A stretch of DNA of 64,000 bases, taken from Qipengyuania spongiae. GTDB lineage: Bacteria > Pseudomonadota > Alphaproteobacteria > Sphingomonadales > Sphingomonadaceae. The stretch is from positions 1,808,501 to 1,872,500 of the forward strand of contig NZ_CP092471.1 in assembly GCF_026168555.1 (NCBI RefSeq). Reading direction: 5' to 3'. Position numbers and translations under genes: made by a program. The notes under the pieces were generated by a model that saw only the letters and a list, made by a program, of their open reading frames with translations, did no database searches and was not told where the DNA came from. This document shows, one piece after another, positions 1 through 64,000 of the stretch (its first letter is position 1; each line of letters begins with the position of its first letter).

Positions 1-505
1 TCGCCAGGTCCAGTAAGGTTATCTCGCGGTCTCCGAAGACGGGAGCGCGGACCCCGGCGGGCAGATACCTGCTGAGCGGGGCATCGAGGTCCACTTCGCC
101 TTTGCGGACCATGTCCGCGAACACAGCTCCGGTGAAGGTCTTCGTGATCGAGCCGATCTCGAAGACCGAGCTCGTCGTTAGCGGCGCTGCACCTTCGCCG
201 GCTTGGCCGTACGTGAGTATTCGCCGACTCCCGTCCGGTTCGAGAAGTCCGATCACGATGCCCTTGGCCTGACCGCTGTCGATGAAGGGACGGACGAGGG
301 CATCCACTGCCTCGGTTGGGGGGAAGTGGTGGGTCTCGCATGCCGGAATTCCAGCGACTTCCTCTCTCTGTGGCTGTTTGGATACACGACCTTCCCGTTC
401 GTCGTCGGACGGCTGGAGTAAGGCGGGTTGAACGGACTGCGACGCCGGAAAGAAAGCTTCCAACGGCGGCGTCGCCATGCAGGCGATGGAGCATGCAATG
501 AGCAT
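1..505 (-). CDS. Serine hydrolase / class C beta-lactamase-like protein, partial
   Basis: The frame runs off the left edge, so only the first 168 residues are visible. Residues 119-122 read SITK, preceded by FEIG, which is the SxxK nucleophile motif of the serine beta-lactamase / penicillin-binding-protein-like hydrolase family; the following segment (LDAPLSRYLP) is typical of these proteins. The ATG at 505 is preceded by GGAGG nine bases upstream. The N-terminus is short and hydrophobic with two cysteines (LIACSIAC), so export or lipidation is possible. It lies downstream of an ABC transporter and GntR regulator on the same strand. The YxN and KTG-type motifs would lie outside the window. 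Substrate is unknown; it may be a peptidase or esterase and not a resistance enzyme. Confidence 0.8.
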   Translation of the reverse strand, partial: MLIACSIACMATPPLEAFFPASQSVQPALLQPSDDEREGRVSKQPQREEVAGIPACETHHFPPTEAVDALVRPFIDSGQAKGIVIGLLEPDGSRRILTYGQAGEGAAPLTTSSVFEIGSITKTFTGAVFADMVRKGEVDLDAPLSRYLPAGVRAPVFGDREITLLDLA

Positions 506-611
506 CGATCGTTTCCTCCGGATAGGGTTACGCGCGAAAAGAGCGTGGTCGAACGGCGCGCGTGACAAGCAACAATCGCCTTAGCAGAAGCCGCCCGACT
601 CACCGTATGTA

Positions 612-634
612 CTGTACCGTTACAAATAGTACAG
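612..634. promoter_or_regulatory. Inverted repeat CTGTAC-N11-GTACAG, candidate operator
   Basis: Two perfect 6-base arms (612-617 and 629-634) flank an 11-base A/T-rich spacer, about 105 bases upstream of the serine hydrolase start and just past the permease stop. It differs from the long palindrome in front of the GntR gene but shares the TGTA/TACA character. It could be a second regulator site giving the hydrolase its own promoter. No T-run is visible, so it is a poor terminator. Confidence 0.3.
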
Positions 635-655
635 CTATTTCTTCAATTGTCAAGT

Positions 656-2419
656 TCACGCTCTTCGAACGAGCCAGAATGCGGTGAAGAGGGGAATGCC
701 GAACGCGAGGGCGGCGAGGGCCCAGCACATGGTCTCGACAGGACGGAGGAGTCGGCGTCGTGCAAGGATGACCGTACCAGTGGTCGCCATCAGCGAGAGT
801 ATTCCGGCAAGAAACCACATCGCGCGCGGCACTTCGACCGGGGCTCGAGGCGCGATCCAGGCATCACCGGATCCCATTCCTGCAGCGCCGGCGAAGACGT
901 TACGGAATGCCGGCGAGATCCAATAGGACCTGAAGCGATGGAAAGCTGGATTGTCCGGTTTCATCGAGCGACGGGCGAGCGATATCACATCGCCGGCAGA
1001 GTCGATCGTCACCAACTCCTGCCAGGCGGCGTGCGGACCATCGATGCTGTCCCTTCCGAAGAGAAAGGACACGATGACATCATCCCGGAGAAGTTTCGCG
1101 TCCAGCCTCTGGAGATCGCCCGCGGGGCCGGGCAGGGGTATTGCCCCTTTCGTCGTTACAGTACCGTCGTCCTCGAAGGCTCTTCGATCAAGAAGGTAAA
1201 GTGACTTGTCGCTCAGGACGGTGATCGTCGGCCCCGCCGGAAAGGGTGCGGTGAGGATCGTCTCGTCTCGGGGCAGCTGGAGGAGCCGTTTGAGGACACC
1301 GGAGCGCGCGTCGAGCCGGTATAGGCTTCCGCCGGCGATCATCTTGTCGTCATCGAAGGGTCGCGGCGGTGCTTCGAAGCCGTCTTGCGGCTTCAATGGC
1401 CCTATGGAGCTCCCATCGTTCGACCGTATGCCTACCAACGCATTTCTGTCGTGACTGTACGTCCAATCGATACCGCCGTGGAGTTCCGTGAAGGAGATCG
1501 GACCGGAATTGGAGAGTTCACCTCTGATGGGCAGGTCGCCGTGGGGAACCGGCAGCCGGATCGCTTCGAAGTCTTCCGATCCCGCTCCCAAGAGGTTCGC
1601 GCCGCGCGTCGAAGCGGTTTCCAGGCCTGAGGCTATGATATCGTTGCTATCGATGCGCATGGCTTCGATCATCCCGCCGGAGGGAGGGTCTACTTCGGGA
1701 CTGCTACCCATGGCCGACATCGCAAGCTGGTAGGTCAACCCGCTTGCACCGACCATCAGGAGGTAGAGACTCAGCCCGGCGACGCCCACGGTTGCCGCAA
1801 GTGGAATTGGGGAGGCAGGAGGGAGTGTCCTTGTCGGCTTGAAGGCGCCCGCCACGAGCACAGCGAGCAGCACTATCAGCAGTAACGGGAGGAGGAGCCC
1901 TTCCGCTCCGACACCTTGCCCGCTTACGAGAAGCGCACCGATCGCGAGCGCTCCGCTCCAGCCATAGCGACGTGGAGCCAATGCGAGGTAGCTCCCGACA
2001 CCAAGTCCGATGAGGGCGAGAAGCGCTCCGCCGGACGCGAGCAGCCAGTGTCTATCGTCGATGACGCGATCGGGCGGGACGGAAAGGCTGGCGATGAAGA
2101 TGAAGAGTGGTATCGTCACCGAAGCTGCCAGCACGGTGGAACTCGCTCCGATGACGGACGCCATGATCTTCCATGGGGCCAGGGGCCGGTGCAGCAAGGC
2201 GATCCATTGGTTCACTCGCGCGTAGTTCGCGGCTTGGTAGAAGCCGAAGATCGCACCGACGAGACCATATGCCGAACCCAGCAGGAACACGATTTCGGCG
2301 TCGTCGAAGAGCTTGGGGAAGGTGCGATCGAGGAGGAACAGCGCGATCGCATGCAGGATGGCGAGGCAAAGGCCCCAACGGGCGAACCGGTGGAGTTCCG
2401 CCTTGTAGAGCTGGATCAT
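656..2419 (-). CDS. ABC-2 type transporter permease
   Basis: The protein is about 587 residues. It starts MIQLYKAELHRFARWG, has roughly six hydrophobic segments in the first 250 residues, then about 270 residues of soluble, probably extracytoplasmic sequence, and a last pair of membrane segments near the C-terminus ending in Arg-rich sequence. This layout suits an ABC exporter permease with a large external domain. The ATG at 2419 leaves a 10-base gap after the ATPase stop; an upstream in-frame start at 2479 would overlap the ATPase by 50 bases and adds a non-hydrophobic extension. It works with the ATPase immediately upstream. The substrate is not evident; YtrA-controlled transporters in other bacteria are linked to cell-envelope stress or peptide antibiotics. 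Confidence 0.75.
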   Translation of the reverse strand: MIQLYKAELHRFARWGLCLAILHAIALFLLDRTFPKLFDDAEIVFLLGSAYGLVGAIFGFYQAANYARVNQWIALLHRPLAPWKIMASVIGASSTVLAASVTIPLFIFIASLSVPPDRVIDDRHWLLASGGALLALIGLGVGSYLALAPRRYGWSGALAIGALLVSGQGVGAEGLLLPLLLIVLLAVLVAGAFKPTRTLPPASPIPLAATVGVAGLSLYLLMVGASGLTYQLAMSAMGSSPEVDPPSGGMIEAMRIDSNDIIASGLETASTRGANLLGAGSEDFEAIRLPVPHGDLPIRGELSNSGPISFTELHGGIDWTYSHDRNALVGIRSNDGSSIGPLKPQDGFEAPPRPFDDDKMIAGGSLYRLDARSGVLKRLLQLPRDETILTAPFPAGPTITVLSDKSLYLLDRRAFEDDGTVTTKGAIPLPGPAGDLQRLDAKLLRDDVIVSFLFGRDSIDGPHAAWQELVTIDSAGDVISLARRSMKPDNPAFHRFRSYWISPAFRNVFAGAAGMGSGDAWIAPRAPVEVPRAMWFLAGILSLMATTGTVILARRRLLRPVETMCWALAALAFGIPLFTAFWLVRRA

Positions 2420-2429
2420 GGGGAATGTC

Positions 2430-3338
2430 TCAGGTCGCCGTGCCGGCATGGTTTCGGGTGAGATAGGCATCGACCCCACGGGCGAGCGGAACGGTCATCG
2501 CTTCGGCCTTGCGGGCACCATGGCTCCGGAGGAAATCTGCAAATGACTTTCCCTGATCGATGACGATGTGATGGTGCACGCCATCGATCACACGATGCTG
2601 GAGCAGGCCGGGAATATCCCTTTCAAGGGGCCCGCGAAAGGGGATGTCGGAAACCCAGTGATCGATCCTATCGCAGAACTCGTCCGGTGTTGAGAAACTG
2701 ACTGCCCGTCCGCGTTCGAGGACGAGCAGCGTATCGGCCAGGCGTTCCACTTCGTCGAATTGATGCGAGCAGTAGATGACAGTCCGGTCGCTCTCTCCGA
2801 CCGAGTTGACGAGAATGTCCAGCAGGCGACGTCTGGCCACGACGTCTAGACCGAGGGTCGGTTCATCCATGATCAGGAGTTCTGGTGACTGGCCGATCGC
2901 CATCGCCAGGTTGAGACCGGCCCGTTCGCCACGCGACAGCTGGGCCACGCGCTGACTCCCGGCGAGACGGAAGCTCTTGATGATTGAATTGAATGCATCC
3001 TCGTTCCAGCGCTCGGAGTGGAGACTGCGCTGGACCGCGAGGACGTCGTCGACCCGCGCCCATGCGGGAAGAGTATGCTCTTCGTGCACGAAGCCGATAC
3101 GGCCGCGGTCGGTAGGTGTCAGCTTCTTCGAAGGGCGTCCCAGGATGTGGCATTCGCCCTCGTCCGGCTCCTCGAACCCCAGCAGCATTCGAAAAAAGGT
3201 CGATTTGCCAGCACCGTTCGATCCGACGACCGCATGGATCTGTCCGCGCGGTAAGACGATGTCGAGACCGTCCAATGCGCGCCTGTTCCCATGCGTTCGC
3301 GTGAGGCCCCGTGCCTCGATCGCTGGATCGAGAATCAC
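2430..3338 (-). CDS. ABC transporter ATP-binding protein
   Basis: This is a 302-residue nucleotide-binding subunit. Visible motifs are Walker A (GSNGAGKST), the signature LSRGE, Walker B followed by the D-loop (LLIMDEPTLGLD) and the switch histidine (YCSHQFDE). The C-terminal 80 residues extend beyond the core, as in drug and antimicrobial-peptide exporters of the ABC-2 class. The start is a GTG whose bases overlap the stop of the GntR gene (GTGA), indicating translational coupling in a gntR-ATPase-permease operon. It powers the neighbouring permease at the inner membrane. Confidence 0.93.
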   Translation of the reverse strand: MILDPAIEARGLTRTHGNRRALDGLDIVLPRGQIHAVVGSNGAGKSTFFRMLLGFEEPDEGECHILGRPSKKLTPTDRGRIGFVHEEHTLPAWARVDDVLAVQRSLHSERWNEDAFNSIIKSFRLAGSQRVAQLSRGERAGLNLAMAIGQSPELLIMDEPTLGLDVVARRRLLDILVNSVGESDRTVIYCSHQFDEVERLADTLLVLERGRAVSFSTPDEFCDRIDHWVSDIPFRGPLERDIPGLLQHRVIDGVHHHIVIDQGKSFADFLRSHGARKAEAMTVPLARGVDAYLTRNHAGTAT

Positions 3339-3745
3339 GCGGATTGCCGCGGTGCGAGATCATGGAGCGCATCATGGATGCGCGACGCCGCTTCCTCGGG
3401 ATCGCAGCGGATCGCCACGATCTCGTTCACGAATCGATCGACCGCGGCATCGAGGCGGCGGTTGCGTTCGTGGTCGCTCAGCTGGTCCCGCTGGATGGCC
3501 ACGAAGAGTCCCAGCCCGGCTTGCGACTGCAACCATCCACCGGCGACCAGCTCGGCATAGGCCTTGGCGACGGTATTTGGATTGATGGCGAGCTGTTCTG
3601 CCAGTCCCCGAACGCTGGGAAGCCTGTCGCCGACCGCGAGATCACCCTCTGAGACCTTGCGACGGATCGCATCGACGATCTGCCCGGCAAGGGAGCGGGG
3701 ATCTCCGGGAGCTATCGAGATCGCCAAGGGTACGGGTCGAGACAT
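3335..3745 (-). CDS. GntR family regulator, YtrA-like subfamily
   Basis: This 136-residue protein has an N-terminal winged helix-turn-helix (residues about 10-75; LPSVRGLAEQLAINPNTVAKAY is the recognition region) and only a short helical C-terminal tail, the hallmark of the YtrA branch of GntR regulators, which usually control an adjacent ABC transporter. The ATG at 3745 is chosen because the longer frame to 3799 would run across a perfect palindrome that is best explained as its operator. Likely role: repressor of its own operon, released by an envelope-related signal. The effector is not known. Confidence 0.88.
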   Translation of the reverse strand: MSRPVPLAISIAPGDPRSLAGQIVDAIRRKVSEGDLAVGDRLPSVRGLAEQLAINPNTVAKAYAELVAGGWLQSQAGLGLFVAIQRDQLSDHERNRRLDAAVDRFVNEIVAIRCDPEEAASRIHDALHDLAPRQSA

Positions 3746-3750
3746 GCTGC

Positions 3751-3787
3751 ATCCTAACTGTTCTATTGCATGTAGAACAGTTAGGAT
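3751..3787. promoter_or_regulatory. Perfect palindromic operator of the GntR/ABC operon
   Basis: Arms at 3751-3765 (ATCCTAACTGTTCTA) and 3773-3787 are exact reverse complements separated by TTGCATG. The palindrome ends five bases upstream of the repressor start codon. Length, symmetry and position fit an autoregulatory binding site for the YtrA-type protein. Confidence 0.75.
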
Positions 3788-4189
3788 TGTCGGCGTCAAG
3801 GGCCATCATGAGGTTTAACCGCGCCCTGACATCGGGATATTCGGGTTCTCCTGCGAACCCGATTCTTGGCGCGGGTAGTTCACGCGGGCAGTCGCGGGAT
3901 TGTTCGCACCCGGCTCGGAGATGCCGGATGGCGTTTTATACTTCGGGAATATGGCGTTCGACAGGAGTACCCAGCCGGATACCAGTCCATCGGAACCGGC
4001 GAGTGTTCTTACGAATCAGCGTTGCAAATGCACGGGAAGGACGACCGGGTTATCCTGCCCCCCAACGGAACGGGTCGCGAAAGCCGGGTACGGCCCGACC
4101 TCCGGGACATTCGATCTGTTCTGGAAATCGCTATCATCTTGGACGACCCGCTCAAGCTCGGCTTCGGGAGCGGCGTCCAAGCGCACGGT
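3788..4189. other. Intergenic stretch, no supported gene
   Basis: About 400 bases between the operator and the ArsR gene. Frames crossing it are short or poor in composition. It holds one 8-bp stem-loop (TCGGGTTC at 3841-3848, GAACCCGA at 3855-3862), possibly a terminator for the leftward ArsR transcript, though without a T-run. Confidence 0.5.
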
Positions 4190-4483
4190 TTACGGCTGCT
4201 CGCTTATCTTGTCGGCGGCTCCCGCGAGGAAGTCGGCGAGGGTGCGGAGAGCGTCACGATCGACCCTGTAGGTTATGGAACGCCCCGCTCGCTGGGACGA
4301 CACGAGGCCTGCATTGCGCAACACAGTGAGATGAACCGCAGCGTTCGTGCGCAAGGCACCGGTCTCGTCTGCGAGCCGGGCGGCGGACAGGCCTTCGCGA
4401 TGGCTGGCGAGGGTCAGGACGATGTCCAATCGCACGGGTTGGGCGAGTGCGGAGAGCTTGCTGGTGACATCGGTCTTTTGCAT
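4190..4483 (-). CDS. ArsR-family winged-helix transcriptional regulator
   Basis: A 97-residue regulator: LSALAQPVRLDIVLTL (helix before the wHTH), LSAARLADETG and NAAVHLTVLRNAGLV (recognition helix region) then the beta-wing RAGRSITYRV. It lacks the CxC/ELCVCDL metal site near the recognition helix of true arsenic sensors, so the inducer is probably not thiol-bound metal. ATG 4483 is preferred over ATG 4549, because the latter would overlap an inverted repeat that looks like an operator. It is transcribed away from the exonuclease-containing operon at 4622-8144 and could control both directions. Confidence 0.85.
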   Translation of the reverse strand: MQKTDVTSKLSALAQPVRLDIVLTLASHREGLSAARLADETGALRTNAAVHLTVLRNAGLVSSQRAGRSITYRVDRDALRTLADFLAGAADKISEQP

Positions 4484-4530
4484 TTCGAGGGGATAGCCGT
4501 GGTGGCCTGGGATCGCAAGACTTTCTAATC

Positions 4531-4548
4531 TGTCAGTATGTATTGACA
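4531..4548. promoter_or_regulatory. Inverted repeat TGTCA-N8-TGACA, candidate ArsR operator
   Basis: The 5-base arms at 4531-4535 and 4544-4548 are exact reverse complements in an A/T-rich patch between the divergent ArsR gene and the operon starting near 4622. ArsR-family sites are commonly imperfect palindromes of this size close to their own promoter. Confidence 0.4.
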
Positions 4549-4621
4549 TATTGAATAGAAGGTTGCATACAGGACCTCTCAGGCATCGGTAGGTCCGGTG
4601 CGGAATGTGAGGAGCGGTGCC

Positions 4622-5005
4622 GTGAGCGATACCGCGGATTTCGAATTCGACGCCACTTTTGAGGAAGGCGCGACGGACTGGGCCCTTGATCCTCTCGGCG
4701 ATGACAGCGGCGGCATGCTGGCGGTGCGTCGGGTGGCCTTGGTGCGCATCGCCTGCGTCGCCGCCGAGACCGGTGCCCGGATGCAGCGCGATGGCCTCGG
4801 TGTGGATCCGGTCGGATGGATGGTGCAGCCTCTGGAACTCTTCGAGGGAAGGGCGCCGATAGAGGCCTGCATGGATCGCGACCAGTGTTCGAGAGCCATC
4901 CTCCTGCATGGTCTTGGTCTCGGCCTGGATGCGGATCCCGGCGCGATCGAACGCCTGTTCGACGCTGGCGGCGAGACCGGCCATCGGAGCGCGCGGCATG
5001 TCTGA
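4622..5005 (+). CDS. Hypothetical protein, first gene of the exonuclease operon
   Basis: About 127 residues from a GTG at 4622, which has a good GAGGAG ribosome binding site; an ATG at 4598 in the same frame lacks one. The stop overlaps the start of the exonuclease gene by eight bases, supporting a real, coupled gene despite competing antisense frames. The N-terminus is acidic. The second half (around WMVQPLELFEGRAPIEAC to HGLGLGLD) is helical and faintly recalls the C-terminal toxin-binding domain of Xre/MbcA-like antitoxins, but I cannot confirm that. Function unknown. Confidence 0.6.
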   Translation: MSDTADFEFDATFEEGATDWALDPLGDDSGGMLAVRRVALVRIACVAAETGARMQRDGLGVDPVGWMVQPLELFEGRAPIEACMDRDQCSRAILLHGLGLGLDADPGAIERLFDAGGETGHRSARHV

Positions 5006-5855
5006 TCCCATGGACATCGACACCCGGCAGCTTCGGCGTGTCAGGTTGGGCGTCGGCGAGACGGGCTTCGGTGATCCCGATCTCCCGTTGCGCACCGCTG
5101 CGGTGATTGACGTGGAGACCACCGGTCTTGATCCTGCGTCCGACAAGGTGATCGAACTGGCCGTCCGCCGGTTCAGGTACGATACCCGAGGTCACATCGT
5201 GGAGATCGGGAAGTCGTGGTGCTGGCGGGAGGATCCCGGCGTTCCGCTGCCCGACGACATCGTCCGCATCACCGGCATCACCGATCAGGACCTGCTCGGA
5301 AGGCGGATCGATGACCGTGTCGCAACTGACGTCATCGCTTCGGCTGATGTGGTCATCGCGCACAACGCTGCTTTCGATCGTCCCATGGTCGAGCAGCGTC
5401 TGACGCGCCTTCCGCCTATGCAGTGGGCATGTTCATGCCGTGAGATCGACTGGGCTGCGGCGGGTTTCGAAGGCCGTTCGCTCGGGTGGCTCTGCGCGCA
5501 GGCTGGCTGGTTCTACGACGCGCACCGGGCCGAGGGTGACGTGGACGCGTTGATCCAGCTTCTCAGGCATGAACGGACCGACGGATGGCCTCTCCTGTAC
5601 GAACTCGATGGAAGTTCGTCTCGCGACAGTTTCCTGATCGCGGCCGTGGGGTCGGCCTTCTCGACCAAGGATGCCCTGAGGATGCGCGGCTACCGATGGG
5701 ATCCGAAGGAGCAGGTCTGGTGGCGCGAGGTTTTCGAAGGCGATCTCGTGATCGAAGAGGCATGGCTGGCGAACGAGGTCTACGCGGGCGGGAAGGGCGC
5801 GAAGTCGATCGGGCCGCGGATCACGCGCCGCGATGCGTACAGCCGGTACCGCTGA
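4998..5855 (+). CDS. 3'-5' exonuclease, DnaQ-like DEDD superfamily
   Basis: A 285-residue protein. Exo I is AVIDVETTGLD (D38, E40), exo II is in VVIAHNAAFDR, and exo III is HRAEGDVDA, giving the H-x4-D spacing of DEDDh nucleases related to the DNA polymerase III epsilon subunit. After the nuclease domain there is a separate C-terminal module with RGYRWDPKEQVWWREV, which repeats the Trp-rich style seen in exonucleases on plasmids and integrated elements. ATG 4998 overlaps the end of the preceding gene; ATG 5010 is an alternative. Likely activity: single-strand DNA or RNA trimming in the cytoplasm. It may process or degrade DNA in an element-maintenance or defence setting, which is inference. 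Confidence 0.9.
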   Translation: MSDPMDIDTRQLRRVRLGVGETGFGDPDLPLRTAAVIDVETTGLDPASDKVIELAVRRFRYDTRGHIVEIGKSWCWREDPGVPLPDDIVRITGITDQDLLGRRIDDRVATDVIASADVVIAHNAAFDRPMVEQRLTRLPPMQWACSCREIDWAAAGFEGRSLGWLCAQAGWFYDAHRAEGDVDALIQLLRHERTDGWPLLYELDGSSSRDSFLIAAVGSAFSTKDALRMRGYRWDPKEQVWWREVFEGDLVIEEAWLANEVYAGGKGAKSIGPRITRRDAYSRYR

Positions 5856-5909
5856 TCGACCGAGCCGGGTGGCGAGCGCCGACCGTCGGTCCGAATCTAG
5901 GAGTAACGA

Positions 5910-6653
5910 ATGTCAAGGAAGCCCAGTTCGCGTAGCGTCGCAGGCAAACGTCTGGTGAAAGCGCAGATGCCCGACGGGTTGATGAACGCCCGCCCGGTCT
6001 CCTATCCGGTCGCGCATGCCACGATCACCGCTTTGCAGGTCTATCACAATCCCGAACGAAAGCCGTCGGGCGATGGTCCTTGGAACGACGAGGCGGACAA
6101 GGTCAGCTGGGTGGACGATGAGACCGGGCTCGGTTGCATCATGCTGCGTCAGACGGACGGGACGATTTCGGGCTATGTCGGTGTCGGGCCAGCCCATCCC
6201 CTGTTCGGATACGAGGCTGATGCGGTGCCGGTCGGCGTTTCCGGCACGGTGCACGGCGGGGTGACCTACGGCAGGGAATGCGAGGCGAACCGGTTTGAGC
6301 GACGTGCTCAGGGCAAGCCGCGCCAGGAGCGCTACACGGTCTGTCACACGACGTTCGTGAGGACCATTCAGGAATACCGGACGGTCCGGACGACCGAGGA
6401 CGATTTCGACCATGAGGACCACTGGTGGTTCGGCTTCGACACCTCCCATCCGGGCGACCTCGTACCGAAGGCCCGCCACGACCAGCGGCACCAAGGCGAC
6501 GTCTACCGGGATCAGGGGTTCGTATACATGAATTGCATCGCTTTGGCGCGGAAACTCAGGGACCTGGGTGGGATGACGCTGGACGATACCGACGAAGGAA
6601 GCGGGCCGCCTCTCCTGCCTTCCCCGAAGGATTCCCAAGAGCGTGGCAGATGA
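5910..6653 (+). CDS. Conserved hypothetical protein, second part of exonuclease operon
   Basis: A 247-residue soluble protein with a basic N-terminus and an aromatic/acidic core (VSWVDDETGLGCIMLRQ, GYVGVGPAHPLFGYEAD, DHWWFGFDTSHPGDLVP). The HPGD and tryptophan-rich stretch and a cysteine near the C-terminus (YMNCIALARKLRDL) are the distinctive points. No signal peptide or membrane segment is seen. ATG at 5910 follows GGAG within the expected distance. It overlaps the next gene by ATGA. I do not recognise the family with confidence; similar-looking proteins occur as cargo of plasmids and phages. Confidence 0.75.
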   Translation: MSRKPSSRSVAGKRLVKAQMPDGLMNARPVSYPVAHATITALQVYHNPERKPSGDGPWNDEADKVSWVDDETGLGCIMLRQTDGTISGYVGVGPAHPLFGYEADAVPVGVSGTVHGGVTYGRECEANRFERRAQGKPRQERYTVCHTTFVRTIQEYRTVRTTEDDFDHEDHWWFGFDTSHPGDLVPKARHDQRHQGDVYRDQGFVYMNCIALARKLRDLGGMTLDDTDEGSGPPLLPSPKDSQERGR

Positions 6654-7501
6654 CGACGATGTTCTTCAACTCCGGTCGCGAGGACCCGAGGTACGGCGAC
6701 GATAGGCATTCCGATCTGCCGTGGGGCTACTGGTTGGTTTCCGCCGCGGACGTACCGGGACGGCCGCCGCTGCTGGACGAGCAGGGCCGGGAATGGGATT
6801 CCGTCCGCGAAGCTTTCTGGAAGGGTCGCTTGGGTCTTCCGGAGATCTATTCGCATGCTTCCAACGAGATCATGGAGTTCATGGCTGGTTATCTGGCGAT
6901 CATGGATGGTCGCTTCGTGCCGACAGAAGAGCGGGTACAGGATATTTTCCAGGGCGATCGCCATCTTGACCTCTTTTTCACGACCATCATGCGGGCCGCT
7001 GGTCTCATCGACGCCCGCAACGGATGCCCCACTGCCGAAGGTCGCGCGGTCCTCGCGATGCTGATCGCAACGAGGAACAGGGACGATGCAGAGCACGAGA
7101 TCGGTCTCGATTGGATCAGGGCGAACCGGACGGTTGTCGGGCATGGCGTTCGCCGACAGACGGCGGAAGCTGTTGAAAGGGGGGAACGCGTCGCCGCACG
7201 CATGGCCCATCGCTTCGCGACCGGCGACATCGGACGAGAGCCCTGCATCAAGCTCATCGGGGTCCTCGTCACAAGGGAGATCCCGGTGCGCAGCACCATT
7301 TGGTCCATGACCTGGCCGGAGGGCGATCGGTACGCGCGTGACCGTTTCTACCTGTGGCTTCTCGAGAGGATCGATCGCTGGGACGACTGGGCCGCTATGG
7401 TCGTTGCGAGCGGCGCCCGCTCCTTGACGGAGCACCTTCTACGCCTTGCTTTCTGCGACCGCCCCCCTGAGGGCGTCGTGGGGACCGACGATGTCAGCTG
7501 A
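6650..7501 (+). CDS. Hypothetical protein, exonuclease operon
   Basis: A 283-residue protein beginning MTTMFFNSGREDPRYGDD at an ATG that overlaps the stop of the previous gene. It has an N-terminal aromatic region (LPWGYWLV), a helical middle and a C-terminal helical block (FYLWLLERIDRWDDWAAMVV). No catalytic motif is evident to me. It overlaps the following gene by 11 bases, so all three genes are translated as a unit. Function unknown. Confidence 0.75.
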   Translation: MTTMFFNSGREDPRYGDDRHSDLPWGYWLVSAADVPGRPPLLDEQGREWDSVREAFWKGRLGLPEIYSHASNEIMEFMAGYLAIMDGRFVPTEERVQDIFQGDRHLDLFFTTIMRAAGLIDARNGCPTAEGRAVLAMLIATRNRDDAEHEIGLDWIRANRTVVGHGVRRQTAEAVERGERVAARMAHRFATGDIGREPCIKLIGVLVTREIPVRSTIWSMTWPEGDRYARDRFYLWLLERIDRWDDWAAMVVASGARSLTEHLLRLAFCDRPPEGVVGTDDVS

Positions 7502-8144
7502 CGATCGACGCTGGCGGATGTTCCGCTCGCGGCGTGAGCTGCGACGACGCTCCGTCCTGGCGCATGCGGCACGAACCCTTACGGGGTATTCTGGTGATCT
7601 CGTGGTCATCGTTGTCGTCGATGCCGGGTCTAAATGTGGTGCGCGGGGGAGCTTCGTCTCGTGCTTCGGCGCTCTGCAGGTGTCGATTGTCGATGGCGAT
7701 CCGGTCTTCACGAAGCACCATGAGGCTACCGTGCGGAAGGAGGAGCGGCCCTGCGTAATGGACCGGCTCGCGGCTCTGTGCTCCGGGCGCGACGTCGTGC
7801 TGGGCTCGGCGGATCCTTACGTTTCCTTCGCCGACCGTCGTCATCTGCTCCATTCCGGCATCGGCTTCGTCGAAACGGTAGGGCGGTTCGCGGGCGGGCC
7901 GCCGTCGGGTCTCGACCTGTTTACAGCGCCGGAGGGTACGATGGCGGCGTTGGCTGCCGGTTTTGCCTTGGCCTGTTGCCATCGCAGGGAACCGATAGAC
8001 CAGGCCCGCTGCGCGGCGGTCCGGGCGCAGCTGACGTGGATCGCTTACGTTCGAGCCGTCATGGGTCGGCGAAGGGCGGAAGGCGTTCTCGCTGCCTACC
8101 GGGCGTGGGCTCTCATCGAGAAGTGCCGTCCGGTGCGTTTCTGA
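7491..8144 (+). CDS. Hypothetical protein, last gene of exonuclease operon
   Basis: A 217-residue protein from the ATG overlapping the preceding stop. An Arg-rich start (RRWRMFRSRRELRRRS) leads into a hydrophobic beta segment (LVVIVVVDAG) and a mixed domain with GRDVVLGSADPYVSFADR, then a helical C-terminus with several Ala/Cys residues. The VVIVVVDAG strand with a following Asp could be the first strand of an RNase H-like or nucleotide-binding fold, but the other expected acidic residues are not obvious. Function unknown. Confidence 0.7.
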   Translation: MSADDRRWRMFRSRRELRRRSVLAHAARTLTGYSGDLVVIVVVDAGSKCGARGSFVSCFGALQVSIVDGDPVFTKHHEATVRKEERPCVMDRLAALCSGRDVVLGSADPYVSFADRRHLLHSGIGFVETVGRFAGGPPSGLDLFTAPEGTMAALAAGFALACCHRREPIDQARCAAVRAQLTWIAYVRAVMGRRRAEGVLAAYRAWALIEKCRPVRF

Positions 8145-8328
8145 GAATTACCAAGACAGGCAGTGAGGCAAGCACGACAGTTGCGGTGCGCGGATCGATC
8201 GCCCGTCGGGTTGAAAGCGGTTCCTCCGTGACCCATGCCTCGTGCATAAATCCTTAACCAGAAGCCGCCAGGAGCGGACCGGTGCCGAAGCGTCGTCGGC
8301 ACGACTCTCGGGATCGGAAGGAAGGTCG

Positions 8329-8670
8329 ATGGTAACCAAACCAGGGCAGCAATATCACTATACGGTCAAGGTATCCGTCACCGCCAATGGGGACCTGCTC
8401 CCCGACGTCGATGTTACCGTGAACGGCACCACTCGCAATTGGCATTTCCCGAAGGCGACCAACGAAGTGGTCTTCTATCTGGCGATCCTTTCCTGCGTTA
8501 TCGACGCAGTAGCGAATGGAGCACATTCCGCCCTAGTCGAGATCGGGAACCAGACCGCCACCCGCCAACTGAACGGAAGCGAAAAACCTCGCAAGAAGCA
8601 CATTCGGGCGCTCAATGAGGCGGTGATCATCTCGGGGCAGGCATTGCCTGGCGGTCTGCAGGTGATTTGA
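8329..8670 (+). CDS. Hypothetical protein
   Basis: A 113-residue protein; the ATG at 8329 has GGAAGGAAGG upstream, which is why it is preferred to the in-frame ATG at 8242. The first half looks like beta strands (YHYTVKVSVTANGDLLPDVDVTVNG) and the second half is mixed, with a Lys/Arg-rich stretch. No signal peptide. It stands alone between the exonuclease operon and a convergent orphan gene. I do not recognise it. Confidence 0.65.
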   Translation: MVTKPGQQYHYTVKVSVTANGDLLPDVDVTVNGTTRNWHFPKATNEVVFYLAILSCVIDAVANGAHSALVEIGNQTATRQLNGSEKPRKKHIRALNEAVIISGQALPGGLQVI

Positions 8671-8690
8671 CCTGCCCCGATCCTAACTTA

Positions 8691-9167
8691 TCAGGCTAAT
8701 CCGGCTTCGTAGCTTTTCATCATCTTGCGATACCCATCGAGTGGGTCTCCGCGGTAGTCGAAGTCCGCGTCGACGTGGACGTGCAGGATGCCCTCTTCGT
8801 GCACATTGATCACGCGAAGGCCCCGGATGGGGCGTACGGTGTAGAACGGTAGGATGACCGCGGCGTTTACAACCGAGTCTCCTGCGAGCGGCTTCTCGGT
8901 GCCGCTCGAAAGAGCGACATACTGTTCGCCAGTGTCGCCGCGGAAGTATCGGATCCGGCTATGGTCTTTAAGGGTGCCGACCGCATCGAGCTGCGAACGG
9001 AACCTGGGACTGTATCCCCCGAGTTTGAGCAGCGTGCCGTTGAGCCGGCTGAAGAAGTCGAGGACTGACCCGAGATCGGCAGGCGGGCGTCCTTCCTTGA
9101 TGAAGGTGTCCGACCAAGATTCCTTCGTGAAATTCGGATGGCGGTAGTTCATGTAAGCATATCTCAT
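8691..9167 (-). CDS. Hypothetical protein
   Basis: A 158-residue protein with AAAGGA eight bases before ATG 9167. It begins MRYAYMNYRHPNF and contains a middle alpha/beta region (IRYFRGDTGEQYVALSSG) and a C-terminal strand-rich part with repeated Val/His/Asp residues (ILHVHVDADFDYRGDP). It is convergent with the preceding orphan gene. No membrane segment or known motif. It sits next to an insertion-sequence remnant, in keeping with accessory DNA. Confidence 0.65.
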   Translation of the reverse strand: MRYAYMNYRHPNFTKESWSDTFIKEGRPPADLGSVLDFFSRLNGTLLKLGGYSPRFRSQLDAVGTLKDHSRIRYFRGDTGEQYVALSSGTEKPLAGDSVVNAAVILPFYTVRPIRGLRVINVHEEGILHVHVDADFDYRGDPLDGYRKMMKSYEAGLA

Positions 9168-9291
9168 GCATTTTTCCTTTCTACGGCTCTCGCCGACCTC
9201 CTTTCCCGTCTAATCCAGGATGTTCGTGGATGGCCGCCTGACAACCGTCGTTCCATCGCGAAGGGGCGGGGCGATCCTCAAGGTTCAACCC

Positions 9292-9845
9292 TTATTGCAG
9301 AAGCCAGAAGATGACAGTTGCGGCGATGCCGATGGCGGAAAAGAAAGTGTGAGCGCCACGGTCGTAGCGGGTGTGGATGCGGCGCCAGTCCTTTAGCTCG
9401 CCGAACATGTCCGCGACCTTGTGATGCCGACGGTAGAGGATGAGGTCGTGCGGGATTAGCCCCTTGCGGTTGGTCTTTGAGGGGGGGCAGGGGGTGATGC
9501 CGCGCTGCTCCAACGCGACGCTGAACCGGTCGGCATCATAGCCCCGATCGGCGAGCGGTGCCTTGGCCTTGGGGTAATCATCGATCATCAATGCGGCGCC
9601 CCTGCAGCCGCTCAAGTGCTCTTCGCTGCGCAGCATGATCAGCGGACGGCCCTTGTCATCGCAGACGGAGTGAAACGTCGAGTTCAGCCCGCCCTTGGCG
9701 CGTCCAATTTAAGTTTGCTTGCTGCCATTCGGTGCGTCGTGAGATGGGTAACATCGATCACGGGCTGACCGGGCTTCCCGCCTATTTCGGCGAGCTCGGC
9801 GACAATGCGGTTGAACACGCCCCGGCGGCTCCAGCGGAATGAGGC
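9292..9845 (-). pseudogene. IS5-family transposase remnant (frameshifted, 5'-truncated)
   Basis: Two reading frames on the same strand make up a degraded transposase. The upstream part (FRWSRRGVFNRIVAELAE, then DVTHLTTHRMAASK) and the downstream part (IGRAKGGLNSTFHSVCDDKG, ADRGYDADRF, RYDRGAHTFFSAIGIAATVIFWL) match the order of the DDE transposase of the IS5/IS427 group: first Asp in IDxTHL, second Asp in LADRGYDAD, and the final Glu in FGELKDWRRI. The frame shifts near 9710, where an in-frame TAA blocks the downstream part, and the first ~60 residues are missing. No terminal inverted repeats could be paired by eye. It is not expected to be active. Confidence 0.88.
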
Positions 9846-9956
9846 GATTTCAGATCTTCTTGTGCGAGCCTTAGTCGACCGGCGCATCGCGCTAGAGCAG
9901 ACTGTAGGGAGAAACTGGCGGCTTGCCTCTCGCGCATAAGAGTTCAGAGAGGACAA

Positions 9957-10439
9957 TTAGGCCGCGATAGCGAAATAGCGTGCAGTCGATCTACACATTC
10001 GGTCCACGTCGTCTACATTGTCGTTCGAGGAATCCGTTGCTGGTATTTTCCGGCGAGCTCTTGAAGTTGGAGCCGGACGACGATGCAAGACAGATGCAAT
10101 TCTTTGGAGGAGAATGGATCTCGTTCGCCAATTCTTGAAAGCTTGGCGAGCTTCCGCGAATGAATTCGAAAGAGCGCTGATCGCGACGATATCTATATAG
10201 AGCGCAAGATCGGCAGCATACGCCAGCACCATCTCCGGCCCGAAAAGGATTATGATCTCCGGTCCGAGCAAGAACATGGCGGTCGCACCGATCAAGAAGA
10301 TGTACTTATGCCTTTCACGCCGCATGATATTAGTAAGCGGCTTTTCGACAAGATGATGATTCAGAACGTGCTTGAATGGAATATCTGGGCCGAAGCGCAT
10401 GAAGGCAGCCAGTGCGATCAGGAATATCGAAAATGTCAT
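9957..10439 (-). CDS. Hypothetical membrane protein
   Basis: About 160 residues from ATG 10439 (a TTG at 10454 is a possible earlier start). Hydrophobic segments include FSIFLIALAAFM near the N-terminus and a long stretch YIFLIGATAMFLLGPEIIILF onward, which suggests two or three membrane passes, followed by a basic, polar cytoplasmic tail (residues about 105-160). Codon use is more A/T-rich than in the core genes to the right. No family recognised. The position beside an IS remnant suggests recent acquisition. Confidence 0.5.
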   Translation of the reverse strand: MTFSIFLIALAAFMRFGPDIPFKHVLNHHLVEKPLTNIMRRERHKYIFLIGATAMFLLGPEIIILFGPEMVLAYAADLALYIDIVAISALSNSFAEARQAFKNWRTRSILLQRIASVLHRRPAPTSRARRKIPATDSSNDNVDDVDRMCRSTARYFAIAA

Positions 10440-10440
10440 T

Positions 10441-10769
10441 TTCCCATCCGTCAATATTGAAGCATTTGCATCTTGGCGATATTGTTCGAGGCCCCGCGAA
10501 CCCTTGTTTCTTTATTTTCTTAAAGACGTAGCCTGACTGCACGAAATTTCATCTGGAAGCGTACCCGATTGGCTATCCAACGCCGGAGCAGATTAGCTTA
10601 CTGGATTATACCGGAAACGTCCCCTGGACTCACTTCGGCCCCCGACACCGGACCGACTCCATCTCGGTTGAAGGGCGGACCGCCTACCCTCTAAGCTGAC
10701 GGCGGCTCTCAGGAGCCGCGCGAAGATTTGGAACGGCGACTGGTGGAAGGGTAAACGACATCGCACCTC
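10441..10769. other. Intergenic stretch, no supported gene
   Basis: Between the membrane protein at 9957-10439 and the small membrane gene at 10770-10940. Only short, poorly composed frames cross it. Its only structured element seen is the stem-loop at 10702-10719. Confidence 0.45.
10702..10719 (-). terminator. Stem-loop downstream of the small membrane gene
   Basis: GCGGCTC at 10702-10708 and GAGCCGC at 10713-10719 pair perfectly around a 4-base loop, about 50 bases past the stop of the small gene on the minus strand. There is no T-run, so its terminator role is tentative. Confidence 0.35.
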
Positions 10770-10940
10770 CTAACGCTGCTGGCGCGTTAAATCGATGATC
10801 AGCGCTGCAAGCGCTCCCGCTGCCATCCCGGCGGGTATGCCAATGGCAACGTTGCCGAATGCTGCTCCTAATCCGGCTCCCAACATTATTCCGATCATTA
10901 TTAAGAAGGCAGTCAGCCACGTTCGGTTGGCTTTTGGCAT
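10770..10940 (-). CDS. Small glycine-zipper-like membrane protein (56 aa)
   Basis: A 57-codon frame from ATG 10940 with GGGAGAG five bases upstream. The protein is a short basic head (MPKANRTWL), one long hydrophobic segment rich in small residues (GIMLGAGLGAAFGNVAIG and PAGMAAGALAALIID), and a basic tail (TRQQR). Repeated Gly/Ala at helix-packing spacing suits a self-associating single- or hairpin-span inner membrane peptide. It stands alone. Function unknown; it could be a toxin-like or stress-induced small protein, but nothing around it proves that. Confidence 0.6.
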   Translation of the reverse strand: MPKANRTWLTAFLIMIGIMLGAGLGAAFGNVAIGIPAGMAAGALAALIIDLTRQQR

Positions 10941-11520
10941 TTACGCTCTCCCATCTGATCCGCCACATTTAGCAGCCGATCATCAGCGTGCCGTCGAACT
11001 TCGACCAACAGTACTGGTTGTCCCACCAATAGTCAGGATTATGCGCGGGAGGGCTGTCTGCAAGTGCTCCGCATATATACCCCGGATCGCTTGCTGAGCC
11101 CATTCTGGTGGAAAACTCCACCCATCATGAGGTTAGAAGCTGATATATTGCTCCGGTAACAGGAAATCAGCCTGACGGATTTCGTTGGCGACGCGCACGG
11201 CTGCGCAGGCACCCTCCTGCTTCGGTCATATCGGATACGCTGTTGTTTCGTGGAAGCGTCGACAGTTGTAAGGCGTTTCGGCAGTAGCGCAGATTCTAGA
11301 GACGGCACGTACAGCCGATCTATTGATGTAGAGATTTCGACTAAGCCTGATAGCATGGTTTCCTGCCGGACCATTGACGCGAATGGTCACAGGTTAAACG
11401 ACCGGCACTTCGCTGCTTGTCGAGAAATATCGTACTTTCAACGGAACTCGCCTTTCCGAAGGTTATGATCCGTCGGACCATAATCAAGGAGAGATCCTAG
11501 CCTTTACGGACGGAAATGAG
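10941..11520. other. Intergenic stretch, no supported gene
   Basis: Nearly 600 bases upstream of the AraC gene. Two frames of about 100 codons cross it on opposite strands but have implausible composition and no ribosome binding site. It presumably holds the promoter for the AraC gene and that of the small membrane gene. Confidence 0.45.
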
Positions 11521-12384
11521 ATGACCATCGGCCCTTACCTCGAATTTGACGCAGGCGAAGCGGGCGTAAATTACGACATCGGCGCCACGGGTGCTGTCGA
11601 GATGTCCATCGTAAGCGACTGCGATGCTGAGAGTATACCGCGTCCGATGACGGTCCTGAAATACGTCGCCGAAGGTGCCGAGATTTACAGCTATGGTGGG
11701 CGTACCTATCGCGTTCCCGCCAACTCGTTTCTCGTTTTGCCCGAGGGCAACTGCGGGTCGGCGACGATCGATCGGACCCTGGGGCCAGCTGTTGGCATGT
11801 GCATCTTCCTGCCCAGGCAGGGGCAATTCTGCGGAGCGGCCGACCCCGCGCTTATCGAGGCCCCAGTGGTGTTCCCAGCGCGCTCTTCGCGCTTGGGAGG
11901 TGTGATCGCCTCTACGCACCGGAGGATCTTCTCGGCGTCGGCAATCGAACGGCCGGCACTTTCTCGAAACCTTCTCGACTATCTCGATTATGGGATGGAA
12001 GCGTTCCTCGGTGAAGCGACGGCCTTGATGGACCAGTTCGACTCCGTGAAGCGCGCAACCCGGCTGGAACATCTCCGCCGTCTCAATATTGCTCGCCATT
12101 ATCTGCACGAGATAACCGATCGGATCGTGGACCTGGCCGAGCTTGCCCGATGGTCCGGCATGTCGCGCTTCCAACTCGCGCGCCTGTTCACACAGGCCTT
12201 CGGCGAACCTCCCGCGACCTACCACCGCTCAATCCGGCTCGATGCGGCTAGGGTTCGCATGCGTGAGGGCGCAGAGACATGCGCCGAGATCGCGCATTCC
12301 CATGGTTTCGCTGATAGCGCGCATTTCAGTCGGGCCTACAAGACCCGCTTCGGAGAGTCGCCATCTGCCGCTCGCTTACAGTGA
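11521..12384 (+). CDS. AraC family transcriptional regulator
   Basis: A 287-residue regulator. The N-terminal ~165 residues form a sensor region of beta-rich character. The C-terminal ~100 residues contain both helix-turn-helix units: DLAELARWSGMSRFQLARLF, and CAEIAHSHGFADSAHFSRAY followed by the family-typical GESPS. ATG 11521 follows a weak ACGGAAA site. The next gene downstream on the same strand encodes a secreted NTF2-like protein and may be co-transcribed. The ligand is unknown. Confidence 0.9.
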   Translation: MTIGPYLEFDAGEAGVNYDIGATGAVEMSIVSDCDAESIPRPMTVLKYVAEGAEIYSYGGRTYRVPANSFLVLPEGNCGSATIDRTLGPAVGMCIFLPRQGQFCGAADPALIEAPVVFPARSSRLGGVIASTHRRIFSASAIERPALSRNLLDYLDYGMEAFLGEATALMDQFDSVKRATRLEHLRRLNIARHYLHEITDRIVDLAELARWSGMSRFQLARLFTQAFGEPPATYHRSIRLDAARVRMREGAETCAEIAHSHGFADSAHFSRAYKTRFGESPSAARLQ

Positions 12385-12485
12385 AACCGGCATCAAATCC
12401 GCAAGGCTTGGCAGTGCATCAGGCACCGATGGCGATAGGAGGGGATGAGGCCGATGGTGGCCTTCAAGGATGTAGGAGACGATCC

Positions 12486-13073
12486 GTGCAGCGACCAGGC
12501 ATCGAAAAATTGCGCCTCGCCGGTGCGCTGGCCATAACTTGCGGCAGCGTGCTGTTGCCGGTGTCGGCCCCGGTCGTTGCGCAGGAGACGGGAGCAATTT
12601 CAGTGGAGCCCAACGCGCTCAACGATGGAGCTTCTGTCGACGCCATTCTGGCGGCGCTCTACGATGTGATTTCGGGAGCGGCCGGGGAAGAGCGCGATTG
12701 GGACCGCTTCCGTGCCCTTTTCCATAGCGATGCCCGCCTTATCGCAACCGCCATCCGCGCCAATGGAACGACGGCGATCCGCAGTATGACGCCGGACGAC
12801 TACATTCGCGGTAACGACGCGGCTCTCGTCGGAGAAGGGTTTTTCGAGAGCGAAATAGCCCGGCGCACCGAGAGTTTCGGCGCGATCACCCATGTCTGGT
12901 CCACATACGAAGCACGCCAGACATCTTCCCAGACCCAGCCGGTCATGCGGGGCATCAACAGCTTGCAGCTGGTGAATGACGGCGATCGGTGGTGGATTGC
13001 CCATCTCGCATGGAGCGCGGAAACTCCTCGTGCGGTGCTGCCTTCGCGATACCTCTCGCAAGAAGCGGACTAG
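12486..13073 (+). CDS. Secreted NTF2/SnoaL-like protein
   Basis: About 195 residues from GTG 12486, preferred over the GTG at 12381 because GTAGGAG lies eight bases upstream and the shorter form starts with a clean signal peptide (LAGALAITCGSVLLPVSA, cut near VVAQ). The mature protein has an alpha helix (DAILAALYDVISGAAG), RDWDRFRALFHSDARLI, and strands ending in GDRWWIAHLAWS, the usual outline of the NTF2-like cone fold. Enzymatic residues are not clear. The stop overlaps the convergent stop of the propeller gene in a shared CTAG. Confidence 0.75.
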   Translation: MQRPGIEKLRLAGALAITCGSVLLPVSAPVVAQETGAISVEPNALNDGASVDAILAALYDVISGAAGEERDWDRFRALFHSDARLIATAIRANGTTAIRSMTPDDYIRGNDAALVGEGFFESEIARRTESFGAITHVWSTYEARQTSSQTQPVMRGINSLQLVNDGDRWWIAHLAWSAETPRAVLPSRYLSQEAD

Positions 13074-14215
13074 AAGCCGGTTTCTTCTGCAAGCTCTAGC
13101 CGGTGGACCTCTGACCCGATCGCATAAGCGAGCCGCCGATCGGGTGCTTCTACGAAACGAATCTTGTTGACTGCGCGACCCATCTCGACCCTTTGCCATG
13201 TAGAGCCGCCATCGCGGGTCTCGAGGCCACCGCTATTGCCTCCGACCCAGCCCAGGCGATCATCCGCGAAGCCGATCCCGAAGGACCGCCACCCGGCATC
13301 GTCGACGAGGGGGACCTCGCTCCAGCTGTCGCCTGCATCAGTTGTCTTCGCGATGTACCGCTGCGACACCGCCTTGTCCGGATCGTAGCTCTGGACCGTG
13401 CCGAAGCCTGTTCCATCGCTCGGAAAATGCAGTTTCCAGACCGTCTCGAAGGGTCGTGCCGAGCGGAAGACCTCCCGCCAGGTGTCGCCGCCATCCTCGG
13501 TCTTCAGGATGAGCCCGCGGGCTTTCGCGAGGTCGGGACTGCTGGTACCGGCGAGGAAGCCGTTCCTCGGGCCAAGGAACTTCACGTCGAAGATGGCCGA
13601 CGTCAGCGATCCGAGATCCTGGGACTGCCACGTCGATCCCGCATCGTGCGAGCACAGGTAGTGGGCGGGACCGCCCACCCTGCCGGCGGCGTGGACGAGT
13701 ACTGCCGGCAGCCGTTCGCCACGATCGATACCCGTGAAGCGCACGATGTCGAGCGCGCAGATACCATCGGGGATCGGTCCGTCGATCCGCTCCACCGGCG
13801 TCCAGGTCAGGCCGCCGTCGATTGTGCGATAGAGAGGCGTCCGGTCGATAACATTGGGAAAGGAACCGACCCCGACATTGCCCATAATGCCGACGTGATC
13901 GTCCAGGAAGCCCAGCGCCCGGACGAAGGTGCCTGGTTTGCTGCAGATCTCCTCCCAGCTGTCGCCCCCGTCCTGCGTTCGATAGAGCAGGCCGGCTCCG
14001 TTACCGTACCAACCCCTCGACGGGGAAGCGAATGCGATGTCGTCCTGCTTGCCCGGATAGGGAACGGTCGGCAGTTTCTGCCATTGCCCGACCGGGATCA
14101 TCCGGGGCGCTTGGACCGTGCTGCAAGATGGCAGGAGACCGAGGAACAACCCACCTTGCAGCACGTGGCGGCGATTGATCACGAACCCTCCGACGCCTTC
14201 GGGATTTCTGGTCAT
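13070..14215 (-). CDS. Exported BNR/YCF48-like beta-propeller protein
   Basis: A 381-residue protein from ATG 14215, which overlaps the stop of the upstream fusion gene. The N-terminus has a twin arginine and hydrophobic core (NRRHVLQGGLFLGLL) ending in PSC, suggesting Tat export with a lipobox. The mature part has repeated Asp-box motifs typical of sialidase/YCF48-type propellers: TQDGGDSWEE, TIDGGLTW, SHDAGSTW, TEDGGDTW, TTDAGDSW, TRDGGSTW. Such propellers bind ligands or hydrolyse glycosides; no catalytic set is evident. Coupling to the three-domain hydrolase implies a joint periplasmic or surface role. Confidence 0.85.
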   Translation of the reverse strand: MTRNPEGVGGFVINRRHVLQGGLFLGLLPSCSTVQAPRMIPVGQWQKLPTVPYPGKQDDIAFASPSRGWYGNGAGLLYRTQDGGDSWEEICSKPGTFVRALGFLDDHVGIMGNVGVGSFPNVIDRTPLYRTIDGGLTWTPVERIDGPIPDGICALDIVRFTGIDRGERLPAVLVHAAGRVGGPAHYLCSHDAGSTWQSQDLGSLTSAIFDVKFLGPRNGFLAGTSSPDLAKARGLILKTEDGGDTWREVFRSARPFETVWKLHFPSDGTGFGTVQSYDPDKAVSQRYIAKTTDAGDSWSEVPLVDDAGWRSFGIGFADDRLGWVGGNSGGLETRDGGSTWQRVEMGRAVNKIRFVEAPDRRLAYAIGSEVHRLELAEETGF

Positions 14216-17200
14216 GAGGCGATCCTCAGGGCAGGTGCCTTCAGGTCCGCGACGCAACCCGTATCGAGCGTTCCGAGATCGGCGCCGTCGAAGAACTCGT
14301 GCATCAGTCTCAAAGTGCAGCCCGGCAGCGGCGGATAGTGCGAGGCGCCTTCCGCCACGAGGTGCACGGCATTGGCAAGCGTTCGCGCGATGTCTTCTCC
14401 CCACCTTTCGCCGGCCACTGGATCAAGCTCGCCGGAGATGATTAAGACGGGCTTGTCGCTTGTGACAGGCTTCAGATAGTCTTCTGGAATGTTCGCCTCC
14501 GGCCAATGGGAACAGGCCATTACCTCCTGCTCAACCGTGTCGCGACCCATGAAGGTCCCGGCGGTGGCGGCGCCGATGTTCGCCAGGTCGATCTGGCGGA
14601 CGTCCTCGCCGCAGATGACGGACCAGCGCATGCCCCAGGCCACCTGATCGCCCACCCCGAAGAGGAACGGGGCAGCTGCTTGGAACAACGGGGAGAAATC
14701 TCCTGTCGAGGCCTCTTCCAGCAATGGCGGCAGCTGCACGTAGTTCTGCGGGATGTAGAGCATGGCGAAAAGCGCCGCGCCCAGCGCGTCCCGGTCTATT
14801 ACGGTCTCGATCTTCTCGCCGGTGCCGGGATGGACGATCGAGACGGGTTGCGGTCGCTCGTCGACCAGCAGAAGTGTCTTGGCGAGGGCCGCTTCCAGGT
14901 CCGGATGGCGGGCTTCGCAGGCCGACTGCGCGCGACATGTGGCTACCAGCGCATCGAAAGCGTCCTGGCTGTCGCGAGGGGTGTGGAACGGCAGCATCAT
15001 GGACGGCGGTGCGGCAGCGCGGATCACCGTCTCTCCCACACGATCGGGATGGAGTCGCAGATAATCGAGCGCGACCCGGGTTCCGTAGGACATGCCGAAC
15101 AGGTCCAGCTCCGGATAACCCAGCGCCGCCCGAACCATTTCCATGTCCAGCACGGCCTCGCGCGTATGATATCGGGTGAGATCTGCCTTGGTTGAAAGCA
15201 CGTCGCGGCAGCGAACCACCTCCTCTTCGGTACGGGCCGCCAGTTGACCGGCCGCATCCTTGTTTTCCTCGGGACAGGTCAGCGGGTTGGATCGGCCGGT
15301 TCCGCGTTGGTCGATCAGCAGGATGTCACGATCAGCATGCATCGGCCCGAACATTCCTTCGATCCCGGGGCCCGCCTGTACCCCGCCGAGGCCGGGTCCC
15401 CCTGGTAGCATGGCGACGGGCGCCTGGGTCGAACGTCCGCTCGCGGGCACGACCGCGAAATGGATTTCGATGGGAGGGGAGTCCGGGTCGCTGCGGTCCT
15501 CGGCAACGGCTATCTTGCCGCACTGGGCGCTGGGATGGAGATTGCGACCAGTGCACGGCCCGAGCGCGACCGGCCTAGGTCCGTCGACCGAAAAGGTCCG
15601 GACGCTCGCTCCTCCAGCGTCCACGCGCCAGATTGTGCCGTAGTCGTTTTCGCTAAGCGGCTCGGGGCGGGTGCCGCCGAAGCGGGCGACGAGATCGGGA
15701 ACGGTGTTGCTGTGGCCCACGACTAGGACCGGGCGGCCATCGGTTGCCACTGCATCGACCACGGTCTGGGGATTTCGTGGATCGTAGACAGTGGGCACGA
15801 TGCCCAGTCTTGTTGCAAGGTGCGCGGCGGTATCCCGTGCCCGCCTCGTGTCTGTGACGAAGATTTTGACGATACCCACATCGCCCAGCAGGTCCGCCAG
15901 TCGGAGCGCCTGCTTGTTACCTTCTGGTGTCAGCCCCGGATCCTGTCCGTCGCCGCGCGGGAGATGGCGCATGACGTAAGCCTGTCCGGCGACCGGCTTG
16001 GGGGTGGGGGCGCGCTTCGCATCGGCGGAAGCCTGATCCAGCATCCTATCGAGCATCGCGCGATCGAAGAAATGGCCCGCCTTCACGACGGCTCGGACGC
16101 GGCGCAGGTTTGACAGATCGCGGGACGGATCGCCTTCCGTCAGGATCAGGTCCGCCCGCGCTCCCGGTTCCACTGTACCGAAATCCGCCTCCCAGCCGAG
16201 CGACGAGCCGCTGTTGGGAAGCGAGCGGAGATAGTCTCGCGGAACGACCGTGGCGCTGCGCAGCGCTTCCAGTCGCGTCAGACCCGCGGCGGCCAGTGCC
16301 TCGATCTCGTCGATCAGGCCCGGGCCCCACAGGTGGAACGACTGTGCTGTGTCCGAACCCGCCATGATCGGCACGCCCGCATCGCGATAGGCCTTCACGA
16401 TCTTCCGTCGCAAGGCGCGGAACGCTTCGCCGTCCTCGGACGTGAAGCCCATCTGCCGCAGCCCTTCGCGCTGGGCGGCCCATTGCCGCAGCGCATCGTC
16501 GGGCACGTAGCGCATCTCTGGCAGGGCCGTCAGTACGTCGGTGGACACGTCCAGCGCGATCACCTTCTCGAACAGGGAAATCGTTGGAACTTGATAGACG
16601 CCCGATCTCGCGACGAGCGCGGCCAGTTCATCGATCCGTTGAGCCTCGCTGCCCGCTACGGCACGGATAACCGCCGGAGGCGGGATCTGGGCGAAGCCGA
16701 TCGACCGTTCCGGAGCCGTCGCAGGCAGCAGTTCCAAAATTGCCCCGTCGAGGTGTTCCACCTGCTGCTTGGCCGCGAGCGCCGCCGACAGGCCGATTTC
16801 GTTCGCCACGTGACCGGCCACCGGCAGATTGTGTCGCCGGGCTTCGTCCTGCACCGCTTTCCACACTTCCCCGTCCGAGAGGTGGTGGGACTTGATCAGA
16901 TCGTATCCTGCTTGCTTCGCAGCCTGGACGGCCGCTTGCGCGGCTTCCGGGGTTTCCGTGTTGTTGAGATTGAGGCCGGGCGATGCCGCGTAAAGGCGCG
17001 GCGCCACCAGCACGCCACGCTCGATCGCGTCCCGCAAGACGAGATTGTTGGGCGATCCGGCCATGGAGCGAACCGTCGTCACCCCGTGTCCCAGCATGAC
17101 CGACAACGCCCGTTGCGCCGCGTCGCCGGCCGCGCCGGGTTCGGGTGCGAGGTGAACGTGCATATCGACCAGGCCGGGCAGAAGGGTCAGGTCGCGACCG

Positions 17201-17427
17201 TCGATCTTGCGATATCCGTCCGGCACCTCCACCGAATTGCGTGGGCCCACTGCCTCAACATGCCCGTTCGCGACCAGAACGCTCTGATCATCAAGCGCCT
17301 CCACATCCGTCATCGGGATGACCCGGACGCCGATGAATGCTAGCCGCTCACCCTCGTTCGGTGTGGCGTGTGCCGGCTGGAACGCGATTCCGACGAGAAC
17401 GAGCAGGGTCAGTAGAATGCGTGGCAT
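14212..17427 (-). CDS. Exported fusion: amidohydrolase + histidine phosphatase + alpha/beta hydrolase
   Basis: One uninterrupted frame encodes 1071 residues. ATG 17427 has AGGGGGA upstream and yields a signal peptide (ILLTLLVLVGIAFQPAHA). Residues about 25-455 are an imidazolonepropionase-like metal-dependent hydrolase: HVH at 90-92, Lys179, GHVAN at 205-209, HLD at 225-227 and GSD at 357-359. Residues about 480-615 resemble a histidine phosphatase: MRHLPRGDG (R487, H488; the usual third residue Gly is Leu), TDTRRARDTA and VGHSN with H572. Residues about 650-1071 are a tripeptidyl-aminopeptidase/proline-iminopeptidase-like hydrolase: LPGGPGLGG, DQRGTGRSNP, nucleophile in GMSYG (S780), Asp in SGELDP and His in EGASHYP. 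All three domains keep key residues, so all may work. Substrate unknown; probably a periplasmic peptide or amide degrader. A propeller lipoprotein is translationally coupled downstream. Confidence 0.9.
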   Translation of the reverse strand: MPRILLTLLVLVGIAFQPAHATPNEGERLAFIGVRVIPMTDVEALDDQSVLVANGHVEAVGPRNSVEVPDGYRKIDGRDLTLLPGLVDMHVHLAPEPGAAGDAAQRALSVMLGHGVTTVRSMAGSPNNLVLRDAIERGVLVAPRLYAASPGLNLNNTETPEAAQAAVQAAKQAGYDLIKSHHLSDGEVWKAVQDEARRHNLPVAGHVANEIGLSAALAAKQQVEHLDGAILELLPATAPERSIGFAQIPPPAVIRAVAGSEAQRIDELAALVARSGVYQVPTISLFEKVIALDVSTDVLTALPEMRYVPDDALRQWAAQREGLRQMGFTSEDGEAFRALRRKIVKAYRDAGVPIMAGSDTAQSFHLWGPGLIDEIEALAAAGLTRLEALRSATVVPRDYLRSLPNSGSSLGWEADFGTVEPGARADLILTEGDPSRDLSNLRRVRAVVKAGHFFDRAMLDRMLDQASADAKRAPTPKPVAGQAYVMRHLPRGDGQDPGLTPEGNKQALRLADLLGDVGIVKIFVTDTRRARDTAAHLATRLGIVPTVYDPRNPQTVVDAVATDGRPVLVVGHSNTVPDLVARFGGTRPEPLSENDYGTIWRVDAGGASVRTFSVDGPRPVALGPCTGRNLHPSAQCGKIAVAEDRSDPDSPPIEIHFAVVPASGRSTQAPVAMLPGGPGLGGVQAGPGIEGMFGPMHADRDILLIDQRGTGRSNPLTCPEENKDAAGQLAARTEEEVVRCRDVLSTKADLTRYHTREAVLDMEMVRAALGYPELDLFGMSYGTRVALDYLRLHPDRVGETVIRAAAPPSMMLPFHTPRDSQDAFDALVATCRAQSACEARHPDLEAALAKTLLLVDERPQPVSIVHPGTGEKIETVIDRDALGAALFAMLYIPQNYVQLPPLLEEASTGDFSPLFQAAAPFLFGVGDQVAWGMRWSVICGEDVRQIDLANIGAATAGTFMGRDTVEQEVMACSHWPEANIPEDYLKPVTSDKPVLIISGELDPVAGERWGEDIARTLANAVHLVAEGASHYPPLPGCTLRLMHEFFDGADLGTLDTGCVADLKAPALRIAS

Positions 17428-17589
17428 GAGAAATCCCCCTTTGGCCATCGTGCGTAGCCTCGCCCTAGGCCTCGATCGGGCGTATTCATTGATCCAGCCG
17501 ACCTGCGAAGCTCGACGCTGCGCTTCGTCCTGAAAATGTCTCGGTCTCGAAGTTGTGCGTACAGCATGTCTCTGCAGGTGAGATTACAT

Positions 17590-17610
17590 TGGTCGGTCTC
17601 GAGCCGACCA
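17590..17610 (-). terminator. Stem-loop after the outer-membrane protein gene
   Basis: TGGTCGG (17590-17596) pairs perfectly with CCGACCA (17604-17610) around a 7-base loop, about 35 bases past the stop of the leftward outer-membrane gene. There is no strong T-run, so the call is tentative. Confidence 0.35.
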
Positions 17611-17642
17611 CGGAGAATCGTCACAGAGCCTTACGATGATAG

Positions 17643-18254
17643 TCAAAAACGGAATAAGAGCCCGGCGACACCCTGATGACGCTCGATCTCGAGATCGGCA
17701 AACGGATCGTTCCGGTCGCCGCCATCGTAGTTCGAGTACCGGTATTCCACCCTGGCTATAAGGTTGCGGGCGAGCGCGAATTCCGCTCCAGCGCCCAGCC
17801 TGTAGCCGTCGAAGTCCCTGGTCGCGTTGATCTCGAACCCGCTTGGATCGCGATAATCCGCGTCCAAGTCGAGGTTGGTGTACCCACCTTTCAGATAGAT
17901 AAGACCGCTCGTTCCAACGCGCAGGCCTGCCCTGGCGCCGAGGTAAAGATCGGCTCCAATGCCAAGTCGAAGGCTGTCGCCGGGGATCAGGAAACCGTCT
18001 TCGCTCTCACCGACGGAACTGTCGGTGAATTCGGTTTCCACGCCGAGCACTGCCCCACCTATGGTCACGTCGTAACCGATCACCCCTCCGTAGACCACGC
18101 CCGTTTGGCCTTCGTCGGTATCATCACCCGCGAAGCCGTCCACGCCGAGCACCGGACCGCCATAGAACCCTTGACCTACCACGTTCGATTCCTGCGCGAA
18201 GGCAGGACCATGCAGAAGTGCGAGGGCCAGCGTGGCCCAGTAACGTTTTCTCAT
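17643..18254 (-). CDS. Outer membrane beta-barrel protein (Omp25/OmpW-like)
   Basis: A 203-residue protein. ATG 18254 has GGAAAGGG upstream and gives a signal peptide (YWATLALALLHGPAFA, cleaved before QES). The mature protein shows alternating hydrophobic strands with YGGPVLGVDGF, GVETEF, RLGIGADLYLGARAGL, YLKGGYTNLDL, RLGAGAEFALARNLIARVEYRYSNY and a C-terminal Phe (GVAGLLFRF), the signature of outer-membrane barrels of the 8-strand opacity-type family. Probably structural or an adhesin-like porin; no specific substrate is visible. Confidence 0.88.
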   Translation of the reverse strand: MRKRYWATLALALLHGPAFAQESNVVGQGFYGGPVLGVDGFAGDDTDEGQTGVVYGGVIGYDVTIGGAVLGVETEFTDSSVGESEDGFLIPGDSLRLGIGADLYLGARAGLRVGTSGLIYLKGGYTNLDLDADYRDPSGFEINATRDFDGYRLGAGAEFALARNLIARVEYRYSNYDGGDRNDPFADLEIERHQGVAGLLFRF

Positions 18255-18356
18255 TTCGACCCTTTCCGGCGATTTACAAATCGTTTCGGCGGTCAATCAA
18301 GCGCACATGTCGTTTCTGAGGAATGACTGTTCTTGCTTATTTTTCCAGCGATGAGA

Positions 18357-19604
18357 TTATTCGGTTTGTCTCAGACGGACGGTGGTCGTTCGGCTCATCG
18401 GTTCGATGCTACCGAGGTCGAGGGCCTTCCAATTCTTGAACGCAGCGTAATGCTGGAAGATCGAGGCGAAGCGTTCGCTGCCGAGGAAATTTATGTCTCC
18501 CTGGTCCAAGTCGGAGAACGGCAGTATGAATACGTAGATGTAGCAGCCGAGCCTGAACTCGCAGACGACGTGAGGCAGATCTGAGAGGCCGGACTTGTGG
18601 ATGTAGAGTGCGATCTGCGCGGAGGGGTTGGGCTCGAGGGGGACGATGGCGGTGTAGACTGGCGGCAACTCGCCCGTGCTATCAGGACGGCAGCCGTAAC
18701 GCACCCAATTGATTGTGTCCTTGAGGTTGCCGAGCGCGCCCTCGGGGATCACCGACAATGCGAATTTCGCCAGTGTCCGATAGCAATTCTCCGGGACCGG
18801 GGCGATCTCGCTTTCGACCTCGAACGTCAGCTCGCCATCCTGCATCAGGGGGGCGTCCTGCAAAAGCTCGACGAAGATGAGGTCTCCCTCGTTACGAATT
18901 ACGCCACCTTTGATCTTGGCGCGAGGCAATCCGCTACGACCACAGGTTCCGAGGAACAGCCGCGGCACCTCGAGCAGGGCCAACAGGTGCGGCTCTAGGT
19001 CATCACCGAACGCAGCGTTGCATTCATCGCATTCGTCGGCCAACAGGAGATGGACATTGCCCAGCCCACGCGAGATCGCGTGGGCGTTGCTTTCGAAGGT
19101 CGCGCCGGTTGAACGGTTTCTTTTGCAGAACCGGCAGGTGCGATCGGCCTTCCGAGCGTTGCCGATCCTCGATCTTCGGTCCGTCGATGGGACTACAAGG
19201 TCGTATTCGGCCAGGGTCGTCGAGAAAATCCGATCGAGATCCGCGACCTCTTCGGCGCTCGTCGTCCCGTTTGCCCATGCGACCAGCGCCTCCAGCTTCA
19301 CGGTCTCGACAGTCGATCGGTTCTTGCTAGGCAGGATGAGGAACACCTCGTCCGGAGAAAGATCCTCGATTAGCTTACGGAAGGCGCCGAGTTGGGGCAC
19401 GCGTCCCTTACGCGTTTCGCAGAACGCCGCGACTTCGGCCTTAAGATCTGCGCTCGCGCGCTGGAGAACCTCGGTGCAGATGCGGTCGCGCTCGACGGTG
19501 CCAAACAAGGAGAAGAAGGCCACCAAGTCTTTCTCGCCAGCCGCGTTGAACTCGATTCGTCCGCTCCGGTTGGCAGTCATGTAGTCGATTGAGAAGTTGA
19601 ACAT
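18357..19604 (-). CDS. HNH endonuclease domain protein
   Basis: A 415-residue protein with an HNH-type zinc finger in the middle: CRFC (C157, C160), SNAHAISRGLGN (H175), CDECN (C192, C195, N196) and a following EPHLLALLE. This CxxC/H/CxxCN arrangement fits HNH nucleases in phage, restriction and stand-alone accessory genes. The flanking N-terminal ~140 and C-terminal ~200 residues are unlike any domain I recognise and could be target recognition or sensing regions. It sits alone beside tRNA-Phe at the edge of the accessory region. A defence role is plausible but unproven. Confidence 0.75.
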   Translation of the reverse strand: MFNFSIDYMTANRSGRIEFNAAGEKDLVAFFSLFGTVERDRICTEVLQRASADLKAEVAAFCETRKGRVPQLGAFRKLIEDLSPDEVFLILPSKNRSTVETVKLEALVAWANGTTSAEEVADLDRIFSTTLAEYDLVVPSTDRRSRIGNARKADRTCRFCKRNRSTGATFESNAHAISRGLGNVHLLLADECDECNAAFGDDLEPHLLALLEVPRLFLGTCGRSGLPRAKIKGGVIRNEGDLIFVELLQDAPLMQDGELTFEVESEIAPVPENCYRTLAKFALSVIPEGALGNLKDTINWVRYGCRPDSTGELPPVYTAIVPLEPNPSAQIALYIHKSGLSDLPHVVCEFRLGCYIYVFILPFSDLDQGDINFLGSERFASIFQHYAAFKNWKALDLGSIEPMSRTTTVRLRQTE

Positions 19605-20044
19605 CTGCGTGGTCTCTGGAAGGCCAGGGGAGATAGCTGTTACGGCAACAAGTTCAAAGGAGGGCCAACCCGAATTGGAAATTGCCGTCTATTCTCCCCT
19701 CTCCCCGTAAATGTCGGATTGGTTCCCCGTCTGGTCTCCAAGGCCTTCGGCGGGCGAGGTGCTGGACGATCTGATCCGTTTCAGGCTTGCACGAGGCCAA
19801 CTGGAGCCGGGCCCGTTTAAAGCAATAATCGAGCATCTCGATTTTTAATACCAAGCAAGCACGTAGGCTCACGCTAAGTCTATAGCTTGCGTACACTTGG
19901 ATAGGTTCGCATCCGTTCTGGAAACCTAAGAAGGTGGAGGATCGCGTCCAACATCTCACCGCGCCGAGCGAAAAAGTCCCTTAGCGGGTTTGGAGGCACC
20001 TAACTAAGGCAGACGATGCTTCTTAGCGGGTGCGATTAGGGAGG
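19605..20044. other. Intergenic stretch between the HNH gene and tRNA-Phe
   Basis: No convincing gene in 440 bases. A 10-base direct repeat (CTTAGCGGGT) occurs at 19980-19989 and 20022-20031, close to the 3' end of the tRNA, where integrated elements often attach. No clear duplicate of the tRNA end is found in the window. Confidence 0.45.
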
Positions 20045-20119
20045 TGGTGCCCGGGGGCGGAGTCGAACCACCGACACGACGATTTTCAATCGTCTGCTCT
20101 ACCACTGAGCTACCCAGGC
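20045..20119 (-). tRNA. tRNA-Phe (GAA)
   Basis: Read on the minus strand it folds as a standard tRNA: a 7-bp acceptor stem starting GCCTGGG paired with CCCGGGC, D-arm GCTC-AGTGGTA-GAGC, anticodon arm GACGA-TTGAAAA-TCGTC with anticodon GAA, T-arm GGTGG-TTCGACT-CCGCC and an encoded CCA at 20045-20047. The accessory region lies at its 3' side, a common integration site. Confidence 0.96.
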
Positions 20120-20205
20120 ATCGCCACGGCGTCGGCAGGTTTTAAAGGCCCACCGGCGAGCGAGCAGCGCCTATGGCCAAGCGCGCCCGGCATTGCAAGG
20201 GAGAA

Positions 20206-20394
20206 TTATTCCTCTCCGCTGCCGCGCGTGATTTCCCGCGCAATTTCCTCGGGCATGGCGGGGCGGCCGGGCACGGCGTAGCCGTCTCCGAACCATTGCG
20301 CGAGATCGCGGTCGCGGCAGCGTGGGGAGCAGAAGGGGGCATGGTCCGCATGGCGCGGCTTGCGGCAGATCGGGCAGGGTTTGCTGCTGGTCAT
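20206..20394 (-). CDS. yacG: DNA gyrase inhibitor YacG
   Basis: A 62-residue zinc protein with the four Cys ligands C7, C10 (CPIC) and C22, C26 (CSPRC), then RDLAQWFGDGYAVPG, typical of YacG. The family binds GyrB and inhibits gyrase. ATG 20394 overlaps the stop of the RNase gene (ATGA), so the two are translated together. Length is as expected. Confidence 0.92.
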   Translation of the reverse strand: MTSSKPCPICRKPRHADHAPFCSPRCRDRDLAQWFGDGYAVPGRPAMPEEIAREITRGSGEE

Positions 20395-21350
20395 CGCTCG
20401 AGCATCTGGGCATGACCGGCCTCGAGCGCAATGGCGGGATCGGCCGCAATCCGCACCTGCTTGCCGGTCCGGCGGGCAAGCTCGTCCAGCCATTCGGGCC
20501 TCAGCTTTGCCGCGATGGCGGGATGCACGGCCAGTTCGAGCATCCGGCCCGTGCCCTCGCACATTTCCGCCCGGCGCAGGGTCATGCGCGCCGCCATTTC
20601 CGTGCGCTGCGTCGCCATCCGGTGGAGCAGCGAGGGGCCGGTCAGCCGCGCGACGATCTGGACGAAGCCGAAGCCGTTCATTGCTGTGCGCTCGTGCGGC
20701 CAGCCCGCCAGCGCCTGCTCCAGCGCGGCGTCTACCGCCTTGCGGTCGGCTTTCTGGTCGAGAGTCGGAAAGTCGATCCCGATCGAGCCCCCGCAATCGA
20801 ATTGCCGCAATGCCCGGGCGAGCGGTTCGACTGCGGCACGCGCCAGTTCGGCGGGCCGCAGATCGCCATCGACATCGACCACGATCATCCCCGGCGTGAC
20901 CGCGAACAGGAGCGAGCCTCCGGCAAAGGCGATTTCGCCATCCCAGGCGGCATTCCACACGCTTTCCCAGCAATTGGACGGAAATCGTGCCAGTTTACGC
21001 CCAAAAGCGACCGGGTTCTGCTCGCTTTTACTGTCCGAGCGCTGTTCGAACCGCCCCTGCGCTCGCTTGTAGCGCCCCCGTTCCGCCAGCGCTGCGCGCG
21101 TGATCCGGACCGCAATGCGAGTGCCTTCCGTCGTATCGCGCGGGAGGCGGTCAAGCAAGATCTCGACCCCGCTATCGGTCACCGCGGTGCCCCGCGAACG
21201 GCCCGCAGCACGGTGGGTCAGCTTCGCTTCAACCACCTGATCTGCAACGAGTTCACCCGGCCAGTGGAGCTTCGCGGCGAGCACCTCGTCGCCCTCAATC
21301 AGCAGGGCGCGGGTCTCGCCGATCCCCTCCTCGACCAGCCACTCAGCCAA
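20391..21350 (-). CDS. Short ribonuclease E/G family protein
   Basis: About 319 residues from a TTG (21350) that overlaps the Maf stop; no ATG is available in the right place. It shows LAEWLVEEGIGETRALLIEGDEVLAAKLHW at the start and a conserved acidic patch (GIDFPTLDQKADRK) resembling the catalytic IDF region of RNase E/G. It is much shorter than full RNase E or G (about 490 residues and up): the N-terminal S1 portion is reduced and the CPxC zinc-link is absent. RNase function is plausible but may be reduced or altered. It is encoded between maf and yacG. Confidence 0.8.
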   Translation of the reverse strand: MAEWLVEEGIGETRALLIEGDEVLAAKLHWPGELVADQVVEAKLTHRAAGRSRGTAVTDSGVEILLDRLPRDTTEGTRIAVRITRAALAERGRYKRAQGRFEQRSDSKSEQNPVAFGRKLARFPSNCWESVWNAAWDGEIAFAGGSLLFAVTPGMIVVDVDGDLRPAELARAAVEPLARALRQFDCGGSIGIDFPTLDQKADRKAVDAALEQALAGWPHERTAMNGFGFVQIVARLTGPSLLHRMATQRTEMAARMTLRRAEMCEGTGRMLELAVHPAIAAKLRPEWLDELARRTGKQVRIAADPAIALEAGHAQMLER

Positions 21351-21930
21351 GCGCGAAGCCCGCCGAAACGAGAAGGGTCCGCGTCTCGTAAAGCGGCAGG
21401 CCCATGACCCCCGAATGGCTCCCTTGAAGCCACACGACCAGCCCCTCGGCAGCACCCTGAATCGCGTAGCCACCCGCCTTGCCGTGCCATTCCCCGCTGG
21501 CGAGGTAGGCGCCGATTTCTGCGTCGGAGAAGCGTTTGAAACGCACCACGGTCTCGTTCAACCGCTCGCGCAGAGATCCGTCCGGCGCCCTCAGAGCAAT
21601 CGCCGAAAGCACCCGGTGCCGCCGTCCCGACAGCAGTTCGAGGCACCGCCGCGCCGTCGCCTCGTCCTCGGCCTTGGGCAGGATGCGCCGGCCTACGGCG
21701 ACAACAGTATCGCCGCCCAGCACGAAGCCATCCGCGGCGACTGCGAGCGCCTTTTCGCGCGCCATGCGCACGGCATAGTCGCGCGGCAACTCGTCCTTGC
21801 GGGGTGTCTCGTCAATATCGGCAGGCGCCACCGCATCAGGTTCGATGCCCAGTCGCGCAAGCAACTCGCGCCGGCGCGGGCTGGCCGAAGCCAGCGTTAG
21901 ATGCAGATCAGGAATGGGCTTCGCGGTCAT
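21343..21930 (-). CDS. maf: Maf nucleotide pyrophosphatase
   Basis: A 195-residue protein. The family motif SASPRRRELLARLG is at residues 15-28, and the catalytic Asp is in GGDTVVAVG. Maf proteins hydrolyse nucleoside triphosphates such as dTTP/UTP and modified nucleotides to monophosphates, limiting misincorporation. It lies between infA and the short RNase gene on the minus strand in a likely operon with infA. Confidence 0.94.
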   Translation of the reverse strand: MTAKPIPDLHLTLASASPRRRELLARLGIEPDAVAPADIDETPRKDELPRDYAVRMAREKALAVAADGFVLGGDTVVAVGRRILPKAEDEATARRCLELLSGRRHRVLSAIALRAPDGSLRERLNETVVRFKRFSDAEIGAYLASGEWHGKAGGYAIQGAAEGLVVWLQGSHSGVMGLPLYETRTLLVSAGFALG

Positions 21931-21962
21931 GTCCCGTCCCCTTCAGAAGGAACGGCGGGGGA

Positions 21963-22208
21963 TTACTGCGGCCCCGGGCCGCCGCGCCCCGGCATGAAGC
22001 GGTAGGTGATGCGCGCCTTGGTCAGGTCGTAGGGCGTGAGCTCGCACAGCACCTCGTCCCCAACCAGCACGCGGATGCGGTTCTTGCGCATCTTGCCCGC
22101 GGTGTGTCCGAGAACCTCATGGCCGTTTTCGAGCTCCACCCGGAACATCGCGTTGGGCAGCAGTTCGACCACGCGCCCGCGCATTTCGAGCAGTTCTTCT
22201 TTCGCCAT
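21963..22208 (-). CDS. infA: Translation initiation factor IF-1
   Basis: An 81-residue S1/OB-fold protein that begins [19 protein letters not shown] and contains the family-typical [27 protein letters not shown] and [13 protein letters not shown] stretches. It binds the 30S A-site during initiation. It has a short Gly/Pro-rich C-terminal extension. The start at 22208 matches the usual IF-1 N-terminus; the upstream frame to 22271 is not needed. It leads the infA-maf-RNase-yacG set. Confidence 0.97.
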
Positions 22209-22398
22209 GCAGTCTTTGGGTCCTTGAATGTAAACGGAGAATGTATCGAAGATTCGATAGATCGCGCCCATACAGCGACGGGGCGCGAAAGGGAAGGGCG
22301 ATGACGCGAAGCCCCCTTTCCGACGAAAGCCAGCCCCCCATCGACCGGCGACATTCCGTTACAAGCGGAACCATTGCACGGAGGCGGCGCATCGCCCA

Positions 22399-25362
22399 AT
22401 GACCTCGCCGAGGGGGCAGTCTGAATTCATTCGAGGTTTTGCTCCCTTGCGTTTCACCACCACCGTATCGCTCATCGCGCTCAGCATCGCCACGCCCGTG
22501 CTGGCTCAGGACAACCAGTCCACCGCGGACGAGGTCGTCGAGGACGAGATCATCGACGAGGAGAACGTGATCGTCGTGCGGGCCGAGCGCCTGCGCGGTC
22601 AGCTCGACGTCGAGCAGGCGCCGATCGTCGAGTACGATGCGGAGGACATCAAGGCGTTCGGCGCCGGTTCCATCGCGGACGTGATCGCCCAGCTCGAACC
22701 CGCCACGGGCAGCGCCCGGGGGCGCGGGGGCGGCGGAAGGCCCATCTTCCTCATCAACGGCGTGCGCGTCGGGTCCTTCCGCGAGTTCCAGTCCTATCCG
22801 CCCGAAGCGATCGAGAAGGTCGAGGTCTTCCCAGAGGAAGTGGCCCAGCGCTTCGGCTTCTCGCCGGACCGACGCGTGGTCAACTTTATCCTGAAGAACA
22901 ACTATTCCAGCCGCGAGATCGAGGTCGAATACGAACAGCCCGACCGTGGGGGCTATTCGAGCAACGAGCAGGAATTCACCCTGCTCCGCATCGCGGACGG
23001 CGGGCGGATCAATCTCAATCTCGAGGCGAGCGACACCTCGCTGCTGACCGAAAGCGAACGCGATCTCGTGCTGATCACCGGGCAGCAGAGCGATGTCGCG
23101 ACCGACCCCGATCCGCTGGCCTTCCGCAGCCTGATCGCCGACAGCAAGAGCTATCAGGCAGAGGCGAACTACGCCAAGGCCTTCATCGACAGTGGCAGCT
23201 CTATCAGCCTCAACCTGACGGCCAATCGCGACGAGAGCCTGAGCCTGTCGGGCATCGACAGCGTTGCCCTGACGGCACCCGACGGTAGCAGCGCGTTCCG
23301 CACCTTCCACGCCGGCAATCCTCTGACCCGCGACCGGCGCACCAATTCCATCGCCACCTCGGGGAGCTTCAACCAGCCCCTTGGCGAATTTCAGCTCACC
23401 GCGACCTACGATGCCGGGTGGAGCGACACGCGCACGCTGGTCCAGAGGCGGGCAGAAACGCAGGCGCTGGTGGATGCGGCGGCGGCGGGCACGCTCGCGA
23501 TCGACGGTCCCATCCCCGTGCAACCCGACACAGGCCGGGACCGGGCGGATTCGACCCTTTGGAACGCCAGCACCCTTGCCACCTTGCAGGGCCAGCCGCT
23601 CTATCTGCCGGGCGGGGAGGTCAGCATGACGCTCGATCTCGGCTATGACTGGGACCGGATCGAGAGCGCCGATACCCGCACCGATATCGGAACCCGGCTG
23701 ACCCGCGGCGATCTGTCCGGCGGCGCGAGCGTGGTTGTCCCGATCACCAGCCGTCGGGAGGGCTTCCTCGATGCGGTCGGCACCATTTCGCTCAACGGCC
23801 AGATCGGCTTCAATCATCTGAGCGATTTCGGCACGCTTTACGACTGGACGCTCGGCGTCACCTGGGAGCCGTTCGACAATCTGACGCTCACGGCGAGCCG
23901 CATCTGGCGCGAGGTCGCGCCGGGTCTCTCGGCGCTCGGCGACCCGATCATCCGCGAGTTCAACGTGCCGGTGTTCGATTTTGCGACCGGCGACAGCGTG
24001 CTCGCGGATGTCGTGACCGGCGGCAATCCGGCCCTCGTCGCGGAAACACAGGCCGACTGGAAATTCTCGGCGAACTGGGAGCTGCCCTTCTGGGAGCGCG
24101 CCCGCCTCCAGATCGACTACGCCGTCAACAGCTCCGACAACGTCACGCTGACGGGTCCGGCCTTCACCTCGGCCTTCGAAGCGGCTTTTCCGGACCGCGT
24201 CACGCGTGACGAGGCCAACCGCCTGATCGCCGTCGACCGGCGGCCGGTCTCGCTGTTCGAGACCCGTGCCAAGACCCTGTCCTTTGGCTTCAATGTCGGG
24301 GGTCAGATCGGCTCGCCCCCGCCGGAGCAGGAAGGCGGCAGGGGCGAAGGCGATCGCGGCGCGCCGGCCCGTGCGGCGCCGTCCGGCCAAGGGCGTCCGG
24401 GCGCCGGTGGACCAGGGGGCGGACCGGGGGGCGGAATGTTCGCGATGAACCCCGAAAGGATGGCCGAAATCCGGGAACGCTTCTGCGCGACGCCGGAAGG
24501 GCAGGCGCCGGATTTGACCGGACTGCCCGAACAGATGCTCGAACGTCTGAAAGGACCCGACGGGACGATCCCGCCCGAACGCATTCAGATGCTGCGCGAC
24601 CGCTTCTGCAGCGAAGACGCGGCCCAGCGCGCGGAGGATTTCCGCCGGATGCGCGAGATGATCTGTGCCGAGCCGCCGCAGCTCGACAATCTGCCGCCCG
24701 AAGTGCTGGCGCGACTCCGCAACGAGGCGGGCGAGGTCGATCCCGACAAGCTTGCCCAGATGCGCGAGCGGATCTGCGCTGCGCCTGCTAGTCGGGCTGC
24801 GGGGGGCGGGGGCCAGCAGCGCGGCGGAAGTACCGGCGGCGGCGGGGCGGGGGCTTTCTTCGGCGGGCGCAACAATGCCGACACCCGGCCGCGCTATTTC
24901 CTCAGCGTCAATCACACCATCGCGCTCGAAAACGAAATCCTGCTCGCGGAGAACGGCCCTCTGTTCGATCAGCTCGATGGTTTCACTATTGCCGGCGGTG
25001 CCATCCCACGCAACGTCTCGCGGCTCGAGGGCGGCCTGTTCTTTCAGGGCTACGGTATCCGTCTGTCGGGCAATTACATCGGCGAAGCGACGGTCCGGGG
25101 CAGTGGCCTGCCGGGGTCTAGCGACTTGTTCTACGGCGATCTGGCGACGTTCGACGTGCGCCTGTTCGCCAATGTCGGCGAAGTGCTGAAGCGCGACGAC
25201 GAGTGGATGCAGGATCTTCGGCTGTCCCTACGCGCCGACAACATCTTCGACGCGCGCCGCCGGGTCGAAGACGAGAGCGGGCTAGTCCCGCTCGCCTTCC
25301 AGCCCGACCGGATCGATCCGACTGGCCGCTATCTCGGAATCGAGCTGCGCAAGCTGTTTTGA
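22399..25362 (+). CDS. TonB-dependent receptor with a Cys-repeat insert
   Basis: A 987-residue outer-membrane receptor. Signal peptide RFTTTVSLIALSIATPVLAQ, plug domain with VEYDAEDIKAFGAGSIADVIAQLE and a beta-barrel ending in Phe (GIELRKLF). Unusually, residues about 680-795, flanked by Gly-rich linkers, hold helical segments each ending in a cysteine (IRERFC, LRDRFC, MREMIC, MRERIC) separated by LTGLPEQMLERLKGPDG-like pieces, followed by a GGGGAGAFFGG linker before the barrel resumes (RYFLSVNHTIALENEILL). The insert would sit in an extracellular loop or periplasmic turn. A TTG at 22447 is an alternative start. Transport substrate not known. Confidence 0.85.
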   Translation: MTSPRGQSEFIRGFAPLRFTTTVSLIALSIATPVLAQDNQSTADEVVEDEIIDEENVIVVRAERLRGQLDVEQAPIVEYDAEDIKAFGAGSIADVIAQLEPATGSARGRGGGGRPIFLINGVRVGSFREFQSYPPEAIEKVEVFPEEVAQRFGFSPDRRVVNFILKNNYSSREIEVEYEQPDRGGYSSNEQEFTLLRIADGGRINLNLEASDTSLLTESERDLVLITGQQSDVATDPDPLAFRSLIADSKSYQAEANYAKAFIDSGSSISLNLTANRDESLSLSGIDSVALTAPDGSSAFRTFHAGNPLTRDRRTNSIATSGSFNQPLGEFQLTATYDAGWSDTRTLVQRRAETQALVDAAAAGTLAIDGPIPVQPDTGRDRADSTLWNASTLATLQGQPLYLPGGEVSMTLDLGYDWDRIESADTRTDIGTRLTRGDLSGGASVVVPITSRREGFLDAVGTISLNGQIGFNHLSDFGTLYDWTLGVTWEPFDNLTLTASRIWREVAPGLSALGDPIIREFNVPVFDFATGDSVLADVVTGGNPALVAETQADWKFSANWELPFWERARLQIDYAVNSSDNVTLTGPAFTSAFEAAFPDRVTRDEANRLIAVDRRPVSLFETRAKTLSFGFNVGGQIGSPPPEQEGGRGEGDRGAPARAAPSGQGRPGAGGPGGGPGGGMFAMNPERMAEIRERFCATPEGQAPDLTGLPEQMLERLKGPDGTIPPERIQMLRDRFCSEDAAQRAEDFRRMREMICAEPPQLDNLPPEVLARLRNEAGEVDPDKLAQMRERICAAPASRAAGGGGQQRGGSTGGGGAGAFFGGRNNADTRPRYFLSVNHTIALENEILLAENGPLFDQLDGFTIAGGAIPRNVSRLEGGLFFQGYGIRLSGNYIGEATVRGSGLPGSSDLFYGDLATFDVRLFANVGEVLKRDDEWMQDLRLSLRADNIFDARRRVEDESGLVPLAFQPDRIDPTGRYLGIELRKLF

Positions 25363-25392
25363 TACGGGCGACGTGGCTTGTGCGGGAGGGGG

Positions 25393-26565
25393 CTAGAGAG
25401 CTTCGCCCGCCGCCACGCCGCTCGCCCAGGCCCACTGGAAATTGTAACCGCCGAGCCACCCGGTGACGTCGACCGCCTCCCCGATGGCGTAGAGGCCGGG
25501 GACCTTCTTCGCGGCCATGGTCTTTGACGAAAGCTCGGCCGTCGAGATTCCCCCGACCGTCACCTCGGCCTTGGCGAAGCCCTCGGTGCCATTGGGGCGG
25601 AATTCCCACCGTTTCAGCCGCTGCTGCGCCGCTTGAAGCGCCTTGTCCGGTGCGTTGCCCAGCGCGCTGTCGATGCCCAGGCGATCCGCCAGAATGTCGG
25701 CGAGCCTTGCGGGCAGGGCATCGCGGAGCAGGGCGCGCAGGGTCGTGCGCGGGCTCTGCCGCTTGGCTTCGAGCAGCCAGTCCTCGCCATGGTCGGAGAG
25801 AAAGTCGATCAGGACGGGATCGCCTGGCTTCCAGTAGGAACTCGCCTGAAGGATCGCCGGCCCGGACAGCCCGCGATGGGTGAACAGCGCCGCCTCGGGA
25901 AAGCTTGCCTTTCCCGCCCGCGCAATAACGGGTGCGGAGATGCCCGAAATCTCGCGGAACAGGACTTCCTCTCCGCCGAGAGTTAGAGGAACGAGGGCGG
26001 GACGCGGCTCGACCAGCTTGAGGCCGAATCGCCGGGCGAGATCATAGGCAAACCCGGTCGCGCCCATCTTGGGAATGGACGGGCCACCGGTGGCGATCAC
26101 CAGTGCGTCCGCGCCAAAAGCGCCGCTCGCCGTGCGCACGGTGAAGCCGTCGCCATGCTCGACTTTCTCGACCGTTTCTCCGCATCGGATGTCGACCGGT
26201 CCGCGCGCGCATTCGTCGAGCAGCATGTCGACAATCTGCCGCGCCGAGCCATCGCAGAAGAGCTGGCCGAGCGTCTTTTCGTGCCATGCGATGCCGTGGC
26301 GCTCGACCAGTGCGAGGAAGTCCCGCGCGGTGTAGCGAGCGAGCGCGCTCTTGGCGAAGTGCGGATTTTGCGAAAGGTAGTTCTCCGGACCCGCACCCAG
26401 ATTGGTGAAATTGCAGCGCCCGCCACCGGAAATCAGGATCTTCTTCCCCGGCTTCTCCGCCTTTTCGAGGACCAGCACCCGCCTCCCGCGCTGCCCGGCG
26501 CGCGCAGCGCACATCAGCCCGGCGGCCCCGGCGCCGAGGACGATCGCATCGTAGCGCGCAGTCAT
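25393..26565 (-). CDS. HI0933-family NAD(P)/FAD-dependent oxidoreductase
   Basis: A 390-residue flavoprotein. The N-terminal dinucleotide-binding motif is IVLGAGAAGLMCAARAG; GGGRCNFTN and the C-terminal GLYAIGEAVDVTGWLGGYN identify the HI0933-type family, of which few members have an assigned reaction. ATG 26565 shares its A with the stop of the APC permease (TGATG), so the two genes are coupled. A longer frame spanning this gene and the antisense/out-of-frame region of the permease is an artefact. Confidence 0.92.
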   Translation of the reverse strand: MTARYDAIVLGAGAAGLMCAARAGQRGRRVLVLEKAEKPGKKILISGGGRCNFTNLGAGPENYLSQNPHFAKSALARYTARDFLALVERHGIAWHEKTLGQLFCDGSARQIVDMLLDECARGPVDIRCGETVEKVEHGDGFTVRTASGAFGADALVIATGGPSIPKMGATGFAYDLARRFGLKLVEPRPALVPLTLGGEEVLFREISGISAPVIARAGKASFPEAALFTHRGLSGPAILQASSYWKPGDPVLIDFLSDHGEDWLLEAKRQSPRTTLRALLRDALPARLADILADRLGIDSALGNAPDKALQAAQQRLKRWEFRPNGTEGFAKAEVTVGGISTAELSSKTMAAKKVPGLYAIGEAVDVTGWLGGYNFQWAWASGVAAGEAL

Positions 26566-27851
26566 CAGATGGCGGGCAGTTCGGTCTGCGGCGCGCGCTG
26601 CCCGGCGGCGAAATAAAACACCGTTCCGAGCCCGACCAGCCCGGCGAGCACCCATACGGCCTGCAAATCGACCTGCGTCGCGACGAACAGGCTGATCCCG
26701 ATGGCGAGCACGGCGCAGATCGCGTGGATCGGCCGGACCTGCCCTTCGCGATGTTCGAGAACGGGCAGCGCGGCCGCGCAGATGACATAGGTCACCAGCC
26801 GAATGAGCGTTCCCGCCACTGCCAGCACCGCGAACCCCTCCCACATGCCGAAGGCGATCGAGGCGCCGCCGGTGAAGAGGATGGCGTTGGACGGCGTGCC
26901 GAACCGCTGCGACACGCCGGCGAACCAGCGCGGCAGCATTCCGCGTTGCGCCATGCCGTAGATGATGCGCGGCTGCGTGGTCGATCCGTTGAAATTGTTC
27001 GCCGCGATCGAGAAGGCGGCGGCGACCACGATGGCCACGGCACCGATCTGCCCCATCGTCTCCAGCGCGGCGCCGGCCAGGGCGTTCTCCTCGTTCGCCA
27101 CGCCAGGCGAAATGGCGAGATAGGCCCAGATCACCGCCATGTAGAGCGCGGTTACGGCGGCGACCATGGTCACGATGGCGCGCGGAATATCGCGTTGCGG
27201 GCTGCGCATCTCGCCCGCCGGTTCGACCACCGCCTCGAATCCCATGAAAGCGTAAAACGTCAGCAACACCACCGTCTCCACGGCGGAGAATTCGGGGAGG
27301 GCAAAGCCGATCGCCGGATCGCCGGCGAACAACGCAGACACTACCAGCGCGACCAGCGGCACGACCTTGATCACGGTCATCACGCCCAGCGCCCCGACCG
27401 CGCGCCGCATTCCGACGAGATTGACGACGGTCACGATGGCGAGGATCGTTGCGATCGCTCCCGCCTCGATCACCGGATCCGCCAGCGCGGGCATCAATGC
27501 GGCCATGTAGGCCACCATGACGCTGGTGTTCGCCGCCGCGGTCACGATGGCGCTGGCATAGCGCGCCCAGCCCGCCTGAAAGCCGACGAAGCGCCCGAAG
27601 GCGGCCTCGCCATAGAGAACCGGCCCGCCGCTGTTCTCGAACCGGCGGGCGAGCCAGGCATAGCACAGGGCCAGCGGCATGAATCCGATCCCGCCCAGCA
27701 GCATCAGCCACGGCGCGAAGCTGCCGACGCTGGCGGCGAGCACGGCGGGTAGCGCAAAGATACCCGCGCCGATCATCCCGTTCACCGGAAACAGCGCGGT
27801 GCCCCAGAACCCCACAGTGCGCGGAGGCGCGTCGAAAATCTCGGCGGTCAT
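26565..27851 (-). CDS. APC superfamily amino acid permease
   Basis: A 428-residue protein with about 12 membrane segments. It begins with GFWGTALFPVNGMIGAGIFALP, the first-helix motif of amino acid-polyamine-organocation carriers (GxGIFxLP), and contains YAFMGFEAVVEPAGEM, the typical fold signature in TM6. ATG 27851 is the natural start. Substrate cannot be deduced. It is followed without gap by the HI0933-type oxidoreductase. Confidence 0.9.
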   Translation of the reverse strand: MTAEIFDAPPRTVGFWGTALFPVNGMIGAGIFALPAVLAASVGSFAPWLMLLGGIGFMPLALCYAWLARRFENSGGPVLYGEAAFGRFVGFQAGWARYASAIVTAAANTSVMVAYMAALMPALADPVIEAGAIATILAIVTVVNLVGMRRAVGALGVMTVIKVVPLVALVVSALFAGDPAIGFALPEFSAVETVVLLTFYAFMGFEAVVEPAGEMRSPQRDIPRAIVTMVAAVTALYMAVIWAYLAISPGVANEENALAGAALETMGQIGAVAIVVAAAFSIAANNFNGSTTQPRIIYGMAQRGMLPRWFAGVSQRFGTPSNAILFTGGASIAFGMWEGFAVLAVAGTLIRLVTYVICAAALPVLEHREGQVRPIHAICAVLAIGISLFVATQVDLQAVWVLAGLVGLGTVFYFAAGQRAPQTELPAI

Positions 27852-27995
27852 GGGCGAGCGGTGCCTTCAAAGCGGTCGCGGCGCAAGCGGGGAGCGTCCT
27901 GACCGTCGCGGTTTGCGGCCTTGCTAGGGGAGGCTTCGGAGCCCGCATGATGCGCAGCGCTTCCAATCCGGCGACCTCGCCCTATGTTGCGGGCG

Positions 27996-29978
27996 ATGTC
28001 GCGCACGAAAGCCGGTTCCCCCCACGATCCCCGAGGCAGCGCGCGTTTCAACGAGGAACGCGCCACCTACACCGTCGCTAGCGCCCAGCCCGATCTGGAG
28101 GCGGGCGTGGCGGCGATCCGCGAGACCGTGCGCACGCTGAAGCCGCGCCCCGGCGTCTACCGGATGCTCGATGCGCGGGGTGACGTGCTCTATGTCGGCA
28201 AGGCCCGCAGTCTCAAGGCGCGAGTGGCGAATTATACGCAGGTGAAGGGGCTGACCAACAGGCTCCAGCGCATGGTCAGCCAGTGCCGTGCGATGGAGAT
28301 CGTGGTCACCAACTCGGAAGCCGAGGCACTGCTACTCGAAGCGCAACTCATCAAGCGCTATCGCCCGCCGTTCAACGTGCTGCTGCGCGACGACAAAAGC
28401 TTTCCCTTCATCCTGCTGCGCGCCGATCACGACTTTCCGCGCATCCAGAAACATCGCGGCGCGCGCCGGGCGAAAGGCGAATATTACGGCCCCTTCGCCA
28501 GCGCCGGATCGGTCAACAAGACGTTGAACGCCTTGCAGAAGCTGTTCCTGCTGCGGTCCTGCACCGACAGCTTCTTCTCCAACCGAGACCGGCCCTGCCT
28601 GCTCTATCAAATCAAGCGCTGTTCGGCCCCCTGCGTCGGCCGGATCGACGAGGCGGGCTATGCCAGCCTGGTGGCCGAGGCGAAGGATTTCCTGTCGGGC
28701 AAATCCTCTGCGGTGCAGGCGAATATCGAGAAGCAGATGGCCACCGCCGCCGCGGACCTCGATTTCGAAACCGCCGCGATCCTGCGCGATCGGCTGCGCG
28801 CGGCGACTTTCATCCAGGGAAGCCAGGCGATCAACGCGCAAGGGGTGGGCGATGCCGATGTCTTCGCGCTCTCTTCGAAGGGCGGACAGATTGGGGTCCA
28901 GACCTTCTTCATCCGTGGCGGCCAGAACTGGGGCCACCGGGCCTTCTTTCCCAAGAACACCGCCGATCTCGCCGAACCCGAAGTGCTCGCCGACGTGTTG
29001 CTGCAATTCTACGAGGAGGTCCCGCCGCCGCGCACCATCCTGGTCGATCGCGAACTGCCGGAGCAGGACCTCATCGCGGAGGCCCTGTGCGAAAAGGCCG
29101 GTCACGCGGTCGCGATCTCGATCCCGCAGCGCGGCACGCGGCGCCGTCTGATGGAGCAGGCGAGCCGCAATGCCGTGGAAGCGCTCGAAAGGCGGCTGGC
29201 GGAAAGCGGCACCAAGGCAAAGATATACCGCGAGATGGCCGAATTCCTCGAGCTCGAAGAGCCGCCCCGCCGGATCGAGATCTATGACAACAGCCATATT
29301 CAGGGCGACAAGGCGCTCGGCGCGATGGTGGTGGCCGGGCCGGAGGGTTTCGAAAAAGGCCAGTATCGCAAGTTCAACATTCGCGAGGCGGCGACCAACG
29401 ACGATTTCGGTATGATGCGCGAAGTCATGAGTCGTCGCTTCCGCAAGCTCGCCGAAAGCGGTCGGGACGAGGAGGGGAACGCGGCTTCCCCGGGCAGCGG
29501 CAAGAAGGGGCACGAGGCGATCTGGCCCGATCTCCTGCTGATCGACGGCGGCAAGGGGCAGGTGTCGAGTGTCATGTCGGTTCTGGAGGATCTCGGCGTT
29601 GCTGACAGCGTCCCGGTGATCGGCATCGCCAAGGGACCGCATCACGGCCGCGAGGGGCGCGAGGTGTTCCACTTTCCCGATGGGCGCGAAAAGACGCTGC
29701 CGGTCAATTCGCCGCTGCTGTTCCATCTTCAGACCCTGCGGGACGAGGTGCACCGCTACGCGATCGGAGCGCACCGGGCGAAGCGCAGCCGTGCGATTAC
29801 TGCCAGTCCGCTCGACGAGATTCCGGGCATCGGACCTTCGCGCAAGCGCGCTCTGCTGCTGCATTTCGGTACGGCCGGAAAGGTGCGCGCGGCCGCGCTC
29901 GATGATCTGAAACGCGCGCCGGGCATCAGCGACAGCGTCGCACGGACCATCTACGATTTCTATCACGCCGGCGGCTGA
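27996..29978 (+). CDS. uvrC: UvrABC excinuclease subunit C
   Basis: A 660-residue protein: GIY-YIG nuclease domain (RPGVYRMLDARGDVLYVGKARSLKARV), the Cys-bearing linker (CSAPCVGRID), a UvrB-interacting UVR-like helix near residues 200-240, the RNase H-like second nuclease domain (RIEIYDNSHIQG, and DLLLIDGGKGQ) and the C-terminal helix-hairpin-helix pair (DEIPGIGPSRKRALLLHFG). It makes both incisions in nucleotide excision repair. An ATG at 27984 lies in the same frame and is an alternative start. An interior insert of about 30 residues (GRDEEGNAASPGSGKKG) precedes the second active site. Confidence 0.97.
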   Translation: MSRTKAGSPHDPRGSARFNEERATYTVASAQPDLEAGVAAIRETVRTLKPRPGVYRMLDARGDVLYVGKARSLKARVANYTQVKGLTNRLQRMVSQCRAMEIVVTNSEAEALLLEAQLIKRYRPPFNVLLRDDKSFPFILLRADHDFPRIQKHRGARRAKGEYYGPFASAGSVNKTLNALQKLFLLRSCTDSFFSNRDRPCLLYQIKRCSAPCVGRIDEAGYASLVAEAKDFLSGKSSAVQANIEKQMATAAADLDFETAAILRDRLRAATFIQGSQAINAQGVGDADVFALSSKGGQIGVQTFFIRGGQNWGHRAFFPKNTADLAEPEVLADVLLQFYEEVPPPRTILVDRELPEQDLIAEALCEKAGHAVAISIPQRGTRRRLMEQASRNAVEALERRLAESGTKAKIYREMAEFLELEEPPRRIEIYDNSHIQGDKALGAMVVAGPEGFEKGQYRKFNIREAATNDDFGMMREVMSRRFRKLAESGRDEEGNAASPGSGKKGHEAIWPDLLLIDGGKGQVSSVMSVLEDLGVADSVPVIGIAKGPHHGREGREVFHFPDGREKTLPVNSPLLFHLQTLRDEVHRYAIGAHRAKRSRAITASPLDEIPGIGPSRKRALLLHFGTAGKVRAAALDDLKRAPGISDSVARTIYDFYHAGG

Positions 29979-30105
29979 TCCGGTCGCTAGCACTCGCTTC
30001 ATCCGGAAAACGACACCACAAAGATCAATTTGCTGCATTGCAGCGGAACCGTCGAAGGTTCTCTGAATTGCTCATATCAGGCGAATTGAGAACGGAGTGA
30101 CGGAG

Positions 30106-32469
30106 ATGGGCGAGCAACGCGGCATAGTCACACGCTTCGCGCCGCGCGATCCGACAAACGTTGCCGAAGGTGCTGATTACCTGACCCTCCGCGACTACAA
30201 ACCGGCCAACGCATCGAAAGCCCGTATCGCGCTAGTCGGCACCTACGCGCCCCGCCAGTGCGGGATCGCCACCTTCTCGACCGATCTTCGTGAAAAAGTG
30301 CGCGAGTTCGAGCCGGACACCGAAGTCGATGTCTATGCGCTGGAAGACTCCAGCCATGACTTGGACTATCGCGATATCGCCACGACCATCGCCTGGGACG
30401 ACCCCGAGTCGTACCGCTTGGCTGCCGCCGCAATCGATGCGAGCGGTGTAGACGCGGTCTGGCTCCAGCATGAATACGGCATTTTCGGCGGCCTCGATGG
30501 CGAGATGGTGCTGGATTTCGTCGACCGGCTCGCGACGCCATTGATCGTGACGCTGCACACGGTTCTGGTCGATCCGAGCGTACGGCAGAAGGCGATCATC
30601 GAGCATCTTGCTCGGCGGGCGAGCAAGGTCATGGTCATGTCGCGCCACGCTCGCGACCTCCTGGCGGAGAAATACGGAGTCGCGCACGACCGGATCGCGC
30701 TGATCGAACACGGCGCGCCCGAGCGTCCGTTCGCCCGACAGGAAGAATTCAAGGAGCGCCTCGGCCTTTCCGGAAAGACCGTGCTCATGACGTTCGGCCT
30801 GCTCGGTCCCGGCAAGGGGCTGGAGCATGTGATCGAGGCGTTGCCAGCGATCGTGGGGGAACACCCCGAAGTCGTGTACCGGATCGTGGGCAAGACCCAT
30901 CCGAACCTGATTGCGCGGGATGGGGAGGCCTATCGCGAGAAGCTGCAACAGCTGGCGAACGATCTCGGCATGTCCCGCCACATCGAATGGGACGACCGAT
31001 TTCTAGAAACCGAAGAGCTGCTGGATCAGCTCGAAGGGTGCGACATTTACCTCACGCCCTATCCGAACATGCAGCAATCGACGTCGGGCACGCTCAGCTA
31101 TGCCGTCGCTCTGGGCAAGCCAGTGGTTTCCACGCCTTACATCCATGCACGCGAATTGCTCGCCGAGGATGTCGGGGCGCTTGTGGAGCCGAACGATCCG
31201 GCGGCCATCGCCGACGCGGTGAACGAACTGCTCGACGATCCGGACAGGCTCGGTGCGATGGGCAGGCGAGCCTACCGCCGGGGCCAGCGCACGGTATGGC
31301 CGCGCTTCGCCGCCGCCGCCGCGGCGCTGGTGCGCGAAGTAGTTCCCTCACGCGAGCCCACCCGGGCCGCGTTGCGCCGACCGAACCCTGCCGCGGTTTT
31401 CGCATTGAGCGACGGGACGGGTGTGCTTCAGCATTCGCTGGGTCCGGTGCCTGACCGGCGACATGGCTACTGTCTCGACGACAATGCGCGGGCGCTGATG
31501 CTGACGATGCGGATGGAACGCAGCGACCAGACCGATGCGGCGGCGCTGACCTATGCGAGCTTCATCCAGCATTCCTGGAACGAGGAGCGCGGAATATTCC
31601 GCAATTTCATGCGCTTCGACCGTAGCTGGTGCGAGGATGCCGGGTCCGACGATGCCAACGGGCGGGCGATCTGGGCACTCGGCGATTGTTACGCACGGGC
31701 GCAGGACCCGGCTTTACGGCAATGGGCGCGGCGGCTCTACGACACCGCTCTGCCGCATATGGAGGCGATCGACAGCCCGCGCGCGCTCGCCTTCATGGTG
31801 ATGGGTGCGCTGGGCGTTCTGGAACAGGACCCGGAGCATGGCGCGTCCCGCGACCTGATCCGCCGATCCTGCGACATGTTCTGTCGCCTGGTCGAGGAAA
31901 GTCGGCGGCCTGACCGCACCTGGTTCGAGATGATGCTTGCCTACGACAATCCGCGCCTTTCCGAAGCGCTCATCGCAGCCGGCATGGCCCTCGACCGGTT
32001 CCGCTGGGTCGAGATCGGGCTCGACACGCTCGAATGGCTGGCCGAACACCAATACGCGGCAGAAGGCCATTTCCGCCCCGTCGGTTCGGACAGCCTTGGC
32101 CGGTCGGACCTGCCGCCTCTGCCGTTCGATCAGCAGCCGCTCGAGGCTCTGGCGGCGATCGAGGCGAGTTCGGCCGCATGGCGCGCCTCGGGCGACGATC
32201 TGTGGTTCGACCGCGCGCGTCGCGCCTATGACTGGTTCTTCGGGGCCAACGATCGGGGAGTCGCTCTGGCCGATCCCGCCACGGGGCGGTGCCGCGACGG
32301 CCTCACTCCGCAAGGTGCGAACGAAAACTGTGGAGCGGAATCGATACTGGCCTTTCATTTGAGCTACCATTCCATGCTAGCCCTCTCGCGCCATGCCGCA
32401 GACGAGACGGGAGACACGGCGCTTGCAGAAACAGTCAAAGGCTTCGCCCCCGGCCTTGCACATACATGA
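30106..32469 (+). CDS. GT4 glycosyltransferase fused to an (alpha/alpha)-barrel-like domain
   Basis: A 787-residue cytoplasmic protein. Residues about 35-415 are a GT-B, family GT4 glycosyltransferase: GTYAPRQCGIATFS, WLQHEYGIFGG, HTVLVDP, GLLGPGKGLEHVIEALP and LTPYPNMQQSTSGTLSYAVALGKPVVST (the nucleotide-sugar-binding E/T region). Residues about 430-780 are helical with GYCLDDNARALM, FIQHSWNE and WFEMMLAYDN motifs, resembling an (alpha/alpha)6 fold. ATG 30106 has GGAG nine bases upstream; a GTG at 30097 is in frame. It overlaps the GH130 gene by 77 bases. Probable role in mannoside synthesis or turnover, inferred from the partner. Confidence 0.85.
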   Translation: MGEQRGIVTRFAPRDPTNVAEGADYLTLRDYKPANASKARIALVGTYAPRQCGIATFSTDLREKVREFEPDTEVDVYALEDSSHDLDYRDIATTIAWDDPESYRLAAAAIDASGVDAVWLQHEYGIFGGLDGEMVLDFVDRLATPLIVTLHTVLVDPSVRQKAIIEHLARRASKVMVMSRHARDLLAEKYGVAHDRIALIEHGAPERPFARQEEFKERLGLSGKTVLMTFGLLGPGKGLEHVIEALPAIVGEHPEVVYRIVGKTHPNLIARDGEAYREKLQQLANDLGMSRHIEWDDRFLETEELLDQLEGCDIYLTPYPNMQQSTSGTLSYAVALGKPVVSTPYIHARELLAEDVGALVEPNDPAAIADAVNELLDDPDRLGAMGRRAYRRGQRTVWPRFAAAAAALVREVVPSREPTRAALRRPNPAAVFALSDGTGVLQHSLGPVPDRRHGYCLDDNARALMLTMRMERSDQTDAAALTYASFIQHSWNEERGIFRNFMRFDRSWCEDAGSDDANGRAIWALGDCYARAQDPALRQWARRLYDTALPHMEAIDSPRALAFMVMGALGVLEQDPEHGASRDLIRRSCDMFCRLVEESRRPDRTWFEMMLAYDNPRLSEALIAAGMALDRFRWVEIGLDTLEWLAEHQYAAEGHFRPVGSDSLGRSDLPPLPFDQQPLEALAAIEASSAAWRASGDDLWFDRARRAYDWFFGANDRGVALADPATGRCRDGLTPQGANENCGAESILAFHLSYHSMLALSRHAADETGDTALAETVKGFAPGLAHT

Positions 32470-33733
32470 CACGCGGCTGCATGCCGATCCGGGGCGGGTC
32501 GTGCTTCGCCCGTTCCACCTCGGCTGGCAGGCCAAGAATGCTCCAGCAGGCCGCGCTCAGCGGCTGGTCGAGGATATCCTCGCTCTGAGCGATGCGGAGG
32601 CTGACGCCGAATACGAGCGGGTCCACCGCGACTTCGCAGAGCGTCACTGGCAGACCGAGGAACTGTTCGAGCAGCGGTTCCGCGAGGTTCACGAGAATCT
32701 GGACTTCGACGCTGCGCCGCTCTCGCCCACGCGGCGGCGGCTGATCGGCGCCTTCTTCTGCCACGAATACACTTATGCGGCGGCGGCGCTGATGAATCCG
32801 TCCATCGTGCCGCATCCCGACCAGAGCGGGATCAGCGAGGACGCCTGCCGCTTCGTGATGAGCCTGCGCGCGGTGGGCGAGGGGCACATAAGCTCGATCG
32901 CCTTTCGGGAGGGTATCGCCAAGGAAGACGGCAGCTTCGACCTCTGGCCGCAAGCCTCCTTCGCCACCGCGATGGAACTCGACGATCTGTCGCTTACTGA
33001 CAGCGACGCTTCGGTCTGGGTCCATCGCCAGCCCGAAAGCAGCCTGTCGGATAGCGTCATCTTCCCGATCACCGAACAGCAAAGCGGCGGGCTGGAGGAT
33101 CTCCGCCTCACCCGTTTCGATCATGGTGGCGGCGATTACGAGTGGATCGGCACCTACACCGCCTATTCCGGCTCCTCGATCCGCTCCGAACTGCTGCGGA
33201 CCCGCGATTTCCGCGCGATCGAGCTTGCCCCGATCGTCGGGCGGGCGGGGCGCAACAAGGGCATGGCGCTGTTTCCCGAAAAGATCGGCGGCCAATACGC
33301 CATGCTCGGGCGGCAGGACGGCAAGAACCTTTATCTGCTGAAATCCGACGATCTCGAAAACTGGGACGGGGAGGGCGAGCTACTGATGGAGCCGCGTTTC
33401 CCGTGGGAATTCATTCAGATCGGCAATTGCGGCAGCCCGATCCGCACCGAGCACGGCTGGATCGTGTTCACCCACGGTGTCGGCGCGATGCGCAAATACG
33501 CGCTCGGCTGCGCGCTGCTCGATCTCGACGATCCGTCGAAGGTCATCGGTCGCACGCGCGAGCCGGTGCTGACTGCGGTCGATGACGACAGGGAAGGTTA
33601 TGTGCCCAATGTCGTCTATACATGCGGCGCGCTGCGGACCGGGCGCAAGCTGCTGATCCCCTATGGCATCTCCGACAGCGCGGTGGGTTTTGCGACGATT
33701 GACATCGACGATCTGGTCGCGCTGATGGTCTGA
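32393..33733 (+). CDS. GH130 family glycoside phosphorylase/hydrolase
   Basis: A 446-residue protein. Family-type motifs are GLEDLRLTRF, GRNKGMALFPEKIGGQYAMLGRQ and IGNCGSPIRTEHGWIVFTHGVG, covering the five-bladed propeller core of GH130 enzymes, which phosphorolyse or hydrolyse beta-mannosides. The N-terminal helical extension (VEDILALSDAEADAEYERV to EVHENLDF) is typical of one GH130 subgroup. Its start lies inside the GT4 gene. Together they suggest a pathway that makes and recycles a mannose-containing oligosaccharide. Confidence 0.88.
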   Translation: MPQTRRETRRLQKQSKASPPALHIHDTRLHADPGRVVLRPFHLGWQAKNAPAGRAQRLVEDILALSDAEADAEYERVHRDFAERHWQTEELFEQRFREVHENLDFDAAPLSPTRRRLIGAFFCHEYTYAAAALMNPSIVPHPDQSGISEDACRFVMSLRAVGEGHISSIAFREGIAKEDGSFDLWPQASFATAMELDDLSLTDSDASVWVHRQPESSLSDSVIFPITEQQSGGLEDLRLTRFDHGGGDYEWIGTYTAYSGSSIRSELLRTRDFRAIELAPIVGRAGRNKGMALFPEKIGGQYAMLGRQDGKNLYLLKSDDLENWDGEGELLMEPRFPWEFIQIGNCGSPIRTEHGWIVFTHGVGAMRKYALGCALLDLDDPSKVIGRTREPVLTAVDDDREGYVPNVVYTCGALRTGRKLLIPYGISDSAVGFATIDIDDLVALMV

Positions 33734-33782
33734 GACGGAACGCGCTTTACCCGGGCCACTTTCAGGTCCAAGGGCGGCGCGA

Positions 33783-35111
33783 ATGATTGCGCTGCGCGAT
33801 CCGATCCGTCTGATTCCGGTCCTGTTTCTGGGGCTGATCCTCATCGGTACGGGGTTGCTGAGCCTGCCTTTCGCCACGGCCGACGGGGGGCGTGCTCCGT
33901 TCATCGCCGCCTTATTCACCGCGACATCCGCCGTGGCTGTGACCGGGCTGATCGTGGTCGATACGCCGGTCTACTGGTCGCAGTTCGGGCAATGGATCAT
34001 CCTCGCTTTGTTCCAGATCGGCGGCTTCGGCATCATGACCGCGGCGACGCTGTTCGGCCTGATGGCGGGCCGTGGTTTCGGGCTGAAAGACCGGATGGCG
34101 ACTCAAGTCGAGCGCAGCCGATTGGAGACGGGCGATGCGCGGTCGGTCCTGCGGCTGGTGCTCTTCATCACGGTAATCGTCGAAGCGGTGGCCATGGCCA
34201 TGCTGACCGCGCGCTTCGCCTTTGCCTACGACATGAGCCTGCCGAGCGCGGCGTGGCACGGTTTGTTCCATTCCGTCAGCGCCTTCAACAATGCGGGATT
34301 TTCCAGCTTCTCGGACAGCGTGATGAGCTATCAGGACGATGCGCTGATCCTCGGCCCGATCATGGCGTCGGTGGTCATCGCGGCGCTGGGCTTTCCGGTC
34401 ATGCAGGACATCTGGCGCCACGGCTTGGCCTGGCGGCATTGGTCGCTGCACACGAAGATGACCGTCGCGGGCACGGCCGCGTTGCTGGCGTTCGGTTTCG
34501 TGGCGACTCTGGCGATGGAATGGAGCAATCCCGGCACGCTCGGCCCGATGGGGATCGGGTCCAAGCTGCTCAACTCTGCCTTCCATTCGGTGATGCCGCG
34601 CACGGCTGGCTTCAACAGCCTCGATCTCGGCGCCTTCCATGACGAGACGATCATGACCAATTTCTTCCTGATGCTGGTCGGTGGAGGAAGCGCCGGCACG
34701 GCCGGGGGCATCAAGGTGACGACGTTCCTGGTCCTCTTCGCCATCGTACTGTCGGAAGTGCTGGGGCGCCGCGATGCGGGCCTGTTCCAGCGGCGCTTCG
34801 GCCGCGCTATCGAGCGGCAGGCGCTGTCGGTCACCGTTATGGCCGTGGCGCTGATTTTCGCCGCGACGACCTACATCGCCTCGATCTCGCCCCTGCCGCT
34901 CGACGATATCCTGTTCGAATGCATATCGGCCTTTGCGACGGTCGGACTGTCGACCGGGATCACCGCCGACCTGCCGCCGACCGCGCTGCTGGTGCTGTGC
35001 GTGCTGATGTTCGTCGGACGGGTGGGAACCATCACGGTCGCCACCGCGCTCGCCTTGGGGAAGCGCGAACGCCCCTATCGCTATCCTGAGGAGAATTTGA
35101 TTGTCGGCTAG
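33783..35111 (+). CDS. ktrB: Potassium uptake transporter subunit KtrB (TrkH family)
   Basis: A 442-residue integral membrane protein with the four pore-loop filter segments: TSAVAVTGLIVVD, SAFNNAGFSSFSD, MPRTAGFNSLDLG and SAFATVGLSTGITAD. It forms the ion-conducting dimer of Ktr-type K+ uptake and is gated by KtrA, encoded immediately downstream with an 11-base overlap. Length suits KtrB rather than larger TrkH proteins. Confidence 0.93.
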   Translation: MIALRDPIRLIPVLFLGLILIGTGLLSLPFATADGGRAPFIAALFTATSAVAVTGLIVVDTPVYWSQFGQWIILALFQIGGFGIMTAATLFGLMAGRGFGLKDRMATQVERSRLETGDARSVLRLVLFITVIVEAVAMAMLTARFAFAYDMSLPSAAWHGLFHSVSAFNNAGFSSFSDSVMSYQDDALILGPIMASVVIAALGFPVMQDIWRHGLAWRHWSLHTKMTVAGTAALLAFGFVATLAMEWSNPGTLGPMGIGSKLLNSAFHSVMPRTAGFNSLDLGAFHDETIMTNFFLMLVGGGSAGTAGGIKVTTFLVLFAIVLSEVLGRRDAGLFQRRFGRAIERQALSVTVMAVALIFAATTYIASISPLPLDDILFECISAFATVGLSTGITADLPPTALLVLCVLMFVGRVGTITVATALALGKRERPYRYPEENLIVG

Positions 35112-35760
35112 AAAACGCAGGCCCGTCCTCGTCATCGGCCTCGGCCGCTTCGGCGGAGCCGTGGCCGAAACGCTGGAGCGGATGGGGCACGAGGTGCTGG
35201 GCGCGGACTGCGACAGCCAGCTGGTGAGCGAATTCGCCGGGACACTGACCACGACGGTCGAAGCGGACTGCACCGACACGAAAGTGCTCGAACAGCTGGG
35301 CGTCGCCGATTTCGAGGCTGCGGTGGTCGCGATCGGCACCGACATCGAGGCGAGCGTGCTGGCGGTCCTCGCGCTGTCGGATCTGGGCATGACAAACATC
35401 TGGGCCAAGGCGACTAACGACAAGCATGCCCGCATCCTCGAGCGGACCGGCGCGGCGCATGTCGTCTTTCCCGAACAGCGCATGGGCGAGAGGGTGGCTC
35501 ACCTCCTTAACGAACGGCTGCTCGATTTCATCTCCTTCGACGGCGAATTCGCCATCGCGCGGCTGAAGGCGCCCGAGCCCGTCGTCGGCGTGCCGCTGGT
35601 GACGAGCGGCTGCCGCAAGAAGTTCGACGTGACGGTGGTCGGCGTGAAACGGGCGGGCGAGAATTTCATCCACGCCGTGCCCGACACGATCATTTTTCCC
35701 GATGACGAACTGGTCGTGTCGGGCAGAATATCGGATATTGAACGCTTTTCCGCCATCTGA
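35101..35760 (+). CDS. ktrA: KtrA/TrkA-type RCK regulatory subunit
   Basis: A 219-residue cytosolic protein: an N-terminal NAD/ATP-binding RCK domain (VIGLGRFGGAVAETLERMG, D of ADCDSQ) and a C-terminal RCK-C domain (residues about 140-215) that ends with DDELVVSGRISDIERF. The start is a TTG overlapping the end of ktrB, with GAGGAG upstream. It controls the KtrB pore by nucleotide binding. The gene's stop is inside a large hairpin. Confidence 0.93.
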   Translation: MSARKRRPVLVIGLGRFGGAVAETLERMGHEVLGADCDSQLVSEFAGTLTTTVEADCTDTKVLEQLGVADFEAAVVAIGTDIEASVLAVLALSDLGMTNIWAKATNDKHARILERTGAAHVVFPEQRMGERVAHLLNERLLDFISFDGEFAIARLKAPEPVVGVPLVTSGCRKKFDVTVVGVKRAGENFIHAVPDTIIFPDDELVVSGRISDIERFSAI

Positions 35761-35777
35761 GGCTTGGAAAAGCGTTC
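35740..35777 (+). terminator. Hairpin spanning the ktrA stop codon
   Basis: GAACGCTTTTCC (35740-35751) and GGAAAAGCGTTC (35766-35777) are perfect reverse complements around a 14-base loop that includes the stop codon. It lies between the convergent ktrA and EcsC-type genes and may act as a bidirectional terminator or mRNA end stabiliser. A classical T-run does not follow on the plus strand. Confidence 0.55.
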
Positions 35778-35779
35778 AA

Positions 35780-36517
35780 CTAAACGTCGATCACACCCTC
35801 TTCCCGGCGCAACCGGCGCGCCTGGAAAGCGAACCGCGCGGCCTTACCAACATCGTTCTGGAACGATGAATTGACGATCCCGCCGACCACGGACCCGACA
35901 ATCGGAACGATCATTCCGGCGCGGCTGCGGAAACTGGCGAAAGCGATGGCGCGACTGATGCGCTCGACCGCCTGATCGACGACCGGCGTGGTGTGTTCGT
36001 GATCGGCGCGGACGAGTTCTCCCTCGCTGCCGATGCCGGCTTCCAGATCGGCGATACGCTGGGTGCGGAGATCGACATCGTCGAGCGCGGCGAGTTCAAG
36101 GATCTGGAGGCGGAAGAGCTTTTCCGCCGGCCCTTCGCCCTCGAAGCCGTAGGCGCGGCCGGTGTCGCGGATCGTGCGCAGCGCGATGGCGATGGTGGCG
36201 GGAATGTCCGCGCTCATCGAGATCGCTCCGCCCAGTCCGGCTGCCGCGCCGGTCGAAGCGCTGATGCCGCGCGCGGCGCGAGCGACCTTCTCAGCCGCGC
36301 GATGCGCCGCCTGCAGGTCCTCGGGATCGTGATCGAAGCGAATTAGTTGCGGCGCCCCCACAGCGCGGTCGAGACCCTTGAGAACCATTTCTACCAGCGA
36401 TTTCGGCATCACGTCGGCCAGAGCTTTTCCGAAGGGATGGGTCAGCCGTTTGACCCCCCGACCGAGACGGGAAGGCTTGCTGTCGCGGAACTTCCGCTGC
36501 TCGCGTTTTATGTCCAT
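35780..36517 (-). CDS. EcsC family protein
   Basis: A 245-residue protein with the EcsC-domain features: ADVMPKSLVEMVLKGLDRAVGAP, the Gly-rich hydrophobic helix (STGAAAGLGGAISMSADIPATIAIALRTI) and SRAGMIVPIVGSVVGGIVNSSF near the C-terminus. These proteins are membrane-associated; function is not established. It converges on ktrA. Start ATG 36517. Confidence 0.87.
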   Translation of the reverse strand: MDIKREQRKFRDSKPSRLGRGVKRLTHPFGKALADVMPKSLVEMVLKGLDRAVGAPQLIRFDHDPEDLQAAHRAAEKVARAARGISASTGAAAGLGGAISMSADIPATIAIALRTIRDTGRAYGFEGEGPAEKLFRLQILELAALDDVDLRTQRIADLEAGIGSEGELVRADHEHTTPVVDQAVERISRAIAFASFRSRAGMIVPIVGSVVGGIVNSSFQNDVGKAARFAFQARRLRREEGVIDV

Positions 36518-36603
36518 GATTGGCTAATGGACGGGACTGTCAGCGGTTCCGGCACCATCCGGGATCGGGCTGATGGAACAATGCCGGCCATTTTTGCTGC
36601 TAT

Positions 36604-36618
36604 TGAGAATAGTTCGCA
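36604..36618 (+). promoter_or_regulatory. Fur-box-like inverted repeat upstream of the iron uptake unit
   Basis: TGAGAAT (36604-36610) and GTTCGCA (36612-36618) form a near-palindrome with one base between; five of seven positions match in the TGCGAA/TTCGCA style often seen at alphaproteobacterial Fur sites. It sits about 35 bases before the likely start of the PepSY gene, which is followed by a siderophore-type receptor. Confidence 0.4.
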
Positions 36619-36654
36619 TTGACTACAAGCCGCGTGGGCTTTAGCGGCCACGCC

Positions 36655-37812
36655 GTGAAGCGCGACACGATCCGAATCTGGTATCTGACCCATCGCTGGT
36701 CCAGCCTCGTTTCGACGGCCTTCCTGCTGATGCTCTGCGTCACCGGCCTGCCGCTAATTTTCCACGACGAGATCGATGCGGCGTTCGGCGAGGACTGGGA
36801 GAGCCGCCTGCCGGGCAATCCGTCCGCCATCACCGGACAGCCGCTCGACGCGATCCTGAACTCGGCGCTCGCCGAACGGCCGGGCGAGGTGCCGCTGTTC
36901 ATGGGGTTCAGCCAGGACAGTTCGCTGCTGACAGTGACGACCGGACCTTCACCCGATGCGCCGGGCAGCGAGATGACGCTACTCTATTTCGACCGCTTCA
37001 CCGGCCGCTCGCTCGGCCCGGTCGAGGGGGGAGGTCTGATGGACACCATCCTCGCGCTTCATACCGACATGCTGATTGGGCTGCCGGGGATGCTGTTCCT
37101 GGGGGTGATGGGCCTTTTCTTCGTGGTGGCGCTGATTTCCGGCGTTGTGCTCTACGCGCCCTTCATGCGGCGGCTGCGCTTCGGCACCCTTCGGCAGGGA
37201 CGATCGGCGCGGGTGCGACGGCTCGACCAGCACAATCTCCTGGGCGTCGCCACCCTTGGCTGGGCGCTCGTGATCGGTCTCACAGGCGCAATCAACGCCT
37301 TTGCCGATCCGCTGGTCGACAATTGGCGCGAGGGAGAGCTGGCCGGAATGATCGCGGCCCAGTCGTCCACCGAACCGCTCGCGCCCGCGGATTACGGCTC
37401 GCTCGACCGGGCGATGGCACGCGCGCAGGAGGCGTTGCCGGGCCGCTCGCCGCAATTCGTAGGCTTTCCGGGCGGGGCGTGGAGCGGACCGCGACATTAC
37501 GCGATCTTCTTCCAGGGCGACCGCCCGCTCACCAGCCATCTGCTTACCCCCGCGCTGGTCGAGGCGGATAGCGGCCGCCTGATCGACGCGCGGGATATGC
37601 CCACGCTCAACAAGGCGCTGATGCTGTCGAAGCCGCTGCATTTCGGCGATTACGGCGGGCTGCTGTTCAAGCTGCTCTGGGCGGTGCTCGATCTGCTGAC
37701 AATCTGGGTCCTATGGACCGGGCTGCTTTTGTGGATGCGCCGCGCTCCGGGACGGATGGAGCGTCGTCTCGACGAGCTGGAAACCGGCGCGGCGCGGCGG
37801 AGCCCGGCGTGA
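36655..37812 (+). CDS. PepSY-associated membrane protein
   Basis: About 385 residues from GTG 36655, which starts MKRDTIRIWYLTHRWSSL, the usual beginning of these proteins; a TTG at 36619 is in frame but sits right after a Fur-box-like site. Four or so membrane segments are visible (LVSTAFLLMLCVTGLPLIF, MLFLGVMGLFFVVALISGVVLY, NLLGVATLGWALVIGLTGAINA, WAVLDLLTIWVLWTGLLLW) separating two periplasmic parts. The family accompanies siderophore receptors and may reduce iron in the periplasm. The end overlaps the next small gene (GTGA). Confidence 0.88.
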   Translation: MKRDTIRIWYLTHRWSSLVSTAFLLMLCVTGLPLIFHDEIDAAFGEDWESRLPGNPSAITGQPLDAILNSALAERPGEVPLFMGFSQDSSLLTVTTGPSPDAPGSEMTLLYFDRFTGRSLGPVEGGGLMDTILALHTDMLIGLPGMLFLGVMGLFFVVALISGVVLYAPFMRRLRFGTLRQGRSARVRRLDQHNLLGVATLGWALVIGLTGAINAFADPLVDNWREGELAGMIAAQSSTEPLAPADYGSLDRAMARAQEALPGRSPQFVGFPGGAWSGPRHYAIFFQGDRPLTSHLLTPALVEADSGRLIDARDMPTLNKALMLSKPLHFGDYGGLLFKLLWAVLDLLTIWVLWTGLLLWMRRAPGRMERRLDELETGAARRSPA

Positions 37813-38039
37813 GGCATTACCGCCTCCCGGCGCCGCGCGGAATGCTGCGGACGCTGCTGGTGCCCGCGATTCTGCTGGTGGTCAGCCTCGCTGGGCTGTG
37901 GCTTGCCCTGACCGACGATGGCGCTGCCGACTGGCTGGCTGCCTTGCTGCTTTCCCTGCCCCTCTTCGCCATCGCCCATGCATGGAGCCGCTCCGCGCCG
38001 GCGCCATCGCGCAAACCCAGATCCCGCAACCTCGGATAA
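37809..38039 (+). CDS. Small membrane protein of the iron-uptake operon
   Basis: A 76-residue protein from a GTG that overlaps the stop of the PepSY gene. Two hydrophobic segments (TLLVPAILLVVSLAGLWLAL and WLAALLLSLPLFAIAHAW) span the membrane; both termini are basic. The receptor follows after 14 bases. It probably supports the PepSY protein; function unknown. Confidence 0.72.
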   Translation: MRHYRLPAPRGMLRTLLVPAILLVVSLAGLWLALTDDGAADWLAALLLSLPLFAIAHAWSRSAPAPSRKPRSRNLG

Positions 38040-38053
38040 GGTCTTTCGATCTC

Positions 38054-40228
38054 ATGACACGTTTACTTTCCGCCGCCTCCGCGATCGCTGTCACGGCTTC
38101 TCTCGCTGCCCCGCTCCATGCGCAGGACAGCGAGGCGATCATCGTTACCGCCCAGCGCGAGAACCGCACCGAGGTTTTCGCTGGCGGCACTGTCGGCGTG
38201 CTGGGTGACAAGCCGGCCGAGGACGTGCCCTTTACCGTGCGGACCTTCGACGAATCGCTGATCCTCAACCAGCAGCCTCAGACCCTTGGCGAGGTGCTGG
38301 AGAACGATCCGACCGTGCGCACAACCTTCGGCTTCGGCATTGCGGGCGAGCAGTTCGTCATTCGCGGCTTCCCGCTCTACGGCGACGATGTCGGCATGAA
38401 CGGGCTCTACGGCATCACGCCGCGCCAGCTGGTGGCGCCCGAGCTTTATAGCGGGGTGCAGGTGCTGAACGGCGCCAACGCCTTTCTCTACGGTGCGGCG
38501 CCGGGTGGCACAGGCATCGGCGGCAGCGTCAATCTTCAACTGAAGCAGGCCGGCGACCAGCCGCTGACCCGTGCGACGCTCGGCTACACCTCCAGTTCGC
38601 ATTTCGGCGGCAGCGCCGATATTTCGCGACGTTTCGGTGACGCGGGCCAGTTCGGCGTCCGGGTGAACGGCGTGTTCCGCAGCGGTGATGTCGCGATCGA
38701 CGACGAGTTCCGCGAGACGCTGGCGACCGGTGCCGCTTTCGACTGGCGCAGCGACAATCTGCGCATTTTCGCCGATCTCGCCTATCAGCGGATCGAGGTC
38801 GATCGACTGCGCCCGCAGATCGGCCTCGCCGCCAGCGCCGTTCCCTCCGTGCCGGATGCGGACGCCAATTACGGCCAGGTCTTTACCAACACCGAACTCG
38901 AAAGCGTCTTCGGCATCGGCCGGCTCGAATACGATCTTGCCGACAATGCCATGTTCTACATCACCGGCGGTGCGCTGGAGAGCGAGGAGGACGGCGTCTA
39001 TGGCAGCGTCACCGTGACCGATGCCGTCACCGGCGCGGCGAGCGGCGGCGCGTCGATCATCCCCGCCGAACAGAGCAACCAGGCGCTGGAAGCGGGCCTG
39101 CGTGCCAAGATCGGCAGCGCGATCACGCAGGAATTCAACTTCGGCGCGAATATCAGCTGGCAGGAATTCCGCACCGCTTTCGATTTCCGCACCAGTTACG
39201 CCACCAATATCTACGACACGCCGCAAGTCGCCATTCCGACGACGGTGTCCTTCGCCAGCGGCAATCTGGACGATCCGCTGACCTCCAGCCGCTCGCGTCT
39301 GTTGAGCGCTTTCGTGTCGGATACGGTAGGCTTCTGGGACGACCGCGTCCTCGTGATCGGCGGGCTTCGCATCCAGGAGATCGAGGTCCGTGGCTTCGAC
39401 GTCAACACCGGGCTGGAAACGAGCGAGTACGAGGAAAGCGCGGTTACACCGGTCGCGGGTCTTGTGGTCAAGCCGGTCGAAGGGCTCTCGCTTTTTGCCA
39501 ATCGTATCGAGGGGCTGCAACAGGGTCAGACCGCGCCGCTTCAGGGGATCGATCCCGACAATCCCGGAGGTCCGGTCCTGCCTGTCACGAATGCCAGCCA
39601 GGTGCTGCAGCCGTTCAAATCCGTCCAGTACGAGATCGGCGCGAAGCTGGCGCTCGGGATGCTCGATGCGAGCATTTCCGCCTACACCATCGAACAGCCC
39701 AACGCCTTCCTCGGTCCGGACGAGGATCGACCCGGCTTCCTGCTCTTCGCGCCCTTCGGCGAGCAGCGCAATCGGGGGATCGAGGCCTTTGTCGCGGGCG
39801 AGCCGACCGAAGGGGTCCGCCTGATCCTGGGCGGGTCGGTCATCGATGCCGAGCTCACCAACACGCCCGGCGGCGTGAATGAGGGCAATGGTGCGCTGGG
39901 CGTTCCGGACTACACGATCAACGCCAATGCCGAATGGGACCTGCCCTTCGTGCCCGGCTTCACGCTCACGGGCCGCGTCGTCCATACAGGCGAGCAGTGG
40001 GTCGATCAGGCCAACACCCTCGAACTCGATCCGTGGACCCGGGTGGATCTCGGCGCACGCTACGTGTTCGCCGCGGGCGCGACCCCGGTCACACTGCGCT
40101 TCACGGTCGACAACGTGGCGAACGAGCGGTTCTGGAGCTCCTCCTTCACTGCCTTCGGTTCTTTCGGCGGGCGGCTGCTCCAAGGCAATCCGCGCACCTT
40201 CAAGGCCTCGATCTCGGCCGATTTCTGA
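38054..40228 (+). CDS. TonB-dependent siderophore receptor
   Basis: A 724-residue outer-membrane receptor. Signal peptide MTRLLSAASAIAVTASLAAPLHA, TonB-box-like SEAIIVTA, plug domain with PFTVRTFDESLILNQQ, NDPTVRTTFGFG and FVIRGFP, and a barrel ending in Phe (TFKASISADF). The RGFP and QVLNGANAFLYGAAPGG segments are typical of siderophore receptors. ATG 38054 is the natural start after the small membrane gene. Ligand not identifiable. Confidence 0.93.
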   Translation: MTRLLSAASAIAVTASLAAPLHAQDSEAIIVTAQRENRTEVFAGGTVGVLGDKPAEDVPFTVRTFDESLILNQQPQTLGEVLENDPTVRTTFGFGIAGEQFVIRGFPLYGDDVGMNGLYGITPRQLVAPELYSGVQVLNGANAFLYGAAPGGTGIGGSVNLQLKQAGDQPLTRATLGYTSSSHFGGSADISRRFGDAGQFGVRVNGVFRSGDVAIDDEFRETLATGAAFDWRSDNLRIFADLAYQRIEVDRLRPQIGLAASAVPSVPDADANYGQVFTNTELESVFGIGRLEYDLADNAMFYITGGALESEEDGVYGSVTVTDAVTGAASGGASIIPAEQSNQALEAGLRAKIGSAITQEFNFGANISWQEFRTAFDFRTSYATNIYDTPQVAIPTTVSFASGNLDDPLTSSRSRLLSAFVSDTVGFWDDRVLVIGGLRIQEIEVRGFDVNTGLETSEYEESAVTPVAGLVVKPVEGLSLFANRIEGLQQGQTAPLQGIDPDNPGGPVLPVTNASQVLQPFKSVQYEIGAKLALGMLDASISAYTIEQPNAFLGPDEDRPGFLLFAPFGEQRNRGIEAFVAGEPTEGVRLILGGSVIDAELTNTPGGVNEGNGALGVPDYTINANAEWDLPFVPGFTLTGRVVHTGEQWVDQANTLELDPWTRVDLGARYVFAAGATPVTLRFTVDNVANERFWSSSFTAFGSFGGRLLQGNPRTFKASISADF

Positions 40229-40252
40229 CCGCTCAGGCCGGGGGGATGAGGC

Positions 40253-41179
40253 TCAGCCTTCCCCCTGGTTCCGGCGCCGCCGGATCACGCCTTCCTGCGC
40301 GACGCTGGCGACCAGCCGACCTTCGGCATCGAAAATCTGGCCGCGATTAAATCCTCTTCCGCCGCCGCTCCATGGGCTGTCGGTCGCGTAGAGCAGCCAT
40401 TCGTCCGCGCGGGCCGGACGATGGAACCAGACCGCATGGTCGAGGCTGGCACCGTTCAACTCGCCCCGCATCCAGCTGAGGCCGTGCGGCAAGGCGGTGG
40501 TGCCAAGAAGCGTATAGTCGCTTGCATAGGCGATCACCGCCGGGTGCAGCGCTGGATCGTCGGGCAGCGGAGCGACGGTACGGAACCAGCTGCGGTTGTG
40601 CGGCGCGCGCGGCTCGTCGTTCATCCAGTGAAGCTTGTCGGCGGTGCGCGTCTCGATTGGTCGGGGGCGCAGGATCAGCTGGCGCTGTGCCTCGCTCATC
40701 CGGTCTCCGATCCGCTCCACCATTGCGCGGCGCATTTCCGCATCGGATTGAAGCTCTTCCGGGGGAGGGGTCTGCGGGGGCGTGGCGTCCTGATGTTCAA
40801 GCCCCTCCTCGGGTCTTTGGAATGAGGCGGTCAAATTAAGGATGGCGGCGCCTTCCTGACTGGCGAGCACACGGCGGTTGGCGAAGCTGCGCCCCGTGAA
40901 GTCCTCCGCCGCGGCGTAGTCTATGTCGCGGCCTTCCTCGCCGCCGCGCAGGAAATAGGCGTGGAGCGAATGGGCCACCATCCCTTCCGGCGCGATCGCC
41001 TGCGCTGCCTGAAGCGCCTGCGCCACCACCTGCCCGCCGAACACCCGTCCGACCCCGCCTGGCTGCTGCGCTCCGATGAAGGGATCGTCGCCTTCGGAGC
41101 GCACGGTCAGCAGCCGGACGAGGTCCGCGACGAGAGCTTCGGGGGAAGGGCTTGGGCGGGGGTTCGGATCGTCGGCCAT
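40253..41179 (-). CDS. tesB: Acyl-CoA thioesterase II
   Basis: A 308-residue double-hotdog protein. Family motifs include RVFGGQVVAQALQAA, HSLHAYFLRGGE and the C-terminal hotdog SLDHAVWFHRPARADEWLLYATDSPW. It hydrolyses medium- and long-chain acyl-CoA. ATG 41179 is the start. It is 25 bases downstream of the cupin-like gene and likely co-transcribed. Confidence 0.92.
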   Translation of the reverse strand: MADDPNPRPSPSPEALVADLVRLLTVRSEGDDPFIGAQQPGGVGRVFGGQVVAQALQAAQAIAPEGMVAHSLHAYFLRGGEEGRDIDYAAAEDFTGRSFANRRVLASQEGAAILNLTASFQRPEEGLEHQDATPPQTPPPEELQSDAEMRRAMVERIGDRMSEAQRQLILRPRPIETRTADKLHWMNDEPRAPHNRSWFRTVAPLPDDPALHPAVIAYASDYTLLGTTALPHGLSWMRGELNGASLDHAVWFHRPARADEWLLYATDSPWSGGGRGFNRGQIFDAEGRLVASVAQEGVIRRRRNQGEG

Positions 41180-41204
41180 ACGGGGAACAGCTTTCGCCGT
41201 TCGT

Positions 41205-42083
41205 TCAGGTACTGGCAAGCCCCAGACGACGCAGGGCACGCTGCGCCAGCGCCTTGCCGCGATTGGTCGCAGGCCAGCGTCCGGGCGCGCGGGGGGCGAG
41301 GCCGAGGAGGCGCAGACGGGCGTTGAACGCGCGCGCATCGGCTTCAGCATAGCTCCATTCGCTGCGCCAGGTAATCGACAGCGAGATCGAACTGCGCGGC
41401 CCGTTCTGCACGAAATGGGGCGACATCACAGGCACGAACAGGGCTTCGCCGGGCGAGAGGGGGTATTGGGTGCCCTCAGCCAGCATGTCGTCGCGCCAAG
41501 CAAGCTCGCGCGCGCCGCCGGTGTGGTAGCTTTCATGCGTTGTGTCGGGCGCGAACCGCGCATCGCCTGCGGGAAACTGCGTCATCACCTTGGTGCCGGT
41601 GAGCTGCAGCAGGATGTTGTGCTCGGGATCGAAATGATAGGGTGTAACCGCGTGCGGGCTGGAAATGAAGACGAAGCCCTGCGGCGTCAGCATCGCGCCG
41701 GTCTTCGCCTCAATCGCGGGGTGCAATTCGCCCAGCAGATCGAGCAGAAGCGCACGATACTCCGGCACCTGCTCGACATTCTTCAAGACCGCCCAACTGT
41801 TGCTGGTGGCGATGTGGCGGATCGTGTCTCCGATCAAGAGGCCGGTCGAACTCGGCTTCCCATCGACCCCCACGGGCAAATCGCCGCGGTTGTACTCGAT
41901 CGAGGTTTCGGGAAGCTGTTCGGCAAGGCCGGCGAGCGCGCCGAGTTCAAGCCGGGCATCCTGCGTCAGCTGATGCTGGAGGATGTGTGGAATCTCGGGG
42001 TAGGCGGCGGAGAATGCGCGGCGCGATTGTTCGGGGAAGACGGCGTGCACAGTATGCGAGGCGATCGGCTCGTGAACGGTCAT
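41205..42083 (-). CDS. JmjC/cupin-like domain protein
   Basis: A 292-residue protein. The core HFDPEHNILLQL shows an HxD metal site, with a likely second His in MSPHFVQNG; SLSITWRSEW follows as the closing strand. This is the outline of a small JmjC-type Fe(II)/2-oxoglutarate oxygenase. The substrate is unknown; relatives hydroxylate proteins or small molecules. ATG 42083 overlaps the stop of the upstream FemAB-like gene (ATGA). Confidence 0.82.
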   Translation of the reverse strand: MTVHEPIASHTVHAVFPEQSRRAFSAAYPEIPHILQHQLTQDARLELGALAGLAEQLPETSIEYNRGDLPVGVDGKPSSTGLLIGDTIRHIATSNSWAVLKNVEQVPEYRALLLDLLGELHPAIEAKTGAMLTPQGFVFISSPHAVTPYHFDPEHNILLQLTGTKVMTQFPAGDARFAPDTTHESYHTGGARELAWRDDMLAEGTQYPLSPGEALFVPVMSPHFVQNGPRSSISLSITWRSEWSYAEADARAFNARLRLLGLAPRAPGRWPATNRGKALAQRALRRLGLAST

Positions 42084-43252
42084 CCCTGCTTCTCCATGTT
42101 CCGCGCTTCCAGCGCAGCCAGCCCGGCACCGACGGCACGGCGGACTGGGCCACCGATCCCGATGGTGACATTGCCGATGGCTCGCCGGTCACGCCAGAAA
42201 TGGTCCATCATCGGATGATCGGGCGAGGCGCAGCTATCGGTCATCTCTATATCCGCTCGGCCGAGAACTTGCAGGTTTTCGACCTGCAGGAGAAGCCCCG
42301 GGGAGAGCTTGGCCAGGCTCTCGTCGAAAGCGGTCTTGTAGCTGAAAACATGCGGCGGGGTGAAGAAACTGGCCAGCATTGCGATCGGCCGTCCGTCGAA
42401 GTGAAAGGCGATGCGCTCAAGCCGTCCATCGCGGGCGGCTCCGGCCAGGGCTTGGCGGAACAGGCTCTCGGTCCGCATGTCGCAGGCGAGGGCGGAGTCG
42501 GCCTCGCCCTTCCAGCCGGCGCGTTCGAGCGCGAGGAAGTGGTCGATCCAGTCATCGAGACCGGCTTCGTCGGTGTGGCGGCTGAATTCGAGTGCGCCCA
42601 ACTCCTCGAGCCGCCGTCGCTTGCGGTCCAGTTCCTTGCGACGTTTCTTCGTGAGACAGGCCGCGAGATGCTGGTCGGGTGTCGGCCCGGCATCGAGAGC
42701 CGCGCGCTTCTCGCGGTGGACCACACGGAAAGGATTGCCGCGCTCGGCGCAGACTTCGCCCAGCGCGGCGAACGGCTCGCTTTCAAGCGCCAGCGTGGCG
42801 AGATGCAAGAACAGCGCGGAGCCGCAATGGCGCGATGCCCAGTCGAGCAGAGCGTGCCAGAAGGCGCGCTCGTATCCAGCGGCGATCAAAGGTGCGCCAA
42901 AGAACTGGTTGTCATGGCTCCAATTAGCAAGATGCGGGATCGGGTGGCCGTGGTAACGCCGTTCGAAGGCAAGCGGCATCAACCCGATGAGCTTCCCGTC
43001 GGCAATGAGCGTCGCCAGTCGACACAAACCTTGCGGATCGAACTGGCGCAGAGCGGGCAAGAGATACCAGGGTTCGTAGAAGGGGTTGGGCACGGGCGTC
43101 TCGGACGAAAGCGCCTGCCAGCAGGAAACTAATCCATCGTCGAATTTCGTCCACGGGAGAGCGGTGAAGCCATCGCTCGGAGGCCGGGCTGGGCAAGCGG
43201 GATCGCTGCTTGCCTGCGCACCCATTCCCGCCAAGTCCTCGATGAACGCCAA
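42080..43252 (-). CDS. FemAB-like GNAT acetyltransferase family protein
   Basis: A 390-residue soluble protein of the CelD/FemAB-type GNAT group: a split acyltransferase fold with NPFYEPWYLLPALRQ at the front, the basic coil KKRRKELDRKRRRLEELG, and the second GNAT part (ERIAFHFDGRPIAMLASF, FSYKTAFDESLAKLSPGLLLQ). Members transfer amino acids or acyl groups to envelope or polysaccharide targets. The start at 43252 gives a plausible N-terminus. It is coupled to the JmjC-like gene. Confidence 0.82.
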   Translation of the reverse strand: MAFIEDLAGMGAQASSDPACPARPPSDGFTALPWTKFDDGLVSCWQALSSETPVPNPFYEPWYLLPALRQFDPQGLCRLATLIADGKLIGLMPLAFERRYHGHPIPHLANWSHDNQFFGAPLIAAGYERAFWHALLDWASRHCGSALFLHLATLALESEPFAALGEVCAERGNPFRVVHREKRAALDAGPTPDQHLAACLTKKRRKELDRKRRRLEELGALEFSRHTDEAGLDDWIDHFLALERAGWKGEADSALACDMRTESLFRQALAGAARDGRLERIAFHFDGRPIAMLASFFTPPHVFSYKTAFDESLAKLSPGLLLQVENLQVLGRADIEMTDSCASPDHPMMDHFWRDRRAIGNVTIGIGGPVRRAVGAGLAALEARNMEKQG

Positions 43253-43368
43253 GCCGCCCTCCGTCCGATCGCTCCGGCACTAGCAGACCGCCTCTTAAAG
43301 AGCATTAACGGGCCGCTATGAGGGGCAGCGCCGCCGCAGCGTTGCCGCCCCCGAAACGATACAGCCGC

Positions 43369-45516
43369 TCAGGCCGCCAGCGACGCCAGCAGCAGCAGCG
43401 CGACGATGTTGGTGATCTTGATCATCGGATTGACGGCGGGGCCGGCGGTGTCCTTGTAGGGATCGCCGACGGTGTCGCCCGTCACCGCGGCGTGGTGGGC
43501 GTCGGATCCCTTGCCGCCGTGATGCCCGTCCTCGATGTATTTCTTGGCATTGTCCCATGCGCCCCCGCCGGCGGTCATGCTGAGCGCGACGAACAGCCCG
43601 CCCACGATAACGCCCAGCAGCAGCGCGCCGACCGCGGCGAAGGCGTTTTCCTGCCCCGCCATCAGGAAAATCCCGAAATAGACGACGATCGGCGCAAGGA
43701 CAGGCAGCAGGGAAGGGACGATCATTTCCTTGATCGCGGCCTTGGTCACGAGATCGACCGTGCGCGCGTAGTCGGGCTTGCTGGTCCCGGCCATGATCCC
43801 GGCATCGCCCGCGAACTGTTCGCGCACGTCCTTCACCACGTCGCCCGCCGCGCGGCCGACCGCGGTCATGCCCATCGCTCCGAAGAGATAGGGCAGCAGC
43901 GCGCCGAGCAGCAGCCCGACGATCACGTAAGGGTTCTCGAGGCTGAAATCGACGTCCGCTCCCGGGAAGAACTCGGCAAGGTCGGTAGTGTAGGCGGCGA
44001 ACAGCACCAGCGCGGCGAGGCCCGCCGATCCGATCGCATAACCTTTCGTCACCGCCTTGGTGGTGTTGCCCACGGCATCGAGCGCGTCGGTCTTCTCGCG
44101 CACGCTCTCGTCGAGCCCGGCCATCTCGGCGATGCCGCCGGCGTTATCGGTAACCGGGCCATAGGCGTCGAGCGCCACGACCATGCCCGCGAGCGCCAGC
44201 ATGCTGGTGGCGGCATAGGCGATGCCCATGAGACCGGCGAGCTGGTAGCTGACAATGATGCCCGCCACGATCGCGAGCGTCGGCAGTGCGGTCGATTCCA
44301 GGCTGATCGCGAGGCCCTGAATTACATTGGTGCCGTGGCCGGTCTCCGATGCCTTGGCGATCGATTTCACCGGGCGAAAATTGGTGCCGGTGTAATATTC
44401 GGTGATCCAGATAATGACCCCGGTTAGCACGAGGCCGACCACGGAGGACCAGAACAGATCCCAGCCGCTGAAGACGAGGATCGAGGCCGTGCCTTCCTCG
44501 GAAGGCGGCGCGCCGGGATCGATCGCTTCCAGATTGGTCCCTCCGATCACCGTATTCATGTCGCCCAGCGCGAAATGCATGGCCAGCCAGATCAGCGGAA
44601 CCGAGAGAACGGCGGTGACCAAGAAGCCCTTGTACATCGCGCCCATCACATTGGACCCTTTGCCCAGGCGCACGAAATAGGTCCCGATGATGCTGGTGAC
44701 GATGCACGCGCCGCCGATCAGCAGCGGCAGGGCCATCATCGGCATAAGCAGATCGCCTAGGCCGCTGAGCAGCAGCGCCGTCAGCACCATGGTCGCGCCG
44801 ACGGTGACGACGTAGGTCTCGAACAGGTCGGCGGCCATGCCGGCGCAGTCGCCGACATTGTCGCCGACATTGTCCGCGATCACGGCCGGGTTGCGGGGGT
44901 CGTCCTCGGGAATGCCCGCCTCGACCTTGCCGACGAGGTCGGCGCCGACATCGGCAGCCTTGGTAAAGATGCCGCCGCCGAGACGCGCGAAGATCGAGAT
45001 CAGCGAGGCGCCGAAGGCGAGGCCGACCAGCCCGTCGATCACCTCGCGGCTGTTCGGCGCATGACCGCCGGGGCCGGTCAGCCACAAGAAGAAGACGGCG
45101 ATCGCGAGAAGAGCGAGGCCCGCTACCAGCATCCCGGTGATCGCGCCTGCCCGGAAGGCGAGGGTGAGGCCTTGCTGCAACCCGCTCTGCGCCGCCGCTG
45201 CGGTCCGCACGTTGGAGCGCACAGAGATGTTCATGCCGATGAAACCAGCGACGCCCGACAGGATGGCGCCAATGGCGAAACCGATCGCCGGGATGATGCC
45301 GAGGAAGAACAGGACCAGCGCGGCGACGACGACGCCGACGATGGCGATGGTGGTGTATTGCCGCTTGAGATAGGCCTGCGCGCCTTCCTGGATGGCGGCG
45401 GCGATTTCCTGCATCCTGGCGTTGCCGGTGCCCGCGCCGAGCACCTGCCGGCTGGTGAAGAAGCCGTACACGACGGCCACCAGGCCCAGCGCAATGGCTA
45501 TGACTACCAGATTCAT
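43369..45516 (-). CDS. hppA: K+-independent H+-translocating pyrophosphatase
   Basis: A 715-residue multi-pass protein with about 16 membrane helices. Catalytic motifs include [22 protein letters not shown] and DNVGDNVGD for PPi/Mg binding. The segment [15 protein letters not shown] has Lys where K+-dependent enzymes have Ala, identifying the K+-independent class. It pumps protons across the inner membrane using pyrophosphate. It stands alone. Confidence 0.96.
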
Positions 45517-45636
45517 TCCCGAATCCCCCTCTGCCCATGTTTTATGGGTCAGCTCTCGATCGGGCGGACCCTTGGATGTTCGAGGTATATCGGCCGCTTT
45601 CCGGCTGACAAGTGGAAAGGGCAGCGCGCGCCTGCG

Positions 45637-46506
45637 TCAGGCGCGGTGGGAATAGCCGAGGCCGTCGCTGTTCTGGATCGTCTCACCATCGATCACGAGC
45701 AGCGCAGCCTCCTTGGGTCGAACCACGCCGATCCGTGTGGCCAGTACCGGCAATGAAGCGCCTTCGGGCGCGGTGAAGAGCAGTTGGTAATCGTCTCCCC
45801 AACGCACGCAGGCGTCCTTGCGCGCCGGTTCCGCCACCGGGAAGCTGCGGCTGTCGAGCTCGAAACAGGTGCCGCTGGCCTCCGCCATCCGCCAGCAATC
45901 GAGCAGCAGCCCGTCCGATACGTCCATCATCGCCGATACGTGCGGAGCGAGCGCCTGGCCTTCGGCGAGGAGCGGGGTCGGCCGACGATAGGCTAGATCG
46001 TTCGCGCTGCCGCTGCCCCGCTCCTCCATGCCCAGCATCGCGCGGCCGAGTTCGCCGGTGACGTGGATAGCGTCGCCGGGCCGCGCGCCCCGCCGGTCCG
46101 GCACGGGCGCATGGCTGGCCCGTCCTATGGCCGTGCAGCCCCATGCGCGCTTGGCCATGCCGCCCACCGTGTCGCCGCCGAGGAGGGGGGCGTCATGCGC
46201 CGCAAGCACCTCGCGCAGACCTTCGACGAAGCGTTCGTCGCCTGCCCCGAGCGCGTGGGAAACCAACAGGCCGAGAGGCACCGCCCCCTTCGCCGCGAGG
46301 TCGGACAGGTTCACCGCGACCAGCTTCCAGGCGATGTCGGCCGGGTCCTCGTCCGTGCGGACATGGACGCTTTGAACCAGCGTGTCGTGGGTGAGGACCA
46401 GCGTTTCGCCGCCCACCTCCAGCACCGCAGCATCGTCACCCAGCCCGCGCGCCGCTGGATGGGTCGCGAGATCGCGCAGGGCGGCGATGAAGGCGCTTTC
46501 CTCTAT
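45637..46506 (-). CDS. thiL: Thiamine-phosphate kinase with no canonical start codon
   Basis: An ATP-dependent kinase of thiamine monophosphate. Conserved parts are EESAFIAALRDLATHPA, the GDDAAV metal/ATP site, LGGDTVGGMAK, SDGLLLDCWRMAE and WGDDYQLLFTA. The conserved N-terminus extends up to the nusB stop, but no ATG, GTG or TTG lies in frame there; the first visible canonical start is GTG 46425, after the essential GDDAAV. The likeliest initiation is ATA at 46504-46506, overlapping the nusB TAG (ATAG) exactly as neighbouring genes overlap with ATGA. A sequencing error or a rare start codon are both possible. Length about 289 residues fits the family. Confidence 0.85.
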   Translation of the reverse strand: MEESAFIAALRDLATHPAARGLGDDAAVLEVGGETLVLTHDTLVQSVHVRTDEDPADIAWKLVAVNLSDLAAKGAVPLGLLVSHALGAGDERFVEGLREVLAAHDAPLLGGDTVGGMAKRAWGCTAIGRASHAPVPDRRGARPGDAIHVTGELGRAMLGMEERGSGSANDLAYRRPTPLLAEGQALAPHVSAMMDVSDGLLLDCWRMAEASGTCFELDSRSFPVAEPARKDACVRWGDDYQLLFTAPEGASLPVLATRIGVVRPKEAALLVIDGETIQNSDGLGYSHRA

Positions 46507-46967
46507 GGCCGCACCTCTTTGGCGACGGCATCGAGAATACCGTTCACGAATTTCGCCTCGCGATTATCGAAGAACGCCTTGGCGACGTCGACATATTCGC
46601 TGATCGCGGTCGCCTTGGGCACGTCGTTGCGGGCGAGCAGCTCGTAGGTTCCGCAGCGCAGGATCTGGAGCATGGTCTTGTCCAGCCGGGCCAGCGTCCA
46701 CCCTTGGGCAAGGCGTGCGGTCAGCAAGTCGTCGATCTCGCTTTGCCGGGCATGAACCCCGCCGACGAGATCGTCGAAGAATTCGATCTCGGCATCGGCA
46801 TAGTGCTCGTCTTCCACCGTCTGGCCGAGGCGGTGCTGGTGAAATTCGTCGAGCAGCCGCGCGATGGGCGTGCGTTCCATATGCTGTTGGTAGAGCGCCT
46901 GCACCGCACCAAGACGGGCGGCGCTGCGGGCCTGCGAGCGGGGATTGGGGCGGGAATTCTGGGTCAT
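46503..46967 (-). CDS. nusB: Transcription antitermination factor NusB
   Basis: A 154-residue helical protein: SAARLGAVQALYQQHMERT and LARLDKTMLQILRCGTYELLARNDVPKATAISEYVDVAKAFF are typical. NusB binds boxA of rRNA leaders with NusE. ATG 46967 overlaps the hisD stop (ATGA), and its own stop overlaps the putative start of thiL. Confidence 0.95.
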   Translation of the reverse strand: MTQNSRPNPRSQARSAARLGAVQALYQQHMERTPIARLLDEFHQHRLGQTVEDEHYADAEIEFFDDLVGGVHARQSEIDDLLTARLAQGWTLARLDKTMLQILRCGTYELLARNDVPKATAISEYVDVAKAFFDNREAKFVNGILDAVAKEVRP

Positions 46968-48253
46968 GACAATCTCAGGGAAACGGATTTGGCGTGGGCG
47001 GGCAGCCCTTCGGCTTCGGCCAGCCGAATCGCGGCGGGGCCGATCGCGGCGAGCGCGCTTTCGCTGGCGGCGATGAAGCTGGTGCGCTTCAGGAAGTCGA
47101 GCACCGACAGGCCGCTGGCGAACCGTGCGCGGCGGCCGGTGGGAAGGACGTGGTTCGGCCCGGCTAGATAGTCGCCGACCGCCTCAGGTGTATGGCGACC
47201 AAGAAAGACGCTGCCGGCATGGCGCAAACGGTCGAAGAGCACCTGCGGATCGGCGACGGCGAGCTCGACATGCTCGGCGGCCAGTCGGTCGGCGAGCGGC
47301 ACCGCGTCCTCAATCCTATCGACCATCACGATCAGGCCGTGCGTGTCCCAGCTGGTCCGCGCGGTCTTTGCCGTAGGAAGGTTCATCAGCTGGAGATCAA
47401 CCGCGTCCTCGACCATGCGGGCAAAACCCTTGTCGTCGGTGATCAGGATCGACTGGCTGGTCGGGTCGTGTTCCGCCTGGCTCAGCAGGTCGGCGGCGAT
47501 CCATTCGGGGTCGTTGTCGGCGTCGGCGATGACGAGGATCTCGCTTGGTCCGGCGACCATGTCGATGCCGACAACGCCGTAGAGCTGGCGTTTGGCTTCG
47601 GCCACCCAGGCATTGCCCGGGCCGGCGATCACGTCGACCTTGGCGATCCGGCCGGTGCCGTAGGCCATCGCTCCGACCGCCTGCGCACCGCCGACGCGCC
47701 AGATCTCGTCGACGCCCGCGATATGCGCCGCGGCAAGGACCAGCGAGTTGATCTCGCCCTTGGGTGTCGGTGTGGTGACGACGAGGCGCTCGACCCCCGC
47801 GACCTTGGCGGGAATTGCGTTCATCAGCAGGGAGGAAGGGTAGGCAGCACGCCCGCCCGGAACGTAGAGCCCCGCCGCTTCGACCGCGCGCCACCGGCTG
47901 CCGAGCCGCATTCCGACCTCGTCGGTGTAATCGCGGTCGGCAGGCAGCTGACCCTCGTGGAAGGCGCGGATGCGCGCGGCGGCAAGGTCCAGCGCCTCGC
48001 GCAGCTCGGGATCGAGTTCGGCATAGGCGCCCTCGCACGTGGCGAGGTCGACCCGCCAGTCGGCCTCGTCCGTCAGCCGGTGCTCGTCGAAGCGCATCGT
48101 GTATTCCACGAGCGCGTCGTCACCCCGCTGGCGCACCTCGTTGAGCATGGTCGTCACGTCGCGCGCGACGCTGGTGTCGCTTTCGCGCCGGTCACGGACG
48201 ACACGTTCGAAAGCGCGTTCGAAACCATCCTCGGAAGCGTCGAGAAAGCGCAT
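46964..48253 (-). CDS. hisD: Histidinol dehydrogenase
   Basis: A 429-residue enzyme of the last two steps of histidine synthesis. It has VPGGRAAYPSSLLMNAIPAKVAGV, the NAD-type loop DVIAGPGNAWVAEAKRQLYG, QAEHDPTSQSI with the metal-binding His, and GPNHVLPTGRRARFASGLSV. ATG 48253 shares an A with the hisG stop (TGATG). It heads into nusB with a 4-base overlap. Confidence 0.97.
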   Translation of the reverse strand: MRFLDASEDGFERAFERVVRDRRESDTSVARDVTTMLNEVRQRGDDALVEYTMRFDEHRLTDEADWRVDLATCEGAYAELDPELREALDLAAARIRAFHEGQLPADRDYTDEVGMRLGSRWRAVEAAGLYVPGGRAAYPSSLLMNAIPAKVAGVERLVVTTPTPKGEINSLVLAAAHIAGVDEIWRVGGAQAVGAMAYGTGRIAKVDVIAGPGNAWVAEAKRQLYGVVGIDMVAGPSEILVIADADNDPEWIAADLLSQAEHDPTSQSILITDDKGFARMVEDAVDLQLMNLPTAKTARTSWDTHGLIVMVDRIEDAVPLADRLAAEHVELAVADPQVLFDRLRHAGSVFLGRHTPEAVGDYLAGPNHVLPTGRRARFASGLSVLDFLKRTSFIAASESALAAIGPAAIRLAEAEGLPAHAKSVSLRLS

Positions 48254-48921
48254 CAGGCGGCCTTTCGCTTTGAGGCGCCGGCGCGGAACGCCTCGACCAG
48301 CTGGGCGACGCGCGGATCGGTCTTGAGCGCCGCGCGGTTGACGATCAGCCGCGCGCTGATGTCGAGAATGCGCGATGTTTCGACCAGACCGTTCTCTTTC
48401 AACGTCTGCCCGCTCGAGACGAGATCGACGATCCGGCTCGCGAGGCCGAGAGCAGGAGCGATCTCCATCGCGCCGTTCAGCTTGACGCATTCGGCCTGGA
48501 TGCCGCGCCGTTCGAAATGGCGGCGGGTGAGGTTGGGGTATTTGGTCGCGACCCGCAGGTGGCTCGCACCATCCACATGGACGCTGCCGCCTTTCGGTTC
48601 GGCTACGGCGAGGTGGCAGTGGCCTATGTCGAGATCGACCGGAGCGTAGAGCTCGGCATAGTCGAATTCCTCGATCACGTCCGACCCGACGATCCCCGCC
48701 TGCGCCGCGCCATGCGCCACGAAAGTCGCGACATCGAAGGCGCGCACCCGGATGAGGCGCAGGTCCGCGCGCGTGGTCGCGAAAGTGAGCGAGCGGTTGG
48801 CCTTGTCGTGAAAGGCGGCATCGGGCACGACGCCGGCATCGGCCATGACCGGCAGCGCCTCGTCGAGGATGCGGCCCTTGGGTATGGCGAATGTCAGCAG
48901 GTTTGGAGACGGTTCGGGCAT
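48253..48921 (-). CDS. hisG: ATP phosphoribosyltransferase, short form
   Basis: A 222-residue catalytic subunit: [33 protein letters not shown] and the PRPP-binding [29 protein letters not shown]. It lacks the C-terminal regulatory ACT-like domain of long-form HisG, so it should need HisZ, not found in this window. It starts the hisG-hisD-nusB-thiL series and is divergent from the DUF2332 gene 37 bases away. Confidence 0.96.
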
Positions 48922-48958
48922 CGGGCGCGTCAGATAGGCAGCGGTGGAGCAAAGGGCA

Positions 48959-50074
48959 ATGAAAACGGACCGGGACGGCAACGACGCGCGCTACGAGACG
49001 ATTGATCCGCTGGCGCGCGGTCCCGAGGCGATCCGCCGCGCTTTCGAGAACCAGGTCGCCTACTGCCGCGACAACGGCGCTCCGGTCACGGCGAGCGTCA
49101 ACCGTGCGATCGGCGCGCTGATCGACACGGAGCGCGGCGGCACCGTGATGCTTCGGGTGCGCAAATGGGCCGGCCCGCCGCTGGCCGATGCTCTGCCCCT
49201 GCGGCTGGCGGGCGGGCTCCACGCGCTGTATCTGAGCGGGGCGGAACCGGCGCTGGCGCCGATCTACGACGGCCTCGACCCGAACGATGCGACGCGGATC
49301 GTCGCCGAGGCGATCGAGCGGCACGAGGCGTTTCTGCTCCCTTGGTTGGATGGGCCGCCGCAGACCAACGAAGCGGGTCGCAGCTGGGGCTACGCCGCGG
49401 CGATGCTGTGGCTCGCGGACCGCGGCCTGCCGCACGATTTCGCGCTGTTCGAGTTGGGATCGAGCGCCGGGATCAACCTGATGATGCGTCGCTATCGGTT
49501 CGATTTGGGCGGTGTAACGGTCGGGCCCGCGACATCGTCCATGCAGATCAGGCCCGAATGGCGCGGCGATCCGCCCCCGGCAGCGGAGTTCGACATCGTC
49601 GGGGCCGAGGGATGCGACATCGCGCCGGTCGACCTGACCGATTCCGACCAGGCGCTGCGCCTCAAGGCCTATATCTGGCCCGAATTCACCGAACGTTTCA
49701 TGCGGATGGATGCGGCGATCGAGGCGGCGAAGCGTTTTCCGCCGGAGATCGCACGGATGCGGGCGTGCGACTTCGTCGAGCGGATGCTCGCCCGCGAGCC
49801 TCAAGGCGGTGTCACCCGGGTGCTCGTCCATTCGGTCGTCTGGCAGTATGTCCCGCAGGATGAGCGCGAGGCGATCATCGCCGCGATGGAGCACGCGGGC
49901 CAGCAGGCGACGGCCGAAAGCCCGCTCGCCTGGATTTCACTGGAGGCGAACCGCGACACGCATCGTCACGAGCTGACCGTGCGCTTCTGGAACGGAAGCG
50001 ATGGGGGGAGCGAATGGCACCATCTCGGCACTGCGCACCCGCACGGCGCCTGGGTGGACTGGAGCGGCGCCTGA
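48959..50074 (+). CDS. DUF2332 family protein
   Basis: A 371-residue protein with AAAGGGC before ATG 48959. Hallmarks are [42 protein letters not shown] and the closing part with GAWVDWSGA. The Gly-rich [10 protein letters not shown] motif resembles an S-adenosylmethionine-binding loop, which gives the family a predicted methyltransferase-like fold, but the activity is not established. It is divergent from hisG. Confidence 0.88.
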
Positions 50075-50093
50075 GGCGAGGCGGCCCGGGCGC

Positions 50094-50900
50094 TCAGACC
50101 TCGGCTTTCATCTTCTCCATGTAGCCGCTCGCTACCATCGCCGCGACCTGATCGAAAAGCTGATCCGGCGTGCGGCGCAGTTCGCCCATCGCCTCCTCCA
50201 TGCCCTCGGCAACGATGATCTCGCGGCTGTTCAGTTCGATCGCGTCGATAATGCGCCGGGCCGCCTCGTCGGCAGAGATGCCATTGTCGATCGCCTTGTC
50301 GCTTGTTCCGCGCGGCGAGCCGTCGGCATTGAGCGCGTTGCGACTGACATTTGTCGCGACCGATCCGGGGCACACAACATGCACGTCGATGCCGCTCTGC
50401 GACAGCTCGGCCCTGAGCGCATCTGCATAGCCGATCAGCCCGAACTTGGCGGCGCAATAGGCGGTCCGCATCGGCACGCCGACCTTGCCGGCGATGCTGG
50501 AGATGAAGACCAGCCGTCCCGAGCCGCGTTCGACCAGATGGGGCAGCAACGCCTGTGTCGCGGCGATCTGGGAGGTGAGGTCGATATCGATGATATCGCG
50601 ATAGACCTGCATCGCCGTATCGACCGCAGCGCTGCGCTGCGAGATGCCCGCATTGGCGACGAAGATATCGACGCCGCGCCAGCCGATCGCTTCCTGCGTC
50701 GCGGCGCGCATTGCGGCCTCGTCGCGCACGTCAAAGGGAAGGATGAGGGTCTCGGTGTCGAGCCCGTCCGCCACTTCGCGCAATCGCGCCTCGTCGCGGC
50801 CGGAGAGCACGATCCGCGTACCGCGCTCCGCCCATTCGCGGGCAAGGGCGGCACCGATACCGCTGCTCGCGCCGGTGATCCAGATTGTCCGTTCGCTCAC
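50094..50900 (-). CDS. Short-chain dehydrogenase/reductase
   Basis: A 268-residue SDR: TGASSGIGAALAREWAERG binds NAD(P); NAG, SS (ISSIAGKVG) and YCAAK give Asn, Ser, Tyr and Lys of the catalytic set. The C-terminal extension, ending in EKMKAEV, is soluble. It is the last gene of a bolA-GST-pirin-SDR run, 10 bases after pirin. Substrate not known. Confidence 0.92.
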   Translation of the reverse strand: MSERTIWITGASSGIGAALAREWAERGTRIVLSGRDEARLREVADGLDTETLILPFDVRDEAAMRAATQEAIGWRGVDIFVANAGISQRSAAVDTAMQVYRDIIDIDLTSQIAATQALLPHLVERGSGRLVFISSIAGKVGVPMRTAYCAAKFGLIGYADALRAELSQSGIDVHVVCPGSVATNVSRNALNADGSPRGTSDKAIDNGISADEAARRIIDAIELNSREIIVAEGMEEAMGELRRTPDQLFDQVAAMVASGYMEKMKAEV

Positions 50901-50910
50901 TTGGCTCTCC

Positions 50911-51801
50911 TCATGGGTAGGTCACGGTCTTGGGTGTGCCGTCGGGCAAGGGGATGCGCTCTTCGCTGTCGCCCGGCACATCGGGAAAACGACCCTCGCG
51001 CCAGTCTTCCTTGGCCTGCTGGATCCGCTCGCGGCTGGAGCTGACGAAATTCCACCAGGCATAGCGCTCGGTCGCGAACGCCTCGCCGCCCAACAGCATG
51101 ATCCGTCCCCCGCGTTCGGATCGCAGGGTCATCGCCGTATCGGGGGCGAGAACGGACAATTGGTACAGCTCGAGCGCCACACCATCGACGCTCGCCTCTC
51201 CGCCGACCAGCATCACCGCGCGCTCGTCCACGCCGCTTTCGAGCGGAACCGAACCGCCCGCTTCCAGCGCGATGTCGGCGTAGATCGTTCCGGTATGGGT
51301 GGTCGTCTGCGCGCGCTCGCCCCACAGCTCGCCCATGACGACGATCGCCTTGCTCGCGCCGTCCTCGATCACCGGAAGGTCCGTCACCGCCTCGAAAGCA
51401 GGGTCGATCTCCTCCTGCCCATCCGGGAGGGCGAGCCAGGTCTGCATTCCGTAGAGCTTCGGCCCGGTCTTGCGATCCTCCGCCGGACTGCGCTCGGAAT
51501 GGACGATGCCGCGCCCGGCGGTCATGAGGTTGACCTGGCCCGGACGGATCGTCGCATAGCTGCCGAGGCTGTCGCGATGGTCGATGGCGCCTTCGAACAG
51601 CCAGGTGACGGTGGCGAGATTGATGTGCGGATGCGGCCGCACGTCCATCCCGCTGCCGATGTCGAGCTGCGCCGGGCCGAACTGGTCGACGAAGATGAAC
51701 GGCCCCACCATGCTGCGTGCTCGCGAGGGGAGCACCCGCCGCACCTGGAACTGGCCGAGGTCGTGGGTGGTCGGAGTCAGGGTCTGGGTAATGATGCTCA
51801 T
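50911..51801 (-). CDS. Pirin family protein
   Basis: A 296-residue bicupin. The N-terminal cupin with DVRPHPHINLATVTWLFEG and the metal-binding HSE in GRGIVHSERSP are characteristic, as is the C-terminal pirin domain with LLGGEAFATERYAWWNFVSSSRERI. Pirins are Fe-dependent, sometimes quercetinase-like. ATG 51801 overlaps the GST stop (ATGA). Confidence 0.94.
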   Translation of the reverse strand: MSIITQTLTPTTHDLGQFQVRRVLPSRARSMVGPFIFVDQFGPAQLDIGSGMDVRPHPHINLATVTWLFEGAIDHRDSLGSYATIRPGQVNLMTAGRGIVHSERSPAEDRKTGPKLYGMQTWLALPDGQEEIDPAFEAVTDLPVIEDGASKAIVVMGELWGERAQTTTHTGTIYADIALEAGGSVPLESGVDERAVMLVGGEASVDGVALELYQLSVLAPDTAMTLRSERGGRIMLLGGEAFATERYAWWNFVSSSRERIQQAKEDWREGRFPDVPGDSEERIPLPDGTPKTVTYP

Positions 51802-52532
51802 TGCGCGTCGAGCTCCGGATAGTGGCGGAAGATCCCGTCCTCGTTGAAGGCGAGTCGCCGGTCGCTGTCGCAGTAGGCGGCCACGCCCTCGATTTCCGCC
51901 ACCGCATCGCGGCAAGCGACGAGCGCGGGATAGTCCTCTTCGAGCGCCTTCATTCGCTCCGGAAAGGCATAGCGCAAGCCCTCGACCAGCTGGAACAGCG
52001 AGGTGTCGACATGGCTCCACCGCTCGCCCAGAACGAAGGGACCACCCTCGCGCACTTTCAGCGCCTGCTCGAAGTGATCGAAATATTTCGGTATTCGCTC
52101 CTCGCGGAAAGCCTTGGCGGCGCGGGCAGCGGCATCCTTCTGGTCGTCGTAATAGAGGCTGCCCGCTACCGGATGATGGGTGTCATGCGCCTCTGCGACG
52201 ATATCGGTGATGGTCAGCTGCAACTGGATCAGATGGAGGTCGGTTTGCGCATCGCCTGATCCGAGATCGTGGTGCCCGGTCAGCCACGAAACGATGTGCG
52301 CCACCTGCGCAATCGCGAAATCCGTCTTGCGCTCGACCAGATAGGGCGGGGCATAGGGCGCGAAGTCGCCGCTTTCGGCACGCGCTTCCATGTCCTCGAC
52401 CAAGGCCTGGGCATCGCCTTCCCGCGCCCGGTCGCGGTAGGACAAACCCGCCGCTTCCATAAACACGCGCACGAATTCGCCGCGGCCCTGGATCGAAGGC
52501 CAGTACCACAGGTCGTATGCCGCGCCGCTCAT
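51798..52532 (-). CDS. Glutathione S-transferase
   Basis: A 244-residue protein with an N-terminal thioredoxin-like domain (YDLWYWPSIQGRGEFVRVFMEAAGLSY), a middle with PYLVERKTDFAIAQVAHIVSWL, and the all-helical second domain (HVDTSLFQLVEGLRYAFP). The family resembles sigma/alpha-type GSTs. It lies between BolA and pirin with 4-base overlaps on both sides. Confidence 0.88.
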   Translation of the reverse strand: MSGAAYDLWYWPSIQGRGEFVRVFMEAAGLSYRDRAREGDAQALVEDMEARAESGDFAPYAPPYLVERKTDFAIAQVAHIVSWLTGHHDLGSGDAQTDLHLIQLQLTITDIVAEAHDTHHPVAGSLYYDDQKDAAARAAKAFREERIPKYFDHFEQALKVREGGPFVLGERWSHVDTSLFQLVEGLRYAFPERMKALEEDYPALVACRDAVAEIEGVAAYCDSDRRLAFNEDGIFRHYPELDAQ

Positions 52533-52801
52533 GGTGTGGGCGCCGATGCCTGGATCGCCAGGGCATGAACCCTGTCGCCCGGAATGTCGCCCAGTGCGGC
52601 ATTGACCATGCGCTGGCGTTCCAGCCGCGACTTGTCGGCGAAAACGGGCGCCTCGATCACCACGGTGAAGTGGGACTCGCCGCTGCCATCGTCGCCCGAA
52701 TGGCCGCTGTGCTTCGCGCTGTCATTGATCACCTGAAGGCTGGTGGGGCTGAACGCATCGGTGAGAAGGCGCTCCATTTCCTGTTGTACCGGTTCCGGCA
52801 T
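52529..52801 (-). CDS. bolA: BolA family protein
   Basis: A 90-residue protein beginning MPEPVQQEMERLLTDAF and containing DSAKHSGH, SHFTVVIEAPVFADKSRLERQRMVNAAL and HALAIQA, the BolA class II KH-like fold. It partners monothiol glutaredoxins in iron-sulfur handling. The start of a four-gene leftward set. Confidence 0.94.
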   Translation of the reverse strand: MPEPVQQEMERLLTDAFSPTSLQVINDSAKHSGHSGDDGSGESHFTVVIEAPVFADKSRLERQRMVNAALGDIPGDRVHALAIQASAPTP

Positions 52802-52860
52802 CGGGCAAATTCTCCTGATCGAGGGTTTTCACTTGGGCACTCTATGCCCATTCTAATGCT

Positions 52861-53454
52861 ATGCGTCCGTCGAAGTTTCATGGCCGTCACGAAGCGGCAG
52901 GCCGAGTGTGCGATCACCCTACCTGCAACGAGGCCGGCGAATTCCGCGCGCCCGGTACCGGCGGCCACGGTTTCGACGGGCCGGGCGGCTGGCGCTGGAT
53001 GTGCCTCGACCATGTCCGCGAATTCAATGCGGGCTACGACTGGTTCGAGGGCATGAGCGCCGACGAGATACTCGAAGCACAGCGCCCGGCAAGCGGATGG
53101 CGCACCGAAAGCCCGTCCTTCCGCGCGACCGGCGCGGTCGACGGAATGCCGCGCTGGGCCGATTTCGACGATCCGCTCGACGCCATTTCGGCGCGGGCGG
53201 GCGGCATCCGCAACCGCGCCCGGCGCCAGGCCGAGATGGCCATGGACGGCCGGTTCAGCCGCGAGGAGGCCGAGGCGCTGGAGACGATGGGTCTTGGCAG
53301 CGATATCGACCGGCAACGCCTGCGCCGCCGCTATTCCGAACTGGTGCGCCGCTACCATCCCGATCGCAACGGTGGCGACCGGCAATATGAGAGCCGCCTC
53401 AACCGCGTGGTCGAAGCGTATCAGATGCTCAGGAACTCCGCGGCTATTGCCTAG
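52861..53454 (+). CDS. J-domain (DnaJ-like) molecular chaperone
   Basis: A 197-residue protein whose C-terminal ~60 residues are a J domain: DRQRLRRRYSELVRRYHPDRN, with the HPD motif near residue 165 and FYQ-type helix 4 (LNRVVEAYQMLRN). The N-terminal region has cysteines (CDHPTC, RWMCLDH) that could bind a metal. It would stimulate an Hsp70. It is convergent with the VOC-family gene, whose stop overlaps its own. Confidence 0.92.
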   Translation: MRPSKFHGRHEAAGRVCDHPTCNEAGEFRAPGTGGHGFDGPGGWRWMCLDHVREFNAGYDWFEGMSADEILEAQRPASGWRTESPSFRATGAVDGMPRWADFDDPLDAISARAGGIRNRARRQAEMAMDGRFSREEAEALETMGLGSDIDRQRLRRRYSELVRRYHPDRNGGDRQYESRLNRVVEAYQMLRNSAAIA

Positions 53455-53927
53455 CCGCGCCGGGCCGCATCGATCGCGGCGACGTTGATCTTATGCATCG
53501 TCATCATGGCTTCGAAGGCGCGGCGGGCTTCCTCGCCTCCGGCCTGCTGCGATTCCAGCAGGGTGCGCGGAGTGATCTGCCAGGAAAAGCCCCATTTGTC
53601 CTTGCACCAGCCACAGGCGCTTTCCTGCCCGCCATTGCCGACGATGGCATTCCAGTACCGATCGGTTTCCTCCTGATCCTCGGTCACGATCATGAAGCTG
53701 ACGCTTTCGTTCGGTTGGAACGTATCGCCGCCGTTGAGGCCGGAAAAGCTGCGGCCGAGCACGGTGAATTCGACCGTGAGCGGGTCGCCCTTGTTGCCGC
53801 TCGGATAGTCCGCTGGCGCGCGGAATATTTCGCCGACATGGCTGTCGGGAAAGGTGCCGGCGTAGAACTCTGCGGCATCTTCCGCATCGCCGTCGAACCA
53901 CAGCACGGTCGTGAGCTTGTCAGCCAT
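53451..53927 (-). CDS. VOC superfamily (PhnB-like) protein
   Basis: A 158-residue protein: KLTTVLWFDGDAEDAAEFYAG and VSFMIVTEDQEETDRYWNAIV, then CGWCKDKWGFSWQITPRTL. These match the 3-demethylubiquinone-9 methyltransferase-like VOC group, a metal-coordinating beta-alpha-beta fold usually of unknown function. It overlaps the upstream GST gene by eight bases. Confidence 0.9.
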   Translation of the reverse strand: MADKLTTVLWFDGDAEDAAEFYAGTFPDSHVGEIFRAPADYPSGNKGDPLTVEFTVLGRSFSGLNGGDTFQPNESVSFMIVTEDQEETDRYWNAIVGNGGQESACGWCKDKWGFSWQITPRTLLESQQAGGEEARRAFEAMMTMHKINVAAIDAARRG

Positions 53928-54546
53928 CCTGCATCTCCCCGATCAATTTCTCGTCGATCGCCTTGGCGGTGCGATAGGCTTCGCGGGCGCGGCAGCGTTC
54001 GGCATAGGCTTTGAAGCTTTCTCGTTCGGGCATGGTGCCGAAAGCCAGCCCCCAGTCGACTTGGCTGCCGACATAGACATCTGCCATGGTGAAACGCCCG
54101 CCCACGACCCAGTCACGTCCCGACAGCAATCCGTCGAGCGAATCTATGGTGCGATCGAAGCTGCCGAAGCCTGCCATCGCTTCCCGATCCTCGGGCACCT
54201 GCCAGCCCATCGCCTTGGCTGTCACCGCCTGTTCGACCGGTCCGGCGGCGAAGAACAGCCAGCGGAAATAATCCGCCATCTCGCTCGCCTTGGCCAGCAA
54301 TTCGGGCGCCTGCTGTTCGGCGAGATAATGGCAGATCGCCGCAGCTTCCGTGACCACATGGTCGCCGCTTGCCGAATGGTGGATTATCGTCGGCAATTTG
54401 CCCATCGGATTGGCATCGAGCAGCGCGCGGGGCCGGTCGTCCCACGGGACATGCACACTCTCGTAATCCGCACCCGCCTCGTGCAGCGCCCAGCGGGCGA
54501 TCTGCGCCCGGCTCATCGGATTGAAGAAGAAGGTGTAATCCGCCAT
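53920..54546 (-). CDS. Glutathione S-transferase
   Basis: A 208-residue GST: ADYTFFFNPMSRAQIARWALHEAGADYESVHV and NPMGKLPTI form the thioredoxin-like half, with the helix-rich half ending around GGRFTMADVYVGSQVDWG. It is a different branch from the GST at 51798-52532. Its end overlaps the VOC gene, suggesting co-transcription. Confidence 0.9.
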   Translation of the reverse strand: MADYTFFFNPMSRAQIARWALHEAGADYESVHVPWDDRPRALLDANPMGKLPTIIHHSASGDHVVTEAAAICHYLAEQQAPELLAKASEMADYFRWLFFAAGPVEQAVTAKAMGWQVPEDREAMAGFGSFDRTIDSLDGLLSGRDWVVGGRFTMADVYVGSQVDWGLAFGTMPERESFKAYAERCRAREAYRTAKAIDEKLIGEMQDG

Positions 54547-54575
54547 GCCTGCTCTCCTTCAGGCGTTGTTGAAGG

Positions 54576-54929
54576 CTACCCTTCGGCGGAGAAGATGGTC
54601 TCGAACCCGCCGAAGATCATGCGCTTGCCGTCGAACGGCATGTCCATTTCCTGCCAGCGCTCGTCGCTTTCCATGCTGGCCTCGCATCTGTCGCTGGCTG
54701 ATTTGTCGGGCCAGACGACCCAGCTGAAGACCACCGTCTCGCCATCCTGCAGATCGACCGCGCGGCGCAGATCGGTTTGCTTGCCCTGGGGCACGTTATC
54801 GCCCCAGTTCTCCATTATCGAGATTGCGCCATATTCCTGAAAGAGCGGCCAGGCCTTTTCCGCCGACGCGCGATAGGCCTCGCGATTTTCGTCAGGCACC
54901 GCCAGCACGAAACCGGATACATAGGTCAT
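54576..54929 (-). CDS. DUF1428 family protein
   Basis: A 117-residue protein with YVSGFVLAVPDENREAYRASAEKAW, SIMENWGDNVP and VVFSWVVWPDKSASDRCEA, the standard outline of DUF1428, a ferredoxin-like fold of unknown function. It is upstream of the GST and may be part of the same transcription unit. Confidence 0.9.
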   Translation of the reverse strand: MTYVSGFVLAVPDENREAYRASAEKAWPLFQEYGAISIMENWGDNVPQGKQTDLRRAVDLQDGETVVFSWVVWPDKSASDRCEASMESDERWQEMDMPFDGKRMIFGGFETIFSAEG

Positions 54930-55064
54930 CGCTCGATTCCTTCCCGCATCGCCAAGATAGGATGCAGTATTATACCATGCTTTACGCGATGTTTCATAGT
55001 TGAAGATCGGCGGGGCAAGCGAGGCAAGGGCAGGGCAAGCGACCGGATCGTCCGAAGAGGTCGG

Positions 55065-55328
55065 TTAGCGATTGAACGCTCGGATGAGAGGATCGAACTT
55101 CTCCGCACCTGTGACGGGAAAGGCCATGTTGAGCGTGCCGCTGAGCGTCGAAAGGCGCACGTCCTTCGCTGCGGACGGGGCGGGCGGCGCCACTTTCACC
55201 TCGCGATCGGCAAGCCGTTCGAGGTCCTCGACATAGGCGCTTGCGACCGCCCTATCGGTGGGGTCGTTCAGGGTATTGGCGACGATACGCAATCGCTCGG
55301 CAGCCTTCGCGATACGGGACACGGGCAT
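55065..55328 (-). CDS. Small hypothetical protein
   Basis: An 87-residue protein with AAAGGA eight bases before ATG 55328. It has an amphipathic helical start (RIAKAAERLRIVANTLNDP), a middle with REVKVAPPAPSAAKDVRLS, and a short hydrophobic piece (TLNMAFPVTG). No signal or membrane segment. Not recognised. Confidence 0.6.
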   Translation of the reverse strand: MPVSRIAKAAERLRIVANTLNDPTDRAVASAYVEDLERLADREVKVAPPAPSAAKDVRLSTLSGTLNMAFPVTGAEKFDPLIRAFNR

Positions 55329-55436
55329 AATGCATTCCTTTTGAATTCATCCTTGCCCCCGTGGGAATGGTTAATATCGGCTAAATCCTAACGATTGGTT
55401 AACGATGACTTCGCCCAGACATGCGCCTTGCCGACT

Positions 55437-56294
55437 TCAATTCTGGCGGAATGCCCAGCGCAGGGTCCGTGCCATCCCCCAGGTCGCCGCGCGTGCCGGA
55501 ATTGCGACGAGGCCGGGCCGCTCCAGCCCGAGCATCGATCGCGCGAAAGGCGGCAGGAGCGCCACAGCCTCTGAACCGAGCATGGCCTGCACAGCGGGCG
55601 GCGCGCCCTCGGGTCGCTGGTTCAGCACCAGATCGGCAACCTCGCGCGCTGCCGGGCTGGACGACAGGTCGCCGCGCAGTTTGCGGAAGATCGCCTCCGC
55701 CTCGCGCCGGTCGGTAGGCACGGGATCGGCTCCTAAAGCGCGGGCGATCACTGCGAACTGCCGGTAATATTCGTCCTGCTCGCGGCCCGGCATGTCGGGG
55801 CGGACATGGCGCAGATAGGCGGCAAGGAAGCTCGTCGCCTCGGCCACGTGCACCCACGCCAGCACGCGCGGATCGGTGGCGGCATAGGGCGTTCCGTCGG
55901 GCAGGGTGCCGCCGATGCGGGCGTGGATGCGATTGACCCGTTTGACCGCCTTCATCGCCTCGTCCCGGTGGCCGTAGGTCGTCACGGCGATAAAGCGCGC
56001 CGTTCGCCGCAGGCGTCCGTGCATGTCGGCGCGGAAGTTCGAATGGTCGAGCACGCCCTGAAGCGCATGGGGGTGGAGCATCTGGAGCAGCAGGCTGCGA
56101 ATGCCGCCGACCATCATCGCGATCACGTCGGCATGGACCATGCGGATCGGACTGTCCTTGGCGAACAGGGCCTCGTCCGATGGCGGCACCGGTTGCTGGC
56201 CGCTCTCGACATCGTTGAAGACGCCGCGAACCTGATCGACGAGGCGCAGACGCAGCTTCTCGGCAAGGGAGGTGAAGGACGAGGACGATGGCAT
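55437..56294 (-). CDS. MpaB-family (DUF2236) oxygenase-like protein
   Basis: A 285-residue protein. Helical, with the family-type HPHALQGVLDHSNFRADMHGRLRRTARFIAVTTYG and WVHVAEATSFLAAYLRHVRPD motifs. These are predicted metal/heme-bearing oxygenases related to latex-degrading and MpaB enzymes. ATG 56294 is the start; it is divergent from cobS 55 bases away. Substrate unknown. Confidence 0.85.
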   Translation of the reverse strand: MPSSSSFTSLAEKLRLRLVDQVRGVFNDVESGQQPVPPSDEALFAKDSPIRMVHADVIAMMVGGIRSLLLQMLHPHALQGVLDHSNFRADMHGRLRRTARFIAVTTYGHRDEAMKAVKRVNRIHARIGGTLPDGTPYAATDPRVLAWVHVAEATSFLAAYLRHVRPDMPGREQDEYYRQFAVIARALGADPVPTDRREAEAIFRKLRGDLSSSPAAREVADLVLNQRPEGAPPAVQAMLGSEAVALLPPFARSMLGLERPGLVAIPARAATWGMARTLRWAFRQN

Positions 56295-56349
56295 GACCGG
56301 CCCGATATAGGCTTGGCGCTCGCGCGATTCATCCCTACGTCCGCCAGCG

Positions 56350-57342
56350 ATGAACGACATGACCGACAAGAGCTTCGACGCGTCCGAAAAAACGGCGCTT
56401 TCCGCCCCCGATACCGAGGTGGACGTGCGCGAGACCTTCGGGATCGACATCGACTGGAAAGTTCCAGCCTTCTCGAAACCGGACAGCCGCACACCCGATC
56501 TCGATCCGTCCTACGTGTTCGAGCGCGACACGACGCTGGCGATCCTCGCCGGCTTCGCGCATGATCGTCGGGTCATGGTGCAGGGCTATCACGGCACCGG
56601 CAAGTCGACCCATATCGAGCAGGTCGCGGCGCGCCTCAACTGGCCGTGCATCCGCATCAATCTCGACGCGCATATCAGCCGCATCGATCTCGTCGGGCGC
56701 GATGCGATCGTGCTGCGCGACGGGTTGCAGGTGACCGAGTTCCGCGAGGGGCTTCTCCCGTGGGCGCTCCAGCACCCGGTCGCGCTGGTGTTCGACGAAT
56801 ACGATGCCGGGCGTCCGGACGTGATGTTCGTGATCCAGCGCGTTCTGGAACAGCAGGGCAAGCTGACCCTGCTCGACCAGAACCGGGTGATCCGGCCCGA
56901 TCCGAACTTCCGCCTGTTCGCCACCGCCAACACGGTCGGCCTCGGCGATACCAGCGGGCTCTATCACGGGACGCAGGCGATCAACCAAGGCCAGATGGAC
57001 CGCTGGAACATCGTTGTCGGATTGAACTACCTGCCGCCCGAGACCGAACAGGAGATCGTCGCGTCGAAGAACCCGGACACCGATCCCAAGCTGCTGGCCG
57101 ACATGATCAAGGTCGCCGACATGACCCGGCAGGGCTTCATCAACGGCGATATCTCGACAGTGATGAGCCCGCGCACGGTCATCACCTGGGCGCAGAATCA
57201 TGCGATCTTCGACGATGTCGGGCTTTCTTTCCGCCTCTCCTTCCTCAACAAGTGCGACGAGGAAGAGCGCGCACTGGTCGCCGAATATTACCAGCGCGTG
57301 TTCGGGGAAGACCTTCCCGAAAGCGTGGTGGCCAAGCGCTGA
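56350..57342 (+). CDS. cobS: Cobaltochelatase subunit CobS-type AAA+ ATPase
   Basis: A 330-residue AAA+ protein. Walker [10 protein letters not shown], Walker [10 protein letters not shown], sensor TANTVG. The N-terminal part ([17 protein letters not shown]) is typical of CobS, which with CobT and CobN inserts cobalt in aerobic cobalamin synthesis. No CobT is adjacent; the next gene is a class A PBP. Function outside cobalamin synthesis, as a MoxR-like chaperone, cannot be excluded. Confidence 0.9.
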
Positions 57343-57391
57343 GACGCGACGTCTAGCCATGCCCGTATTGGTCGGTTAACACACCAGCCTC

Positions 57392-59563
57392 ATGGGAATT
57401 CTCGGCTCCTTCGGCAAACGCGATCCGGCCTCTTCGTCGGGCGCCGGCGATTCGCTTTCCCTCGCCGACCGTCTGGACGGATCGCATTTCAGCGAATGGG
57501 ACGAACGGCTCGACCGCGTCGACCGCTACGTAGCCGAACGGGAACGCGAGAAGCGTTGGTGGCGGCTGAATTACTGGCGTGAACGGCACAAGCGCTGGTG
57601 GGCGGTGCGGATCGTTGCCCTTCTGTTGTTCGTCTTCATGCTGTTGTTCGCCTGGCTCGCGGTCACCGCGCCGCTCGGCAAATCATTGAAGCCGATCGTG
57701 CCGCCGCAGATCACCCTGCTTGCTGCCGACGGCACCCCGATCGCCCGCAACGGCGCGATCATCGACGAGCCGGTCGACATCGACACCCTGCCGCCTCACG
57801 TGGTCGAGGCGTTCCTCGCGATCGAGGATCGGCGGTTCTACGATCACTGGGGAATCGATCCGCGGGGGATCGCCCGGGCAGCGTTCACTGGCGTGGGCGG
57901 GGGCAGCACGATTACCCAGCAGCTCGCCAAGTTCACCTTCCTAACGCCGGAGCAGACTCTCACCCGCAAGGCCCGCGAGGCTCTGATCGCTCTGTGGCTG
58001 GAAGGCTGGCTGACCAAGGACGAGATTCTCGAGCGCTACCTCTCCAACGCCTATTTTGGCGACAATGTGTACGGGCTGCGCGCGGCGAGCATGCATTTCT
58101 TCTTTCGGCGGCCGGAGAGGCTGACGTCCGAACAGGCGGCCATGCTGGCCGGGCTGTTGCAGGCGCCCAGCCGCTACAATCCAGTGAAGCATTACGACCG
58201 TGCCGAGGAGCGCTGGCGGCTGGTCGTCGGCGCGATGGCGGATGCCGGCTACATCTCGCAGGCCGAAGCGGCGGCGATGCGTCCCCCCGCCCTCGATGTG
58301 CGCGTGGAGAACGATCTGCCCACCGGCACCTATTTTGCGGACTGGGCGTTGCCTCAGGCGCGCGAACTCGAAGGGGCGGATCGCGGCGCCTATGCGCGCC
58401 ACGCTCTAACCACCACGCTCGATAGCCGGTTGCAGAACATCGCCCGGCGCGTCACCTCCTCGGCCCCGCTCGGCAGCGCGCAGGTGGCGCTGGTCGCGAT
58501 GCGGCCGAATGGCGAGGTCGTCGCGATGATCGGCGGCAAGGACTACGAGAAATCGACGTTCAACCGGGCTACGCAGGCCAAACGCCAGCCGGGATCAACC
58601 TTCAAGCTGTTCGTTTATCTCGCCGCGTTGCGCGACGGCTGGAGACCCGACGACCTGATCGACAACACCGAGATCACCGAAGGTAGCTATCGCCCGCGCA
58701 ACTCGCGCGGTCGCTATTCCGAGACGCTGACCCTGCGCGAAGCCTTCGCCCAGTCGAGCAATGTCGCGGCGGTGCGGCTCTTGAGCGCGGTGGGCAGCGA
58801 CGCCGTGATCGAGACCGCGCGCGACCTCGGCGTAACCTCGCCGATGGAAGCGGGCGATCCCACTCTGGCGCTCGGCACCTCGACCATGTCGCTGATGGAG
58901 CTCACCGCCGCCTATGCCGGGATCGCCGGCAATCGCTTCCCGGTCCGCCCCAGCGCCTTCGTCCGGCCCGAGCAGGGCTGGGTTGCGAGGCTGGTCGATG
59001 GGCCCGACAGCCTTTCCGGGAGCACGCATCGCGAGATGGAGGAAATGCTGCGCCGGGTGGTCAATTCGGGCACCGGCCGCGCGGCAAGGCTGAACGTGCC
59101 CAATTTTGGCAAGACTGGCACCACGCAGGACAATCGCGATGCGCTGTTTGTGGGTTATGCCAACGGGCTCGTGGTCGGTGTATGGATCGGCAATGATGAC
59201 AATTCGCCGCTCGCCGGGATCAGCGGCGGCGGTCTACCCGCGCGCATCTGGCGCGACTTCATGCGGCAGGCGACCGGTGCCGCTCTCGCGCCGCGATCCG
59301 ATCCGACGACCGCGCCCGATCCCGGCGGCCCGGTCGAGCCGCTCGACGTGCCCGAGATCGGCGATATTCCCTTGGGCGAAGACGGTCGTCTGCGCGTACG
59401 CGAGGGCGAGGTCATTTATTCGACCGATATCGGCGGCGCACCGGTCGATGTCCGGGTGGGCGGGGATGGCGTCCGGGTCGATGCCCAACAGATCGAGGAA
59501 GCCCGCCGCCGCGCCGAAGAGGAGGTTCAGGCGCGCCTCCAACCCGACCGTTCCGAGGAGTAA
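57392..59563 (+). CDS. Class A penicillin-binding protein (PBP1A-like)
   Basis: A 723-residue bifunctional peptidoglycan synthase: a polar N-terminal ~70 residues, TM anchor (IVALLLFVFMLLFAWLAV), GT51 glycosyltransferase with AFLAIEDRRFYDHWGIDPRGIARA and GGSTITQQLAKF, and a transpeptidase with STFK near residue 403, SSN near 457 and KTG near 573. It acts at the inner membrane's outer face. The N-terminal cytoplasmic tail is longer than minimal. Stands as a single gene. Confidence 0.95.
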   Translation: MGILGSFGKRDPASSSGAGDSLSLADRLDGSHFSEWDERLDRVDRYVAEREREKRWWRLNYWRERHKRWWAVRIVALLLFVFMLLFAWLAVTAPLGKSLKPIVPPQITLLAADGTPIARNGAIIDEPVDIDTLPPHVVEAFLAIEDRRFYDHWGIDPRGIARAAFTGVGGGSTITQQLAKFTFLTPEQTLTRKAREALIALWLEGWLTKDEILERYLSNAYFGDNVYGLRAASMHFFFRRPERLTSEQAAMLAGLLQAPSRYNPVKHYDRAEERWRLVVGAMADAGYISQAEAAAMRPPALDVRVENDLPTGTYFADWALPQARELEGADRGAYARHALTTTLDSRLQNIARRVTSSAPLGSAQVALVAMRPNGEVVAMIGGKDYEKSTFNRATQAKRQPGSTFKLFVYLAALRDGWRPDDLIDNTEITEGSYRPRNSRGRYSETLTLREAFAQSSNVAAVRLLSAVGSDAVIETARDLGVTSPMEAGDPTLALGTSTMSLMELTAAYAGIAGNRFPVRPSAFVRPEQGWVARLVDGPDSLSGSTHREMEEMLRRVVNSGTGRAARLNVPNFGKTGTTQDNRDALFVGYANGLVVGVWIGNDDNSPLAGISGGGLPARIWRDFMRQATGAALAPRSDPTTAPDPGGPVEPLDVPEIGDIPLGEDGRLRVREGEVIYSTDIGGAPVDVRVGGDGVRVDAQQIEEARRRAEEEVQARLQPDRSEE

Positions 59564-59567
59564 ATCT

Positions 59568-59981
59568 CTAGGCTGCGGGCTCGGTGATCATCACGTTCAT
59601 CACCGCGCTCGCAATCGGTTTGGTCCGGTCGTCCTGCCATGCCTCGACCGAGATGTTGGCGGTGCGACGGCCCAGCTTGACGATCCGCGCGCTCGCGAAG
59701 CTCGGCTTCTCCTTGCCGCTGCGCAGGAACTGAACGGTGATATTGATCGGCTTCATTCCGGCCTCGCGCCCGTCCTGCGCCAACCGGGCGCGCAACGCGC
59801 CGTAGCCCGCCGTTTCCAGCAGACCGCTGATCGCGCCGCCGTGGAGCGCGCCGGGGCGACCGAGCACCGCCTCCGAAAAGGCGACGCGGACCACCGGTAC
59901 CCTGTCTTCCCAGCGATCGACCGAGATGCCGAGCGATCGGGCATAGGGCGTCAGAACGCGGATATCGGGCGTATCAGACAT
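59568..59981 (-). CDS. PaaI-family hotdog thioesterase
   Basis: A 137-residue protein: LHGGAISGLLETAGYGALRARL is the hotdog helix with the catalytic-type acidic residue, and NITVQFLRSGKEKPSFASARIVKLGRRTA is the strand region. It overlaps the next PaaI gene by eight bases, so the two paralogues are coupled. Confidence 0.88.
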   Translation of the reverse strand: MSDTPDIRVLTPYARSLGISVDRWEDRVPVVRVAFSEAVLGRPGALHGGAISGLLETAGYGALRARLAQDGREAGMKPINITVQFLRSGKEKPSFASARIVKLGRRTANISVEAWQDDRTKPIASAVMNVMITEPAA

Positions 59982-60459
59982 TCGCCGCGCCTTCCGCGGG
60001 AAGCGCGACCGTGCGCGCGACGATGTTCATGAAGACGCCCTGGATGTGCGCCACCGGATCGTCGGGATCGCCATCATGCGCGACTCCGCGCACGAAGAAG
60101 GCGGAGCGGGTCGAGCGATAGCACTGCGCACGCCCGAACACGCTCATGCGTTCGCGGGCGGGGCGGGTGTAGTCGACCCGCAAATCGAGCGTGGCGATCG
60201 CGCGGAAGGTGTTCATCCGGGTCCAGATCGAGAGGCCGCTGGCCATGTCCATCAGGCTGACGATCGGTCCCGAGGCGAGCACTTCGCGCCCGTCTTCGCC
60301 GAGCAGATCGGCGCGCCAGGGCAGTTCCAGCTCGACCCAGTCCTCGCCATGCGCGTTGTAGCGCAGGCCCAGCCAGCCATTATGCGCCCGCGCCATCAGG
60401 AAAGGGGCGGCCTTGGCCGGATCGAAGACCGGATCGGATGGGGCGGGATCGTCGCTCAT
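59974..60459 (-). CDS. PaaI-family hotdog thioesterase
   Basis: A 161-residue paralogue: HNGWLGLRYNAHGEDWVELELPW, GPIVSLMDMASGLSIWTRMN (hotdog helix) and ATLDLRVDYTRPARERMSVFGRAQCYR. Start ATG 60459, the first canonical start giving a standard N-terminus; a GTG lies at 60471. Pair of thioesterases may act on related acyl-CoA substrates. Confidence 0.88.
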   Translation of the reverse strand: MSDDPAPSDPVFDPAKAAPFLMARAHNGWLGLRYNAHGEDWVELELPWRADLLGEDGREVLASGPIVSLMDMASGLSIWTRMNTFRAIATLDLRVDYTRPARERMSVFGRAQCYRSTRSAFFVRGVAHDGDPDDPVAHIQGVFMNIVARTVALPAEGAANV

Positions 60460-60592
60460 TGCGGGCGCCACGTGCCGCCGGCCCGCCCGGATTACAATGT
60501 TTTAATTTCTCGTGGGTCCCCTTGGCCATCAGAACCGGGGAAGCCGCAAATCCGGACAGGGGTCAGGGGCGGCATTCTAAGGGGAATACACA

Positions 60593-60754
60593 ATGGACCT
60601 GCCAAGGATCGATCTCGATAGCCTGCCTGGCCTCGACGTGGCTCAGGGCATTTTCGGCAGCCTGTCCGACCTCGCGACGGCAACCGTGGACGACCGGATG
60701 ATCGTGCTTATGGTCTACGTCTACGACGCCATGAACCCAGGTCTCGGCGCCTGA
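60593..60754 (+). CDS. Small peptide (53 aa), possible precursor
   Basis: A 53-codon frame with AAGGGG nine bases before ATG 60593. The sequence has an acidic, Leu/Asp-rich front half (MDLPRIDLDSLPGLDVAQGI), then LSDLATATVDDRM, then a hydrophobic stretch rich in Val/Met/Tyr (IVLMVYVYDAM) and a short NPGLGA end. The next gene starts only nine bases later, so it should be co-translated or at least co-transcribed with the two cupin-like genes. It could be a RiPP-type precursor (leader, then a core of aliphatic and aromatic residues) or a small structural partner. No family recognised. Confidence 0.6.
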   Translation: MDLPRIDLDSLPGLDVAQGIFGSLSDLATATVDDRMIVLMVYVYDAMNPGLGA

Positions 60755-60763
60755 CGCTCGTCC

Positions 60764-61744
60764 ATGCGGATCGATCCGATCCTATCATCGCTGCGGCGGG
60801 ATGCCGGGCCGCAGAGGCGTGCCCAGCGGGTGCTTGAGGCGGTGCGGGCCGAATGGAAAGCGGATCGCGGCGTGTCCGAAGTGCTGGCCCAGTTCGTCGA
60901 TTACGGCGCGGGACGGCCGCTTGCCGACTGCCCCACGCTCGCGGCGGTGGCCTGCGATTGCGGACGCGCGTCGGCCTTTCTCGCGCCACTGATCAATGGC
61001 CTGGTGGCGGAACTTTCCCGCCACCCGATCGGCCACGTCCCGTTCCGGCATCAATATGCTTCGGGCATCTCGGTGCTCCTGCTTGGCGAAAGCGGGCGCG
61101 CGACGCTGTCGCTGGTGACCTACCAGAACGAACTCCTGTCCGGCAGGTCGCCGGCGCAGAGCGTGTGCTTCACCGGCGGCGAGCGATACGAGTGCTATCT
61201 CGCAGGGAGCGCGGAGGCGTGCATTGTTGAGGCTTGCGGCGAGACGGACCAAGGGGCAAGGCTGGTGGAGCGCCAACTCGGGCTGGATGCGGGCGAAACG
61301 CTCGCGCTGGATGGTGCGCGGGTGACCAAGCTCGTCACCCGCGTGCCGCAGCGTCTGGTCATGCTGCGGCTGTCGCGCGTTCCGGAAAGGCCCCCTCCCG
61401 CTCGCGAATATCGCCTTGCGGACGGCAGGCTGATCCACCGCGCAAGCGGCAGCAGGCGCGAAAGCCGCGAGGAGATGATGATCGCCCTGCTCGGCCGGAT
61501 GGGGCGGACCGATGCGGGCGAGGTCTTCGCGAACCTAGCCGGCAGCGCCGGCAGCGAGCATCTGCGGTGGGAGGCGCTGCGCCAGTGCCTGTCGCTCGGC
61601 ACGGCCGAAGGCTTCGCGGCGCTGTCGCGTCTCGCGGCCGACCGGGATAATGTCCTTGCCGCGCCTGCCGCCGCCTTGCGGTCGCGATTGGCCTCCATCC
61701 ACCCCGAGCTTGCATGTCTGGAGACCGGGCCGTGCCGCGCGTGA
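60764..61744 (+). CDS. Cupin-like protein, first of a pair (unassigned)
   Basis: A 326-residue soluble protein. A helical start (residues 1-85) carries CPTLAAVACDCG (C56, C64, C66) and LAPLINGLVAELSRHP; a strand-rich core (residues about 88-205) contains GHVPFRHQ, SGISVLLL, RYECYLAG and QRLVMLRLSR, resembling a cupin fold with a possible His site at H91/H96; and the C-terminal ~110 residues are helical with repeat-like EVFANLAG, WEALRQCLSLG and EGFAALSRLA segments reminiscent of HEAT-type helices. It follows the 53-aa ORF at nine bases and overlaps the next gene. It may bind or modify the small peptide; that is inference. Confidence 0.65.
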   Translation: MRIDPILSSLRRDAGPQRRAQRVLEAVRAEWKADRGVSEVLAQFVDYGAGRPLADCPTLAAVACDCGRASAFLAPLINGLVAELSRHPIGHVPFRHQYASGISVLLLGESGRATLSLVTYQNELLSGRSPAQSVCFTGGERYECYLAGSAEACIVEACGETDQGARLVERQLGLDAGETLALDGARVTKLVTRVPQRLVMLRLSRVPERPPPAREYRLADGRLIHRASGSRRESREEMMIALLGRMGRTDAGEVFANLAGSAGSEHLRWEALRQCLSLGTAEGFAALSRLAADRDNVLAAPAAALRSRLASIHPELACLETGPCRA

Positions 61745-62625
61745 TCGAATGCGCCAGCGCCGGCGAGGCCTCACTGCAAGAGAGCATCGACGCACTTGCC
61801 GGGGCTGGCTTCGATCCCGGTGACGAGGACAGCCTGGCCCTTGGTGCCTCCATCCTTCGCCGCCTCGCCAACAACCGCCGCTTTCTCGGCGACCTGATGA
61901 TCGACTGCCTGCGCGAACGCCATCGGCACCATGAACCGGCCAGTGCCTACGGCCCCCAGGCGATCGTGCTCGGTCCGTTGCGGAACGGTTCTTTCCTGCG
62001 CGCCAATATCTGGCCGTCGGAGCGCGATGGCTGTTTCCGGGCGAGCGGCGCGCACAGCTTCGTCTACGGAATGCCGCACGATCACAATTTCAGCTTCCTG
62101 ACAGTCGGCTATTTCGGGCCCGGCTACGAAAGCGACTATTACGAATACGATTACGCGGCGACCGCCGGCTATGTCGGTGAGACGCCCGGTCTTCGCTTCG
62201 TCGAGCGCTCGGCGCTGGGCGAGGGGCGGATGCTGCTCTACCGCGCCCATCGCGACATACATTCGCAGCTTCCCGCCGCTTCGATGTCGGTCTCGCTCAA
62301 CATCCTGCATATCGATCCGGGGCAGGGCTGGTTCGACCAGTACGGCTTCGATCTCGAGAGCGGAGCGATTACCGGCCTGCTCAATCCGACCTCGACCGAG
62401 GTTTTCCTGCGCTGCGCCGTCGGGTTGGGCGATGCGGCGGCGGTCGATCTTGCCGAAGATTTTGGCCGCCATCATCCGAGCGACCGGATGCGGCTTGCAA
62501 GTTACGAAGCACGGGCATCGCTGGGCGGAGATGAGGATGGCTTGTGGCGCGAGGCGGAACGCTCGGGCAGCCTGATGGTGGCGGAGGAAGCCACGGCCCG
62601 CCGCCGCGCTCTGGAGAGAAACTAG
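61714..62625 (+). CDS. Cupin-like protein, second of a pair (unassigned)
   Basis: A 303-residue protein similar in layout to its neighbour: helical N-terminus, a cupin-like core with GMPHDHNFSFLTVGYFGPG (H122 and H124 as an HxH metal pair), a Tyr-rich DYYEYDYAATAGY strand and GRMLLYRAHRDIHSQLP (H179 or H183 as third ligand) then SMSVSLNIL, and a helical C-terminus (VFLRCAVGLGDAAAVDLAEDFGRHH). The HxH plus later His is the metal triad of cupin-type dioxygenases and isomerases. GTG codons at 61732 and 61741 are alternative starts; overlap with the first gene is 31 bases from ATG 61714. Reaction unknown. Confidence 0.65.
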   Translation: MSGDRAVPRVIECASAGEASLQESIDALAGAGFDPGDEDSLALGASILRRLANNRRFLGDLMIDCLRERHRHHEPASAYGPQAIVLGPLRNGSFLRANIWPSERDGCFRASGAHSFVYGMPHDHNFSFLTVGYFGPGYESDYYEYDYAATAGYVGETPGLRFVERSALGEGRMLLYRAHRDIHSQLPAASMSVSLNILHIDPGQGWFDQYGFDLESGAITGLLNPTSTEVFLRCAVGLGDAAAVDLAEDFGRHHPSDRMRLASYEARASLGGDEDGLWREAERSGSLMVAEEATARRRALERN

Positions 62626-63107
62626 AACGCGGCTCCGGCCAGACGGTCGATCGCCGCTTGCAGGATCACGGCCGCGGCGTGGCTGTCGATCCGTTCGGCC
62701 CGCTTCGCGCGGCTCATGTCCTGTCCGATCATTGCTGCCTCCGCGCTGGTGGTTGACCACCGCTCGTCCCACAGGAGAACCGGCAGGCCGAAGGCTTGGG
62801 CCAGGTTTCTCGCATAGGCGCGGCTCGCCTGGCTGCGCGGGCCTTCGCTCCCGTCCATATTGCGCGGAAGGCCGATCACGATGCCGGCGACCTTGCGCGC
62901 GTCCACGATTTCGCGCAGCTTTCCACTGTCCTTGCCGAACTTTCCGCGCGGAATGGTCTTGCCTGCCGTCGCGAAGCGCCAGCCGGCATCGCAGGTGGCA
63001 ATACCGATCGTGCGCGTGCCGAGGTCGAGCGCCAGCAAAACGCCGCCATCAGCGAGAGCGTCGTCGAACTCGCCCGCGCTGTCGGTTACGAGCGCGCGTT
63101 CAGCCAT
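62622..63107 (-). CDS. ruvX: Holliday junction resolvase-like RuvX/YqgF
   Basis: A 161-residue RNase H-like protein: LALDLGTRTIGIATCD (first Asp), VIGLPRNMDGSEGPRS, LLWDERWSTTSAEAAM (Glu) and RIDSHAAAVILQAAI (final Asp). Essential in many bacteria for 16S pre-rRNA 5' processing. Start ATG 63107 overlaps the DUF3089 stop by 22 bases, so it may be translated from the same message. Confidence 0.93.
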   Translation of the reverse strand: MAERALVTDSAGEFDDALADGGVLLALDLGTRTIGIATCDAGWRFATAGKTIPRGKFGKDSGKLREIVDARKVAGIVIGLPRNMDGSEGPRSQASRAYARNLAQAFGLPVLLWDERWSTTSAEAAMIGQDMSRAKRAERIDSHAAAVILQAAIDRLAGAAF

Positions 63108-64000
63108 GCCCGCACCCGCTCCACAACATCGGCCTGAACGTTGGCCCAGAACAGCGGCAGATCGTAAACATGGTAATTGCTGCCCGGCAGTACGCCTTCG
63201 CCCAGTTCGGGCGGGTCGCCGATCAGCAGCAGACCACGCTCGTCGCACCGAGCCGGGACGGCTCCGGGCACCAGATCGCCGCGCGTCAGCCCCTCGTCGG
63301 GAACCAGCGTGCCGAGATTGTCGGAGGCCGGTGCCGATCCGCCGACCGCGCCGGTGAGGGGGTTGGTGCACAAGATCGGTCCGTCGCCGCGCTGCTCGCC
63401 GTCGAAGCCCGGCGTTGTCGAATAGCGGCGCATTAGAAAATCGGGATCGCCGTCGTCGGCGAAGGAGGACCAGGACTGGATGCAGCCCACCTGACCCTTT
63501 GCGCCACATGGGGGCAGGGGCAGTTCGGGCAGATCGTGCTCCACCGAGATCGGCCAGCCCGGCGCATAAACCGCAGCGATGCGATCCCGCAACGGCGTGT
63601 CGCCAACCTCGGAAATCAGCAGGCGCAGAACGTGAAGCGCACCCTGGCTATGACCGGCGAGGACGATCGGCTTCTCGGGATCGACACTGTCGAGAAAGAA
63701 CCGGAAAGCGTTGCGTACGTCCGCATAGGCGGCGTCGATCGCCATCTGCGCTTCCGGCCGGTCGGTCAGGAACGCGCCGACGGCTGCCTGACGATAGCGC
63801 GGCGCCCAGATTTCGTCCGCCCGGTTGAACGGGCTGGCAAGTCCGCGAAGGAAGGTTCGTGCCCGCGCGTCGGTCTGGGTGTCGTCGAGGCTCGCGTTCC
63901 AGTCACCGCCCGCCTGAATGTAGCTGGTCGGTGGCACGAAGAAGACGGCGAAGGGCGGGGTCTCGCCGGTTCCGGCCGGTTCGGCGCTGCGCGAGCTCTG
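63086..64000 (-). CDS. DUF3089 alpha/beta hydrolase-type protein, partial
   Basis: The frame is open to the right edge, giving 304 visible residues without an in-window start. DUF3089 features: VFFVPPTSYIQAGGDWNASLDD, AYADVRNAFRFFLDS, the nucleophile elbow VLAGHSQGALHVLRLL (Ser in GHSQG), a middle with NPLTGAVGG, and LLLIGDPP toward the end. The Ser, with Asp and His further on (HVYD), suggests a lipase/esterase-like activity. Upstream of ruvX on the same strand. Confidence 0.88.
   Translation of the reverse strand, partial: QSSRSAEPAGTGETPPFAVFFVPPTSYIQAGGDWNASLDDTQTDARARTFLRGLASPFNRADEIWAPRYRQAAVGAFLTDRPEAQMAIDAAYADVRNAFRFFLDSVDPEKPIVLAGHSQGALHVLRLLISEVGDTPLRDRIAAVYAPGWPISVEHDLPELPLPPCGAKGQVGCIQSWSSFADDGDPDFLMRRYSTTPGFDGEQRGDGPILCTNPLTGAVGGSAPASDNLGTLVPDEGLTRGDLVPGAVPARCDERGLLLIGDPPELGEGVLPGSNYHVYDLPLFWANVQADVVERVRAWLNARS

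Follow-up and report, generated by a model that had tools for sequence, protein, structure and literature searches.

Several enzymes of the thiol-dioxygenase fold act on small thiols, and the types of this fold with which we compare our locus are the cysteine, 3-mercaptopropionate and mercaptosuccinate dioxygenases, the plant cysteine oxidases and ADO. Cupin-like enzymes have also been described on ribosomal peptides: PbsQ and BpmG are cupin-like (JmjC) RiPP hydroxylases that hydroxylate ornithine, in a pathway with an MNIO, an arginase and a radical SAM enzyme (PMC12257519). Here we analyze a 64,000-nucleotide stretch of the Qipengyuania spongiae genome (the window), in which a short peptide gene, A, stands directly before two paralogous cupin genes, B and C. 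Comparing sequences and predicted structures, we lean toward reading A-B-C as a RiPP-like cassette that is self-contained and has an oxygenase pair of a new type. The features of the cassette are as follows.

60492-60509, + strand: operator- or promoter-like DNA element TTACAATGTTTTAATTTC, about 100 bp 5' of A
60579-60584, + strand: ribosome binding site of A, AAGGGG, read from the sequence, eight bases 5' of the ATG
60593-60754, + strand: A, a 53-aa precursor-like peptide with an ATG start, called from sequence reading, conservation and selection
60593-60661, + strand: leader-like part of A (to ...IFGS), with the boundary at 60662
60662-60751, + strand: hydrophobic, core-like part of A
60764-61744, + strand: B, a 326-aa degenerate thiol-dioxygenase-type cupin without His ligands and with C-terminal HEAT repeats
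61732-62625, + strand: C, a 297-aa thiol-dioxygenase-type cupin with His-x-His...His and a helical C-terminus (a longer reading starts at 61714)

An earlier sequence-only reading had placed a small ORF with an AAGGGG site nine bases before a 326-residue gene, and the coordinates bear this out, the gap between the stop of A and the start of B being nine bases; many relatives also have G-rich sites 5' of A. The same reading had the 326-residue gene overlapping a gene of 303 residues. The overlap stands and the length does not. The 303-aa reading begins at ATG 61714; most aligned relatives start at the position of GTG 61732 and the database entry for C of this genome has 297 aa, so C most likely comprises 297 aa from GTG 61732 and overlaps B by 13 bases rather than 31. 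Two hotdog-type thioesterase genes on the 5' side (59568-60471) and RuvX and DUF3089 genes on the 3' side (62625-63937), all four on the opposite strand, enclose the three genes and no others. An Rfam search of 59500-63500 gave no match, and no sigma-70-like promoter was found in 60400-62800.

Conservation of A beside the pair could be followed over three sets of loci. A was found in all 47 near loci with a near-full-length match to C (44 by script and three, L020, L033 and L043, by eye), a count that includes one locus with a stop codon within C (L002) and excludes six further loci with a partial C or with A alone. It was also found in 78 of 78 named loci with enough upstream sequence (74 by script and four, L099, L113, L145 and L152, by eye), the remaining two of the 80, L121 and L142, having too little; the near and named sets overlap in genomes and so are not independent. 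For the 42 distant loci, we built an HMM on 89 near A peptides and searched 6,141 small ORFs from both strands with it. Its best 26 hits (E up to 0.098) were each the ORF just before B on the strand of C, ending 870-1170 bp 5' of the C match, and the first misplaced match came as number 27 (E 0.33); among the best 75 hits, A was in place in 34 of the 42 loci. Reading by eye added an A-like peptide in five more (L070, L072, L166, L178 and L185), calls that are less certain because the similarity is weak, left L165 doubtful and gave no recognisable A in L198; L176 has no upstream sequence. A B-profile match precedes 42 of the 43 C copies in these distant loci, with L176 again the exception. As in RiPP loci, then, a small precursor-like gene is conserved beside enzyme genes. 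A profile of 35 A peptides matched 835 proteins at E <= 1e-3, and the named matches among the 120 listed are called 'hypothetical' or 'uncharacterized'.

A is under purifying selection. Among near A genes, pN/pS is 0.42 overall, with 0.31 in the leader and 0.25 in the DD...E segment, rising to 0.72 across the linker and to 0.75 across the tail (1,144 pairs), ratios that are rough because pS is about 0.64, near saturation, and the pairs overlap. The sequence-only reading had staked its proposal on the small ORF being conserved next to the pair in relatives and showing purifying selection, and on both counts the proposal held.

The genes also come and go as a group. Across 60 genomes of the genus, A and C occur together in 39, A alone in one (G002), C alone in none and neither in 20 (Fisher p 5e-15 for joint presence, with kinship ignored). 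C is broken in three of the 39 (G006, G022 and G034, in pieces or shortened) and is in pieces in G133, from another genus of the family; A persists in G022, G133 and G034. In G002, A lies beside what is left of B (residues 1-120 and 272-307) and of C (residues 252-300). Four further C-less genomes were examined: three (G003, G010 and G015) have empty sites, where the thioesterase match lies 45-77 bp from the RuvX match, and the stretch covered for G004 does not include RuvX. The chromosomal site, between the thioesterase and RuvX genes, is constant in the genus genomes examined. A, B and C are thus kept or lost together in relatives. Taken with the conservation of A beside the pair and the selection on it, this supports well a functional link of A to B and C, which upholds the original suggestion that the peptide is a substrate or partner of the pair; A-B-C is almost certainly one functional unit.

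Some copies of the cassette are decaying or interrupted (L199, L200, L201, L222 and L002). In these, A is recognisable and C is fragmented, shortened or stop-containing; L201 and L222 also have a shortened B. The AT-rich, operator-like element upstream of A is intact in four of them (L199-L201 and L222). In relatives it has the form TTACAATnTTTTAATTTC. A match within 2 mismatches of CAATNTTTTAATT stands 80-104 bp upstream of A at 71 of 73 named loci, against 0 of 296 control windows; these controls are downstream and mostly coding and so differ in composition. At up to 3 mismatches the element has one site in the genome, 60492-60509, with 0 mismatches, and its reversed control pattern has one match per strand; 0.02 sites are expected by chance in the window. 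At three empty sites, it is absent from L215 and L216 and retained in L218, with 2 mismatches and its orientation unchanged, so the element may predate the cassette or be independent of it. Looser forms were seen in 17 of 42 distant loci, compared with 12 of the 246 control windows. Six distant loci (L060, L066, L068, L169, L174 and L182) have an OmpR-type DNA-binding domain (PF00486) that begins no more than 45 bases from the end of C; a PF00486 gene lies 197 bases after C in L055, which alone of these seven also has a receiver-domain match. That an OmpR-type regulator binds the element is a guess.

C is modelled confidently as a CDO/ADO-type cupin with a helical C-terminus. The HDH pair with a later His, first noticed in the translated sequence, forms a predicted metal-site motif, His-x-His...His (H122, H124 and H183 in 303-aa numbering), which all 70 of the 70 sequences aligned share without change; the equivalence of these residues to the histidines of CDO was judged by motif and strand order rather than from superposed coordinates. 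The metal at this predicted site is presumably iron. B is a paralogue of C that has lost the metal ligands and carries C-terminal HEAT repeats. Profile-profile comparison of the two gives a probability of 94.5 (E 7.8e-8, 262 columns) and both models are confident, which confirms the shared architecture of helical front, cupin core and helical end proposed earlier.

C combines the fold of a thiol dioxygenase (by model) and its three-His site (by sequence) with no curated family match: 0 families in Pfam and NCBIfam reached E <= 1, and PDB sequences gave no credible match. For A, B and C of the window together, NCBIfam, PADLOC and PHROGs gave no match, with 0 PADLOC families for anti-phage defence or toxin-antitoxin systems at E <= 0.1, and the sole Pfam match was HEAT_2 in B, below the cut-off. 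The seventy members of the C alignment gave scattered weak NCBIfam matches only (best E 0.0071). No known maturase family (the sequence-only reading had also recognised none) and no RRE matched A, B or C in Pfam or NCBIfam, which counts against the known RiPP classes and not against a RiPP of another kind.

The peptide itself divides into two parts. The first ~23 residues are acidic (LPxIDLxSLPxLDxxxGxFGS) and keep a common form across many clades, I-D-x-x-x-L-P-x-L-x-x-x-x-G-x-x-G-[STA]. The C-terminal part varies by clade, from DDRVVVIMVYVYE in Erythrobacteraceae to QQEVGGxxCLGxxxxxxxY and other Val/Ile-rich forms. Between near and distant peptides, mean identity is 34.2% in the leader (shuffled 18.5%) and 20.5% in the core (shuffled 16.4%), computed for the 30 of 42 distant peptides that have the G[STA] split point, a step that the other 12 lack. 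The peptide is acidic, with a mean net charge of -4.9 in near and -4.3 in distant peptides, and its C-terminus is hydrophobic, with a mean maximum 9-residue hydropathy of 2.7 and 2.9, respectively. A conserved leader with a variable core is the RiPP pattern, and it is seen between clades; within the near clade, Erythrobacteraceae, the core motif is itself conserved (DDRxVVIMVYVYE), for which a dedicated signal is a better fit than an arms-race antibiotic. We found no residue shared by the cores that could mark the reaction. Only 2 of the 95 near peptides and 17 of the 42 distant ones contain a Cys; if A is the substrate, thiol oxidation is therefore excluded as the general reaction.

Judging from these comparisons, we think it probable that B and C modify A. 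A would be made as a precursor, with the acidic first ~23 residues as recognition leader and the hydrophobic C-terminal part as core. We infer that the paralogues B and C form a heteromer, in which C, via its predicted metal site His122/His124/His183, would oxidise a core residue, and B, which lacks the metal ligands, is likely to hold the leader with its HEAT repeats. A cut near the conserved Gly-Ser/Thr/Ala step would then remove the leader, and the product may serve as a membrane-active or signalling peptide. This RiPP-like reading has two weak points: the Sphingomonadales neighbours scanned yielded neither an exporter nor a dedicated protease, and the core is conserved within Erythrobacteraceae, unlike the core of a fast-evolving antibiotic. 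It seems to us an even bet that this is a new ribosomal-peptide pathway, in which a metal-bearing cupin of the thiol-dioxygenase fold and its metal-free twin, both with HEAT-type helices, oxidise a thiol-free aliphatic or aromatic core. Oxidation of a thiol-free peptide core would be, to our knowledge, a new reaction for this fold.

The chief alternative, which we hold unlikely while taking it seriously, is that A stays unmodified and assists a B/C enzyme whose substrate is a small molecule, as a small partner with a regulatory or structural role such as that of an activator, sensor subunit or membrane tether. The strong conservation of the near-clade C-terminal motif would suit a binding surface, the scanned Sphingomonadales neighbours include no recognised exporter, and small thiols are the substrates of several enzymes whose structures share the fold of C. 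The binding end of such a partner should be kept, yet it is the N-terminal part that is kept and the C-terminal part that changes between clades. Different peptides also precede one B-C pair in two loci: L067, a tandem cassette with three different peptides and two B-C pairs, and L185, a plasmid locus.

That plasmid, pASTE61-200 of Alteromonas stellipolaris (L185:9767-17935), carries two peptides, of 38 and 41 codons as read by us from the sequence, before B and C, with HlyD-, ABC- and MacB-type genes ahead of them and an ABC ATPase and an ABC-2 permease after. The arrangement resembles a cluster for peptide export and gives, from one record, the strongest outside clue to function. Its B scores above the HEAT_2 cut-off and its C matches HEAT_2 below it; the peptides are unannotated, and all but one of the other cluster genes are annotated hypothetical. 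A PHROGs match of this C (E 0.064) is weak and was taken as chance. Besides this plasmid, for which 8 neighbours were scanned, the 20 neighbouring ORFs that we scanned at Sphingomonadales and other loci contained no recognisable RRE, exporter or dedicated protease. Clustering of ORFs of at least 110 aa gave no third gene common to the 42 distant loci, and the groups other than B and C, the largest in 14 loci, look like local gene order or antisense reading. In a search for a C39 peptidase that might cut at the G-S step of A, the Q. spongiae genome gave two matches elsewhere, in short frames, at G000:C1:2375031-2375438 (in a 286-aa frame) and 194201-194611 (in a 251-aa frame).

The exporters on the Alteromonas plasmid, the hydrophobic C-terminus of A and the modular loss of the cassette would all be in keeping with an unmodified hydrophobic toxin or bacteriocin that B and C neutralise or chaperone. 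We nevertheless find this improbable, given that A, B and C of the window match nothing in PADLOC or PHROGs, that A outlives B and C in G002, and that immunity needs no invariant metal site.

C is concentrated in its own family, where it occurs in 104 of 298 genomes and 45 of 96 genera, with one copy in most positives. It was found in 78 of 246 genomes of the order (two by matches that are weak and partial), in 5 of 385 of the class (four from its own family, this genome counted), in 10 of 299 of the phylum (nine from its own family) and, with G843 itself included, in 2 of 321 of the class to which G843 belongs. Named members outside Sphingomonadales, from a search with the Alteromonas sequence, belong to Alteromonas, Pseudoalteromonas, Luteimonas, Lysobacter/Novilysobacter and Stenotrophomonas. 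C homologues number 3,410 at E <= 1e-3 among 8,000 scored, and one species-level genome collection holds 406 relatives. There was no match in 50,697 phage records and one, from Alteromonas, in 72,556 plasmid records; a viral origin was rejected, the two pattern matches in viral contigs being no relatives.

PqqA and MftA are peptide feedstocks of the cofactors PQQ and mycofactocin, and a similar role for A would accord with the constant chromosomal place in the genus genomes examined and the single copy in most positive family genomes. Such a feedstock needs an invariant core, whereas the cores of A differ between clades, and the cassette is absent from about a third of the genus; we regard this explanation as very improbable. 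Many relatives of C bear the NCBI name 'transposase', a label in public records that the predicted cupin fold of C and its constant place between the thioesterase and RuvX genes contradict, and, with one copy in most positive genomes and no transposase family match, the idea that C is a transposase can be set aside as refuted. On the even-odds reading given above, the new peptide pathway would be a class that spans Sphingomonadales and relatives in Stenotrophomonas/Lysobacter and Alteromonas/Pseudoalteromonas and has been hidden as 'transposase'.

If A is modified, the large unnamed family of C would be a new class of peptide-modifying enzymes, the thiol-dioxygenase fold could act on peptides without a thiol, and the leader motif could be used to mine further such peptides. 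Two modest-sized proteins and a 50-residue substrate make easy test material. By title and abstract, none of the open-licence papers that our searches listed describes the A-B-C cassette; leader-guided peptide maturation is already known, and the B/C enzyme pair, as far as we found, apparently is not.

Set against the thiol dioxygenases, C shows no sequence-family match to them in Pfam or NCBIfam and no credible PDB sequence match, and it differs in its extra C-terminal HEAT-like helices, in having a degenerate paralogue, B, as partner, and in its linkage to a peptide that mostly lacks Cys. A resembles RiPP precursors in being a short ORF ahead of enzymes, with a conserved N-terminus, a variable C-terminus and sometimes several copies per locus, and its conserved G-[STA] step is, we presume, reminiscent of double-glycine leaders. 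Unlike the loci of known RiPP precursors, A-B-C has no known maturase or RRE match, and exporter genes stand beside the pair on the Alteromonas plasmid only. With PbsQ and BpmG (PMC12257519), C would share the action of a cupin-fold protein on a ribosomal peptide; the Sphingomonadales cassette is set apart by having the cupin pair as the only enzyme seen.
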